The notes below the pieces were generated by a model. The model saw only the letters and a list, made by a program, of their open reading frames with translations. It ran no database searches and was not told where the DNA came from. The translations under genes and the position numbers were made by a program. From Acidobacteriota bacterium (lineage in GTDB: Bacteria > Acidobacteriota > Terriglobia > Terriglobales > Acidobacteriaceae), in assembly GCA_021806005.1 (NCBI GenBank), contig JAJZDM010000014.1, positions 1 to 49,001 on the forward strand: DNA of 49,001 nt, written 5' to 3'. Shown piece by piece: positions 1-49,001 of this stretch. How positions within the stretch are numbered: the first letter of the stretch is position 1; each line of letters begins with the position of its first letter.

Positions 1-537
1 CTGGATATCGTGCTCAGCCTGACCCGGTCCCCGGTCCGCGAGGTGCGCGCGGTGGGCCTGCCGGTACTTTCAGCCAAGACCGACATCGCCAATGTTCGGG
101 TCGAGTTCGAATCCGGTTGCGTCGCCAACTTTACCGCCAGCCGAGTCTCCACGGAGCAGGTGCGGAAGCTTCGTCTCTTCCAGGCGCATCAGTATCTCTC
201 GCTGGACTTCGCGCGCCAGGAACTACTGACGATCAGGGTGGACCCGGAGGTGGTGGCCGCGATGCTGGCCGCCGGCACGGCACGGAATCCGGCATCCGCA
301 AGACTCGATTCTTCAATGCTTGCATCCGCAAAGCATCCTTCGGCGGGCCTGTCTCTCAGCCACTCCGAGATCCCCAAAGGTGAACCTCTGCTTCTGGAGC
401 TGGAGGACTTTGTGCGCGCGGTGCAGACGCGGACCCAACCGCGGGTTCCTGCCGAAGCAGGCCGGCAGGCGCTGGCGCTGGCGCTGCAGATCAACGAGCA
501 GATTGCCAGCCACGCCCACCGTGCCGGACTGCTGTAG
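1..537 (+). CDS. Gfo/Idh/MocA family oxidoreductase, C-terminal part (5' end outside window)
   Basis: The frame is open from base 1 to a TAG at 535-537, so only the C-terminal part of the gene (about 178 residues) is present. The stretch TDIANVRVEFESGCVANFTA followed by SRVS is the typical beta-sheet domain of Gfo/Idh/MocA NAD(P)-dependent sugar dehydrogenases, in particular the UDP-GlcNAc 3-dehydrogenase-like branch often found beside lipid A genes. The N-terminal Rossmann domain and the catalytic Lys-Pro motif lie upstream of the window. The substrate is therefore not decidable; a nucleotide-sugar dehydrogenase role is inference. The gene converges on the lipoprotein gene that follows, with 9 bp between the stops. 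Confidence 0.85.
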   Translation: MDIVLSLTRSPVREVRAVGLPVLSAKTDIANVRVEFESGCVANFTASRVSTEQVRKLRLFQAHQYLSLDFARQELLTIRVDPEVVAAMLAAGTARNPASARLDSSMLASAKHPSAGLSLSHSEIPKGEPLLLELEDFVRAVQTRTQPRVPAEAGRQALALALQINEQIASHAHRAGLL

Positions 538-546
538 AGCCTGCCT

Positions 547-1437
547 TTACTTGAGCTTCTGCACTGTGGTTCCGGGTGGAATGGCCAGTTCGAACTGATC
601 CGGATCGAAGGGATGGTTCGGCGTCAGCTTGGTGACCACGATCTTGAGGGAGTACTCATCGAGGGGTCGCCAGATGGTGATCACGGATGGAAACGGCACG
701 CCGCCATAGGTCTGATAACTATCATAGGTGGCCTGGGTTTCCACCTCGCCGCGATCGTTGTAGATGTCCTGCTGAAAGGGCAGCATGGTGACCCGGCTGA
801 CGTGCACGACACGGCGCATGCGCAGGACGTTGCCGCTGGTCTGCGCCAGGACCAGCAGGTTATAGTCCGGCTCGACCGTCTCTATCCTGCGGCGCACATC
901 CTGGTGCACCACGCGGGTTGACTCTGTCATGGTGACGAACTGACTGGAGGGGATACCGGGGATCAGGAGGGAGTTGAGGAAGATCGAAGGCCGGAGGTTC
1001 TCCAGCCCGTTGCTGGAGGGCACGGTGACCTTGTCCGGTCCCTGGACCCAGACATTGCCGTGGGAGGAGGCATGCATCAGGGTAAAGGAGTCGCCGCGGC
1101 TCACCATGTCCAGGGCCCGGGAGCCGATGACGGGGAGCTGCAGGATTACACGGAGGTCGGCCGGCTTCTGTACAAAGATGTAGCCGGTAAAGGAGGTGTA
1201 CTGCTTCAGCTTGCCTTCCTTGCCCCCGCCCGTGGTCGCAGTGATCTCCACCTGTGCATCCAGGGTCTGCATGGCCCGATCGCGCTCCGAGATCTGGTGC
1301 TCCACCTGGTCAACGGTAGCCGTCTGGTAGACAGTGGGGGCATGGGTCTTGAGAATAAGGCGTGTCGTTGAAAAGCAGCCGGTTAGCCCGCCTGTCATCA
1401 ACCCAACCAGCACCGACAACGCTCCAAGATTCCTCAT
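547..1437 (-). CDS. Outer-membrane lipoprotein, LolA/DUF4292-like
   Basis: A 296-residue protein beginning MRNLGALSVLVGLMTGG and continuing LTGC: a hydrophobic signal with a lipobox and the lipidated Cys near residue 21. I chose this ATG because it places the signal peptide at the N-terminus; the frame extends upstream to about 1593 but that extension looks non-coding. The body is rich in beta-strand-like segments (for example FTGYIFVQKPADLRVI, then WVQGPDKVTV and a C-terminal IPPGTTV) and resembles DUF4292/LolA-fold lipoproteins common in Acidobacteriota. The role is unknown, possibly lipid or lipoprotein handling in the envelope. A TATAAT lies on the same strand 15 nt before the ATG (1453-1458), so the 5' leader may be very short. 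Confidence 0.75.
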   Translation of the reverse strand: MRNLGALSVLVGLMTGGLTGCFSTTRLILKTHAPTVYQTATVDQVEHQISERDRAMQTLDAQVEITATTGGGKEGKLKQYTSFTGYIFVQKPADLRVILQLPVIGSRALDMVSRGDSFTLMHASSHGNVWVQGPDKVTVPSSNGLENLRPSIFLNSLLIPGIPSSQFVTMTESTRVVHQDVRRRIETVEPDYNLLVLAQTSGNVLRMRRVVHVSRVTMLPFQQDIYNDRGEVETQATYDSYQTYGGVPFPSVITIWRPLDEYSLKIVVTKLTPNHPFDPDQFELAIPPGTTVQKLK

Positions 1438-1705
1438 CAATCCCAATGACTCATTATATCGACTCGATCCGAGCCCTCCAGGATGCAGAAAGATGCAGAA
1501 TCTTCTGGCTTTAGCAGCTAGCCCCACCAGCGCGGCACAAGGGCTGGGGAGGTGGAGCCTCTGGCTGTGCACCATCCGGTCGTCCTCGGGCAAGGCCCGG
1601 CTGCGGGGCTCCGAAGAGAGATTTGGTGGAACCTATTTTGATTCAATGAGTTGCAGCCAGCGTGGCCAGGCCTGCCGGGGGCCTGGATACCGCTGCAGGA
1701 GAGAT

Positions 1706-2704
1706 TTAACGCCGTGCCGATGCACGATAGGAGGCTACGTTGGCATTGTGCTGATCAAGCGTCGCGGCGAATCGGGTAGATCCTTTGGCATCTGCAACAA
1801 AGTAGAGATAGTTGGTGCGGGCGGGATGCAAGGCCGCCCGAAGCGAGGCCACTCCGGGGTTGCAGATTGGTCCTGGCGGCAGGTTCGAATGGGTATAGGT
1901 GTTGTACTCGGAGTCCGACCTCAGCTCACTCTGATGAATGACGCCGGTCCAGGCGCCGCGCAGCAGGGAGGCATAGATGACGGAAGGATCGGTCTGCAGC
2001 GGCATCCCCGCCGCGAGGCGGTTCTCGAAGACGCTGGCCACCTCGGGACGCTCCGCATCGAGGTGGACCTCCTTCTCCACGAGAGAGGCGAGGATAACGA
2101 CCCGAGGGGCCTCAGCCGGCGTCATGCCGAGGCGCCGTGCCTGCAGCCGGAACTGTCTCACCATGGTCCGCAGCATCACCCGTGCCCCCGCATGACGGCT
2201 GAACTTGTAGGTGTCCGGAAACAGGTACCCCTCCAGCGAGCGGGCCTGGCCGGGCGGCACCCAGTCACTGATGAGTTGGGTATCCATCTGCTCGGCGCGG
2301 AGAAAGTCTGCGCGGGAGTCCAAGCCCGCGGCGGCCACTGCGTTAGCAATATCGAAGATGTTAAACCCCTCCGGGATGACCAGGGTAACGGTGTAGACGT
2401 CTCCGCGCCGGATCCGATCAAAGACCTCTTCCATCCGGGCAGGATGATCAAACCGGTACTCGCCGTTCTCGAGCGAGGCCGCTCCATGTCCGCGGAGTGA
2501 GTTCCACAACACCAGGGCATCAAAGGCCAGGGCGCTGCGAATGATGCCCTGACGCTGCAACCGGCGCGCGATCTGCAGCCGGCTCATGCCCGCGGGAATC
2601 TCCACAAAGGTCTCTGTCGCAGGCCCATAGGGCAGATACAGGAAGAAGCTCGCGCAGAGCGCACAGCCCACCACCAGCACCAGAATGAACTTCAGCAGCC
2701 GCAC
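1706..2704 (-). CDS. mltG: Endolytic murein transglycosylase MltG (YceG-like)
   Basis: A 332-residue inner-membrane protein with one N-terminal membrane segment (about residues 4-25) and a periplasmic YceG domain. Family hallmarks are visible: ASLVEKE carrying the catalytic Glu (E210, equivalent to E218 of E. coli), LEGYLFPDTY, LQTDPSVIYA, and the SEYNTYTHSNLPPGPICNPG block. MltG cleaves nascent glycan strands inside the chain and so sets peptidoglycan strand length. It lies downstream of ruvX on the same strand with a 107-108 bp gap, and the two may be co-transcribed. Length and motifs are complete. Confidence 0.95.
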   Translation of the reverse strand: MRLLKFILVLVVGCALCASFFLYLPYGPATETFVEIPAGMSRLQIARRLQRQGIIRSALAFDALVLWNSLRGHGAASLENGEYRFDHPARMEEVFDRIRRGDVYTVTLVIPEGFNIFDIANAVAAAGLDSRADFLRAEQMDTQLISDWVPPGQARSLEGYLFPDTYKFSRHAGARVMLRTMVRQFRLQARRLGMTPAEAPRVVILASLVEKEVHLDAERPEVASVFENRLAAGMPLQTDPSVIYASLLRGAWTGVIHQSELRSDSEYNTYTHSNLPPGPICNPGVASLRAALHPARTNYLYFVADAKGSTRFAATLDQHNANVASYRASARR

Positions 2705-2811
2705 AGCACCTCCAGTTCGATTTTAGACAGGGTGGAAGGGATCCCGGACAAGATGGCCAAGGTGTGAGGGAGCCGGCAGGAACAACGGTTCCGGTTTCAG
2801 CTTTTGTCCTT

Positions 2812-3300
2812 TCAGGCTTCTGCCGCCGGGTCGGGAAGCAAGCTGGGCGAGCCGCTGGAGAGGAAGCTTTGCAGCAGCAGGGTGGCGGCCACCTGATCGA
2901 TGACCTCCCGGCGCTCCAGCCGGCCCTGACGGCCCTGACGGATAGCGTGGCCGGAGTGGTCCAACAGGGCGTGGGCATCGCGGGTGGTGAGGCGCTCGTC
3001 GAAGAGATGGATGGGAAGGCCGGGATGCGCGGGGAGGAGAGCGGCCTGGAGGCTGTGGACGAACTCCCGCACTCTGGCAGCCTGGGGGCTGGAGGATCCG
3101 TCGGCGTGCAGGGGAAGGCCGACGACGAGGGCCTGTACCTTGTGCTGGCGGATGAAGCGCGCAATCGCTTTGATGTCTGCACGAAGGCTGGTGCGATGGA
3201 GTGTAAAGAGCGGCTGCGCGGTGAGGCCCAGCGGATCCGTAATGGCCAGACCGATGCGGCGGTCGCCTACGTCCAGTGCGAGGGTACGGGAATGGGCCAC
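2812..3300 (-). CDS. ruvX: RuvX/YqgF family RNase H-fold nuclease
   Basis: The domain begins RTLALDVGDRRIGLAITDP, the first RNase H-fold strand with its metal-binding Asp. It continues with VVGLPLHADGSSSPQA, then LFDERLTTRDAHALL, and a final DQVAATLLLQSFL, all typical of YqgF/RuvX, which processes the 5' end of pre-16S rRNA and has been proposed as a Holliday-junction resolvase. Two GTG starts are possible. I use the one at 3300 (162 residues), which fits the usual 140-150 residue length and has AGGAG about 14 nt upstream. A GTG at 3357 would add 19 poorly conserved residues. The gene is divergent from greA. Confidence 0.9.
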   Translation of the reverse strand: MAHSRTLALDVGDRRIGLAITDPLGLTAQPLFTLHRTSLRADIKAIARFIRQHKVQALVVGLPLHADGSSSPQAARVREFVHSLQAALLPAHPGLPIHLFDERLTTRDAHALLDHSGHAIRQGRQGRLERREVIDQVAATLLLQSFLSSGSPSLLPDPAAEA

Positions 3301-3383
3301 GAGGGGTTGCGGATCTCCTGTGCCTCTACTGTCTACTCTCGGCTCCCGGCTGTCCACCGTGCGGCCTGGCGCCGGGTGTTTCG

Positions 3384-3389
3384 TATAAT
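3384..3389 (+). promoter_or_regulatory. Candidate -10 box for the greA operon
   Basis: A perfect TATAAT about 57 bp before the greA ATG, in the ruvX/greA divergent region. No convincing -35 hexamer is seen at the usual distance, so this is a partial promoter call. Confidence 0.4.
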
Positions 3390-3446
3390 GGAGTTTTGAA
3401 TCCCCGCTCTCCGGCAGTCGCCCGGACGGCCAGCAAAGAAGCCAGC

Positions 3447-3980
3447 ATGGAAGATATCAAAAAGGCTCTGGAAGAGCAGATCAAGGCGCTCGAGTACGAA
3501 CTGACCACCGAGCTCCCCGCGGAGATCAAGAAGGCCGTCGCTCTGGGCGATCTCTCTGAAAACGCCGAGTACCACATGGCCAAGCAGCGGCAGGTCTTTG
3601 TGAACGCACGCCTGGGGCAGCTGAAGAAGCGCATGGGCGAACTGGCGATGGTGAACCTGGAGAACATCCCCCGGAACAAGGTCGGGTTCGGCTCCACGGT
3701 GGTGGTGTTTGACAGCACCAAGGACGTGGAGTTCACGTACAAGCTGGTGACCAGCGAAGAGTCTGATGTGACCAAGGGCCTCATCTCAACTACCTCGCCG
3801 ATTGGCCGGACCCTACTGGGCAAAGAGGTAGGCGACACTGCCACGGTGGTGACCCCGAACGGCAAGCGAGAGCTGGAGATCCTGAAGTTGTTTACCATTC
3901 ACGACTCGATTCAGGCCGGGGAGTCAAACGGCTCCGGGCAGATTGAGGAACCGACTCAGGGGAAAGAGACCAACGGCTAG
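3447..3980 (+). CDS. greA: Transcription elongation factor GreA family protein
   Basis: A 177-residue protein starting MEDIKKALEEQIKALEYELT. It has an N-terminal coiled coil, with the acidic tip region containing LGDLSENAEYHMAKQRQ, and a C-terminal FKBP-like domain with STTSPIGRTLLGKEVGD, both diagnostic of GreA/GreB. GreA rescues backtracked RNA polymerase by stimulating transcript cleavage. The frame is open upstream to 3276, but homology begins at this ATG. A short acidic tail (residues about 160-177) goes beyond the core domain. It is the first gene of a tight plus-strand group; the next gene starts 14 bp after its stop. Confidence 0.95.
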   Translation: MEDIKKALEEQIKALEYELTTELPAEIKKAVALGDLSENAEYHMAKQRQVFVNARLGQLKKRMGELAMVNLENIPRNKVGFGSTVVVFDSTKDVEFTYKLVTSEESDVTKGLISTTSPIGRTLLGKEVGDTATVVTPNGKRELEILKLFTIHDSIQAGESNGSGQIEEPTQGKETNG

Positions 3981-3994
3981 ACTGGTTCGATACG

Positions 3995-4630
3995 ATGACC
4001 TGGACAAGTGCTTTCGGTAAAGGCTGCGGTTGGCTGCTGCAGAAGATCGTCAACGGTCTGGCTCTCTCCAAGATCTCTCCCAACACCCTTACCTTCATCG
4101 GCCTGATGATCAACGTGGTTGCCGCCTTCTTCTTCGGTTATGCGCGGGCGGAGAACTACATCCGCATGTTTCTCTACGCCGGACTGGTGATTATCGGGGC
4201 CGGTCTGTTTGACATGGTGGACGGGCGGGTGGCGCGCCAGACCAATCAGGTATCGGTCTTTGGGGCCTTCTTCGACTCGGTGCTGGATCGCTACTCCGAT
4301 GTGGCCTTGTTCTTTGGTCTGCTGGTCTTCTACGCTCGGGGCAGCCGCCTGTTTTACGTCTTTCTGGTGGCCTTTGTGATGACGGCCAGCCTGATGGTCA
4401 GCTACACCCGAGCCCGCGCGGAGGCGCTGATCGGATCCTGCAAGGTGGGCTTCATGGAGCGACCGGAGCGGATCGTTCTGGTGATACTGGGAGCTCTGTT
4501 TGAGCGCTGGGGCGCGATGGCGCCGGCGCTCTGGGTACTGGCGATCTTCTCCACCATCACGGTCATCCATCGCATCCGCTACACCTATCTGGAGACCGAA
4601 CGCCGCAAGCTGAAACTCTCCGGCAGCTAA
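3995..4630 (+). CDS. CDP-alcohol phosphatidyltransferase family membrane protein
   Basis: A 211-residue integral membrane enzyme with several hydrophobic helices. The full CDP-alcohol phosphotransferase signature is present: D73, D76, G77, A80-R81, G90, D94 and D98, the last acting as catalytic base in the family. These enzymes move a phosphatidyl group from CDP-diacylglycerol onto an alcohol such as glycerol-3-phosphate, inositol phosphate or serine. The sequence resembles the PgsA/inositol-phosphate synthase branch, but the acceptor cannot be fixed from sequence, so no symbol is given. It lies between greA and the asparaginase-like gene with gaps of 13-14 bp, consistent with one operon. Confidence 0.9.
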   Translation: MTWTSAFGKGCGWLLQKIVNGLALSKISPNTLTFIGLMINVVAAFFFGYARAENYIRMFLYAGLVIIGAGLFDMVDGRVARQTNQVSVFGAFFDSVLDRYSDVALFFGLLVFYARGSRLFYVFLVAFVMTASLMVSYTRARAEALIGSCKVGFMERPERIVLVILGALFERWGAMAPALWVLAIFSTITVIHRIRYTYLETERRKLKLSGS

Positions 4631-4643
4631 GGCGACTCTGTCC

Positions 4644-5636
4644 ATGACACTTCGACAACCGATTCTGCTGATTCACGGTGGCGCGTGGGCGATGCCCGAT
4701 GACGCAGTGACCGCCCATGAGCGTGGGATTGCCGAGGCGCTGCGCGCCGGTTGGTCGGTTCTCTCTGGTGGCGGCTCCGCGGTGGACGCGGTGGAGGCCG
4801 CTGTGACCGTGATGGAGGACGATGACACCTTCGACGCCGGGCGCGGCTCCTTTCTGACCCGCGATGGACGGGTGCAGCTTGACGCGCTGCTGATGAACGG
4901 AGCGAACCTGCGCAGCGGCGGGGTAGCCTGCGTGGAGCGCCTGCGCAATCCGATCCAGGCTGCCCGCCTGGTTCTGGATCGCTCGCCGCACGTGTACTTC
5001 GTCGGCGGTGGCGCGGAGAGCTTTGCAGAAGAGCATGGCATGCGGCTGATCGACAACAACGAGTTGATTGTGCCGCGGGAGCGCGAACGGCTGCTGGCGT
5101 TCCAGCGCTCCCAGGCCGCCGGCCAGCCGGATACAACGTTCTCAGGAGACCTTGGGAAGGAGAGTCCAGCTTCGGGCCGGACGGGGCAGGGAGATGGGGG
5201 GAGGAATCAAGCCGTAGTCGACAGGGGTCATGACACGGTGGGAGCGGTGGCTCTGGACCAGTACGGCCATCTGGCCGCCGGCACTTCAACTGGGGGCACG
5301 CTCAGCAAAGCTCCGGGCCGGGTTGGGGACAGCTCTCTGATCGGCTGCGGCTGCTACGCCGACAATCTGTCTGCCGCCGTCTCGCTGACCGGCTGGGGTG
5401 AGCCGATCATGAAGCTGGTGCTGGGCAAGTGGGCCGTGGACCGCGTCGCCGCCGGAGCCAGCGCACAGGAGGCTGCCTCGGCGGCGATCGACTACCTGTT
5501 CACCCGCCTGGGAGGGCATGGAGGCATCATTCTGCTGGGCCCGGAGGGCGACATCGGCCTGGCCCACAACACCCCGCGCATGGCCTGGGGCATGGCTACA
5601 CGCGAAGGCCAACAGCTCGGCATCACCCGGAACTGA
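4644..5636 (+). CDS. Isoaspartyl peptidase/L-asparaginase (Ntn hydrolase)
   Basis: A 330-residue plant-type asparaginase precursor. The N-terminal part begins PILLIHGGAWA and includes GGGSAVDAVEAAV and DAGRGS. HDTVGAVALD places the nucleophile at T198, where the precursor should cleave itself into alpha and beta subunits. The beta subunit contains GTSTGG and GRVGDSSLIGCG, both family motifs. These enzymes hydrolyse isoaspartyl dipeptides and asparagine. A Gly/Arg-rich linker (about residues 168-195) precedes the cleavage site, as is usual. The gene is the third of the greA-led group, 13 bp after the previous stop. Confidence 0.92.
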   Translation: MTLRQPILLIHGGAWAMPDDAVTAHERGIAEALRAGWSVLSGGGSAVDAVEAAVTVMEDDDTFDAGRGSFLTRDGRVQLDALLMNGANLRSGGVACVERLRNPIQAARLVLDRSPHVYFVGGGAESFAEEHGMRLIDNNELIVPRERERLLAFQRSQAAGQPDTTFSGDLGKESPASGRTGQGDGGRNQAVVDRGHDTVGAVALDQYGHLAAGTSTGGTLSKAPGRVGDSSLIGCGCYADNLSAAVSLTGWGEPIMKLVLGKWAVDRVAAGASAQEAASAAIDYLFTRLGGHGGIILLGPEGDIGLAHNTPRMAWGMATREGQQLGITRN

Positions 5637-5743
5637 CCTGGATCCTGGCATACCCTGCGATGGAGCCGGGTCTTTCCAGGAGCGTTGGATTGCAGCGATA
5701 CCGCTCTGCATCGCAGCGCAGGGCAGAGAGATGGCCACAGAGA

Positions 5744-6742
5744 TCACGCGGCCGCAGATGAACTCCGCTGAGCGAACCGCTCTGCCGCGCGTCGATAGCC
5801 CAGATAGCTGAGGGTGAGAGCCGCAGTGCCCAGGAAGACCGAGAGAGGATATCGATAGTCCGGGGAGCCCATCACAAACGGAAGGACGCCAATGGCCAGT
5901 GCGGGAGGCATGTGCAGGCCGAAGAGGCGAAGGACTCCCACCGAGCAGAGCACGGTGAGCATGACGGCAAGAAAGCCGGGATGAAGAATATGCCGGGCGA
6001 GGAGGCCGACTGCCGCGGTGATCAGGCAGACGAAGGGCAGCAAGGCCGGCCGTCTCATCCAGCCGGGAACCTCCGGGTGCCCGAAGAGTTCATAGCCCAT
6101 GACGATGAGCGGCGGAAACAGAAGGAACCGCAGGCCGGTGTGCTGAGCAGCGGCACCGACCAGGAGAACAAAGCCCAGCAGCGCCACGAGCCAGAGACGG
6201 CTTCGAGGTGCAGTTTCCAACTCGTCCAGGATCAGGGAGTCCAGGGCTTGCTGTGGCGAGGGTTGGCTGGCGGAGGACGCATACCGCTTGCGCAGGAGCA
6301 GGATCAAGCTCAACAGACCGAGATCGAGGAAGATGGCGAGCGGGTAGAGCCAGCTATGCTCGTTCAACACCAGAGGGAGCACCCCGGCGGAGATCGCCGG
6401 CGAGATACTGCAGCGCAACAGCCGGATGACGATGAGGCTGACGATGACCATGAGAAGGATGGTCCAGACGCTGTAGGGCAGCAACCGGGTACAGAGCAGG
6501 CCGAAGACAGCCGTGATGGCGGGAGCGAGCAGGAGTTGAACCGGTTGACTGGCCCACTCGCCCCTGGGGCGAAGCAGAACGTCGTGAGACAACGCAGCGA
6601 GTTCGGGGAAGAGCACGACGGCCACGCCGGTAAGGTGAGCGGCGAGCGCGATCGACCCCATAAAGCCGACGACAGCCAGCTCAAGTTTCAGTTCCAGGAG
6701 CAGTCCCGAGCCGGCATTTTTGCCTAGATCCAGAGGTTCCAT
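5744..6742 (-). CDS. HPP-family-like integral membrane protein, internally duplicated
   Basis: A 332-residue polytopic protein made of two similar halves, roughly residues 45-150 and 212-320. Each half has an ELxxxSH or ELFGHPE entry, three or four membrane helices, a Pro-Ala-(I/L) turn before a GVLPxV motif (ISPAISAGVLPLV and MPPALAIGVLPFV), and a closing YPL(A/S)(I/V)FL helix. This resembles a doubled HPP domain (PF04982 type); some HPP proteins have been linked to nitrite transport in plastids, but no substrate can be assigned here. The two halves are joined by a hydrophilic linker at about 155-185. It is divergent from the short-chain dehydrogenase. Confidence 0.6.
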   Translation of the reverse strand: MEPLDLGKNAGSGLLLELKLELAVVGFMGSIALAAHLTGVAVVLFPELAALSHDVLLRPRGEWASQPVQLLLAPAITAVFGLLCTRLLPYSVWTILLMVIVSLIVIRLLRCSISPAISAGVLPLVLNEHSWLYPLAIFLDLGLLSLILLLRKRYASSASQPSPQQALDSLILDELETAPRSRLWLVALLGFVLLVGAAAQHTGLRFLLFPPLIVMGYELFGHPEVPGWMRRPALLPFVCLITAAVGLLARHILHPGFLAVMLTVLCSVGVLRLFGLHMPPALAIGVLPFVMGSPDYRYPLSVFLGTAALTLSYLGYRRAAERFAQRSSSAAA

Positions 6743-6750
6743 CTAGTTCA

Positions 6751-6756
6751 AGAATA
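6751..6756 (-). promoter_or_regulatory. -10-like TATTCT close to the HPP-like gene start
   Basis: On the minus strand TATTCT is followed by 8 nt and then the ATG at 6742. No Shine-Dalgarno lies between. If real, the transcript would be nearly leaderless. Confidence 0.3.
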
Positions 6757-6897
6757 CGGGGATCCGCGGATGAGTGATTGCTGGGGCGTTCCAGGGTGTT
6801 GGTGCGGGGGGAGCGGGCGGAGGGGCTCGGCGCGCTGCAACAGGGGGCGAAGGTGCGATGGATTGCAAAGCAAGAGCGGACGGGAAATACTTTTTGG

Positions 6898-7854
6898 ATG
6901 GCAGATCGAGCGAAACCGTGGGGTGCGGAGCAGATTCCGTCGCAGGCAGGCCGACGGGTGGTGATTACAGGCGCGAACTCCGGGATCGGATTTGAGACGG
7001 CCCGGGAACTGGCCCGCAGGGGTGCTGAGGTGGTCCTGCCCGCGCGTTCGATGGAGAAGGCGAAGGATGCGGTAGAGCGAATCCGCAGGGAGATCCCAGC
7101 GGCGAAGTTGACGCCGTGTGTGCTGGACCTGGCCGAACAGGACAGCGTGCGAGCGTTTGTTGCGTGGTTTGCCAGGGAGTATCCGGGGCCTGCGATTGAT
7201 CTGCTGATCAACAACGCCGGGGTGATGGCGATTCCGCAGCGGGAGCTGACGGTGGACGGCTTCGAGCGGCAGCTTGCCACGAACTTCCTCGGTCCCTTTG
7301 CGCTGACCGCGCTGCTCTATCCGCAGGTGCGGCAGCGGGAGGGCAGCCGGGTGGTGATCGTATCGAGTTCTGTGACCAAGTGGGCGAAGATGGAGTTCGA
7401 CAATCTGCAGAGTGAGCGACGCTATGGTTCGATGAGGCAGGCGTACGGCCAGTCGAAGCTGGCCGACTTGTTGTTTGCGGTAGAGTTGCAGCGGCGACTG
7501 ACGAGGGTTGGGTCGCCGGTGATGGTAACGGCAGCCCATCCCGGATATGCGATCACGAATCTGATGACCAGCGGGCCGGGGAGCGGGCCTTCGCTGTTGC
7601 GAACGATGAGCGGGTTGCTGGCGCTGGGTCTCTCCCAGGATGCGGCGCACGGTGCTCTACCCACACTGTTTGCCGCCGTAGCTCCGGAGGCTGTGCCGGG
7701 CGGGTACTACGGGCCCGACGGATGGTTGGAGTTGAAGGGATATCCGAAGGCCGTTCCAATCCCGGCCGGAGCGCAGGACCCCAAAGGTGCTGAGCGGCTG
7801 TGGAGTGAAGCGGAGCGACTGACAGGTGTTGCGTTCCGGATCGGGAGCAGGTGA
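6898..7854 (+). CDS. Short-chain dehydrogenase/reductase, retinol-dehydrogenase-like
   Basis: A 318-residue classical SDR. It shows the cofactor motif TGANSGIG (residues 24-31), the structural NNAG (105-108), a serine cluster near 156-158 and the catalytic YGQSK (Y183, K187). Length and the GTNSG-like N-terminus match the retinol dehydrogenase/WWOX-like branch of bacterial SDRs, which are NADP-dependent oxidoreductases of unknown substrate here. I chose the ATG giving MADRAKPWG because it sits about 20 residues before the nucleotide-binding fold; an upstream start at 6778 would add 40 unsupported residues. No operon partner is evident. Confidence 0.9.
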   Translation: MADRAKPWGAEQIPSQAGRRVVITGANSGIGFETARELARRGAEVVLPARSMEKAKDAVERIRREIPAAKLTPCVLDLAEQDSVRAFVAWFAREYPGPAIDLLINNAGVMAIPQRELTVDGFERQLATNFLGPFALTALLYPQVRQREGSRVVIVSSSVTKWAKMEFDNLQSERRYGSMRQAYGQSKLADLLFAVELQRRLTRVGSPVMVTAAHPGYAITNLMTSGPGSGPSLLRTMSGLLALGLSQDAAHGALPTLFAAVAPEAVPGGYYGPDGWLELKGYPKAVPIPAGAQDPKGAERLWSEAERLTGVAFRIGSR

Positions 7855-7963
7855 CCACAAGAAGCGTCCGCGAGACTCGCGTCCGGTGATCGACGGCGAG
7901 GGCAGCTCGCGGAGGTTCAGCGTGGACAGGTTCGAGGGTTACGGAGATCACAGAACTACGTGA

Positions 7964-7980
7964 GTATATAGTGATAGAAT
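7964..7980 (+). promoter_or_regulatory. AT-rich element shared with the sqr upstream region
   Basis: The 11-mer TATATAGTGAT, followed by (A/G)GA, occurs here and again at 10943-10953, on the two sides of the arsR/sqr block. It may be an ArsR operator and may include a TATAGT -10 box. This is inference from repetition and position. Confidence 0.35.
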
Positions 7981-8358
7981 TTGACCGCTGTGCCGGGTAT
8001 TGCCCGGCAGTGCGAGCCGTGCAGTCCGCGACGAAGCACTCTCTCCCCATCGCGGCCCGGCTTGGATCATCCAGGCTGGGAGTTGCCAGCCCAGGATGAG
8101 TTTTTCCGCAGCAAAGGGGAGCATGATGGCCAACCTCCAAGACTTGACCCAGGGAATCTTGTTTCTGCCCGGCGGCGTGTCTGGCGCTCGGCCGACCTGG
8201 GTGGATGGGTCGGCCGGTGGGTTGACTCCGGACCGGAGAGCTTACCTGCGCATGGCGGTGAACACTGGCCAGCCATAGTTTTTGCAACCTTGTCGAGGGA
8301 TCTCACCATGCCATCTATTGAGAACAGCCGCACGTCCTCTGCCTGCGATCGAGCCATC

Positions 8359-8364
8359 TATAAT
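8359..8364 (+). promoter_or_regulatory. TATAAT 6 nt before the arsR start
   Basis: A perfect -10 hexamer ends 6 nt before the ATG at 8371, so transcription would begin at or next to the start codon (leaderless mRNA). No -35 consensus is seen. If the ATG at 8308 is used instead, this would be coding sequence. Confidence 0.4.
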
Positions 8365-8370
8365 CGGACG

Positions 8371-8730
8371 ATGCGTGAGCTCAAGCTATCGGATCGCACC
8401 CTGGAGCTTGTGGCACGGCGCTTCCGCTTCCTGGGCGAGCCGCTGCGTCTGCGCATTCTGCAGGCGCTCTCGAGCGGAGAGAAGACCGTCTCCCAGCTTG
8501 TGGAGGAGTTGGACGCGAACCAGCCGAACGTCTCCAAACATCTGAACCTATTGCTGGAGGGCGGGCTGGTGGATCGGCGCAAGGAAGGAACGAGCAACTT
8601 TTACTCGATTGCAGATCCGGTACTGTTCACCCTTTGCGACCTGGTGTGCATGAGCGCGACCGAACGCACGCGACAGGATCTGGAAGTGCTGGAGAGCAGC
8701 GTGCGCCCGGTGCGCCGGAAGAGGGCGTGA
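8371..8730 (+). CDS. ArsR-family transcriptional repressor
   Basis: A 119-residue winged-helix protein of the ArsR/SmtB class. RFRFLGEPLRLRILQALSSG leads into EKTVSQLVEELDANQPNVSKHL (the recognition helix region), then LLEGGLVDRRKEGTSNFYSI forms the wing. Two Cys (C89 and C93) lie in the C-terminal helix as CDLVC, which could be a redox, metal or persulfide sensor pair; that is inference. The neighbouring convergent sqr gene suggests control of sulfide oxidation, in line with known ArsR-type sulfide sensors such as SqrR and BigR. The start is chosen for family length; an ATG at 8308 would add 21 residues. Confidence 0.85.
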   Translation: MRELKLSDRTLELVARRFRFLGEPLRLRILQALSSGEKTVSQLVEELDANQPNVSKHLNLLLEGGLVDRRKEGTSNFYSIADPVLFTLCDLVCMSATERTRQDLEVLESSVRPVRRKRA

Positions 8731-8814
8731 GCCGGGGTAGAGGGACGGAACGCAGCGGGCAAGCCGGGTGGGCGATGGGCAGCCGAAAGAGGCTGGGTCC
8801 GAACGAGTGGATGC

Positions 8815-8997
8815 TCAGTGCGAGTGTTTATTGAGCCAGGTCATCCGCATCATCTTGATGTTCACAATGAGGAATCGGACGATCTGCCAGGGCACGAAGG
8901 TGCGGAGGAAGAGCGTAAAGCGCGTGGGCTTGGTGGCATAGGAAGAGGGCTTCATATGCGCGGGCAGGGTCTGCTTCCAGTCGTCTCTGAGAATCAT
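8815..8997 (-). CDS. Small basic membrane-associated protein downstream of sqr
   Basis: A 60-residue protein whose ATG lies 2 nt after the sqr TAA, so translation is very probably coupled to sqr. It is rich in Lys, Arg and aromatic residues. The middle holds a hydrophobic to amphipathic segment, LRTFVPWQIVRFLIVNIKMM, that could dip into or cross the membrane, and it ends TWLNKHSH. I do not recognise a named family. Its position suggests an accessory or anchor for the membrane-bound sulfide:quinone oxidoreductase. The frame is open well upstream through sqr, but only this start has sensible context. Confidence 0.65.
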   Translation of the reverse strand: MILRDDWKQTLPAHMKPSSYATKPTRFTLFLRTFVPWQIVRFLIVNIKMMRMTWLNKHSH

Positions 8998-8999
8998 GA

Positions 9000-10454
9000 T
9001 TACTCCGGAATCAACGTCCAGCCGGGAAGCAGCCGGGCCTTGTAGAGAAAGAGATAGTGCAGCATCACTTTGATCCAGTGGCCGGCCAGCCCGATCTCTC
9101 CCATGGTGTAGCGCAGGTCCCGTCCGTACTCGGGATAGGTCTGGTAGTCGGGAACGATGGGGCAGACCGTCATGGCGGCGGCGGAGCCCATGGTCAAACC
9201 GGTGCCGGTGGAGGCGACGCAGGCTGCGCCCATCTTGGCCATGGAGGCGGTGCGCAGGGCGTGGCCGTTGGCGGCGATCTGGTCGCGAATGCTCTCCGCG
9301 ATGATCTTGCCGATGGTGGCCGAGGGCATTCCAGTGCGCGGCGCGGTGGCAAAGATGGGGAGGCCATCCTTGGTGAAGTGCGGTTGCGAGATGGCATGCG
9401 GTGGAGCGAAGGCGATTCCAGCGGCAAAGATGTTCGCATAGGCCGGGCTCTGGTAGGTCTTTGGCCAATCTGCCGCCTGCCACTGTTCATAGGGCTTGGC
9501 GGCGTAGTCCGCGTCTACGCGCATGAAGCCGTTGGGCGCAAAGAGCGCGGCGGAGATATCTTCGCCGGAAGCGTTGATGGCCTTGAGGCCAACCCCGGAG
9601 AAGGGCGGCAGGAGCATGGCGAAGTCGTAGTCCAGGGTACGGTGCTCGCCCTCCAGGGTGATGTAGGAGATCTGCGTCTTCTCGATCTTTTCGACGTGTG
9701 CCTGGAGGATCCATTCGATGCCTCGCTCGGCGAAGAGGGAGGCGGTGAAGATGCTGGTGGGGGTGATGTAGCCGCCCTTCCGGATGTGAGCTCCGCCCAT
9801 GCCGAAGTCGCCCAGCTCGTACTCGTTGGAGAGGTAGATGACCTGAGCCTTGTCGCGCACGCCATGACGGCGCAACTCTGCCTCCAGGTTGACCACATAC
9901 TCCAGCGAGGCACCCTGACAGGTGCAGGTGCCATGGCCGCTGCCGACCACGAACCGTCTTTGTTCGCCATGCTTCATGGCCTCGACGTCGCGGAGGAAGG
10001 CCTGGGCCGCGTGGAAGGCGTGATCGGCGGTGCAGACAGAGTTGGTAAAGTGCTCTGGTCCCAACCCTTCCGTGGCGTCAAATTTGAGCTTGGGGCCGGT
10101 GGCGTTGATGAGAAAGTCGTAGGGGACGAGTTCGCGCTGCTGATTTTTGTCCCCTGCCGTGTACTCGATCTCGACGTGCGGCGAGGGCATGGCGGCATCG
10201 CCTTCGGGAAAGAGGGTGACGGCGCGAGCCTGTTTGAAGACGATTCCGACGCGGTCATAGACCGGCTTCAAGGGAACCAGCACGCTCTGCGGCGTGCGGA
10301 GGCCAAGTCCCACCCAGATATTGGAGGGAAGCCAGTTGTAGTCCGGTTTGGGAGAGACGACGGTGACCTGATGCTCCCGGCCCAGCCACTTTCTGAGGAA
10401 CGCAGCGGCGGTATGCCCCGCGACGCCGGCACCTAAAACGACGACATTCGCCAT
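9000..10454 (-). CDS. sqr: Sulfide:quinone oxidoreductase
   Basis: A 484-residue FAD enzyme. VVVLGAGVAGHTAA is the Rossmann dinucleotide-binding motif, PDYNWLPSNIWVGLG a typical SQR segment, and the second glycine-rich motif is VVGSGHGTCTCQG. Cysteines expected for SQR catalysis are visible: C141 (SVCTADHA), C177/C179 (GTCTCQG) and C412 (ACVAS), with another at C431. SQR oxidises sulfide to polysulfide or persulfide and passes electrons to the quinone pool at the membrane. The C-terminal segment ends with aromatic and basic residues suited to membrane contact. A strong AGGAG lies about 8-9 nt before the ATG. It is transcribed toward arsR with the small 60-residue gene between them. Confidence 0.9.
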   Translation of the reverse strand: MANVVVLGAGVAGHTAAAFLRKWLGREHQVTVVSPKPDYNWLPSNIWVGLGLRTPQSVLVPLKPVYDRVGIVFKQARAVTLFPEGDAAMPSPHVEIEYTAGDKNQQRELVPYDFLINATGPKLKFDATEGLGPEHFTNSVCTADHAFHAAQAFLRDVEAMKHGEQRRFVVGSGHGTCTCQGASLEYVVNLEAELRRHGVRDKAQVIYLSNEYELGDFGMGGAHIRKGGYITPTSIFTASLFAERGIEWILQAHVEKIEKTQISYITLEGEHRTLDYDFAMLLPPFSGVGLKAINASGEDISAALFAPNGFMRVDADYAAKPYEQWQAADWPKTYQSPAYANIFAAGIAFAPPHAISQPHFTKDGLPIFATAPRTGMPSATIGKIIAESIRDQIAANGHALRTASMAKMGAACVASTGTGLTMGSAAAMTVCPIVPDYQTYPEYGRDLRYTMGEIGLAGHWIKVMLHYLFLYKARLLPGWTLIPE

Positions 10455-10941
10455 GGATCCATCTCCTTTTGCGGCGCAGCGCTGGAGGGCACTGCGCTTT
10501 GAAACATGGGTTTCTGCAGGTTCAGCCTCTGTGGGAGGCGGTCGCGCCGCCCCGCTGCCGCGATGGCAGGACCGCGGGTCTGCGGGCGATCCGGCAGTTC
10601 AGACCCCCTTGCAGCCGGGTGGATGAGGCCGGGTGGATGGGGTTCGAGGCGCTCCATCGCGAATCGGAAGCCGCCCAGCTCCAGGCTCCGGGCCCTAACA
10701 AGAACCCTAACGGGGTACCACGATGCAGCAGCCGGTGGCAACCGGTCCCAGGCGACAGGCGCAGCAGGCCGGGGCTGATTCCGGGAGGCGAGGGACACGC
10801 GGGGCAGCGACCTCGGCAGGACAACTGGGGCCATCCCTCGTCGCGCTCGTTCCATTGTCATGGTTGCTTTCCGTGGACTGCCCATGGGGATCGCCAAAGA
10901 CGATGATCCCGGCGGGCGGCCAACGACTTACCAATATATCG

Positions 10942-10958
10942 CTATATAGTGATGGATT
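10942..10958. promoter_or_regulatory. AT-rich element matching the one upstream of arsR
   Basis: CTATATAGTGATGGATT carries the same TATATAGTGAT core as 7965-7975. It sits inside a larger AT-rich dyad-like stretch (ATATATCGCTATATAG, 10934-10949). On the minus strand it could overlap a -10 box for sqr. Operator function is inferred. Confidence 0.35.
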
Positions 10959-11217
10959 GTCAAGGACCGTCAGAACAAAAGGCAAGAAGAAGGGAGGCGT
11001 CCGGCTGCAAACCCTGAGCCGGAGGTTCTGCTTTCACTGCCGCGTGGCAGGCGCGACGGCCATCCCGTGGAGCGGCGTGAGGATAAGGCAGCCCAGACGG
11101 TTCCGCGGGAGCGGTAGATCCAGGCGAAGTGAAGCCGCTGCTGCGCTTGTGCCGGTTGGCAGATCCGCTGCAGGTACCCTTCCGCCCTGACCTTGTCGCG
11201 CCGCGCGGACAGAGCTC

Positions 11218-11266
11218 TTGACTTTCCATGATGGAAAGTGGCAGGATACTTTCCAACCTGGAAAGT
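11218..11266 (+). promoter_or_regulatory. Two tandem palindromic operators over a promoter
   Basis: ACTTTCCATGATGGAAAGT (11221-11239) has perfect 9-bp arms around one base. ACTTTCCAACCTGGAAAGT (11248-11266) has 8-bp arms around three bases. Their centres are 27 bp apart. A TTGACT -35-like hexamer (11218-11223) overlaps the first, and TGG plus CAGGAT (11239-11247) could be an extended -10 between them. The layout fits a repressor that blocks the promoter of the operon starting 12 bp later, most likely the winged-helix protein encoded as its second gene. Confidence 0.7.
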
Positions 11267-11278
11267 GAGGTGGAACAC

Positions 11279-11722
11279 ATGGATTCAATGAGAGAAGAGG
11301 CGCTGGCGGCGCTGGGAGCCAAAGGCGAGGTGGAGAGACGGCTGGCGCAAGTTGGGCCGTGCCCTCCCTCGCGTCACGCGGCGTTTGCAGCGCTGATGGC
11401 GATTCTGGTGGCAAGCCCTGCGGCTGCCCCGGCGATACGGTGGGGCTTGCTCGCGCTGGGCCTTGTTGGCGTGGTACTGATTATCCGGTGGGACAAGAGG
11501 AGGTTAGGGATGTTCATCAATGGATATCGTCGGGGCAAGACCTTGCTGGTGACGGTTCCCGTACTGTTGCTCATTGAGGCACTTTATGCTGCGAGCTTTG
11601 ATATCGGCGTGATTCACGGCCGGCCCCATGTCTCTCTGGTTTTGGCGGCCGGGGCGTTTGGTTTGGCCTACGCCGGCAGCACGGTTTGGCAGCGTGTATT
11701 TTTGAGGGAGCTCGGTGCCTGA
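11279..11722 (+). CDS. Small polytopic membrane protein of a regulator-linked operon
   Basis: A 147-residue protein with a short charged N-terminus (EEALAALGAKGEVERRL) and about four hydrophobic segments near residues 33-47, 52-68, 85-105 and 115-135. I do not recognise a family. GAGGTGG 5 nt before the ATG at 11279 is a strong Shine-Dalgarno and decides the start; an upstream in-frame ATG at 11228 lies inside the first palindrome and is unlikely. The 3' end overlaps the regulator gene by 8 bp, so the pair is co-translated. Small membrane proteins paired with such regulators are frequent in Acidobacteriota; function unknown. Confidence 0.8.
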   Translation: MDSMREEALAALGAKGEVERRLAQVGPCPPSRHAAFAALMAILVASPAAAPAIRWGLLALGLVGVVLIIRWDKRRLGMFINGYRRGKTLLVTVPVLLLIEALYAASFDIGVIHGRPHVSLVLAAGAFGLAYAGSTVWQRVFLRELGA

Positions 11723-12032
11723 GACAGTGAGCGTCGTGAAGGGGTTTGAGCCTGTTCTGCAAGCGGCAGCGCGTCTGCAGATTCTGGCTGTGCTGGTGCA
11801 GGCCCAGCAGGCGGAGTTTGCTCGGCTGAAGGAGCTCACCGGCTGCAGTGACTCCGTGATGTCCAAGCATCTGGCCACGCTTGTGGATGCAGGGCTGATC
11901 CGACTGAAGAAGACGGTGGAGGGGGGACGGCAGCGAACCTGGGCATCGGTGACCCGTTCCGGTCGGGTGGTCTTCCGAGATCACGTCGCTGCGCTGCAGC
12001 GCATTGTGAGTGGCGGAGTGGACCCGGCGTAA
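11715..12032 (+). CDS. Winged-helix transcriptional regulator (PF13601-like)
   Basis: A 105-residue DNA-binding protein with GTG start overlapping the end of the membrane-protein gene. The core AARLQILAVLVQAQQAEFAR, LKELTGCSDSVMSKHLATL, VDAGLIRLKKTVEGGRQRTW gives helix, recognition helix and wing, as in the small MarR/PadR-like HTH_34 group. It has no separate effector domain. Its likely target is the pair of palindromes just upstream of the operon (autoregulation, inferred). Confidence 0.88.
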   Translation: MPETVSVVKGFEPVLQAAARLQILAVLVQAQQAEFARLKELTGCSDSVMSKHLATLVDAGLIRLKKTVEGGRQRTWASVTRSGRVVFRDHVAALQRIVSGGVDPA

Positions 12033-12458
12033 CGGGGCCGGGCAGTGGCTGTGATCCATGTTTTGGAGTTCAATTGCCTGGCTTCTCGAAACATCCTGGC
12101 GCTTGCAGGCGAAATGCCTCCTCGCTTTGAGGATCCGCGTGAAGGCGTCCTGCGGTGCGGGGCGCTTTGCCTGATTTCACGATGCGATAAGATGGAGCGT
12201 GGGTGGAGATGACGATGGCGGGGTCTCAACAAAGAGATCGTGCAATGGCGTTTGACTCGGTTTGCAAGCCGGTTCAGAATGGCGGATTGGCCAAAACGCT
12301 CAACTCGGTCAGGACCGTGCCGGGAGCCAGGAATCCTTTCGTTACTCGGCAACAAGGGGGAAGTTCCGGGTTCAGTCAGTCGGGCAATTCCTCTGCCTCG
12401 TCGGGCGCTCAGCCAGGCCGCAAGTAGCGAGAGCAACGGGCGAGAAGAGGGGTGACGG
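12033..12458 (+). other. Intergenic region with a possible small open frame
   Basis: 426 bp without a secure gene. A GTG-started frame at 12203-12427 would encode 74 residues, ending in a Ser/Gly/Gln-rich tail, and stops 31 bp before the next gene. TTGCCT (12167-12172) and TAAGAT (12188-12193) could form a promoter just before it. No family is recognised and I do not call it as a gene. Confidence 0.35.
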
Positions 12459-13343
12459 TTGAGACTTGACCTGCCGACCCTATTCATCTTCATCGTGGCC
12501 GTCGTCCCCGGCCTCTTTGCGCAAAGAACTCGCAACCAACTTGTCCCACAGTCGTTTGCGCCCCAGGGTGCGAGCGCGGAACTTGCCGAGCTAATCGCTT
12601 TGGGGGTTGCAACACAGGGAATCCTGGCGTTCCTGGCAGCCGCGATTCTCTCGTTTACTGGCTGGCTGCTTAGGGGTAATTATCGTTACTTCTTCTCAAA
12701 GATTGATTCGCTGATCGCAAGTCAATGGTGCTCTCAGCACATTCTCGAAGCTTCCCTGGTCGCCTCCGGCTATGTGTTTGTCTCCTTCTTTTTCAGTCAT
12801 TGGCTGGGATTCCTCTATGGCCTGATGCGCTCGAACAGCCCGATCACTCGAAAGGTGTTCGCCAAAGCTGTCTGGTTACAGCGGTGGTTTGGCGTCACCG
12901 GCCTGTTAGGAGAGCGACCCATCATCTATGAGGTTCTCAACCCTGAACAGGATCACGGTGAAGCGCAATCCGTCTTTGTCGAAGTCGAGTTGAAAAATGG
13001 TCTGGGTTTCTATTCCGGTCAGTTGACTCAGTTTGCGATCGTGAATGACGACGAACCGCACAAGCCAATTTATTTGATTGACGTTTGGTTCAAGAAAGAT
13101 CGCGGCGATGAATACGAATCGATAAAGACGGATGGCGTCATGATCGATCTGGCAGACGCGGCAACTTTGCTGGTCGAGAAGGTGGAGGTGGAGGCGGATG
13201 CTTCGGCTGCTGAAATTCCATCCTCCCCAACTCAAGAACAGATTGCAGAGCTGGCACACCAATTTTGGATAGACGCAGGCTGCAAGGACGGAACGGCTGA
13301 ACAGGACTGGCTGCTCGCAGAGCGGCCATTGAGGCAACCATAA
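12459..13343 (+). CDS. DUF6338-like membrane protein with DUF2934-like C-terminus
   Basis: A 294-residue protein starting at TTG, with GAGGGG 8 nt upstream; no ATG or GTG fits. Three hydrophobic helices (about residues 6-22, 44-68, 95-122) are followed by a soluble beta-rich domain containing VFVEVELKNGLGFYSGQL, then IYLIDVWFKK and KTDGVMIDLADAATLLVE, a pattern like DUF6338. The last 35 residues (EQIAELAHQFWIDAGCKDG, then EQDWLLAERPL) look like a DUF2934 motif, normally a separate small protein. Both assignments are by memory of the patterns. Base composition is visibly less GC-rich than its neighbours, which hints at transfer. Confidence 0.6.
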   Translation: MRLDLPTLFIFIVAVVPGLFAQRTRNQLVPQSFAPQGASAELAELIALGVATQGILAFLAAAILSFTGWLLRGNYRYFFSKIDSLIASQWCSQHILEASLVASGYVFVSFFFSHWLGFLYGLMRSNSPITRKVFAKAVWLQRWFGVTGLLGERPIIYEVLNPEQDHGEAQSVFVEVELKNGLGFYSGQLTQFAIVNDDEPHKPIYLIDVWFKKDRGDEYESIKTDGVMIDLADAATLLVEKVEVEADASAAEIPSSPTQEQIAELAHQFWIDAGCKDGTAEQDWLLAERPLRQP

Positions 13344-13523
13344 GCAGGGCCGCCGTGGCGATGCGGCAGCCATCCGGGCGGGATCTGGGAAACGTTCGGA
13401 TCCGCCTGCTGCGGGAGACCATCCGACGCCTCCGCTCCCCGATCCACATAGTCACCCCGGAGCCTGCGCCGCCTGCGATACTGGGTGAGGGTGAGGCGGT
13501 GGCTTTGACCGCCCCCAGCGCTG

Positions 13524-14294
13524 ATGGCGACCGAAGATCTCGACAACCCGCAGAGTCCGGAGGAGGCCCGCAGGCCGCTGACGCCCGAACAGGCCGAGAG
13601 GCTGCCGCGCGTGCATCGTCTGCTGCTGGGGTACTATGGTGAACCCAAGCTGCAGCAGCGATGGGACCCGCTGACGCAGCTTATCTACTCGCTGCTGGCC
13701 TCTCGCACCCACGCCGCAGCCACACAGCACGTGATGCGTGACCTGGAGCGCGCCTTCCATGCCGGGCCGGGCAACTGGGAGCCGGTCCGCGACGCCTCCA
13801 TCACAGAGATCGAGCGGGCGATCGCCGCTGTGACCTTCCCGGAGCAGAAGGCGCTGCGGCTGAAGGCGCTGCTGGAGCAGATCACCGCGCGGGTAGGCTC
13901 GCTGAGCCTGGATCTGCTGGCGCGCTATCGCACCGAAAAGATCCGGGCGTGGCTGGAGCAGTTCGAGGGCGTGGGACACCAGATCTCAGCCGCCGTGGTG
14001 TGCTTCTCAACTTTGCGTCGGCGAGCGCTTTCGATCGACGCCAACCATCTGCGCGTGGCGCAACGCCTGTGCCTGACCCCCCGCGCCGACGCAGCCACCA
14101 CGGAAGAGCGACTGATGCGACTGGTGCCGGAGACCTGGGACGCCGCGAGGCTCGAAGAGCACCACGGGCTGATTCAACTCCATGCCCAGACGCTGTGCGG
14201 CTTCAAAGATCCGCGCTGCAAGGAATGCCCTCTGCTGCAGATGTGCCCCAGCGGGGAACGCAACCTGGGTGAGTTGCGCCTGACCGGCGACTGA
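13524..14294 (+). CDS. Endonuclease III-family HhH-GPD DNA glycosylase, atypical
   Basis: A 256-residue protein with the endonuclease III fold and a complete [4Fe-4S] ligand set C225-X6-C232-X2-C235-X5-C241. The helix-hairpin-helix is FEGVGHQISAAVV and the catalytic Asp is D172 (SIDANHLRV). At the position of the Nth catalytic lysine (K120 in E. coli, GVGRKTA) this protein has Gln153 (GVGHQIS). It may therefore be a monofunctional glycosylase without lyase activity, as MutY-type enzymes can be, or have another role in base excision. ATG at 13524 is used; a start further upstream is not supported. It is followed 109 bp later by the mutarotase gene. Confidence 0.85.
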   Translation: MATEDLDNPQSPEEARRPLTPEQAERLPRVHRLLLGYYGEPKLQQRWDPLTQLIYSLLASRTHAAATQHVMRDLERAFHAGPGNWEPVRDASITEIERAIAAVTFPEQKALRLKALLEQITARVGSLSLDLLARYRTEKIRAWLEQFEGVGHQISAAVVCFSTLRRRALSIDANHLRVAQRLCLTPRADAATTEERLMRLVPETWDAARLEEHHGLIQLHAQTLCGFKDPRCKECPLLQMCPSGERNLGELRLTGD

Positions 14295-14403
14295 AGTGGG
14301 TGAGGCGAGGAAGGCTGAAGATCAGAAACCGGAAGGGCTGGAGGCTGCGGAGGATCACTTACCCGGCGCGCAAGCCGGCTCCCGGGCTCTACACTATCTC
14401 TTG

Positions 14404-15351
14404 ATGGATCTCCCCACGCTCTCCAACCACTTCAGCATCCCCGGCGTCCTGAGCTTCTCCCAGAACGAAGATGGCCTGCAAAAGGCCTGTGTGAGTACCC
14501 CGACGTGCAGCGCAGAGCTCTATCTGCAGGGCGCGCACCTGGCGCAGTGGCAGCCCGCGGGCGCGCGGCCGGTGCTGTTCCTCTCCGAGCGCTCCGTGTT
14601 TGAGCGGGGCAAGGCGATCCGCGGCGGCGTCCCGATCATCTTTCCGTGGTTTGGGAACCGCACTCCGAATGCTTTGAGCCAGCGCAGTGACGGCCCCTCG
14701 CATGGCTTTGCCCGCACCGCGGACTGGACCCTGGTGTTTGCCGCCCTTGCGGGCGACGATCTGCATCTGACGCTTACGCTGGACCCGTCCGAGGTGAGCC
14801 GGGCGCTGGGATACGACCAGTTTCAACTGGTGTACCAACTCACGCTGGGCGCGGAGCTTCGCCTGCGGCTCACGGTCCGCAACCAGGGTACGGCGCCGCT
14901 CTGGTTCGAAGAGGCGCTGCACACCTACCTCGCCGTCGGCGACGCCAGAGAGATTCTGATCCACGGACTGGGTGAGACCCGCTATCTGGACAAGACCGAC
15001 GATTTCAAGGTCAAGGTCCAGCGCGATTCGCTGCTCCGGCTTACGGGCGAGACGGATCGGCCGTATCTGGATACCGGAGCCACGGTGGACCTCGACGATC
15101 CCCTGTACGGGCGGCGCGTGCGTGTGGAGAAGTCCAACTCCAGGACCACGGTGGTATGGAACCCGTGGAGTACCCTGACCGCCAAGCTTCCGGATATGTC
15201 TCCGGAGGGTTGGCTCTCGATGGTCTGCGTGGAGACCGCCAACGTAGCCAGCGATGCCATTACGCTCCACCCCGGGGAGCAGCACACCGTCGAGGCGCGC
15301 ATCTCCCAGGCGCCGCACCCGGATCCGGACCCGGCGCTCCGACCATGTTGA
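14404..15351 (+). CDS. D-hexose-6-phosphate mutarotase (aldose 1-epimerase family)
   Basis: A 315-residue YeaD-type mutarotase. Family segments are clear: GAHLAQWQP, AIRGGVPIIFPWFG, GPSHGFARTADW, WFEEALHTYLAVGD and MVCVETANV, carrying the conserved His and Glu of the active site. It interconverts alpha and beta anomers of hexose 6-phosphates in the cytoplasm. The frame is open back to 14296, but homology begins at this ATG. A TACACT hexamer ends 8 nt before it (14390-14395). The C-terminal end overlaps maf by 7 bp. Confidence 0.9.
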   Translation: MDLPTLSNHFSIPGVLSFSQNEDGLQKACVSTPTCSAELYLQGAHLAQWQPAGARPVLFLSERSVFERGKAIRGGVPIIFPWFGNRTPNALSQRSDGPSHGFARTADWTLVFAALAGDDLHLTLTLDPSEVSRALGYDQFQLVYQLTLGAELRLRLTVRNQGTAPLWFEEALHTYLAVGDAREILIHGLGETRYLDKTDDFKVKVQRDSLLRLTGETDRPYLDTGATVDLDDPLYGRRVRVEKSNSRTTVVWNPWSTLTAKLPDMSPEGWLSMVCVETANVASDAITLHPGEQHTVEARISQAPHPDPDPALRPC

Positions 15352-15935
15352 TCCTGGCCTCCGCCTCTCCCCGCCGCCGTGACCTTCTGGAACAGGCCGG
15401 CGTTCGCTTCGAAGTTATACCCGCGGCGATCGACGAGACGCTTCGCCCCGGCGAGTCTCCCACCGCCTACGTGGAGCGTCTGGCGCTGGAGAAGGCGCAG
15501 GCCATCCACGCGCTGCATCCGGAGGCGACGGTGCTGGGTGCGGACACCACGGTGGTGGGCGACCTGGGAGCCGCGGGCGGCGGGGAAGAGGTGATCCTGA
15601 GCAAGCCCGTCGACCGGGCCGAGGCGGAGCAGATGCTGCGCCAGCTCTCCAACGGTGTCCACCGGGTACACACCGGCCTGGCGCTGGTGCTGCCGGGCCG
15701 CTCAGTGGCGTACCGCACCCATGTGGAGACGACCAGTGTCTTCTTCTCTGCGATTCCGGCGGAGGAGCTGGCCTACTATCTCTCTACCGGCGACTCCCTG
15801 GACAAGGCCGGGGGCTATGGCATCCAGGGCTACGCCGCACGTTGGATCACGCGGATCGAAGGCGACTTCTTCAATGTGATGGGTCTGCCGATTGCCGCCA
15901 CCGTTCGCCTGCTGCGCGAGGCGGGCAGGCTGTAG
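15345..15935 (+). CDS. maf: Maf/Ham1-fold nucleotide pyrophosphatase
   Basis: A 196-residue protein with the Maf signature at its start, LILASASPRRRDLL, then ETLRPGESPTAYVERLALEKA, the VLGADTTVV motif, ILSKPVDRAEAEQML and KAGGYGIQGYAARWI. Maf proteins hydrolyse nucleoside triphosphates (dTTP, UTP, CTP or modified forms) to monophosphates and affect septum formation. The ATG overlaps the end of the mutarotase gene by 7 bp, indicating translational coupling. It converges on the M20 peptidase gene. Confidence 0.95.
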   Translation: MLILASASPRRRDLLEQAGVRFEVIPAAIDETLRPGESPTAYVERLALEKAQAIHALHPEATVLGADTTVVGDLGAAGGGEEVILSKPVDRAEAEQMLRQLSNGVHRVHTGLALVLPGRSVAYRTHVETTSVFFSAIPAEELAYYLSTGDSLDKAGGYGIQGYAARWITRIEGDFFNVMGLPIAATVRLLREAGRL

Positions 15936-15950
15936 ATTGCGGGCTGCGCT

Positions 15951-17105
15951 TCAGATGGCAGACAAGAGTCCGGCCAGCAGCGCCGTTCGCTGCACCAGGT
16001 GCCGGGTGAGCACGTGTTCCTGGGGTGCGTGCGCGCCCGCGCCGACCGCGCCCAGCCCATCCAGCGTGGCGACGCCCATGGCGGCGGTAAAGTTGCCATC
16101 GGATCCGCCTCCGGTGGCGGCCTCCTGCAGATCCAGGCCAAGCTCGGCGGCCAGCCTCCGGGCCAGCCGGAAGAGCTTGACCGTACCTTGTTTGCGCTCC
16201 ATGGGCGGCCGATTGATGCCGCCGGAGACGGTGAGACGGCAAGCTGGGTCCGTCACCTTCAACGCGGCGAAGCTGCGCTCCACCCGATCCGCATCGCGGA
16301 CCCGCCGGATGCGCACATCGACCTGCGCGACGCACTCTGCCGGCACCACATTGGAGCGCGTCCCTCCGGCGATGACACCCACGTTTACCGTGAGACCCCG
16401 GGCGAGATCGGTAAAGCCCGAGACCTTCTCGACCAGGCGAGCCATCTCGCGCACCGCCGAGTGTCCAAGCTCGAAGTCCACCCCCGCGTGGGCGGCCACG
16501 CCCTCCACCCGGAGGGTGTAGGCTCCCACGCCTTTGCGAGCAGTCTTACAGGCCAGCCCCTGGGCAGGTTCCAGCACGAGCACCGCAGAACTGTCGATGG
16601 CAAGCGATTCAGTGATGGGGCGCGAGATCGGACTGCCCACCTCCTCCTCACTGACCAGGAGGAGGGTGACGGGCCGCTGCACATTCAGGCTTCGCAGTGC
16701 GGCGACAGCCTCGATCGCCATGACTACGCCGGACTTCATGTCCAGCACGCCAGGGCCGGAGAGCCTCCCGTTGGCCTCCTTCCAGGGCATCTTGCGCAGT
16801 GTCCCCAGCGGCCAGACGGTGTCCAGGTGACCCAGCAGAAGAACCCGGTTCGGGCCGGCTCCGTTGCTGCTCTTCCGGCTAGGCTCAGGGCCAAAGCGCA
16901 GCTCCAGCAGGTCGCCGTATGCCTGCTGGCGATGTCTCCGGACCTTCGCCCCCAACCCCTCAGCCCAGCCCTGCACCAGCCTGCCAGCGCGGTCCACGGC
17001 TTCCTTGTCGTCGCTGGGAGACTCGATCTCCACCAGCTCCCGTACTCTGTCCTTCAACCGCTCTTCATGGGCTGCTACCAACTGCTCCAGGTCAGCGATA
17101 CGCAT
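15951..17105 (-). CDS. M20-family metallopeptidase (carboxypeptidase G2-like)
   Basis: A 384-residue di-zinc hydrolase. Metal ligands and catalytic residues are visible: H93 and D95 in LGHLDTVWP, D122 in GPGVLDMKSG, and the Glu pair E154/E155 in SEEEVGS. The dimerisation lid domain begins near KTARKGVGAYTLRVEG, and a final ligand His lies in GAHAPQEHVL. The pattern is that of glutamate carboxypeptidase-like M20 enzymes, which cleave C-terminal glutamate or other acyl-amino acids. There is no signal peptide, so a cytoplasmic site is likely. TAGGGT lies 6 nt before the ATG with no Shine-Dalgarno. Confidence 0.9.
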   Translation of the reverse strand: MRIADLEQLVAAHEERLKDRVRELVEIESPSDDKEAVDRAGRLVQGWAEGLGAKVRRHRQQAYGDLLELRFGPEPSRKSSNGAGPNRVLLLGHLDTVWPLGTLRKMPWKEANGRLSGPGVLDMKSGVVMAIEAVAALRSLNVQRPVTLLLVSEEEVGSPISRPITESLAIDSSAVLVLEPAQGLACKTARKGVGAYTLRVEGVAAHAGVDFELGHSAVREMARLVEKVSGFTDLARGLTVNVGVIAGGTRSNVVPAECVAQVDVRIRRVRDADRVERSFAALKVTDPACRLTVSGGINRPPMERKQGTVKLFRLARRLAAELGLDLQEAATGGGSDGNFTAAMGVATLDGLGAVGAGAHAPQEHVLTRHLVQRTALLAGLLSAI

Positions 17106-17458
17106 GCCACTACCCTAAATCCCATGCGGTGAACCGCCAAGCCAGAATCTTGCCGTGATCCGGCACGATGGTTCAAGTTTGCTACCGGTGCGCGGGGTGA
17201 CTGGCCGCTTGAGGGCGGTCCCTTGGGGAGCGTTCCAACAGGAGGCTTGTCGTGGGGCGGACAGGTGCCCAAAGGTGAAGATGTCGGAGCCGCGGTGACA
17301 TCCGAAGGGTGCGGGACGGGTGGGAGGGAGAGGCGTGAGGTGGCGCATCGGGTGGCGGGCGCTACGGGCCCAAGGGATACGGCTGATGTGGCAAAATTGC
17401 CACACCAGCCTGTCCATGTTTCGATGTAGCCTAAAGTACATCGCATTCGGAGCCGTCT
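17106..17458. other. Divergent intergenic region between the M20 peptidase and lpxC
   Basis: 353 bp with no supported gene; the frames across it on either strand lack domains. It carries the promoter region for lpxC and an 18-bp palindrome (next entry). Confidence 0.6.
17387..17404. promoter_or_regulatory. 18-bp palindrome upstream of lpxC
   Basis: TGTGGCAAAATTGCCACA has perfect 8-bp arms (TGTGGCAA/TTGCCACA) around two bases and ends 54 bp before the proposed lpxC start. It contains a TTGCCA that could be a -35 element. An operator is plausible, but the binder is unknown. Confidence 0.45.
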
Positions 17459-18427
17459 CTGTCCCGTCATCCTCAATTCGAACAGACGATCGAACAACCG
17501 GTTGATTTTCAAGGGGTTGGATTACACTCCGGGGCGGCGGTGGCGATGCGGTTGATTCCGGCACCGGCTGGGTCCGGGGTGGTGTTCCGCCGGACCGACC
17601 TGGACAGCTTTGAGATTCCGGCGACGGGCCGGAACGTTGCCCGAGTCTCATACGCCACCTCGCTGATGCGCCAGGGGGTGCTGATCCAGACCACCGAGCA
17701 CCTGCTGTCAGCACTGATCGGCCTGGGCGTGGACAACCTGATCGTGGAGATTGACAACCTCGAGGTTCCCATCCTGGACGGCAGCTCGCTGCCGTATGTC
17801 TCGTCCATCCAGGCCGCCGGCCTGAGGCGGCAGCGGCGCAAGCGTGAGTATCTGCGGATCCTGAAGCCGGTTGAGGTGCGGGAGTGCTCGGCGGCCGGCG
17901 AGAAGTTTATCGGGGTTTATCCCGGAGACGGTTATGCGATTCATTACGCGATCGACTTTCCGGAGCCCATCGGGCGGGACACGTTCATCGGCGATCTTGA
18001 GGCGGGCGCTTATGCCGACCTGATTGCGCCGGCACGCACCTTCGGCTTCAAGGAAGATGAGGCGATGCTGCGCGACATGGGCCTGATTCGGGGCGTCTCG
18101 GACGACTCCGCCATTATTGTGACCCGGACCACGCCCAGCCGGCCGGGCGCGGTGCTGAACGGCCCGCTGCGCTTCCCGGATGAGTTTGTCCGGCATAAGG
18201 TGCTGGACCTGATCGGCGATCTGGCGCTGGCTGGCCGGCGCATCTGGGGACGCGTTGTAGCCGAGCGCGCCGGCCACGCCATGCACACCGCGCTGGTCCA
18301 GAAGCTGCTCCGCGACCGGTCAGCGTGGGAGCTGGCCCACCGCTATGAGAGCGAGAAGGGTCTGGAACCGGAGCTTGCAGAGCACGCAGAGAGCGTCGCG
18401 GCCAAGCTCGAGATGCAACACGTCTAG
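17459..18427 (+). CDS. lpxC: UDP-3-O-acyl-N-acetylglucosamine deacetylase LpxC
   Basis: LpxC performs the committed step of lipid A synthesis. Counting from CTG at 17459 the protein has 322 residues, and zinc/catalytic residues fall where expected: H81 (TTEHLLSAL), H246 and D250 (FVRHKVLDLIGD), H273 (RAGHAMHTAL); E. coli has H79, H238, D242 and H265. The conserved N-terminus FEQTIEQPVDFQGVGLHSG is encoded upstream of the first ordinary start codon (GTG 17540). Between the preceding in-frame TAA (17432) and 17540 there is no ATG, GTG or TTG, only this CTG, and GGAG lies 6 nt before it. So a CTG start is the best reading. FolK follows after 1 nt. Confidence 0.9.
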   Translation: MSRHPQFEQTIEQPVDFQGVGLHSGAAVAMRLIPAPAGSGVVFRRTDLDSFEIPATGRNVARVSYATSLMRQGVLIQTTEHLLSALIGLGVDNLIVEIDNLEVPILDGSSLPYVSSIQAAGLRRQRRKREYLRILKPVEVRECSAAGEKFIGVYPGDGYAIHYAIDFPEPIGRDTFIGDLEAGAYADLIAPARTFGFKEDEAMLRDMGLIRGVSDDSAIIVTRTTPSRPGAVLNGPLRFPDEFVRHKVLDLIGDLALAGRRIWGRVVAERAGHAMHTALVQKLLRDRSAWELAHRYESEKGLEPELAEHAESVAAKLEMQHV

Positions 18428-18428
18428 C

Positions 18429-19010
18429 ATGTCCGCCGAAAGACCTTACTTTGGGCAGGAGATGACCCTGCCCCGCGCAGGCCGCTCAAACCTTATGATT
18501 GCTGCCATCGCCCTGGGCTCAAACCTTCCCTCGGCCTTCGGACCACCGCGGGCCAACCTGTTGGAAGCGCTGCGCCGTCTGGAGAGCCTCGGACGGGTGA
18601 CGGCCGTCTCCAGCTTCCACAGCACGGATCCGGTGGGCTACCTGGACCAGCCGCGGTTCCTGAACGGCGCGGCTCTGCTACAGACCGAGCTGGCGCCACT
18701 GGAGTTGCTGGACCGTCTGCTGGGGATTGAGCAGGCGATGGGCCGCGACCGCTCGGCCGCTGCCCAGGTACCGCCCAAGGGGCCGCGGGTGATCGATCTG
18801 GATCTGCTGCTCTGCAACAGCGACGACGGCCTGCCGGAGATTCTCGCCACGGCCACGCTGACCCTGCCTCACCCGGCACTGCATCAGCGCCGCTTCGTTC
18901 TGGCTCCGCTGGCAGAGATCGCCCCGGATCTGGAGCACCCCGTCCTGCGGCGCTCGATCTCCGGGCTGCTCAGGCAGCTTGCGCAGCCAGAGAGCCGGGA
19001 GAACGAGTAG
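18429..19010 (+). CDS. folK: 2-amino-4-hydroxy-6-hydroxymethyldihydropteridine pyrophosphokinase FolK
   Basis: HPPK of folate synthesis, transferring pyrophosphate from ATP to the pterin. Motifs: AAIALGSNL at the domain start, TDPVGYLDQPRFLNGAALL, then GPRVIDLDLLL (metal-binding Asp pair) and LPHPALHQRRFVLAPLAEI. Two ATG starts are possible: 18429, 1 nt after the lpxC stop, giving 193 residues and suggesting translational coupling; or 18495, directly at the domain, giving 171 residues. Neither has a clear Shine-Dalgarno. I list the coupled start. The linkage to lpxC is positional, not functional. Confidence 0.9.
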   Translation: MSAERPYFGQEMTLPRAGRSNLMIAAIALGSNLPSAFGPPRANLLEALRRLESLGRVTAVSSFHSTDPVGYLDQPRFLNGAALLQTELAPLELLDRLLGIEQAMGRDRSAAAQVPPKGPRVIDLDLLLCNSDDGLPEILATATLTLPHPALHQRRFVLAPLAEIAPDLEHPVLRRSISGLLRQLAQPESRENE

Positions 19011-19102
19011 CTGGAGCCCGCGGTTGGGCCCAACACGGCGAGGATGAGGGGCACGCAGGGTTGGATCCGATCCGCGTCAGGCTGCGGGCTGCCTTCCGCG
19101 CA

Positions 19103-20071
19103 TCAGAAGGGAATGCGGGCTGTGATGACGGTGGCGTGGTTGTAGGGGTTGAAGTGCGTGACGGCGATCTGTTCCCCTGCTCCGATGGTGAGGCCCAGCC
19201 GTCCCTGGGTTCCGCCCCAGTTGTGGCCGAGGGGAATACGGCCGATCAGCAGGCCGGGCGTAAGGTAGGAGGCGATCCTGCCGTCGTTCGCCCCACCGAG
19301 GTAGAAGCTGTCATTGGTCTCCAACTCCGGCCAGAGGAAGCGCCCCAGACCGTGCTGAGCGCCAGTGTCGCTGGCATGATACTGCAGCAGGCTGTTCCAG
19401 GTGATGATATGGCCCAGTCCGGAGGCGTTGGTGACCGGCAGGGTTCCGCCGGCGGTAGTCTCCACGTCCCAGCGGCCATAGCCCTTGCCCATGGCCAGGG
19501 TGGGGGTTACCACGGCACAGCAGCTCCCATTGCCGTTCTTCCCGGTGGGAATGCTGCCGGGTAGAAAGAAGGTCACGATGCCGTTGCCGTGCTGCTCATT
19601 GCGGGAGAAGAGGCGCTCCTTCATCATGAAGGAGATATCGCCAAAGCCGTCAGGCTCGCCGTTGGAGTGGTCGAAGAACGGCGGAAGGTTGATGAGAAGC
19701 TCGGTGTGCTTTTCGGGGATGAACTCCAGTCCCTTGCCGTTGTCGTAGGTCCACATGGCGCGTCCACTGGGGTTGTAGTTGTGGACAAAGTCGGTGCGAA
19801 ACTCCTGCTCCAGCCGGGGTGTGACGAGGACGAGCGGCGTGATCCAGTGGGGCTGCATGTTCTGCGTGGCGGTGGCCCTGGCCTCATAACGGCCCCACCA
19901 GGACTCCTGGCCAGCGCCGCCTGCCTGTTGCGCTCCCGCCGACGGAGCGCCCGAAATCAGCGCTGCGCCCAGCAGGCAGGTGAGGGCGAGCGCAGAGAAC
20001 CCCAATCGCTCGCATACCCGGTACACCCTGAACGGAGAAGACCTGATCAAAAGAGGAAAAAGTGATTTCAT
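19103..20071 (-). CDS. Outer-membrane beta-barrel-type protein of unknown function
   Basis: A 322-residue exported protein. The N-terminus has basic residues, a hydrophobic core (FSALALTCLLGAALISGAPS) and a likely cleavage after AGA near residue 47. The mature part has alternating aromatic and Gly/Asn-rich strands (for example GFGDISFMMKERLF, GGTLPVTNASGLGHIITWNS) and ends in ARIPF with a terminal Phe, as outer-membrane barrels do. I do not recognise a named family; similar proteins are annotated as hypothetical or transporter-like barrels. TATAAA stands 5 nt before the ATG (20077-20082) without a Shine-Dalgarno. Confidence 0.65.
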   Translation of the reverse strand: MKSLFPLLIRSSPFRVYRVCERLGFSALALTCLLGAALISGAPSAGAQQAGGAGQESWWGRYEARATATQNMQPHWITPLVLVTPRLEQEFRTDFVHNYNPSGRAMWTYDNGKGLEFIPEKHTELLINLPPFFDHSNGEPDGFGDISFMMKERLFSRNEQHGNGIVTFFLPGSIPTGKNGNGSCCAVVTPTLAMGKGYGRWDVETTAGGTLPVTNASGLGHIITWNSLLQYHASDTGAQHGLGRFLWPELETNDSFYLGGANDGRIASYLTPGLLIGRIPLGHNWGGTQGRLGLTIGAGEQIAVTHFNPYNHATVITARIPF

Positions 20072-20076
20072 ATGAA

Positions 20077-20082
20077 TTTATA
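20077..20082 (-). promoter_or_regulatory. TATAAA 5 nt before the outer-membrane protein start
   Basis: A -10-like hexamer on the minus strand, 5 nt from the ATG at 20071 and with no ribosome binding site between. A leaderless transcript is suggested. Confidence 0.35.
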
Positions 20083-20197
20083 TCACGATTTTTAGTCGTT
20101 TGCTTTGATGGCAGAGGTCGTGACTTCGCCGTTTGAAGGAACCAGCGGGGTATTTTTCGGTAAACTCTTCCTCGAACAGCTCCGCAGGAGATCCCCC

Positions 20198-20611
20198 ATG
20201 CCCAACGCCGATGTACTGCTCAAACCCAGCCAGGCCGCCACCGCCCTGGGCGTCAGTTATCCCACCCTGAAGCAGTGGATTCTGGCGGGAAAGATCAAGA
20301 CCATCAAGACCCCCGGCGGTCACCACCGCATCCCGGAGAGCACCTTGCAGCCGCTGCTGAACGCCGGGCCGAGCCCGGCGCGCCGGCAATCCCGCGAGCG
20401 CTTTCGCAACGTGAGTGGACGCAATCAACTGGTGGGGGTCATCGAAGAGGTGAAGATCAGCGGGCTGCTGGCGCAGGTGAGGCTGAAGATCGGAGATCAG
20501 TCGATCTCTGCGATCATCACCTCGGACGCCGCTCGCGAGATGCAGCTTCGCAGGGGCCAGACCGCCGGCGCCCTGATCAAGTCGACTGAGGTGATGATCG
20601 TCCGGGTGTGA
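20198..20611 (+). CDS. HTH-TOBE protein (MerR-like helix-turn-helix plus Mop domain)
   Basis: A 137-residue protein with two parts. Residues about 9-50 (LKPSQAATALGVSYPTLKQW, then KTPGGHHRIPEST) form an excisionase/MerR-type helix-turn-helix with the GGHHRIP wing. Residues about 70-137 (RNQLVGVIEEVKISGLLAQV through IKSTEVMIVRV) form a TOBE/Mop domain, which binds molybdate or tungstate in small molbindins and ModE. It is likely an oxyanion-responsive regulator of molybdenum uptake or use. AGGAG 8 nt before the ATG at 20198 fixes the start. No transporter genes are beside it. Confidence 0.85.
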   Translation: MPNADVLLKPSQAATALGVSYPTLKQWILAGKIKTIKTPGGHHRIPESTLQPLLNAGPSPARRQSRERFRNVSGRNQLVGVIEEVKISGLLAQVRLKIGDQSISAIITSDAAREMQLRRGQTAGALIKSTEVMIVRV

Positions 20612-20713
20612 CGGGGAAAAGGGTCCGGCGTTGGATGACCAGGTCGCACGCCACGCCGCACAGACGCTGCAGGCCGCCACGAGGCTGATGCGGGCCCAGG
20701 CGGTACGGAGCTC

Positions 20714-21100
20714 TCAGCGCAGCGTGATCAGCGTAGCGCGGCCGTCGGGATCGCGATACGCGACCGTGCTTCCCTTGATGGTGACGGTTACCCCCTGCTC
20801 CGGCGCGAGCAACGCCGGCTGGTCCGCGTCCAGGACGCAGGCCACAAACGCCAGACAATGCAGCTCGGCAGGGGTGCCGACTCGGTCTCCGCGCTGAATC
20901 AGCGTGACGTACATCGGAGGATGGTAGTTCTGGAGGAGCAGATCGCCGGAGGAGCTGACCAGCACCTGCGCCCCCTGCTCCGGGATGCCGTTGCGGGTGA
21001 CCGAGCCCAGCGGATCACGCACGTAGATCCGCCGCCGGTTCCACACCGCCAGAGCCAGCGCCGCCAACACCAGCACGGCAATCCATCTTCTGAAGGTCAC
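20714..21100 (-). CDS. Membrane-anchored conserved hypothetical protein
   Basis: A 128-residue protein with GTG start and a strong GAGGAGG Shine-Dalgarno, which decides this start over upstream alternatives. The N-terminus FRRWIAVLVLAALALAVW is a membrane anchor or signal. The rest is a compact exported domain with VLVSSSGDLLLQN, YHPPMYVTLIQRGDRVG, a Cys pair (CLAFVAC) and a beta-rich end. I do not recognise it. It follows the flavoprotein gene on the same strand after a 64 bp gap and may belong to that transcript. Confidence 0.65.
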   Translation of the reverse strand: MTFRRWIAVLVLAALALAVWNRRRIYVRDPLGSVTRNGIPEQGAQVLVSSSGDLLLQNYHPPMYVTLIQRGDRVGTPAELHCLAFVACVLDADQPALLAPEQGVTVTIKGSTVAYRDPDGRATLITLR

Positions 21101-21164
21101 GGCATCCTCCTCTGGACGCAGCCCGTGCGGCCTGTCCACACAGACAGGCGATCCGCAGAGCCGC

Positions 21165-22937
21165 CTAGCTCTTCTTTTCTTCGTGGTACTCCTGTTCGGA
21201 GTTGATGCCCCAGACCGCATCCTTATCGACGTAGCCGGTGGCGATTCCATCCACTACGGCCATGGCGGTGAGCATGGAGTGATCCTGGTTGTTGTACTTG
21301 TGCATCCCGTTGCGGCCGACCAGGAAGAGGTTCTCGAAGCGGTCGATCCAGTGGCGCAGCTCGGCGAACCGGTCGTAGGTACCGAAGTATGCGGGGTAGG
21401 TCTTGGGCACGCGGACGACGTGGGCATCCAGCACCTGGCTGGTGCTGAGGATGCCGATCTTTTCCAACTCGCCGGCGGCAAAGTGCTTCAACTGCTCGTC
21501 GGGCATGGTCCAGAGGGGATCGGACTCATAACAGAAGTACTCCAGACCGATCCAGACTTTGGTGGGATCGGAGACCATGTACGGGCTCCAGTTGTTGAAG
21601 ATCTGCAGGCGGCCGAGCAGGACATCGGGCTCCTGGATGTAGATCCAGGTGTCCTTGATGAGGGTCTTGTCGGTTTCAGTAACGTCCAGCCGGTTGGCCA
21701 GCACGCCCACGGTGATGAAGTCGCGATACTGGAGGCCCTCGCTGACCTGCTGCACGTTGGCGGGAACATCGACGTGCAGGGCCCGCACAAGGTCGCGCAT
21801 GGGCATGGTGGAGAGGAAGTAATCTCCGGCGAAGCGGCGCCGCTCTCCGGCGGCGTTGACGGCCTCGACGGCGGCGACGCGGGTCCCTTCAACCTCAATG
21901 CCCACGACCTTCCAGCCCATGTGGATCTCGCCGCCCATCGCCGTGACCCTTTCGGCGACGTGCTCCCAGAGCTGACCAGGGCCGAACTTGGGGTAGAGGA
22001 AGCGCTCGATGAGGGAGGTGTCGGTGCCCTTTTGGGCGATGTCCTGATTCTGGTCGCGGGCGCTGGATTCGGCTGGGGATGTACCTCCGTTTTGGGATGT
22101 ACCTTCCGTTTGGGCTGTAGCTGCCGGCTGGGGCAGAAGGTGCTTGCGGAGAAAGTGCTTGAGCGCGGTGGTGAGGCTGAGGCCCTTGATTCGCTGCGCT
22201 CCCCACTCAGCGGAGATGGTATGGCAGGGAGTTCCCCAGACCTTTTCGGTGTAGCTCTTGAAGAAGGTGAGGTAGAGCTCGCGGCCGAAGCGGTTGATGA
22301 GGAAGTCCTCCAGGCTCTTCTCCTGCCGGATGGGCCGCAGGCGGCTCTTTACGTAGCTGACGCCGATCCGGGCCATGCGCAGCGGGCCGAGGTTGGCCAG
22401 CGTGGTTCCATTCAGCTTGATGGGGTAGTCGAAGAACCTGCGCAGGTAGTAGATGCGGCTCTTGCGCGGCCGCACCAGCATCACCAAGTCGTCAGTCTGC
22501 GGGGCGGCGGGGGCGACGACGGTCACCGTGGGCACATGTTCGGCCAGTTCTTCGGCGCTGATCTCTTCGTCGCCGGCCTCGGCGGCCTTGGTTGCCGAGG
22601 TCTCGAGGGGTCCCATGCCGCGCAAGGGAGGTTCTTCCTCCACGGCCACGGGCACGGTGACGGTCTTGTGCTGGCCCTGGTAGGTGACCTCGATGGGTCC
22701 CTCAGCCTCTTCGACCGGCATCAGGTCCATCCACCATTGCATGACGCGGTCGCTCTTGGAGAAGAAGCGGTGGCCGCCGATGTCCATGCGGTTGCCCTTG
22801 TAGCGGATGGTCCGGGAGATGCCGCCGATCTCCTCGGAGGCCTCGAGAATAATGGGCTGCACGCCAGTGCGGCGCAGAAACTCGAGCGCCGCGGTTAAAC
22901 CCGCCGGCCCGGCTCCGATGATGATGGCTTTTTTCAT
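21165..22937 (-). CDS. FAD-dependent oxidoreductase, UDP-galactopyranose-mutase-like
   Basis: A 590-residue flavoprotein beginning [17 protein letters not shown] (GxGxxG at 8-13), followed by [13 protein letters not shown] and [18 protein letters not shown]. Later blocks [19 protein letters not shown] and [20 protein letters not shown] are shared by UDP-galactopyranose mutase and its relatives in glycan loci. The C-terminus [20 protein letters not shown] caps the FAD site. Two regions look inserted compared with that family: an acidic stretch near 75-150 and a Ser/Thr/Gln-rich stretch near 295-330. A mutase-like or other redox role on a nucleotide or lipid-linked sugar is inferred from the neighbours. 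The start is the ATG just before the Rossmann fold. Confidence 0.75.
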
Positions 22938-23076
22938 GCGACACACCTGCGTTCCGGGCCGTTTCCTGGAGCCCCTGGGGAGCTCTGTGGGAGACAAAAC
23001 GTGGACGTCCTTTTTACTCTACCGAACTCCTGCCCTGTCTGGTGTGCGAGTCGGGCTCTTTTGGCTGATTCCGCGC

Positions 23077-24678
23077 CTACGGAAAGCGAACCGAAACCAG
23101 GTTGGCGCCAAGGAGGGTTCCCAGCGGCTTGATCTGGGCGTGGGCTGCGGAGAGCGCCTGGCCCGTCCAGTCCCATGGGACGGGGTAGAAGAGGAAAAGA
23201 CGCTCAGCACCATGTCCCGTCAGCGGCTCGTAGGGGACAACATGGGGGACGCCGTCGGCCCGCATGTTGGCCGCTGTGAGTGATAGATGGTCGCCGAGGT
23301 GGCTCTGCATCTCCTCCTGGCGGGAGTAGGCGAGGGTCAAGCGAGATCGGAGGTCCGCGCTGGGTGCGTAGTAAGTGACAAACTGAAAGGTTCCGGGGTT
23401 GGTGACATAGATGGGCCGGCCACGGGTGGCCTCCAGCCGCATCTCCGTCGTGGAATCCGGCCGCAGGGAGGCGAGCAACCTTTGGGCGGTGAGCCGCTCG
23501 GTTCGAATATGCCAGGCTCCGGTTGCAGCGATGGCGACAAACATCGCTCCAACAATCATGCGGCCGGACAACTTCTTCTCCAGCAGCGGCGCGATCAGAA
23601 TCGAAAGGACCACGGTGATGCCGATGATGGCGGGCAGGGTATAGCGGGCCTCAATGACTCCTGTCGCCAGCCGCGCCAAGACAAAACCAAAGACGGGTAA
23701 CGCTGCAAGAGTGCACACGAATACCACTTCAGCCGTGGACAGCGATAGGACAACCGTGGGGCGCAGGCGGAAGAAGCTCCACGTCAACCCGGCCAGGAAG
23801 ATCAGAAAGCAAGCTCCAAGGATATGCTGCGTCGGGATGCTCAGATTGACATAGCCGATGAGCAACCAGAGAAAGGCGTGGCTGACGAAGTGGAAGCTGA
23901 CGCCGTGCTCAAAGTAATGAGCCCTGAACTGGGAGACGCCCCGGGCGAAGGGAAGGAGCAGAAGGATGCCGGCTGCGCTTGCTGCAAGTATCGAGGTGAG
24001 CATGGGAACGTCGACGCGACGGCTCTCCAAGGTCCGGACGGCCTCTGCCGCGTACAAGGGGACAAGCAGCAGGACGCCATAATAATGGGTGTTGAGGGCC
24101 AGCACCACGGAGAGGAAGAGAACGACGAGAGACGATGTTCTGTTTGACGGGCGTCGGATGGCCGTCTGCCAACTTACCATGGCCAGAGCCGAAAGACCGA
24201 GCCATAATCCATACGGTCGGCCTTGAATGCTGTAGTCCGCAATGCCGGCAAGCGCCGGGAACGCCACAGCAAAGGCGGCGGCCCGGTCCGTAGCCACCCG
24301 GCGCACGAAGTAAAAGAGGCATAACTGCATCAGCAGAAATCCGCAGATCGAAGGTAGCCGGATCGCGAATGGACCCGCCCCAAAGAGGCGGATTGTGGCG
24401 TGCGCACAGGCGTTGTACACGAGCGGATCGAGCGAGATCGGCGTTGTGAGTTGCATATGGACGAGCCGCGCGATGCCTGCGACGCTATCGGATTCGAGGG
24501 CATAGAACTCGTCGGTCCAGAGGAGTTGGACGTGCGACTGGATCAGCGCCAGGGCGGCCGAGAGGAAGAGAAACGCAATCACTGGGAGCGGCATCCTCGA
24601 CGGCAGGGATGGCCGGCGACCGCGGGCTGTGTCTGAGCCACTGGGGGTTAACGGCATAGATGGTTTTTCTGCGACCAC
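23077..24678 (-). CDS. GT39/PMT-like polytopic glycosyltransferase (GT-C fold), copy 1
   Basis: A 533-residue membrane protein with about ten hydrophobic helices and a soluble C-terminal part. The first external loop carries WTDEFYALESDSV (D56-E57), the acidic motif of GT-C enzymes that use polyprenyl-phosphate sugars, and TPISLDPLVYN follows. It is a paralog of the gene at 27607 (WNDEFLSFYSDSV and PISLDPPTYH at the same places). GT-C enzymes add sugars on the outer face of the inner membrane. The donor and acceptor are unknown. Listed start is GTG 24678; an ATG at 24657 is equally plausible. Confidence 0.75.
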   Translation of the reverse strand: MVAEKPSMPLTPSGSDTARGRRPSLPSRMPLPVIAFLFLSAALALIQSHVQLLWTDEFYALESDSVAGIARLVHMQLTTPISLDPLVYNACAHATIRLFGAGPFAIRLPSICGFLLMQLCLFYFVRRVATDRAAAFAVAFPALAGIADYSIQGRPYGLWLGLSALAMVSWQTAIRRPSNRTSSLVVLFLSVVLALNTHYYGVLLLVPLYAAEAVRTLESRRVDVPMLTSILAASAAGILLLLPFARGVSQFRAHYFEHGVSFHFVSHAFLWLLIGYVNLSIPTQHILGACFLIFLAGLTWSFFRLRPTVVLSLSTAEVVFVCTLAALPVFGFVLARLATGVIEARYTLPAIIGITVVLSILIAPLLEKKLSGRMIVGAMFVAIAATGAWHIRTERLTAQRLLASLRPDSTTEMRLEATRGRPIYVTNPGTFQFVTYYAPSADLRSRLTLAYSRQEEMQSHLGDHLSLTAANMRADGVPHVVPYEPLTGHGAERLFLFYPVPWDWTGQALSAAHAQIKPLGTLLGANLVSVRFP

Positions 24679-24815
24679 TCCGTGCTGAAATCAAAGGCTG
24701 ACCGCTCTCTTCCTGGTCGGATTTCAAGGGGTGGTCCAAGTATATCTTCCGCCGCGGAGGCCCCGGATTATGCCCCTGCACTCATCGGGAGTGGTCCCTG
24801 GCGCAGCCGGCATGC

Positions 24816-26273
24816 CTATCTTTTTTTGTTGTTGGGAGGAGCCATCGACTCTGAGCCTGGAGGTGCTGAAAGGGCGGCCTGATGGGTGGCGCGGGCGAAG
24901 GCGCGGTAGCGCGAGAACATGTTATGGGTGCCCGCGATACCGTAGATGGCCGTGATGGCGATCAGAAAAACAGTTGCGGTTGGGAGACGGGGCTGGATTC
25001 GCTCCTGGTAGTAACGGATCACGCACGGTAGCGCGACGATAAGCAGAACGAGCATGTAGCGGTCATAGAGTCCGTTTACTTGAGCAGCCCGCGAGGTCAG
25101 TAACAGCAAGTAGGCGACGGTGAGGGGTGCGAGGAGCATACCCAGCGTCCCCCACCCGGGAGACTGGGGGGCGTCTGTTCCCGGGGATCTCCTGGGAGGG
25201 TAAAGAAGGGAGGTAGCGAGACCGAGCAGCCCTGCGAGCGAGAGGATGGTCAGCACAGCCCGCGCACCCGCAGGGAGAAAGATGGGGGCTGCCATGTAGC
25301 CGCCGCCATACCCGCCATACTTCGTGAGCCAATCTCCCATGAACGGCTCCAGCAGCGGGTGCATCTCGGCGTGTTTCCAGTGGAGAGCGAGCAGGATCAG
25401 GATGGAGACCACAAAGGCCGTCGAGGCGACCTGGATGGAGCGCCGGGTGTTCCGGCGCAGCTCGGTGATGAAGAGGAGCGTGACGGGCAGAAGAAGAAAG
25501 GGAAGCTCCAGAAGTGCGTGGAAGAAGGATGAGAGGATGTTGAATTCGCTGCCTGGTGCGATGCTGAGGCTCTCGGGCAGGGTGTAGGGCTGATGCTGGA
25601 ACCACCGGTTGCAGGCGAAGACGAAGAGGGCACTGGCAGCGGTAGCCGCGGCGCCGGCGAGAAAGACGCGACGGCGGCTGCGGAGCAGCCATAGCGTCGC
25701 GGGGAGCATGACCAGGAGACCCAGCCAAGCGAACTGCCGGGCCGTGCCCAGCACGGCGTTGCTTGCGGCGGCGAAGTAGAGCCAGGAGATGGTAGCGCGG
25801 TCGGTCGAGGCCTGCAGGGCGCGCAGGCAACTGTAGAAGCAGAGCACAAGGGCGAAGAGACCGAAGACGTCACTCATATAGGTGACGGCGAGCATGAGGT
25901 AGAGCGGCGAAAGGACGTAGGCCAGCGTACCAAGGGTGGCGTTGCGCTCGTTGATGCCTGCGCGGACCAGCGTGCGCTGGAGGAGGAAGGCTGTGAGCAG
26001 GGCGTTGAACAGCGTACCCATGCGGACGACGGTGAAGGAGAAGCCGAAGAGCTTGATGAAGACCGCGCCCAGGTAGAGCTGCCAGCCCAGCATCGACCCC
26101 GGCCAGCTTGTGTAGACGATGTGGCCGGTATTGGAGAGATGTTGCGCCATCAGGATGTAAGGACCATCATCGCAGATGCCCACGTTAGCGTAGGGGCGGC
26201 TGATGAGTTCACAGAGGAGAACGGCCAGGGCGCAGAAGAGTGCTGGAAGATGGAGCTTGCGGGCGAGTTGCAA
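24816..26273 (-). CDS. DDGPY-type polytopic membrane protein, short paralog
   Basis: A 485-residue member of the five-copy family also found at 31154-38735. The N-terminus has RPYANVGICDDGPYILMAQH (acidic pair D35-D36 in the first external loop), then MLGWQLYLGAVFIKLFGFSF, TLVRAGINERNATLGTLA and YMSDVFGLFAL, all shared with the others. It stops soon after the last helix and lacks the roughly 110-residue C-terminal domain that the other four carry, ending instead in a Ser/Pro/Lys-rich tail. A GT-C-type glycosyltransferase role is inferred. The start is TTG with GGAG 8 nt before it. Confidence 0.7.
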   Translation of the reverse strand: MQLARKLHLPALFCALAVLLCELISRPYANVGICDDGPYILMAQHLSNTGHIVYTSWPGSMLGWQLYLGAVFIKLFGFSFTVVRMGTLFNALLTAFLLQRTLVRAGINERNATLGTLAYVLSPLYLMLAVTYMSDVFGLFALVLCFYSCLRALQASTDRATISWLYFAAASNAVLGTARQFAWLGLLVMLPATLWLLRSRRRVFLAGAAATAASALFVFACNRWFQHQPYTLPESLSIAPGSEFNILSSFFHALLELPFLLLPVTLLFITELRRNTRRSIQVASTAFVVSILILLALHWKHAEMHPLLEPFMGDWLTKYGGYGGGYMAAPIFLPAGARAVLTILSLAGLLGLATSLLYPPRRSPGTDAPQSPGWGTLGMLLAPLTVAYLLLLTSRAAQVNGLYDRYMLVLLIVALPCVIRYYQERIQPRLPTATVFLIAITAIYGIAGTHNMFSRYRAFARATHQAALSAPPGSESMAPPNNKKR

Positions 26274-26426
26274 GGTGTCTCCAAAGACGGTTGCCGGGAC
26301 CGGCGCCCGGAGCCAGATCCGGGCAGCGTTCCTCTAGGTGAGAGTGCCTTCAGGGTAGCAGAGTGCGGAACCGGGGAAGATGCTCTCGCTCCGGCAGGTG
26401 TGATCGGCTGATCCAAGGGCCCACGC

Positions 26427-26432
26427 TATACT
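26427..26432 (+). promoter_or_regulatory. Candidate -10 box for the ubiA-like operon
   Basis: TATACT about 44 bp before the ATG at 26477, inside the divergent region that starts the plus-strand glycan genes. No clear -35. Confidence 0.35.
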
Positions 26433-26476
26433 TTCCATCAGTAGCCAGGCATAAAGTCCCCGGGAGCACCCTGCCG

Positions 26477-27610
26477 ATGTCTCAGAGCGAGCGCACCAGC
26501 GTACCGGTTGGAGAGCGGCTTCGCGCCCACCTCGCCATCGCCCGGCTGGATCACTCGATCAAGAACCTCTTCGTTCTGCCCGGCGTGATCGTCCCTTTGA
26601 GCGTCGACCCAGCGCTATTCAACGTCGGCCTGGTTCGCAAGCTGGTTCTGGCCCTGGTCTCCATCACGCTGGTGGCCTGCAGCAACTACGTGATCAACGA
26701 GGTGCTGGACGCTCCCTTCGACCGCCTGCATCCGATCAAGAAGAACCGTCCGGCGGCGCGCGGCCTGGTGAGCACGCCGCTGGCCTACGTTCAATGGCTC
26801 GTGATGATGGCCGGGGGCATGGTGATTGCCGTTACGCTCTCCAAGCTCTTTGCGCTGGCCGCGCTGACGCTGTGGATCATGGGTTGCCTGTACAACTTTC
26901 CACCGATCCGGACCAAGGATGTTTCCTACCTGGACGTGCTGACCGAGTCGATCAACAACCCGCTGCGCATGCTGCTGGGCTGGTACGCGGTGACCAGTGT
27001 GCTGATCCCGCCGGTCTCGCTGCTGGTGGCCTACTGGATGATCGGCTGCTACTTCATGGCGCTGAAGCGGTTCAGCGAGCTGCGCGAGCTGCAGCAGGAG
27101 GGCGACCATGGCGTGGCCGGGGCCTATCGCGCGTCGTTCCGGCGCTATACGCCGGAGTCCCTGCTGGTTTCCGTGGTCTTCTACGCCTCCACGGCGATGC
27201 TGTTTCTGGGCGCCTTCATCATCCGCTACCGGATTGAGCTGATCCTGAGCTTTCCCCTGGTGGCGCTGACGATGGCCATCTACCTGAGACTCGCCTTCCA
27301 GCCGGAGAGCGCCGTGCAGAACCCGGAGAAGCTGTATCGCGAGCCGCTGCTGATGGCCTCGTTTTCTGCGACGGTGCTGGTGATGGGCATCCTGCTCTTC
27401 CTGCGCATCCCGCGTCTGGAGCAGTTTTTCCTGCCGACTCTGCCGACGACGACCTCGTCGTCGCAGGGCACCTTCCCAGCAACTGGCCTGAGCCCGGCGC
27501 AGGAGCGGCCTGTCGTTCTGGCGCGGCGAGACGGTGCGGTGCGGGGCCGGACGGAAGGGACGGGGATGGAAGCAGCGGAGACTGAGGTTACCGGGGCGGA
27601 GCCTGCATGA
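26477..27610 (+). CDS. UbiA-family prenyltransferase, decaprenyl-phosphate phosphoribosyltransferase-like
   Basis: A 377-residue membrane enzyme with about nine helices. ARLDHSIKNLFVLPGVIVP at the start, the metal-binding N74-E75-X2-D78-X3-D82 motif (NEVLDAPFDRLHP), KKNRPAARG and the second motif region YNFPPIRTKDVSYLDVLTES match the UbiA branch that includes mycobacterial UbiA (Rv3806c), which makes decaprenylphosphoryl-5-phosphoribose, the precursor of lipid-linked arabinose. Assignment to that reaction is by similarity and context. The last 50 residues are a hydrophilic Thr/Ser/Glu-rich tail with no known role. The stop overlaps the next ATG by 4 bp (ATGA). Confidence 0.8.
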   Translation: MSQSERTSVPVGERLRAHLAIARLDHSIKNLFVLPGVIVPLSVDPALFNVGLVRKLVLALVSITLVACSNYVINEVLDAPFDRLHPIKKNRPAARGLVSTPLAYVQWLVMMAGGMVIAVTLSKLFALAALTLWIMGCLYNFPPIRTKDVSYLDVLTESINNPLRMLLGWYAVTSVLIPPVSLLVAYWMIGCYFMALKRFSELRELQQEGDHGVAGAYRASFRRYTPESLLVSVVFYASTAMLFLGAFIIRYRIELILSFPLVALTMAIYLRLAFQPESAVQNPEKLYREPLLMASFSATVLVMGILLFLRIPRLEQFFLPTLPTTTSSSQGTFPATGLSPAQERPVVLARRDGAVRGRTEGTGMEAAETEVTGAEPA

Positions 27611-29310
27611 GGCCATCGATCTCTCCGACGGCTGCTGGCTCCCGTGTGGCACATGACTCCCGGGAGACCGCTGGCTCCTGGCCTCTGCCGGCGTTCTTTC
27701 TGCTGCTCAGCGCCACGCTCTCACTGCTGTGGTCGCAGGGCCGGCTGATGTGGAACGACGAGTTCCTCTCCTTCTACTCGGACAGCGTGGCCAGCCTCCG
27801 GCAGGTGGTGCTGGTGCAGCTCCACTACCCCATCTCGCTGGACCCTCCGACGTACCATCTGCTCTCTCACCTGTGCATGGACGTGCTGGGGCGGAACGCG
27901 CTGGCGCTGCGGCTGCCTGCGCTGGCCGGATTCCTGCTCTTCCAGATCTGTGTCTTCTTGTTTGTTCGCCGCCTGGCAGGGGAGCGCGCGGCGATTGTGG
28001 CCATGGCCGCGCCGATATGCACCGCCAGCTTCCGCTACTCGCTGGAGGGCCGGCCCTATGGGCTGCTGCTGGGGCTGTACGCTCTGTCGCTGGTCTGCTG
28101 GCAGGCTGCGATCCGAGGGGCGCCGGGGGCGGCAGAGGCCGCAAACCAGCCCGGTTCGACCGCGAACCACCCCGCCGGCTCGCGTGTGCTTGCCCTGGCC
28201 GGCCTGACGCTCTCCATCGCCCTTGCCATCACCAGCCACTACTTCGGGGTTCTGATTCTGATCCCGGTGAGCCTGGGCGAGCTCTGGCGCAGCGTGATCC
28301 GGCGGCGGCTGGACGGTGGCGTGCTCGCGGCGCTGGGGCTGGGGCTGGCTTCGGTTGGCCTGATCCTGCCCTTCCGTCCTGCGCTGATGGTTTACCGCAG
28401 GCACTACTACATTACGGGCGTGAATCTGCATGACATCAGCCAGGGCTATCGCGAGCTGTTTGTGCGCTACACCACCTGGCCGATGGCGATGCAGCGGATG
28501 ACTGCAGCCCTGCTGGTGATCCTGGCGCTGGCGCTAGCCGGGGCGGGCTGGAGACGATTCCAGAGACGCGCTGAGGGTGAGTCGGCTGCGGTCTGGGTGG
28601 GACTGGCCTCCATGGCGCTGCTGCCCTTCTTCGGGTATCTCTTTGGCCGCTTCGTGACCCACACCATGGAGGTGCGGTACGTGATTGCGGCGCTGATCGC
28701 CTTTGCCGCCACCTTCGGCATCGTGCTGGAGCGCAGGCTGCGCAGCAACGCGTTCTACTATGCGGTGCTGGGGGTGATCACTGCGGCTGGCGTGGCCATC
28801 AACGGACAGAACATTCTGCGCGAGCGGGCTGCGTCCGCCGCTATGCTGGGTAGTCTGCAGCCGTCTCCGGCGCTGGCGGCCGCGCTGGCGGCGCATCCCT
28901 ACGCTCCGCTGTATGAGCAGAGCCTGGGCAACTTCTTTGTCGACTCCTACTACACGCCTGACTCCGAGCTACGCAGGCGCATCACCCTGCTCTACAACCC
29001 GGAGCAGGAGGTCCGCTGGCTGCAACATGATACGTACTCGATTGCAGCGCGCAATCTGCAGCAGTTCACCCGGCTGCCGGTGGTGAACTACGATGAGATC
29101 ACACGACAGCCCGGAGAGCATCTGCTGATCCAGTGGAAGGATGGCTGGAACTGGACCGCGCAGGCCATGGCCGCTGAAGGTGCAGACCTGACACCGCTGG
29201 GGGCAGGTTTTGGTGGCGAGGCGATCTCCGTTGCGTGGCCGCAGAGTGCAGTGCGAGCGTTACTTCCTTCGGCGCAGTCGTTGGAAGCGGGTAGCGGCAG
29301 AGCGAGGTAG
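27607..29310 (+). CDS. GT39/PMT-like polytopic glycosyltransferase (GT-C fold), copy 2
   Basis: A 567-residue membrane protein, paralog of the gene at 23077. WNDEFLSFYSDSV (D51-E52) and YPISLDPPTYHLLSHL give the GT-C acidic loop; about ten helices follow. The C-terminal soluble part has SIAARNLQQFTRLPVVNYDE, then HLLIQWKDGWNWTAQAM, matching the other copy (HLSLTAANMR, DWTGQAL). It starts inside the stop of the ubiA-like gene, so the two are translated together, which supports use of the lipid-linked sugar made by that enzyme. That functional link is inference. Confidence 0.78.
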   Translation: MRPSISPTAAGSRVAHDSRETAGSWPLPAFFLLLSATLSLLWSQGRLMWNDEFLSFYSDSVASLRQVVLVQLHYPISLDPPTYHLLSHLCMDVLGRNALALRLPALAGFLLFQICVFLFVRRLAGERAAIVAMAAPICTASFRYSLEGRPYGLLLGLYALSLVCWQAAIRGAPGAAEAANQPGSTANHPAGSRVLALAGLTLSIALAITSHYFGVLILIPVSLGELWRSVIRRRLDGGVLAALGLGLASVGLILPFRPALMVYRRHYYITGVNLHDISQGYRELFVRYTTWPMAMQRMTAALLVILALALAGAGWRRFQRRAEGESAAVWVGLASMALLPFFGYLFGRFVTHTMEVRYVIAALIAFAATFGIVLERRLRSNAFYYAVLGVITAAGVAINGQNILRERAASAAMLGSLQPSPALAAALAAHPYAPLYEQSLGNFFVDSYYTPDSELRRRITLLYNPEQEVRWLQHDTYSIAARNLQQFTRLPVVNYDEITRQPGEHLLIQWKDGWNWTAQAMAAEGADLTPLGAGFGGEAISVAWPQSAVRALLPSAQSLEAGSGRAR

Positions 29311-29370
29311 GCAGAAGAGGCAGCGGGTGAGGCCAGCAAGAGGCAGGGAGTTCAAGTCCAAGAGGAAGCG

Positions 29371-31116
29371 ATGGAGAGAGCCGACCAACAGGGAGCCAGG
29401 GAGGGTGACGGACGGCGCAGGCTGGTCGATCTGGGTGCGGCTCTGTTGCTGGCGCAGGCCGCGGCTACGTCGATCGAGCGGTTGATGGCCGCGCGCCGCG
29501 ACAAGCTGGGCTTCGACGACGCCTACATGTTCCTGCGCTACGCGCACAACATCCGCCACGGCCTGGGCTTCTCCTGGAATCCGAACGGCGTACACACCTA
29601 CGGCCCCACGTCACTGCTGTGGAGCTTCTGCGTGCTGTTGCTGAGCTACCTGCCGACCGATCCCTGGACGCAACTGCTGCTGGGCTCCTGGGTGTGTTCG
29701 CTGGCGGCCGTGATCGCCATGGCCTGGGCCGTAAGGGCCAACGCCCGGAGCGAGTGGCTGCGCAGGCCGCTGCCCACGCTGGCGCTGATCGCTGCGCCGC
29801 TCTTCGCCTCTACGCTCTTCCAGGGCGACCAGTTCAACGGCATGGAGACGATGCTGGCGACGGCGCTGTGCGCGGTCTTCTTCGGGCTGTGCCTGCTGTG
29901 GCGTGCGGGACGGGTAGCACCGGTGGTGGTGGGCGGAGCTGGTTTCCTGCTTTTTCTGGCTCGGCCGGAGTCCGGGCTGGCGACCATGCTGCTGCCTGCG
30001 CTGGTGGGGCGGATGCCCGGAAACCTATCTGGCCTTGAGGAGCCCGACGGCCGGGCGCGGCCGTCTCTGCGGGAGTTTCTGGAGATCTATGGCGTCTTTT
30101 GCGCCGGGGTGCTGGTCGAGCTAGCGCTGTGCCGGCTGTACTTTGGAACGCCGGTTCCGCTGAGCGTACACATGAAGGGTGGCGCGGCTTACCGGGGCTA
30201 CGGCGACGTCTGGTATCCCAGCCTGATGCTGATCGCCTTCCTGAGCGCGCTGCAACTCTTTGTGGCAGCGCTGGTGCTGCTGACGCGGCGGCGCGATCTG
30301 CGCCTGGTTCTGTGCGGAGTGATTCCTGCGGCGCTGGTCTTTGCGTACCTGGGAACCGTGACCCAGATCATGGGCTTTGACAGCCGCTACTATGTGCCCT
30401 ACGCGCCGCTGCTGGTGGTTCCTGCGGTTCTGGTTCTGGATGGCTGGCTGGCCTTCCCCCAGCCGTGGAACGAGGCGTGGCCGGGACACGCGCTGCGCAA
30501 TCGCGGCGCGGTGACTGCAGTGCTGCTGATCCTGTTCTTCCTGTTCCACTCGCAAGCGGTACAACGCGGATTTCGCCTGCTCGAGCACGGCCACCACCTG
30601 GAGTACGATCCTGCGCAGCTCAGCGTTGCGGCGACAACTCCGCTGCCGAGCTACGATTGGCAACCCATGATGCGGGCAGTGACCGACGACCTGATTGCGC
30701 CGCTCCCTCGGGGTACAACCGTTGCCTCCAGTGAGGTGGGCTATCTGGGCGAGCGCGCCTCCGGCATCAACATCATAGACCTGGCCGGGCTCAACGACAA
30801 CGACATCGCACTGCACGGCTTCGGGATGAACCGCTTGCTGGAGCGCAAGCCGGACCTGATCTGGATGCCGAATACGAGCTACACTTACCAGCGCGGCGTG
30901 ATGTTCAGCGATCCGGCGTTCCTCGCCCAGTATGATGTCTACGCCGATGCCGGCAACTTCGGCATCGCCATTCGCAAGGACTCGCCCTACTGCGGCGCGA
31001 TCGAGCGCCAGTTCAGGATCTTCTGGGCCAGGGTCTACCCACGGTACGATCCGGCGGCGTACCTGGTGCGGTCCGTGAGCTGGAGCGGCGTCCCGCACAG
31101 CGTACGCAACCGCTGA
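29371..31116 (+). CDS. AftB-like polytopic glycosyltransferase
   Basis: A 581-residue membrane protein. LGFDDAYMFLRYAHNIRHGL (D49-D50) and SWNPNGVHTYGPTSLLW form the first external loop, resembling mycobacterial AftB and related GT-C arabinofuranosyltransferases (DDAF, GxGxxWNPG, TSPL). About nine to ten helices follow. The C-terminal domain has ASSEVGYLGERASGINIIDL, AGLNDNDIALHG and IWMPNTSYTY, found in this transferase group. It is the third gene of the plus-strand set, 60 bp after the previous stop, with AGAGGAAG before the ATG. A role adding a furanose sugar is plausible but unproven. Confidence 0.72.
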   Translation: MERADQQGAREGDGRRRLVDLGAALLLAQAAATSIERLMAARRDKLGFDDAYMFLRYAHNIRHGLGFSWNPNGVHTYGPTSLLWSFCVLLLSYLPTDPWTQLLLGSWVCSLAAVIAMAWAVRANARSEWLRRPLPTLALIAAPLFASTLFQGDQFNGMETMLATALCAVFFGLCLLWRAGRVAPVVVGGAGFLLFLARPESGLATMLLPALVGRMPGNLSGLEEPDGRARPSLREFLEIYGVFCAGVLVELALCRLYFGTPVPLSVHMKGGAAYRGYGDVWYPSLMLIAFLSALQLFVAALVLLTRRRDLRLVLCGVIPAALVFAYLGTVTQIMGFDSRYYVPYAPLLVVPAVLVLDGWLAFPQPWNEAWPGHALRNRGAVTAVLLILFFLFHSQAVQRGFRLLEHGHHLEYDPAQLSVAATTPLPSYDWQPMMRAVTDDLIAPLPRGTTVASSEVGYLGERASGINIIDLAGLNDNDIALHGFGMNRLLERKPDLIWMPNTSYTYQRGVMFSDPAFLAQYDVYADAGNFGIAIRKDSPYCGAIERQFRIFWARVYPRYDPAAYLVRSVSWSGVPHSVRNR

Positions 31117-31153
31117 GGAGCGTGGGGGGGCGAGCCCAGGCGTCTGGCAGGTT

Positions 31154-33055
31154 CTAAGGCATGCCGTGCGGGAGCTGACTGGGCGGCACATAGCGGACTA
31201 CGTAGAGGGTGCCGGGAGTGCGGTAAGGCCAGCGTGAGTAATGCACCGGCGCAAAGGGCGCTGAGCCGTAGCAGATGTTGGGGTTGAAGGAGACGCTGTA
31301 GAGGGGGCGGACGTGCGGCAGGGCGGAGTAGAGCGCCACGAGACAGGTAGGGGCCGGAACGGAGACGTAGGTGTGGGCCGGTCGAATGATCCGTGAATCG
31401 TTGAGATGGCTGGCGTGCCGCAGCTCCGTACCGAGGTTGTAGGGCCAGCCGTAATCGACGGCGGTGTCCGGAATGCCTGCAGCGCGTACTTCGGCGGAGA
31501 GCCTGTCGATGGCGCGGTAGAGGGTGAAGCCGTTATGCGTCACTGTCGCCGAGAAAGCCGCCACGATGGTGATGAGAACCCAAGCTACCGACGGCAGTCG
31601 AGGCCGGATGTAGTCCTGATACAGGCGAAGCGTGGCGAGCAGAGCGAAGGGGGCGAGCAGGAAAAGATAACGGTCCTTGGCGATCCGCAGCAGCACCACC
31701 AGGAAAAGATCGTAGGCAGCCATGAGCGGCCCAATCAGCACCAGGAGCTGCCTGCCGGTGAGGGCTGCGGACGGAGTTATCTCAGGCGATCCTGAGCTGG
31801 ACGGATCCAAAACGGCGAACGACGAATACCTGCGCATGCTGCTGAGCAGCATCGAGGCCAGCAAAGCCACCAGACCGCCCATACAAAAAAGGCTCACGGC
31901 TACCTGGAGTGCCGTGCCGAGGAAGGCGCCAGGAGTGCTGTTCATAATGGGCGACCATAGGCCGTTGATCGGGAACCAGTCTCCCCAGTCAGGGGCTGCC
32001 GGCAACAGCAGAAGCAGGTTGTGCGAATGGGTGGGGTGGCGGCCGATGAGCCAGCAGGCAAGGGATTTCGGATGAGGGAAGGCCAGAAAGAGTCCCAGGC
32101 AAAGAATTGCCAGGACCAGCGGGCCGGCCTTTCGCGTCCTCGGGCTCGCGCAAATCGCCGGTATCCGGGGAAGGAAGAGGAGCGTGATGGGCAGCAGGAA
32201 GAAGGAGACGTCCAGCAAGCTGTAGGCGAACCGAACCAGAATGTAGTTGAGAGAGATCGTGGCGAGCGGCGGCAGATTGTCGGGGATCGTGAAGGGCTGG
32301 CCCTTCAGCCACTGCATGCAGGCAAAGATGAAGACGTCGGCAGCGAGACAGGCGCTGATGCCCACCGTGAGGACGCGGCGGCGCGAGCGCTGTGGCAGAA
32401 GACCATGCAGCAGAAACAGTGTGCAAGGGACGATGATGAGAGTGCCCATCCAGGCGAACTGACGCGCCGTGCCCAGGATGGCGTTGCTGATGGCAGCGAG
32501 GCATAGCCACAGGATTACGGCTGGCTCATCGGCAGGATGGGCAGAGCCGTCGTCCGTGAGCTCAACGGGCCGGGCGCCGATGGATTTTGCGGCCTCCAGA
32601 GCACGCAGACAGCCGTAGAGGCAGAGGATGATGGCAAACATCCCGAAGAGATCGCTCATATAGCTGGCTGTGAGAACCAGATAGAGCGGGGAGAGCACCA
32701 GGGCCAGCGTGCCAAGCATGGAGTTGCGTTCGTTGATGCCCGCGCGAACCAGTGTGCGCTGAAGCAGGAAGGCCAGGAGCATGGACACCAGGAGGGTGCT
32801 CATGCGAACGGTGGTGAAGGAGAAGCCGAAGAGTTTGATGAAGGCCGCGCCCAGGTAGAGCTGCCAGCCCAGCATCGGAATGGCCCAGCCGTTATAGACG
32901 ACGTGGCCGGTGTTAGCCAGGGTGTGGGCCATCAGGATGTAGGGCCCATCGTCCCATACGCCGGTGTTGGTGAAGGGTCGGCTGAGGATCGCACAGAGAA
33001 GCACCGCGAGCGCGCAGAACAGGGCTGGAATGCGCAACCTTCGGATGAGTTGCAA
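31154..33055 (-). CDS. DDGPY-type polytopic membrane protein A1
   Basis: A 633-residue member of the five-copy family, subtype A. It carries NTGVWDDGPYILMAHTLA (D35-D36), the shared MLGWQLYLGAAFIKLFGFSF block, and a subtype A insertion near residues 155-180 (SIGARPVELTDDGSAHPADE) also present in the 34991 copy. The C-terminal domain includes PDTAVDYGWPYNL and ends FAPVHYSRWPYRTPGTLYVV. GT-C glycosyltransferase function is inferred from topology, acidic loop and neighbours. TTG start with GGAGG 4 nt before it. It is last in the minus-strand tandem array. Confidence 0.72.
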   Translation of the reverse strand: MQLIRRLRIPALFCALAVLLCAILSRPFTNTGVWDDGPYILMAHTLANTGHVVYNGWAIPMLGWQLYLGAAFIKLFGFSFTTVRMSTLLVSMLLAFLLQRTLVRAGINERNSMLGTLALVLSPLYLVLTASYMSDLFGMFAIILCLYGCLRALEAAKSIGARPVELTDDGSAHPADEPAVILWLCLAAISNAILGTARQFAWMGTLIIVPCTLFLLHGLLPQRSRRRVLTVGISACLAADVFIFACMQWLKGQPFTIPDNLPPLATISLNYILVRFAYSLLDVSFFLLPITLLFLPRIPAICASPRTRKAGPLVLAILCLGLFLAFPHPKSLACWLIGRHPTHSHNLLLLLPAAPDWGDWFPINGLWSPIMNSTPGAFLGTALQVAVSLFCMGGLVALLASMLLSSMRRYSSFAVLDPSSSGSPEITPSAALTGRQLLVLIGPLMAAYDLFLVVLLRIAKDRYLFLLAPFALLATLRLYQDYIRPRLPSVAWVLITIVAAFSATVTHNGFTLYRAIDRLSAEVRAAGIPDTAVDYGWPYNLGTELRHASHLNDSRIIRPAHTYVSVPAPTCLVALYSALPHVRPLYSVSFNPNICYGSAPFAPVHYSRWPYRTPGTLYVVRYVPPSQLPHGMP

Positions 33056-33158
33056 AGGGCCTCCGACGAGGTTTGTGGATCGTGGCCCGTGATACTCAGC
33101 AAGGGTCGAGCGCGTTGGATGGTGGGAGAGGATTTCAGAGTAGCAGAGTGGGAGTCAG
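33056..33158 (-). repeat. 103-bp B-A junction, copy 1
   Basis: The spacer between genes B1 and A1. It is the same length as, and clearly similar along its whole extent to, 36875-36977 (shared runs include AAAGGGCCTCCGA, GAGGTTTGTGG and TTCAGAGTAGCAGAGTGGG on the plus strand). It contains the Shine-Dalgarno of A1. Confidence 0.75.
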
Positions 33159-34880
33159 TCACGCCTTGGGCGGCAGATAGCGGACTACGTATAGAGTCCC
33201 GCGGGTGCGGTAGGGCCAGCGGGAGTAGTGGACAGGGGCGAAGGGAGCGGGACCGTAGCAGGCGTTGGGGTCGAAGGAGACGCCGTAGAGGGGAATGATG
33301 TGGGGGGTGACATCATGGAAGAACATGGGGCAGGTGCCGGCAGGCAGCGGAGGCTGGGGCACATACGCATGCGCGGGAATCACAATCGCAGGCCAATTGA
33401 TGTAATCAGCGTGTTGGAGCTCGACAGCGATGTTGTATTCCCAGCCGTTATCGACAGAGGTGTCCGGTACGCCGGCGGCGCGGAGTTCAGCGGCGAGCCT
33501 GACGCGCGCGCGATAGAAGGAGTAGGTGTTGTGGGTGCAGGCGATCCCGTAGATCGCCAGCAGTCCGGTGAGGAAGAGAACAGAGCCGGGCAACTTCGGC
33601 TGAAGGCAGTCCTGGTAGTACCGGACCACGCAGACGGCGGCGACGAGCGCCAACTCCAGAAGGTAGCGGTCGACGAGCAAGCTCTGACCCGCACGTGGAA
33701 TCAGGATCAAGGAGTAGACCACCGAGAAAGGGACCAGGATTACTCCCAGATGCGCCCAAGAGACGGTGCGAGGGGCCCCCTCCGGAAGTGGCTTCCCGCC
33801 TGTCCGGAGCATCGAGGCAGCCAGCCCGATCAGGCCGCTCGCCACGGTTGCGGTCAGCAGCAGACGCACCCAGTGGTTCAGGAGGAAGACAGGCGGTGTG
33901 CCCTTCAGAATGGCGTTGACATTGATCCCCGAGACGTTAATCACATCGCCCAACGTTGGCTCCAGTAAAGGATGTAAGGTGATGTGCTTCCAACGGAGCA
34001 CCAGCAAGATCAAAAGATAGGCAAGAGAAAGAACGGAGAGTACCGCAGCGGAGCGGCGGAGGCTCTTGCGGATCTCCGGGAGAAAAGGAACCAAGATCGG
34101 GAGCAGGAGGAGCAAGACCTCCGGAAATGCGTGGAAGAGCGTGGCGAGGACAGGATACTCCTGGCCCCGGTGCACGACAAGGTGTTCGGGATTGATGTAA
34201 GGCTGCCGCGCCATCCAACGCATACAGGCAAAGACGAAGACATATCCGGCGAGGGTGGCCACAGCACCCTCGATAAGGACGCGCCGCCGCTCCCGCAACA
34301 GCCAGAGAGTGGAGGGAACCATGACGAGAACGCCGAGCCAAACGATCTGGCGGGCCGTGCCACAGATATCATTGCCGGCGACAGCGAAGCAGATCCAAGC
34401 GACGCAGGCTCGGTCAGTGGAGGCTTCCAAGGCGCGCAAGCAGCCATAGAGGCAGAGCACGACGGCGAAGAGCCCGAAGATGTCGCTCGTGTAACAGACG
34501 GAGAGCGTCAGGTATAGCGGCGAGAGGACGAAGGCCAGCGTGCCGAAGACAGCATTACGCTCGGAGATACCGGCACGCACCATCACTCGCTGGAGGAGGA
34601 AGGCCAGCGTCATAGCGACCAACCACGTGCTCATGCGGACGGTGGTGATTGAGAAGCCAAAGAGCTTGATGAAGGCTGCTCCGAGATAGAGCTGCCAGCC
34701 CAGCATGGGGGCTTCCCATCCGTTGTAGAGAATTTTGCCGGTGGTCGCGAGCCGGAGTGCGGACCGGATATAGGTCCACTCCCCACCCATATCGGCGTAG
34801 GGACGGCTGATGAGCGCGCAGATGAGCACGGCCAGGGCGCCAGACAGGGCTGGAACGCGGAACCTACGGACGAGTGGCAA
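33159..34880 (-). CDS. DDGPY-family paralog B1, acidic motif lost
   Basis: A 573-residue subtype B member. Helices, MLGWQLYLGAAFIKLFGFSI, CYTSDIFGLFAVVLCLYGCL and the full C-terminal domain (IIPLYGVSFDPNACYGPAPF, then APVHYSRWPYRTRGTLYVV) are all intact. But where the relatives have GVCDDGPYILMA it reads MGGEWTYIRSAL: the Asp pair is gone and the segment is two residues shorter. If the pair is catalytic, B1 is inactive or altered. I use the TTG at 34880, which matches the TTG and GGAGGCCCT context of the other copies; a TTG at 34925 would add 15 residues. Confidence 0.72.
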   Translation of the reverse strand: MPLVRRFRVPALSGALAVLICALISRPYADMGGEWTYIRSALRLATTGKILYNGWEAPMLGWQLYLGAAFIKLFGFSITTVRMSTWLVAMTLAFLLQRVMVRAGISERNAVFGTLAFVLSPLYLTLSVCYTSDIFGLFAVVLCLYGCLRALEASTDRACVAWICFAVAGNDICGTARQIVWLGVLVMVPSTLWLLRERRRVLIEGAVATLAGYVFVFACMRWMARQPYINPEHLVVHRGQEYPVLATLFHAFPEVLLLLLPILVPFLPEIRKSLRRSAAVLSVLSLAYLLILLVLRWKHITLHPLLEPTLGDVINVSGINVNAILKGTPPVFLLNHWVRLLLTATVASGLIGLAASMLRTGGKPLPEGAPRTVSWAHLGVILVPFSVVYSLILIPRAGQSLLVDRYLLELALVAAVCVVRYYQDCLQPKLPGSVLFLTGLLAIYGIACTHNTYSFYRARVRLAAELRAAGVPDTSVDNGWEYNIAVELQHADYINWPAIVIPAHAYVPQPPLPAGTCPMFFHDVTPHIIPLYGVSFDPNACYGPAPFAPVHYSRWPYRTRGTLYVVRYLPPKA

Positions 34881-34990
34881 AGGGCCTCCGGGAAGATTGT
34901 CGGTTGCGCCCGTGGAACTTTGCAAGGGGCCGGGCGTGGTACTTCGAGAACAGGGTGGATTCAGATTAACAAAGGTGCCGTTGCAGACTA

Positions 34991-36874
34991 TCAGTTCGCC
35001 ACAGGCGTGTACCGCACGACGTACAGGGTTCCGAGCGAAGTGGCCAGCCAGCGGGGGTAACGGACCGGGGCGAAGGGGGCCTGCCCGTAGCAGAGGTCAG
35101 ACCGAAAGGAGACACCATAGAGGGGACGAATGTGCGGAACGTCGAAGTAGAAAGTCATGGGACATAAAGGGGCTGGCACTGAAACGTGGGAATCTGCGGG
35201 GGTGAGGATTCTGGGGTCGTTGATGTGGTTGGAGTGTTGCAATTCCACGTCGAGGTTCTGCGGCCAGCCGTAATCGACGGCGGTGTCGGGGATGCCCGCA
35301 GCGCGCATCTCGGCTGCGAGCTGGCCGATGGCGCGGTAGAGAGCGAAGCTGTTGTGCGTCACCGCCGTCGCAAACATGGCTAGGAGCGCGAGCAACACCC
35401 AGGCTGCGGACGGCAGGTGGGGCCGGATTTTGTCCTGGTAGAGCCGAATCAGCAGGAGCAAAACCAGGGGCGCCAGCAGAAGCAGGTAGCGGTCGAGGAC
35501 CATCTGCATTACGGCGACCAGAAAGAGAGAGTAGGCAGCCATTGCCGGCCCGACCACGACCAGGAGCTGCCTGCTGCTCAGGCTCACGGAGAGAGCGGGA
35601 CTGGGCGAGGTTACATTTGGCCGGGTCAAGGCCGAAGACCTAGCCTGGCCCCGCAGGCTGCCGAAGAGAAGGGAGACGGCTATGGCGATCAGTCCACCAG
35701 CCGAGGCCCACGTCAGCAGCATCTGGAGACCTCTGCCGAAGGAAGCGGGCGGGGTGCTGTTCAAGATGGGTGACCATACGCCGTAGGATGTGAACCAATA
35801 TCCCCAATCCAGATTGGCCGGGAGGAGCAGAAGGAGCCCGTGAGGATGCGCGGGGTGGCGACCCGTCAGACGATAGGCCAGCGACCGTGGATGAGGGCAC
35901 ACCAGGATGTATCCCGAACAAAGGATCGCCAGGGCCAGCGAGCCGGCCCAGCGAGTCTTCGGATTCGCGCAAATCTCCAATATCTGCGGAAGGAAGAGGA
36001 GGGTGATGGGGAGCAGGAGGAGAGAAACGTCCAGCGCGACGTCGATGAGACGAACGAGATCGTAAGCGAAGGGGATGGATGTGGACCGCAACACCGGTTG
36101 CTGAACCGTGTAGGGTTGGCGCTTCAGCCACTGCATGCAGGCGAAGACGAAAAGGGCGCCGGCCAGACAGGCCGTTGCGCCCACCGAAAGGACGCGGCGG
36201 CGCGAGCGCCACGGCAGAAGACCATGCAGCAGCAACAGCGTGCAGGGGATCATGACGAGGATGCCCAGCCAGGCGAACTGGCGCGCTGTGCCCAGAATGG
36301 CGTTGCTGACGGAGGCGGAGCACAGCCACAGGATCACGGCGCGCTCGCCGCCAGGATTGGCGGAGCCGTCGTCCGAAAGCCCAGCGGGTCGGTCGCCAAG
36401 TGACTGCGCAGCCTGCAGAGCGCGCAGGCAGCAGTATAGGCAGACGACGATGGCAAAGATTCCAAAGAGGTCGCTCATATAGGTGACCGAGAGAATCAGA
36501 TACAGCGGAGAGAGAACGAGGGCCAGCGTGCCGAGGGTGGCATTGCGCTCATTGATGCCCCCGCGGACCAGCGTGCGCTCAAGGAGGAAGGCCAGGAGCA
36601 TGGACACCAGCAGGGTGCTCATCCGGGCGGCGGTGAAGGAGAAGCCGAAGAGCTTGATAAATGCTGCGCCCAGGTAGAGCTGCCAACCCAACATCGGAGC
36701 CGCCCAGCCGTTGTATACCACGTGGCCGGTCTTTTCCAGATGTTGCGCCATCAGGATGTAGGGTCCGTCGTCCAGCACGCCCATGTTGGTGAAGGGGCGG
36801 CTGAGAAGTGCGCAAAACAGGACGCAGAGAGCACAACAGAGGGCCGGAATGCGGAACCTTCGGATGAGTTGCAA
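34991..36874 (-). CDS. DDGPY-type polytopic membrane protein A2
   Basis: A 627-residue subtype A member, very close to A1: NMGVLDDGPYILMAQHLE, INERNATLGTLALVLSPLYL, and the A-type insertion SLGDRPAGLSDDGSANPGGE. The C-terminal domain has PDTAVDYGWPQNLDVELQHS and ends with FAPVRYPRWLATSLGTLYVV, more diverged than in A1, B1 and B2. Start TTG with GGAGG upstream, as in A1. It lies between B2 (upstream in transcription) and B1. Confidence 0.72.
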   Translation of the reverse strand: MQLIRRFRIPALCCALCVLFCALLSRPFTNMGVLDDGPYILMAQHLEKTGHVVYNGWAAPMLGWQLYLGAAFIKLFGFSFTAARMSTLLVSMLLAFLLERTLVRGGINERNATLGTLALVLSPLYLILSVTYMSDLFGIFAIVVCLYCCLRALQAAQSLGDRPAGLSDDGSANPGGERAVILWLCSASVSNAILGTARQFAWLGILVMIPCTLLLLHGLLPWRSRRRVLSVGATACLAGALFVFACMQWLKRQPYTVQQPVLRSTSIPFAYDLVRLIDVALDVSLLLLPITLLFLPQILEICANPKTRWAGSLALAILCSGYILVCPHPRSLAYRLTGRHPAHPHGLLLLLPANLDWGYWFTSYGVWSPILNSTPPASFGRGLQMLLTWASAGGLIAIAVSLLFGSLRGQARSSALTRPNVTSPSPALSVSLSSRQLLVVVGPAMAAYSLFLVAVMQMVLDRYLLLLAPLVLLLLIRLYQDKIRPHLPSAAWVLLALLAMFATAVTHNSFALYRAIGQLAAEMRAAGIPDTAVDYGWPQNLDVELQHSNHINDPRILTPADSHVSVPAPLCPMTFYFDVPHIRPLYGVSFRSDLCYGQAPFAPVRYPRWLATSLGTLYVVRYTPVAN

Positions 36875-36977
36875 AGGGCCTCCGAGGAGGTTTGTGGTTC
36901 ATGGCCCGTCAGACTCAGCGAGGTCGAGCGCGTTTTGGCGGCAGGGGCGGACTTCAGAGTAGCAGAGTGGGCGTCTG
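36875..36977 (-). repeat. 103-bp B-A junction, copy 2
   Basis: The spacer between genes B2 and A2, equal in length and similar in sequence to 33056-33158. Together they mark a duplicated B-A unit. Confidence 0.75.
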
Positions 36978-38735
36978 CTACGCCTTGGGCGGTAGATAGC
37001 GGACGGCGTAGAGGGTTCCGGGGGTGCTGTAGGGCCAGCGGGAGTAGTGCACCGGAGCGAAGGGAGCGGGGCCGTAACAGGCGTTGGGGTCAAAGGAGGC
37101 GCCGTAGAGGGGGCGAACGTGGGGGGTCTGGTCGTAGTTGACGACCTTGCACGAGCCTGCAGGGAGCGGAGGGGCTGGCTTGTAGGCGTCAGCGGGTATG
37201 GTAGTGCGCGGATCGTTGATGTGATTGGAGTGCTGCAGCTCGACAACCATGTTCTGCTCCCAGCCATGGTCGATAGCGGTGGGGGCGACCCCGGCTGCGA
37301 CCAACTCGTTGGCCAGGGCGACACGGGCGCGATAGAGAGAGAACATGTTGTGGGTCATCATGACGGCGTAGAGGGCGACCGCGGCCACCAGCGGGATGGA
37401 GACCAAGGGCAAGCGCTGCTGGATTTGGTCCTGGTAGGAACGCAGAAGACAGAGCAAGATGACAACCAGCAATCCCAGGAAGTAGCGATCGCGGATGCCG
37501 GAGACGACCGACCGGGGAATGAGCAGGAGGTAGTAGGTGAGGAAGAATGGTGCGAGGAGCATGCTGAGCTGCCGCCAGGACACCTCACGCGATACGACAC
37601 CGGACTCAGCGGTGGCGGGCTCCGGTGCGGGCTTGGTCCCCCCCGTCTGCCGCAGCGAGGCGATGAGCCCGACGACCCCTCCGAGGGTTAGAAGGGTGAG
37701 CAAAACCTGTGCGACTTTGCCGATGACGATGGGCGGCTTGCCTTGCAGCAGGTCATAGGCAAAGATCCCGGTGACGTTGTTCCATTCGCCAAGGCCGGTT
37801 CCCGAACCCATGGGCAGGAGTTGAACGTTGCCGCGAAGATGGCTGGGATAGGTGGCCAGAAACACGTAACCACTGAAGAGCAGGAGGAAGATGGCCAGCG
37901 TGCGGAGACGGAGCTTGCGTAGCTGAGGGAGGAACAGCAGCGTGACCGGGAGCAGGAGATAGGGGAGATCCAGAACGGAGTAGGCGATCTGCAGCAGCGC
38001 CGTGGCAACGGAAAATGTCTTCGGAAGCAGGTGCTCGTGGACGTTGTAGGGCTGGCGGAGGAACCATTGCATGCAGGCGAGGATGAAGAGGCCGCCAAGG
38101 AGGTTGACCGCGAGGCCCGCGAGCAGAACGCGGCGGCGGGAGCGAAGCAGATACAACGCGGAGGGAATCATGACCAGCACGCCGAGCCAAGCGATCTGGC
38201 GGGAGGTTCCGAAGAGGGCGTTGGTAAAGACAGCGAAGCAGAGCCAGAGGATGGTTGCGCGATCGCTGGCGGACTGTAGAGAGCGGAGGCAGCCGTAGAG
38301 GCAGAGAAGGATGCTGAAGAGGCCGAAGACGTCACTCATGTACGTAGCGGAGAGCATGAGGTAGATCGGCGACAGGACCAGGGCCAGCGTGCCGAGGGTG
38401 GCGTTGCGCTCGTGGATCCCGGCACGAACCAGGGTGCGCTGGAGGAGGAAGGCCGTAAGTAAGGCGACCAGCAGCGTGCTCATGCGAGCGACGGTGAAGG
38501 AGAAGCCGAAGAGCTTGATGAAGGCCGCACCCAGATAGAGCTGCCAGCCGAGCATAGGGGTGATGTTGCCGTTGTAGAGGATGTGGCCGGTCGCTGCCAG
38601 CTTCTGCGCCATCAGGATGTAGGGGCCGTCGTCGCAGACGCCCATGCTGGTATAGGGGCGGCTGATGAGCTCGCAGAGGAGAACCGCGAGAGAGCAGAGG
38701 ACGGCAGGGAGGCGAAGACGACGGGCGAGTTGCAA
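36978..38735 (-). CDS. DDGPY-type polytopic membrane protein B2
   Basis: A 585-residue subtype B member and the first gene of the tandem array. SMGVCDDGPYILMAQKLA keeps the acidic pair (D35-D36). Shared blocks follow (MLGWQLYLGAAFIKLFGFSF, IHERNATLGTLALVLSPIYL, TYMSDVFGLFSILLC). The middle has LLQGKPPIVIGKVAQVLL, matching LKGTPPVFLLNHWVRLLL of B1. The C-terminal domain contains GVAPTAIDHGWEQNMVVELQ and VRPLYGASFDPNACYGPAPF. Start TTG with GGAGG 4 nt before it. Likely a GT-C transferase acting outside the inner membrane; substrate unknown. Confidence 0.73.
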   Translation of the reverse strand: MQLARRLRLPAVLCSLAVLLCELISRPYTSMGVCDDGPYILMAQKLAATGHILYNGNITPMLGWQLYLGAAFIKLFGFSFTVARMSTLLVALLTAFLLQRTLVRAGIHERNATLGTLALVLSPIYLMLSATYMSDVFGLFSILLCLYGCLRSLQSASDRATILWLCFAVFTNALFGTSRQIAWLGVLVMIPSALYLLRSRRRVLLAGLAVNLLGGLFILACMQWFLRQPYNVHEHLLPKTFSVATALLQIAYSVLDLPYLLLPVTLLFLPQLRKLRLRTLAIFLLLFSGYVFLATYPSHLRGNVQLLPMGSGTGLGEWNNVTGIFAYDLLQGKPPIVIGKVAQVLLTLLTLGGVVGLIASLRQTGGTKPAPEPATAESGVVSREVSWRQLSMLLAPFFLTYYLLLIPRSVVSGIRDRYFLGLLVVILLCLLRSYQDQIQQRLPLVSIPLVAAVALYAVMMTHNMFSLYRARVALANELVAAGVAPTAIDHGWEQNMVVELQHSNHINDPRTTIPADAYKPAPPLPAGSCKVVNYDQTPHVRPLYGASFDPNACYGPAPFAPVHYSRWPYSTPGTLYAVRYLPPKA

Positions 38736-38905
38736 TCAGCCTCCAGCGCGAGCGTGTGGATGATGTTGCGTGCGGCTGCAATCATCTGCAAGGCGAGAAT
38801 GTCGGTTCCAGAATAGCAAGGAGCGACGAGGACATAGCGCTCGCCGGGCCGACTGCCAGGCTGAGATGAGCCGTGCGTTGAGCGAAGCGGTGCTGAATCC
38901 GGCGC

Positions 38906-38941
38906 AGAAAGGGTCGGCCCATCCCGTTGGGAGGCCGACCC
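38906..38941 (-). terminator. Intrinsic terminator after clpB
   Basis: On the minus strand GGGTCGGCC pairs with GGCCGACCC around a 13-nt loop, followed by TTTCT, 31 bp beyond the clpB stop. Confidence 0.7.
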
Positions 38942-38971
38942 ATCTTGCGTCTACCGCGTGCTGCGGAGGAG

Positions 38972-41608
<2,637 letters not shown>

Positions 41609-42291
41609 GCTGATTCTCCTATGCTGTGTTATCTCTCCGGTGGACGCTCGCTGGAGCGGATGCCGGTGAGCTATTCGATGTTGCTGCAAAACTTGAGTAC
41701 CTGGGCGCTTTCTACAGGCTGAAGCCGATGGAGAGCGTCCGTGAGGCGGGGCGGACGGACCTGTGGAAAGATTCTGGGATAGCTGATGAATTCTGCGTGG
41801 AATCCATGTTGAATCCGCATGGATTGCGGGTTGAATCCTGTGGAATTCCTGTCACAGCACCCCGGGAGAGCAGGTTTACATCCGCCCAGCGCCCGAAAAA
41901 AGGGGCGAATCCGAAGGTTGTCGAAGCTTTCGGGATCCGCCCCGCTCTCAACGTGTCCACAACACCAACAACCAACGCCAACAACTCTGACAAGGCCAGC
42001 AAGGCTTACAACGCTGGCAGTGTTAGCCCGCCTGCCGCGTGCGGCTGCCATACGGGTCCGCGCGAGACGCCCAACGTGCGCGAGATGGATGGTGGAGCCG
42101 GAAGGGACGCCAACGCGGCGCGACCGGCTAGCCATGCCCCGCAACCGGGGTAGCCGACAGCCAGAGTTCGGGCTGGCGGTTGCCGGGCTGCGGGGTGGAT
42201 CCGGGCTGGATGCGCGGTATCGTGTCTCGGCCAGCTACCTGGTACGGTGCTCTGCGGAGGCTGGGATCCGCGTCCTGCCCAACTTCAGGCC
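41609..42291 (-). other. Non-coding region between hsp20 and clpB
   Basis: 683 bp without a supported gene; long frames on both strands have no domain and biased low-complexity content. It contains a strong minus-strand terminator (41896-41943), a cluster of TTGAATCC repeats (41799-41849), and about 350 bp between the hsp20 stop and that terminator which would be transcribed as a long 3' untranslated region or a separate RNA. Confidence 0.55.
41896..41943 (-). terminator. Intrinsic terminator downstream of hsp20
   Basis: On the minus strand GGGGCGGATCCCGAAAG pairs with CTTCGGATTCGCCCC (small mismatches), loop about 10 nt, followed by TTTTTT. It ends transcription coming from hsp20 before the clpB promoter region. 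Confidence 0.75.
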
Positions 42292-42789
42292 TCAGGCCTT
42301 GGCCTTGGCCTCAACCTGCTTGTGCTCAGCCGGGGCGACCTGGACCTGAATCTGCTTCGGCTGGGCCTCCGGCTTCTTGGCAAAGGTGATGTTCAGGACG
42401 CCCTCGGCGCTGGTGGCATCCACCTTCTCCGTGTTTACCGTGACCGGCAGGGTGAAGGCGCGCATGAAGCTGCCATAACGGCGTTCGATGCGGTGGAAGT
42501 TCTCCTCCTTCTCCTCACTTTCGAACTTGCGCTCGCCCTTTACGGTGAGGGTTCGCCCCTCTACACGGATGTCCAGATCTTCACGGCGGATGCCCGGAAC
42601 TTCGAACTTCAGGGTCAGCTTTTCTGCATCCTCGTAGACGTCCACGGCGGGTATGAAGTTACCGGCGAGCAGCGCCTCGGCTCCGTCGTTGGGACGAGCG
42701 AAGTCCTGGAAGATGGAGTTCAAGCGATTCTGAAGAAGGGCGATATCATTCAATCCGCTGCGAAAGGGAACCAAACTTGTCAACGTCAT
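42292..42789 (-). CDS. Hsp20 family small heat-shock protein
   Basis: A 165-residue alpha-crystallin-type chaperone. The N-terminal arm (about 1-45) is followed by the crystallin domain beginning FIPAVDVYEDAEKLTLKFEV, with PGIRREDLDIRVEGRTLTV, and the closing GVLNITFAKK (the A-x-x-x-GVL signature). A Gln/Lys/Ala-rich tail ends the protein. Small heat-shock proteins hold unfolded proteins for refolding by DnaK and ClpB. GGAGATAT 9 nt before the ATG at 42789 fixes the start; the frame extends upstream without support. Confidence 0.95.
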   Translation of the reverse strand: MTLTSLVPFRSGLNDIALLQNRLNSIFQDFARPNDGAEALLAGNFIPAVDVYEDAEKLTLKFEVPGIRREDLDIRVEGRTLTVKGERKFESEEKEENFHRIERRYGSFMRAFTLPVTVNTEKVDATSAEGVLNITFAKKPEAQPKQIQVQVAPAEHKQVEAKAKA

Positions 42790-43180
42790 AACCAATATCT
42801 CCTTATCGAAAGATCTTTGGAGTTGGGGCTCGATGCTTTCTCTTCCCAACTCGATACCAGTATAGATGCAATCGCAGTGAAATGGTTACAGAAAAAATGA
42901 TAGAAAGTCACTCATATTTTTTCGGTAATCGCCGGATGGCCATGCCGGCGCCTGAATCCTGGTTTATGGCATTTTCGGTATTGATGGGTTCTGAAAAGGT
43001 GGATGTATCCCTAAGCGGGCTTGCCGCGGCGGTTTCAATGGGGGGAAAACGGCCATCGAAGTCGAGTCGCCCTCTACACCTCCACCGAAACTGGCTTAGC
43101 GCCCCGACCTGCGCTCCGGCGGCCGGCCCCCCGCCGAAGAGGCTATTCTTACAGTCATCCCTGGAGGTCTCCCCGCGACG
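42790..43180. other. Divergent promoter region between hsp20 and ggt
   Basis: 391 bp with no gene. On the minus strand TATACT (42859-42864) may be the -10 of hsp20. On the plus strand TATTCT (43144-43149) may serve ggt. Neither has a clear -35, and no CIRCE or HAIR element is seen. The 42880-42930 part is AT-rich. Confidence 0.5.
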
Positions 43181-45049
43181 ATGTCTTTCACTTTTGCGCT
43201 CTCCTCTGCTGCTGCGGCTCTGTTGCTGGCGGTGCTGCCTGCCAGTTCCTCGCTGGCCCAACTGCCGGCGAAGTACCTGACGGAGCAGCCGGTTCGAGCC
43301 AACCACGCCATGGTGGTGACGATCCACCACGACGCCACGGACGCCGGGCTCCAGATTCTGCGGGAGGGCGGGAACGCGGTGGATGCGGCCGTGGCCGTCG
43401 GCTTTGCGCTGGCCGTGGTCTATCCGGAGGCGGGCAACATCGGGGGGGGAGGGTTCATGTTGATTCGACCGTCGGGGAGGGGGCTGAACGGTGGGCAACC
43501 GGTGTTTCTGGACTACCGGGAGGAGGCGCCGGGTTCAGCCGGCGCCAACATGTACCTGGACCGGGCCGGCGAGGTGATCCCACAGATGTCGATTACGGGC
43601 ATGCACGCCTCCGGCGTGCCGGGCACGGTGGCCGGGCTGACCTATGCGGAGCAGCACTTTGGCCGTCTGGGGCTGGTCCGGGTGATGGCCCCGGCGATCC
43701 GGCTGGCGCGGGAGGGCTTTGTGCTTCCCGCCCAGGAGGCCGGTGACATGCATGCCGGCAACCTGGCGAGGTTTGCGGCCTCGCGGCGGATCTTCCAGCG
43801 CGATGGCAACTTCTACCGTCCCGGTGAGGTCTTTCGCCAGCCGGAGCTGGCCGCGACGCTGGAGCGCATCCGTCGCGATCCGGCGAGCTTCTATCACGGC
43901 AAGCTGGCAGAGCAGTTCGCGGCCTTTGAGGCGGCCAACGGGGGGATGATCACGGCCGAGGATCTGGCCCGCTACCGGGTGAGGGAGCGCAGGCCACTGC
44001 TGGGCCAGTATCGCGGGCTGAAGGTGCTGACCGCGCCGCCGCCCAGCTCCGGGGGCATTGTGTTGATCGAGATTCTGAACATCCTGAGCGGCTACGATGT
44101 TGCCAGCCTGGGAGCGGACCGGTCTGCCAACCAGATTCATATCATCGCGGAGGCCTTTCGCCGCGCCTACATGGACCGCGGCGACTACCTGGGCGACCCG
44201 GATTTCAACCGGATGCCGCTGGAGCAGATGGCCTCGCAGGCGTATGCGGCTGCCTGGCGCAGGACGATCGATCCCTTTTCTCCCACCCCGTCGGCCAAGC
44301 TGGTGCGCCCGGCTGGCTTTCTGCCTGCGGCCTCGACGCCGCTGCATCCGCAGTTAGAGTCCAGCGAGACGACTCACTTCTCCATTGTGGATGCGGAGGG
44401 GAACGCGGTCTCCAGCACGTACACGCTGAACTTCGGCTTTGGCTCCGGGGTGACGGTGGACCCCCTGGGCTTTCTGCTGAACGACGAGATGGATGACTTC
44501 ACCTCCAAGGTAGGCGTGCCCAATGCCTATGGCCTGATCCAGAGCTCGGCGAACGCCATTGCCCCGGGCAAGCGCCCACTCTCGGCGATGACGCCCACGA
44601 TCGTCAGCGAGCCGCCGGTGTGCTCGCCGTCTGGCGCCGGCGATCGCCAGGGTTCGAGCGTGTACTATGTACCGCTGCCGGCCAACTGCAAGCCGGGAAG
44701 GCTGCGCCTGGTGCTGGGCTCGCCGGGCGGATCGACGATCATGACCACGGTGGCCAATGACCTGATCAGTGTGGTGGACAACCATCTGAACATCCAGGCC
44801 GCAGCCGATGCGCCACGGTTCCATCATCAGTATCTGCCGGACGTGCTGCAGTTTGAGAAGGCCTTCCCGGTCGCCACGGTGGAGCAGATGCAGGCGCGCG
44901 GCTACAGCACGCGCCGCGCTGCGGAGTTCGATGAGAAGTCCGCCGGCGTGTGGGGCGACAGCGAGCTGATCGAGGTGGACCCGGCCAGTGGTGAGCTGCT
45001 GGGTGGGCACGACCATCGCCATACCTTTGGCAAGGCCGCAGGGTATTGA
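43181..45049 (+). CDS. ggt: Gamma-glutamyltranspeptidase/glutathione hydrolase
   Basis: A 622-residue Ntn hydrolase with an N-terminal signal peptide (hydrophobic residues 8-25, cleavage after SLA), so it acts in the periplasm. The large-subunit part has GGNAVDAAVAVGFALAVVYP and GNIGGGGFMLI. ESSETTHFSIVD marks the self-cleavage site, with T397 as nucleophile (T391 in E. coli). The small subunit holds GSGVTVDPLGFLLNDEMDDF, RPLSAMTPTIV and GSPGGSTIMTT. It cleaves glutathione and other gamma-glutamyl compounds, supplying cysteine and glutamate. GGAGG lies rather far (13 nt) from the ATG. Confidence 0.95.
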   Translation: MSFTFALSSAAAALLLAVLPASSSLAQLPAKYLTEQPVRANHAMVVTIHHDATDAGLQILREGGNAVDAAVAVGFALAVVYPEAGNIGGGGFMLIRPSGRGLNGGQPVFLDYREEAPGSAGANMYLDRAGEVIPQMSITGMHASGVPGTVAGLTYAEQHFGRLGLVRVMAPAIRLAREGFVLPAQEAGDMHAGNLARFAASRRIFQRDGNFYRPGEVFRQPELAATLERIRRDPASFYHGKLAEQFAAFEAANGGMITAEDLARYRVRERRPLLGQYRGLKVLTAPPPSSGGIVLIEILNILSGYDVASLGADRSANQIHIIAEAFRRAYMDRGDYLGDPDFNRMPLEQMASQAYAAAWRRTIDPFSPTPSAKLVRPAGFLPAASTPLHPQLESSETTHFSIVDAEGNAVSSTYTLNFGFGSGVTVDPLGFLLNDEMDDFTSKVGVPNAYGLIQSSANAIAPGKRPLSAMTPTIVSEPPVCSPSGAGDRQGSSVYYVPLPANCKPGRLRLVLGSPGGSTIMTTVANDLISVVDNHLNIQAAADAPRFHHQYLPDVLQFEKAFPVATVEQMQARGYSTRRAAEFDEKSAGVWGDSELIEVDPASGELLGGHDHRHTFGKAAGY

Positions 45050-45193
45050 GGAGAGCAGACCGGACGCGAGTCCAGGCTTTAAAGAGAATGAGATTCTGCC
45101 CGGCCACTGTGGGAGCGTGGTAGATCCTGTTGCTTGTCAACGGGTCCGGACCGACATGGCTGCTACCTGCGGCCTCCATCTGCATGCTGCCAA

Positions 45194-45234
45194 CCCACAT
45201 CTCGAAGGTAGCAAGATGTGGGGCGCCCCTTTTT
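45194..45234 (+). terminator. Probable terminator after ggt
   Basis: CCCACATCT pairs perfectly with AGATGTGGG around an 11-nt loop. GCGCCCC and then TTTTT follow, so the T-run is 7 nt from the stem. It overlaps the end of the convergent lysR gene. Confidence 0.5.
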
Positions 45235-46159
45235 ATAGAACCCGGCTGGTTGGGTGCGGACCGATGGGCAAGGACTGTTTTTGGACCGCTTTCCTTAGCA
45301 GCCTGGTCCAGGTGGCGTTCTTCCGCAACCGCTTGACGCTGATGGCGTAGAAGTTTTCAAAGATCTCGCGAAAATCATGCAGCACCACGAGCTTCTGCTC
45401 CTTCAGTTCATCCTTGACCACGACGCGAGGAACGGCAGCCACTCCCAGTCCATCCCTTGCCAGCAGGCGGAGCATGGGCATGTCATCCACCTCGGCGATG
45501 ATGTTGGGCTCGATCTCCCAGCGGTCAAAGAGCGCATCCAGTTGGGTGCGGATGTCGCTGTTGCGCCCCGGCAGCAACAGGCGCAACTGCGCAAGGTCTT
45601 TGGGGAAGCGCAGGCGGGCGAAGCCAGGATCCGGCCTTCCAACCAGGCTGACCTGCTGGCGCGCCAACTGCTGGCAGCGCCAGTCCGATTCGCCCTGCGA
45701 ACCGATGGGCCGATTGCTGAGCACAAGATCGAGCTGGAAGGATTGCAGCCTGCTCAGAAGCTCCTCCATGCCGCCTGATTCGATGACCAGATGCAACGCC
45801 GGTTCGGTCATCAACGGTTGCAGGAACTGCTCCTGGAAGTTGCGCGAGAGCGTGCTGACCGAGCCGATGCGAAAGCGCAGTCTGGAGCGGCTGGCCTCGC
45901 CCTCCACGGCGCGGACAAGCTCTTCACTGAGTTCAAAGATCTCCTGCGCATAATGCAGGACCATCGCTCCGAAGGGGGTGAGCTGGAGGCGGCGGTTGGC
46001 GCGATCGAAGAGAGCTGTTCCGAGGGAGTCCTCGAGCTGCCGTATCTGTATCGAGAGGGAGGATTGAGAGATGTTGAGCCGGCTGGCTGCCTGGGTGAGG
46101 TTGCCGCAGGAGGCAACCAGCCAGAAGTAGCGCAAGTGGTGAAGATTGAGGTGCTGCAT
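45233..46159 (-). CDS. LysR-family transcriptional regulator divergent from dabBA
   Basis: A 308-residue regulator beginning MQHLNLHHLRYFWLVASCGN. The winged helix is visible as LTQAASRLNISQSSLSIQIR, with QLEDSLGTALFDRANRRLQL; a LysR co-inducer domain follows. The N-terminus resembles NhaR-type members. Standing back to back with dabB with a 74 bp spacer, it most likely controls inorganic-carbon uptake, as LysR (CbbR-like) proteins do elsewhere; this is inferred from position. The start is taken at the HLNLHHLRYFW methionine. TATTAT (46166-46171) is 6 nt before the ATG, with no Shine-Dalgarno. Confidence 0.88.
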   Translation of the reverse strand: MQHLNLHHLRYFWLVASCGNLTQAASRLNISQSSLSIQIRQLEDSLGTALFDRANRRLQLTPFGAMVLHYAQEIFELSEELVRAVEGEASRSRLRFRIGSVSTLSRNFQEQFLQPLMTEPALHLVIESGGMEELLSRLQSFQLDLVLSNRPIGSQGESDWRCQQLARQQVSLVGRPDPGFARLRFPKDLAQLRLLLPGRNSDIRTQLDALFDRWEIEPNIIAEVDDMPMLRLLARDGLGVAAVPRVVVKDELKEQKLVVLHDFREIFENFYAISVKRLRKNATWTRLLRKAVQKQSLPIGPHPTSRVL

Positions 46160-46233
46160 GATTCGATAATATAGAACGTTTTGTGCACTATTATATATTT
46201 TACAAATCATCAAGAATCCGGAAGTATGCAGAC
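46160..46233. promoter_or_regulatory. Divergent lysR/dabB control region
   Basis: A 74-bp AT-rich spacer. It contains ATAATA (46166-46171) and TATTAT (46189-46194) as an inverted pair 17 bp apart, suited to LysR binding. A plus-strand TATATT (46194-46199) is a possible -10 for dabB, 34 nt before its ATG. Confidence 0.45.
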
Positions 46234-47781
46234 ATGACGAGTTTCACCATGTCCGATGTTTCCATGTGGCTACCCGGATGCTGTTATCTGCTGGCTGCCG
46301 TTCCGGGACGGCCCCACGCGAGCGCGCCGTGGAAGAGAGCGATGCTTGCAACCTGGGCGGGGTTGATGTTCTCCATCGTCAGCCTGGTCTCTCTGGATGG
46401 AGGCATTTTCCATCTGGCTGCGGATCTGCCGGGGCATTGCATGCTGGTCCTTATCAGCTTTCTTGCTGTTGTGATTACACGTTACTCGCACAGTTACCTG
46501 GGCGGGGAGCCAGGGCAGAGGCGATTCCTGAGCGCCTTGATGACAACCTTTGGATTTTCCGCGGCTGTGGTGATTGCACCCCGTCTTGATCTTCTTTTGC
46601 TGGCATGGGTTCTGAGCAGTGTGTCATTGAATGCGCTGCTGTTGTACTTTCCGGACCGGCGCGCGGCGAAGATGGCGGCCCACAAGAAGTTCCTGGTCAG
46701 CCGCACCGCGGAGGCGCTGCTTCTGATTGGCATAGGTGTTCTCTATCGTAGTTATGGAACGCTCAACATCGCCGCGCTGAACCATGCGGTTTCCATGGAG
46801 CCCAGGCATGGGCTGGCGGTGCTTGTTTTTTCGCTGTGTCTGGCTGTCGCTGTAATTCTGAAGTCAGCGCAACTGCCGCTGCACGGCTGGCTGATCCAGG
46901 TGATGGAAGCGCCCACGCCGGTTTCTGCGCTGCTGCATGCGGGCATTGTGAATCTTGGCGGTGTTCTTCTCATCCGCCTGCATCCATTTCTCGATGCTGA
47001 GGCAAGCACTCAGTTCCTGTTGACGGCGTCGGGGGTTATCACCCTGGTAATCGCAGGGGTGGTGATGCTGACAAGGGTGAGCATCAAGGTGCGCCTTGCC
47101 TGGTCCACCTGCGCGCAGATGGGATTTCTGCTGGCGGAGTGCGGCACGGGATTGTATGGCCTGGCGCTGCTCCATCTGCTGGGCCACTCGCTGTACAAGT
47201 CTTATCTGTTTTTGAGCTCCGGGAGCGTGGTGCAGGCTTACGGCGAGGATGTCTCGGTGGGAGAGGTTCGCATGCTCCGGCGCGCTCGGGTTTGGCCGCG
47301 TGTTGCCTCTCTGCTGATTCTTGGCGGGGCTTTTTGGGGAGTTCACTCTGTTGTGGCCAACACAGCCTATGATGTGGAACCGATTGCCCTGGCGGTGCTG
47401 GCTGTGGGAGTTGCGCCGCTGCTGGCGGTGGGCCTGGAGGAGGAGGGGCTTCTGGGTTCAGCCGTGGTGCGCATCGGCTGCTTGTTGGTTCTTTACGAGG
47501 CCTTGCACCGGTATTTCAGCTCCGTTGTTTCGTCAGACGACAACCGGCATTGGATGGTTCCTGCTCTCTTCGGTTTTGCGATGGTGCTGCTGTATGTCCT
47601 GCAGATTGTTGTACGCACCTGTGACGCCCGGCGAATGTGGCGGGTTCGCATCTGGGCTTTTCATGGCTTCTACCTGGATGAGATCTTCACGCGGTTTGTG
47701 TTGGCGCTTTGGCCGATCAGGGTGAACGGAGGATCGCCGGCTGCACATTCCACGACAACCGATGAGGGGGAGTTTGCATGA
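46234..47781 (+). CDS. dabB: DAB inorganic-carbon uptake system, NuoL-like subunit DabB
   Basis: A 515-residue membrane protein of the proton-translocating NADH dehydrogenase subunit L/MrpA family with about thirteen helices. SAQLPLHGWLIQVMEAPTPV then SALLHAGIVNLGGVLLIRLH and LLHLLGHSLYKSYLFLSSG are the conserved channel motifs with the key Lys and His. Paired with DabA it forms the DAB complex, in which cation flow through DabB is thought to drive one-way hydration of CO2 to bicarbonate by DabA. It is shorter than NuoL, as DabB proteins are. The stop overlaps the dabA start by 4 bp (ATGA). Confidence 0.88.
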   Translation: MTSFTMSDVSMWLPGCCYLLAAVPGRPHASAPWKRAMLATWAGLMFSIVSLVSLDGGIFHLAADLPGHCMLVLISFLAVVITRYSHSYLGGEPGQRRFLSALMTTFGFSAAVVIAPRLDLLLLAWVLSSVSLNALLLYFPDRRAAKMAAHKKFLVSRTAEALLLIGIGVLYRSYGTLNIAALNHAVSMEPRHGLAVLVFSLCLAVAVILKSAQLPLHGWLIQVMEAPTPVSALLHAGIVNLGGVLLIRLHPFLDAEASTQFLLTASGVITLVIAGVVMLTRVSIKVRLAWSTCAQMGFLLAECGTGLYGLALLHLLGHSLYKSYLFLSSGSVVQAYGEDVSVGEVRMLRRARVWPRVASLLILGGAFWGVHSVVANTAYDVEPIALAVLAVGVAPLLAVGLEEEGLLGSAVVRIGCLLVLYEALHRYFSSVVSSDDNRHWMVPALFGFAMVLLYVLQIVVRTCDARRMWRVRIWAFHGFYLDEIFTRFVLALWPIRVNGGSPAAHSTTTDEGEFA

Positions 47782-49001
47782 TCACGACAAGCTGCAGGGA
47801 GTTTGGGGAGCGCTGTGATATTGCCGCTGCGGCGGAGGCCTGCTGCGGTTTGGTTGCGCCCTTCTGGCCGCTGGACCGCTCCATCGCCGTGAATCCATAT
47901 TGGGGATTCCGAGACTGTTCGTTCGAGCGGACGATGGAGGAGCTGGCGCGTCTTGCCGGTTCGCCCATGACGATGCCACCGAGCTATTACAAAGAGAGGT
48001 TGGCAGCCGGCGAGATCTCCGAGGCTTGCCTGGCGGAGGCTCTGGCGGAGGGCGGGTCTGGCTACTCCATGGAAGAACTGATGGGCTTCCTTGACACCGC
48101 ACCACCGCCTCTGCAGGCGATTCCGCTGCTGTCAGACAGGTGGGACGCTCGGCGCGAGCTGACGCATGCCTATAGCTGGGGTGAGCATATGCTTACTCAG
48201 ATCAGCCAGTGCTGCGCCAGCTACTTCGATGGCTTTCAGGCGGAGTGGCCCATTGAGGAAGGTCCGGGGCTGTATCGCTATTGGCTGCAGATGCTCGAAG
48301 AGGATCGGGGAAGTGAGTTTCTGATGCGGGAAGACGGATTGCGGGAGCGTTGCCGCACGCTGCCCCGTGAGCCGCTTGGGCTGCTGGAAGAGGCTGCAAC
48401 GCGTCTGCATCTCTCGCCGGATCAGGTCCCTGTTTTGTTCGCTGTCGCGATGCTGCGCGTGCCGGGGTGGGCCTCTTATGGCTCCTATCTGGCCTGGCAG
48501 GCAAAGCTAGCAGGCCGGGCAGATCCGGGCCATACGTTGAGCCTGCTGGCGATTCGCGTGGCGTGGGAGTTGTTGTTGGACGACGCTGCGCGTTCGTCCG
48601 GTTCGGTGTGGGCAGAGTGGCAGATTCTGTGGCAAAGAACGACGAACGCCAGGCAGCCGGAGGCGCTGAAGATGGCTGCCATCTGGCTGCGCGCGGAGGA
48701 GTTGTCTTATCAGCATCGGCTGGTTCAGACGCTTTCACAGCCACCCCTGCGCCAGAGCCCCGACCCTGCGGTGCAGGCGGTCTTCTGCATCGATGTCCGC
48801 TCGGAGCCGATGCGCAGAGCCATGGAGTCCACGGACGCCTCGTTTGAGACGCTCGGGTTTGCAGGATTCTTCGGGGTTCCGATGGAGTATCGCGCCCTGG
48901 GCTCCGAGATACCCTTGCCGCACCTGCCGGGTCTCTTCAAGCCGGATCTGACTGCGGTCCAAACGACCGGCGATCCGGCGCTGGATGGAAGGCTCGCGCA
49001 C
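47778..49001 (+). CDS. dabA: DAB inorganic-carbon uptake system, DabA (DUF2309), 3' end outside window
   Basis: An open frame of 408 codons running off the window, translated by hand. Near the start LVAPFWPLDRSIAVNPYWGF is the DUF2309 signature. FCIDVRSEPMRR carries C337 and D339, matching the first half of the beta-carbonic-anhydrase-like zinc site (C351/D353 in Halothiobacillus DabA); the second zinc pair (His and Cys) should lie beyond 49001. DabA is the soluble catalytic subunit at the inner face of the membrane. The 4-bp overlap with dabB shows coupling. About half of the usual roughly 800 residues is present. Confidence 0.9.
   Translation, partial: MITTSCREFGERCDIAAAAEACCGLVAPFWPLDRSIAVNPYWGFRDCSFERTMEELARLAGSPMTMPPSYYKERLAAGEISEACLAEALAEGGSGYSMEELMGFLDTAPPPLQAIPLLSDRWDARRELTHAYSWGEHMLTQISQCCASYFDGFQAEWPIEEGPGLYRYWLQMLEEDRGSEFLMREDGLRERCRTLPREPLGLLEEAATRLHLSPDQVPVLFAVAMLRVPGWASYGSYLAWQAKLAGRADPGHTLSLLAIRVAWELLLDDAARSSGSVWAEWQILWQRTTNARQPEALKMAAIWLRAEELSYQHRLVQTLSQPPLRQSPDPAVQAVFCIDVRSEPMRRAMESTDASFETLGFAGFFGVPMEYRALGSEIPLPHLPGLFKPDLTAVQTTGDPALDGRLAH

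Follow-up and report, generated by a model that had tools for sequence, protein, structure and literature searches.

The lpxC gene of the acidobacterial genus Granulicella very probably begins at a CTG codon, and we judge it somewhat probable, at roughly 0.6, that the codon has been retained in order to throttle the translation of LpxC. This enzyme carries out the first committed, controlling step of lipid A synthesis. To our knowledge, its control outside the Proteobacteria has been little studied. In Escherichia coli, as far as the available part of that literature goes, LpxC is controlled by FtsH together with LapB and LapC, through proteolysis. CUG is among the rarest of annotated start codons, accounting for 20 ORFs (0.024%) in 69 bacterial genomes in the accessible portion of one survey (PMC9845219). 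An earlier note had proposed the CTG start of lpxC from a single genome; the proposal is supported genus-wide by the comparisons described here, and the CTG of the genus is, on the sequences compared, part of a family-wide avoidance of ATG at this gene.

The lpxC Locus and Its Probable Initiation Codon

The window, a stretch of 49,001 nucleotides from an Acidobacteriota bacterium (contig JAJZDM010000014.1), carries on its plus strand the gene for UDP-3-O-acyl-N-acetylglucosamine deacetylase, lpxC, at 17459–18427 when read from the putative CTG start (17459–17461), which gives 322 codons and a stop, TAG at 18425–18427. The frame is closed upstream by an in-frame TAA at 17432–17434, 27 codons before the conserved GVGLHSG motif (17513–17533). 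The CTG is the sole NTG codon between that stop and the motif, stands in a column that is conserved among relatives, and follows a Shine-Dalgarno-like GGAG (17449–17452) at a distance of 6 nt. The first ATG, GTG or TTG of the frame is a GTG at 17540–17542, nine codons past the first codon of GVGLHSG; the frame that it opens (17540–18427) encodes 295 amino acids and would yield a truncated protein. The earlier note had held that the motif is encoded ahead of this GTG, that the CTG is the only near-cognate start with a Shine-Dalgarno sequence, and that annotation confined to usual starts drops 27 residues, the HSG motif included. The sequence and the list of open reading frames bear this out: the near-cognate codons ACG at 17483 and ATC at 17486 encode part of a conserved "EQTI" and have no Shine-Dalgarno match before either of them.

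The identity of the protein is well anchored. Its match to PF03331 has an E-value of 1.2e-90 (304.3 bits), and against TIGR00325, a curated equivalog with a cut-off of 187.25, the CTG-started protein scores 261.2 bits with the profile aligned from position 4, versus 231.0 bits, 30 fewer, and profile position 25 for the version started at GTG 17540. Solved LpxC chains align from residue 7–9 of the CTG-started protein; the stretch lost with the GTG start is thus part of the known enzyme, and a protein beginning at 17540 would miss the HSG stretch, which relatives also encode upstream. Further downstream, TTEHLLSAL and VRHKVLDLIGDL of the window align with EHLLSA and HKILDAIGDL of 4fw3, corresponding to the LpxC motifs TEHLLSA and HKxLDxIGD, which we take to be the zinc-site ligands.

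Elsewhere in the window, the minus strand of 24816–38735 encodes five similar long membrane proteins (24816–26273, 31154–33055, 33159–34925, 34991–36874, and 36978–38735) that share a beginning of the form MQL.R.LR.PAL.CALAVL. Judged by eye, they seem to form a family of repeated genes, of glycosyltransferase type.

Conservation of the CTG in Granulicella

Among 28 genomes examined from the genus of the window (Granulicella, code g1), lpxC was found in 25, and in 22 of these the start column, set 18 codons before GxGLHSG, holds CTG. The comparison with related genomes that the earlier note had called for therefore places the same codon at the same aligned position across the genus, and an ATG or GTG at the start codon, likewise looked for, is absent in the window and in the 22 CTG relatives. 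Isolates are among the carriers, for example G. mallensis and G. paludicola; genus genomes were matched by identical start regions to G. mallensis X5P3, G. paludicola DSM 22464, G. sapmiensis, and a peat MAG. The three remaining genomes carry GTG one codon upstream of the column (G008), TTG in the column itself (G016), and TTG four codons upstream of it (G011).

Such uniformity is not a general property of leucine codons in this gene. In 23 downstream columns that are leucine in all 22 genus genes, CTG makes up 226 of 498 codons and no column is entirely CTG, against 22 of 22 in the start column, a contrast that is not to be read as a probability since the genes compared are related. The second residue after the CTG is Ser in nine genus genes, Ala in seven, and Pro in six, accounting for all 22. 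Small residues at this position are expected after methionine removal. Elsewhere in the family, the second residue in CTG genera (n = 19) is Q in nine, I in five, A in three, F in one, and V in one, which is untypical and does not appear to fit the methionine-removal rule.

Start Codons across the Family and Beyond

The N-termini of lpxC were read in 159 genomes from 41 genera of the family, out of 248 genomes with an lpxC match in two draws. The start column was fixed genus by genus at 18 or 14 codons ahead of GxGLHSG, or at 19 for two of the genera, and G144, G130, and G180, whose locus is without the N-terminus, were excluded. The column holds TTG in 90 genomes, CTG in 42, GTG in 13, a codon other than NTG in 14, and ATG in none; the figure of 42 in 159 overstates the CTG share, as the unusual look of their first members led to denser sampling of genera g44, g79, and g61. 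When nearby starts are assigned by hand, the tally becomes TTG 97, CTG 41, GTG 13, ATG 2, ATC 2, and undecided 4. Two family genomes have an ATG in a column other than the start column. CTG prevails in several genera, with 22 of 25 genomes in g1, 9 of 10 in g79, 7 of 8 in g44, and 3 of 4 in g72, besides one ambiguous genome in g61. Outside the family, 24 genomes were drawn, 21 of which have a readable start; assigned by hand, these are ATG in 16, GTG in four, and TTG in one.

In a quick tree of LpxC, in which some rows span about 100 residues, g1, g72, and g79 form separate clades, g44 is scattered, and CTG rows stand beside TTG rows. The fewest CTG changes that this tree accommodates number 12 (155 rows), versus at least 33 in 100 shuffles, which indicates that CTG has been inherited and has changed several times.

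The genus g61 differs in presenting a mixture of TTG, ATG, GTG, and ATC readings. In its genomes G199 and G265 and in contig L046, lpxC has an ATC seven bases after GGAGG; the ATC of this genus (L046, start region before position 1355; also L341 and L176) shares its column with the ATG of G284 (L347). In G199 the frame is also open further upstream and contains a GTG there. ATC in g61 is an apparent second kind of noncanonical lpxC start in the family. Another family genome, G084, contains two full-length lpxC matches that score almost alike, at C30 and C101, perhaps through duplication or contamination.

The Leader

The Shine-Dalgarno sequence of CTG-started lpxC genes is no stronger than that of TTG-started ones: a 4-base match precedes 14 of the 42 CTG genes of the family versus 36 of the 90 TTG genes. 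Further upstream in the window, TGTAGCCT at 17425–17432 on the plus strand conforms to T[AG]TANN[CG]T and resembles a −10 promoter element, with a predicted transcript start near 17439. In the genus, 21 of 25 genomes carry the pattern 33 to 53 bases ahead of the lpxC start, where 0.79 would be expected; in the family, 55 of 142 rows have it before the start, against an expectation of 4.96. Both expectations come from shuffles that preserve base composition only. If this element is a promoter, the leader in the window would measure about 20 nt and hold no other start in the lpxC frame. The form TGTANNCT, found in the window at the same 17425–17432, precedes 43 of 145 family lpxC starts versus 1.4 expected from shuffles and may be the −10 form that the lineage prefers. 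A hairpin at the start region was considered and dropped, the 62 nt from 17439 folding no better than shuffled sequences (z = 1.50; 189 of 200 shuffles matched or exceeded the stability of the native sequence).

Specificity to lpxC and the Initiation Apparatus

A comparison of 400 kb from each of two genus members gave 138 non-overlapping orthologous pairs; the scan is limited to genes that in both genomes lack any usual start upstream. In four pairs, the homology in both genomes begins six or more codons ahead of the first usual start. For lpxC, 19 of 30 residues upstream of the first usual start are identical. The three other candidates were set aside by judgement, two for weak upstream identity (6 of 18 and 2 of 7) and the third (44 of 97 identical) for its resemblance to a shadow frame, leaving lpxC as the one case of upstream coding homology that appears convincing among the 138 pairs. 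Of two smaller scans against the window, each of 18 pairs, one yielded lpxC and a single weak case (3 of 9), the other just lpxC. A usual start is aligned in 112 of the 138 pairs, being ATG in both genomes in 77, and none is aligned in 26.

The gene infC, which encodes IF3, lies outside the 400-kb stretches of the scan. At its 26 loci in the genus (L360–L385), where the apparent start is ATT or ATC, the start column holds ATT in 17 and ATC in eight, and the last has ATC one codon upstream; a usual start occurs within 30 codons upstream at five. Given these infC starts, IF3 discrimination is probably in force in Granulicella, which would thus probably possess at least two essential genes, lpxC and infC, with starts that IF3 should reject. 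An altered initiator tRNA was rejected as a cause of the CTG start, as that of the window's genome has three G-C pairs next to the anticodon loop, as is usual. The corresponding pattern, GGGCTCATAACCC, is present in 22 of 28 genus genomes; a longer pattern that also fixes the next pair is present in one of 28, that pair being T-A in the window's genome. The LapB model PF18073 matched none of the 28 genus genomes, in most of which only 150 candidates were scored, but it also matches 10 of 14 controls including Gram-positives and so lacks the specificity needed to judge whether LapB is encoded.

Alternative Explanations

Any account that denies initiation at CTG must accommodate its recurrence. 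A sequencing or assembly error at 17459, a concern of the earlier note that the fragmentation of the window's assembly (4.16 Mb in 212 contigs) might seem to encourage, is excluded for practical purposes, because 22 of 25 genus genomes, isolates included, carry the same codon in the same place. It is hardly credible that the working LpxC begins at GTG 17540, with the upstream homology a relic; this GTG is indeed the first usual start of the frame, but the protein sequence encoded ahead of it is conserved within the genus and across the class and contributes 30 bits of the LpxC profile score, and the first usual downstream start differs between genomes, from 1 to 14 codons past the beginning of the motif. 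Highly improbable, too, is a start further upstream at ATG, GTG or TTG, whether in frame or via a frameshift, that would make the CTG an internal leucine. Several genus genomes, among them G006, G010, and G026, do have open frames with usual starts further upstream, and in four of the 22 CTG genomes a usual start lies within eight codons. The other 18 have none at that distance, however, and in 11 of the 22, the window included, none is available between the in-frame stop and the CTG. The stops themselves are scattered, the nearest lying 26 and the farthest 273 codons ahead of the motif, so that the stretch upstream of the CTG is not conserved coding sequence, and both the all-CTG column, unlike the leucine columns, and the position of the −10-like element argue against such a start.

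A different objection accepts CTG as the real start but grants it no regulatory purpose: from a family TTG, the codon would have drifted among TTG, CTG, and GTG, any weak start being enough. TTG is the commonest family start and CTG is a single transition away from it, so that drift among weak starts can mimic the observed pattern; the adjacency of CTG and TTG rows in the tree and the mixed readings of g61 likewise accord with it. Against it stand published start-codon switches. In the available part of a genome-wide study, start codons generally evolve towards AUG, with 43 switches from UUG to AUG and one from UUG to CUG in 2,468 (PMC5622118), yet ATG is found in none of the 159 lpxC start columns, a reversal of the trend. 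The CTG is moreover kept in 22 of 25 genus genomes despite variation elsewhere in leucine codons and columns. Set against the published switches, the near absence of ATG at lpxC suggests selection, the two data sets differing in kind; drift we regard as possible but rather unlikely.

CTG as a Proposed Translational Throttle

We return to the preferred reading, that CTG 17459 is the true lpxC start, as is very likely, and that it serves to limit LpxC. At a CUG, the initiator tRNA would be mismatched in the first codon position, and translation would begin with fMet; owing to that mismatch initiation should be weak, and weak initiation would hold LpxC at a low level. The retention of CTG throughout the genus suggests an enzyme meant for small amounts. 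More broadly, the lineage would keep its lpxC start weak on purpose, as TTG, CTG or GTG and almost never ATG, with selection rather than drift as the cause. According to the accessible portion of one study, CUG is used inefficiently in vitro by both the normal and a relaxed initiator tRNA, and a changed anticodon stem of this tRNA lowers discrimination against CUG (PMC11497404). Counting against CTG initiation at lpxC is Caulobacter dnaA, where, in the part of the report available, an upstream CUG with a predicted Shine-Dalgarno sequence bound initiation complexes in vitro and was unused in vivo, an AUG following it (PMC8443254). Since CUG falls outside the ATG/GTG/TTG set that IF3 tolerates, CUG-started lpxC genes are, by analogy, probably sensitive to IF3 and would be repressed by it, as are infC and Streptomyces sigR; that this sensitivity is used as a signal is speculation.

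Conserved noncanonical starts are already known as a kind. The parallel with infC is that of an essential gene whose conserved start is none of ATG, GTG, and TTG, and in which weak initiation would provide dosage control. Whereas infC, with its AUU or AUC start, is autoregulated by IF3, the CUG of lpxC would come under IF3 by analogy, and no self-feedback is expected because LpxC does not act on translation. The available part of the work on Streptomyces sigR (PMC5472188) describes a GTC start that is repressed by IF3 and kept in 32 of 34 members of the genus, and whose replacement by a usual start leads to overproduction; like lpxC, sigR is not a translation factor gene and keeps its noncanonical start across a genus, but it has an extensive, conserved ribosome-binding site and a tested mechanism, in contrast to the mostly weak Shine-Dalgarno matches of lpxC and a mechanism drawn from analogy. 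Non-ATG starts of lacI and other sugar regulators in Enterobacteriaceae (PMC11445065) resemble lpxC in being weak starts at a given gene that extend clade-wide and have arisen more than once; they differ in that the genes are regulators and GTG is prominent, and lpxC and CTG are absent from the main text as far as it was available. E. coli and the Acidobacteriaceae share the same enzyme and the same need to limit its amount, in E. coli by proteolysis, as the accessible sources describe it, and here, we infer, by translation initiation. In the open-licence literature we found no report of an lpxC with a CTG or other non-AUG start, none relevant to the start of Granulicella lpxC, and no conserved noncanonical start of such breadth; the compilation of non-AUG bacterial genes by Gvozdjak and Samanta (2020) may list lpxC.

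Implications

Gene callers limited to ATG, GTG, and TTG would yield an LpxC that lacks its first strand and the HSG motif, and the public LpxC models in such genomes may consequently be wrong. As an essential gene that avoids ATG in nearly every family genome read, lpxC presents a natural experiment on dosage control by a weak start. A bolder reading, which we regard as possible but less likely than not, is that the family fixes its LpxC dose at the level of translation initiation, with ATG barred by selection and TTG, CTG or GTG (ATC in a few) held in its place. Through the CUG start, IF3 could then govern lipid A synthesis, and the production of outer membrane would track the state of the translation apparatus, replacing the proteolytic control of LpxC or acting beside it.
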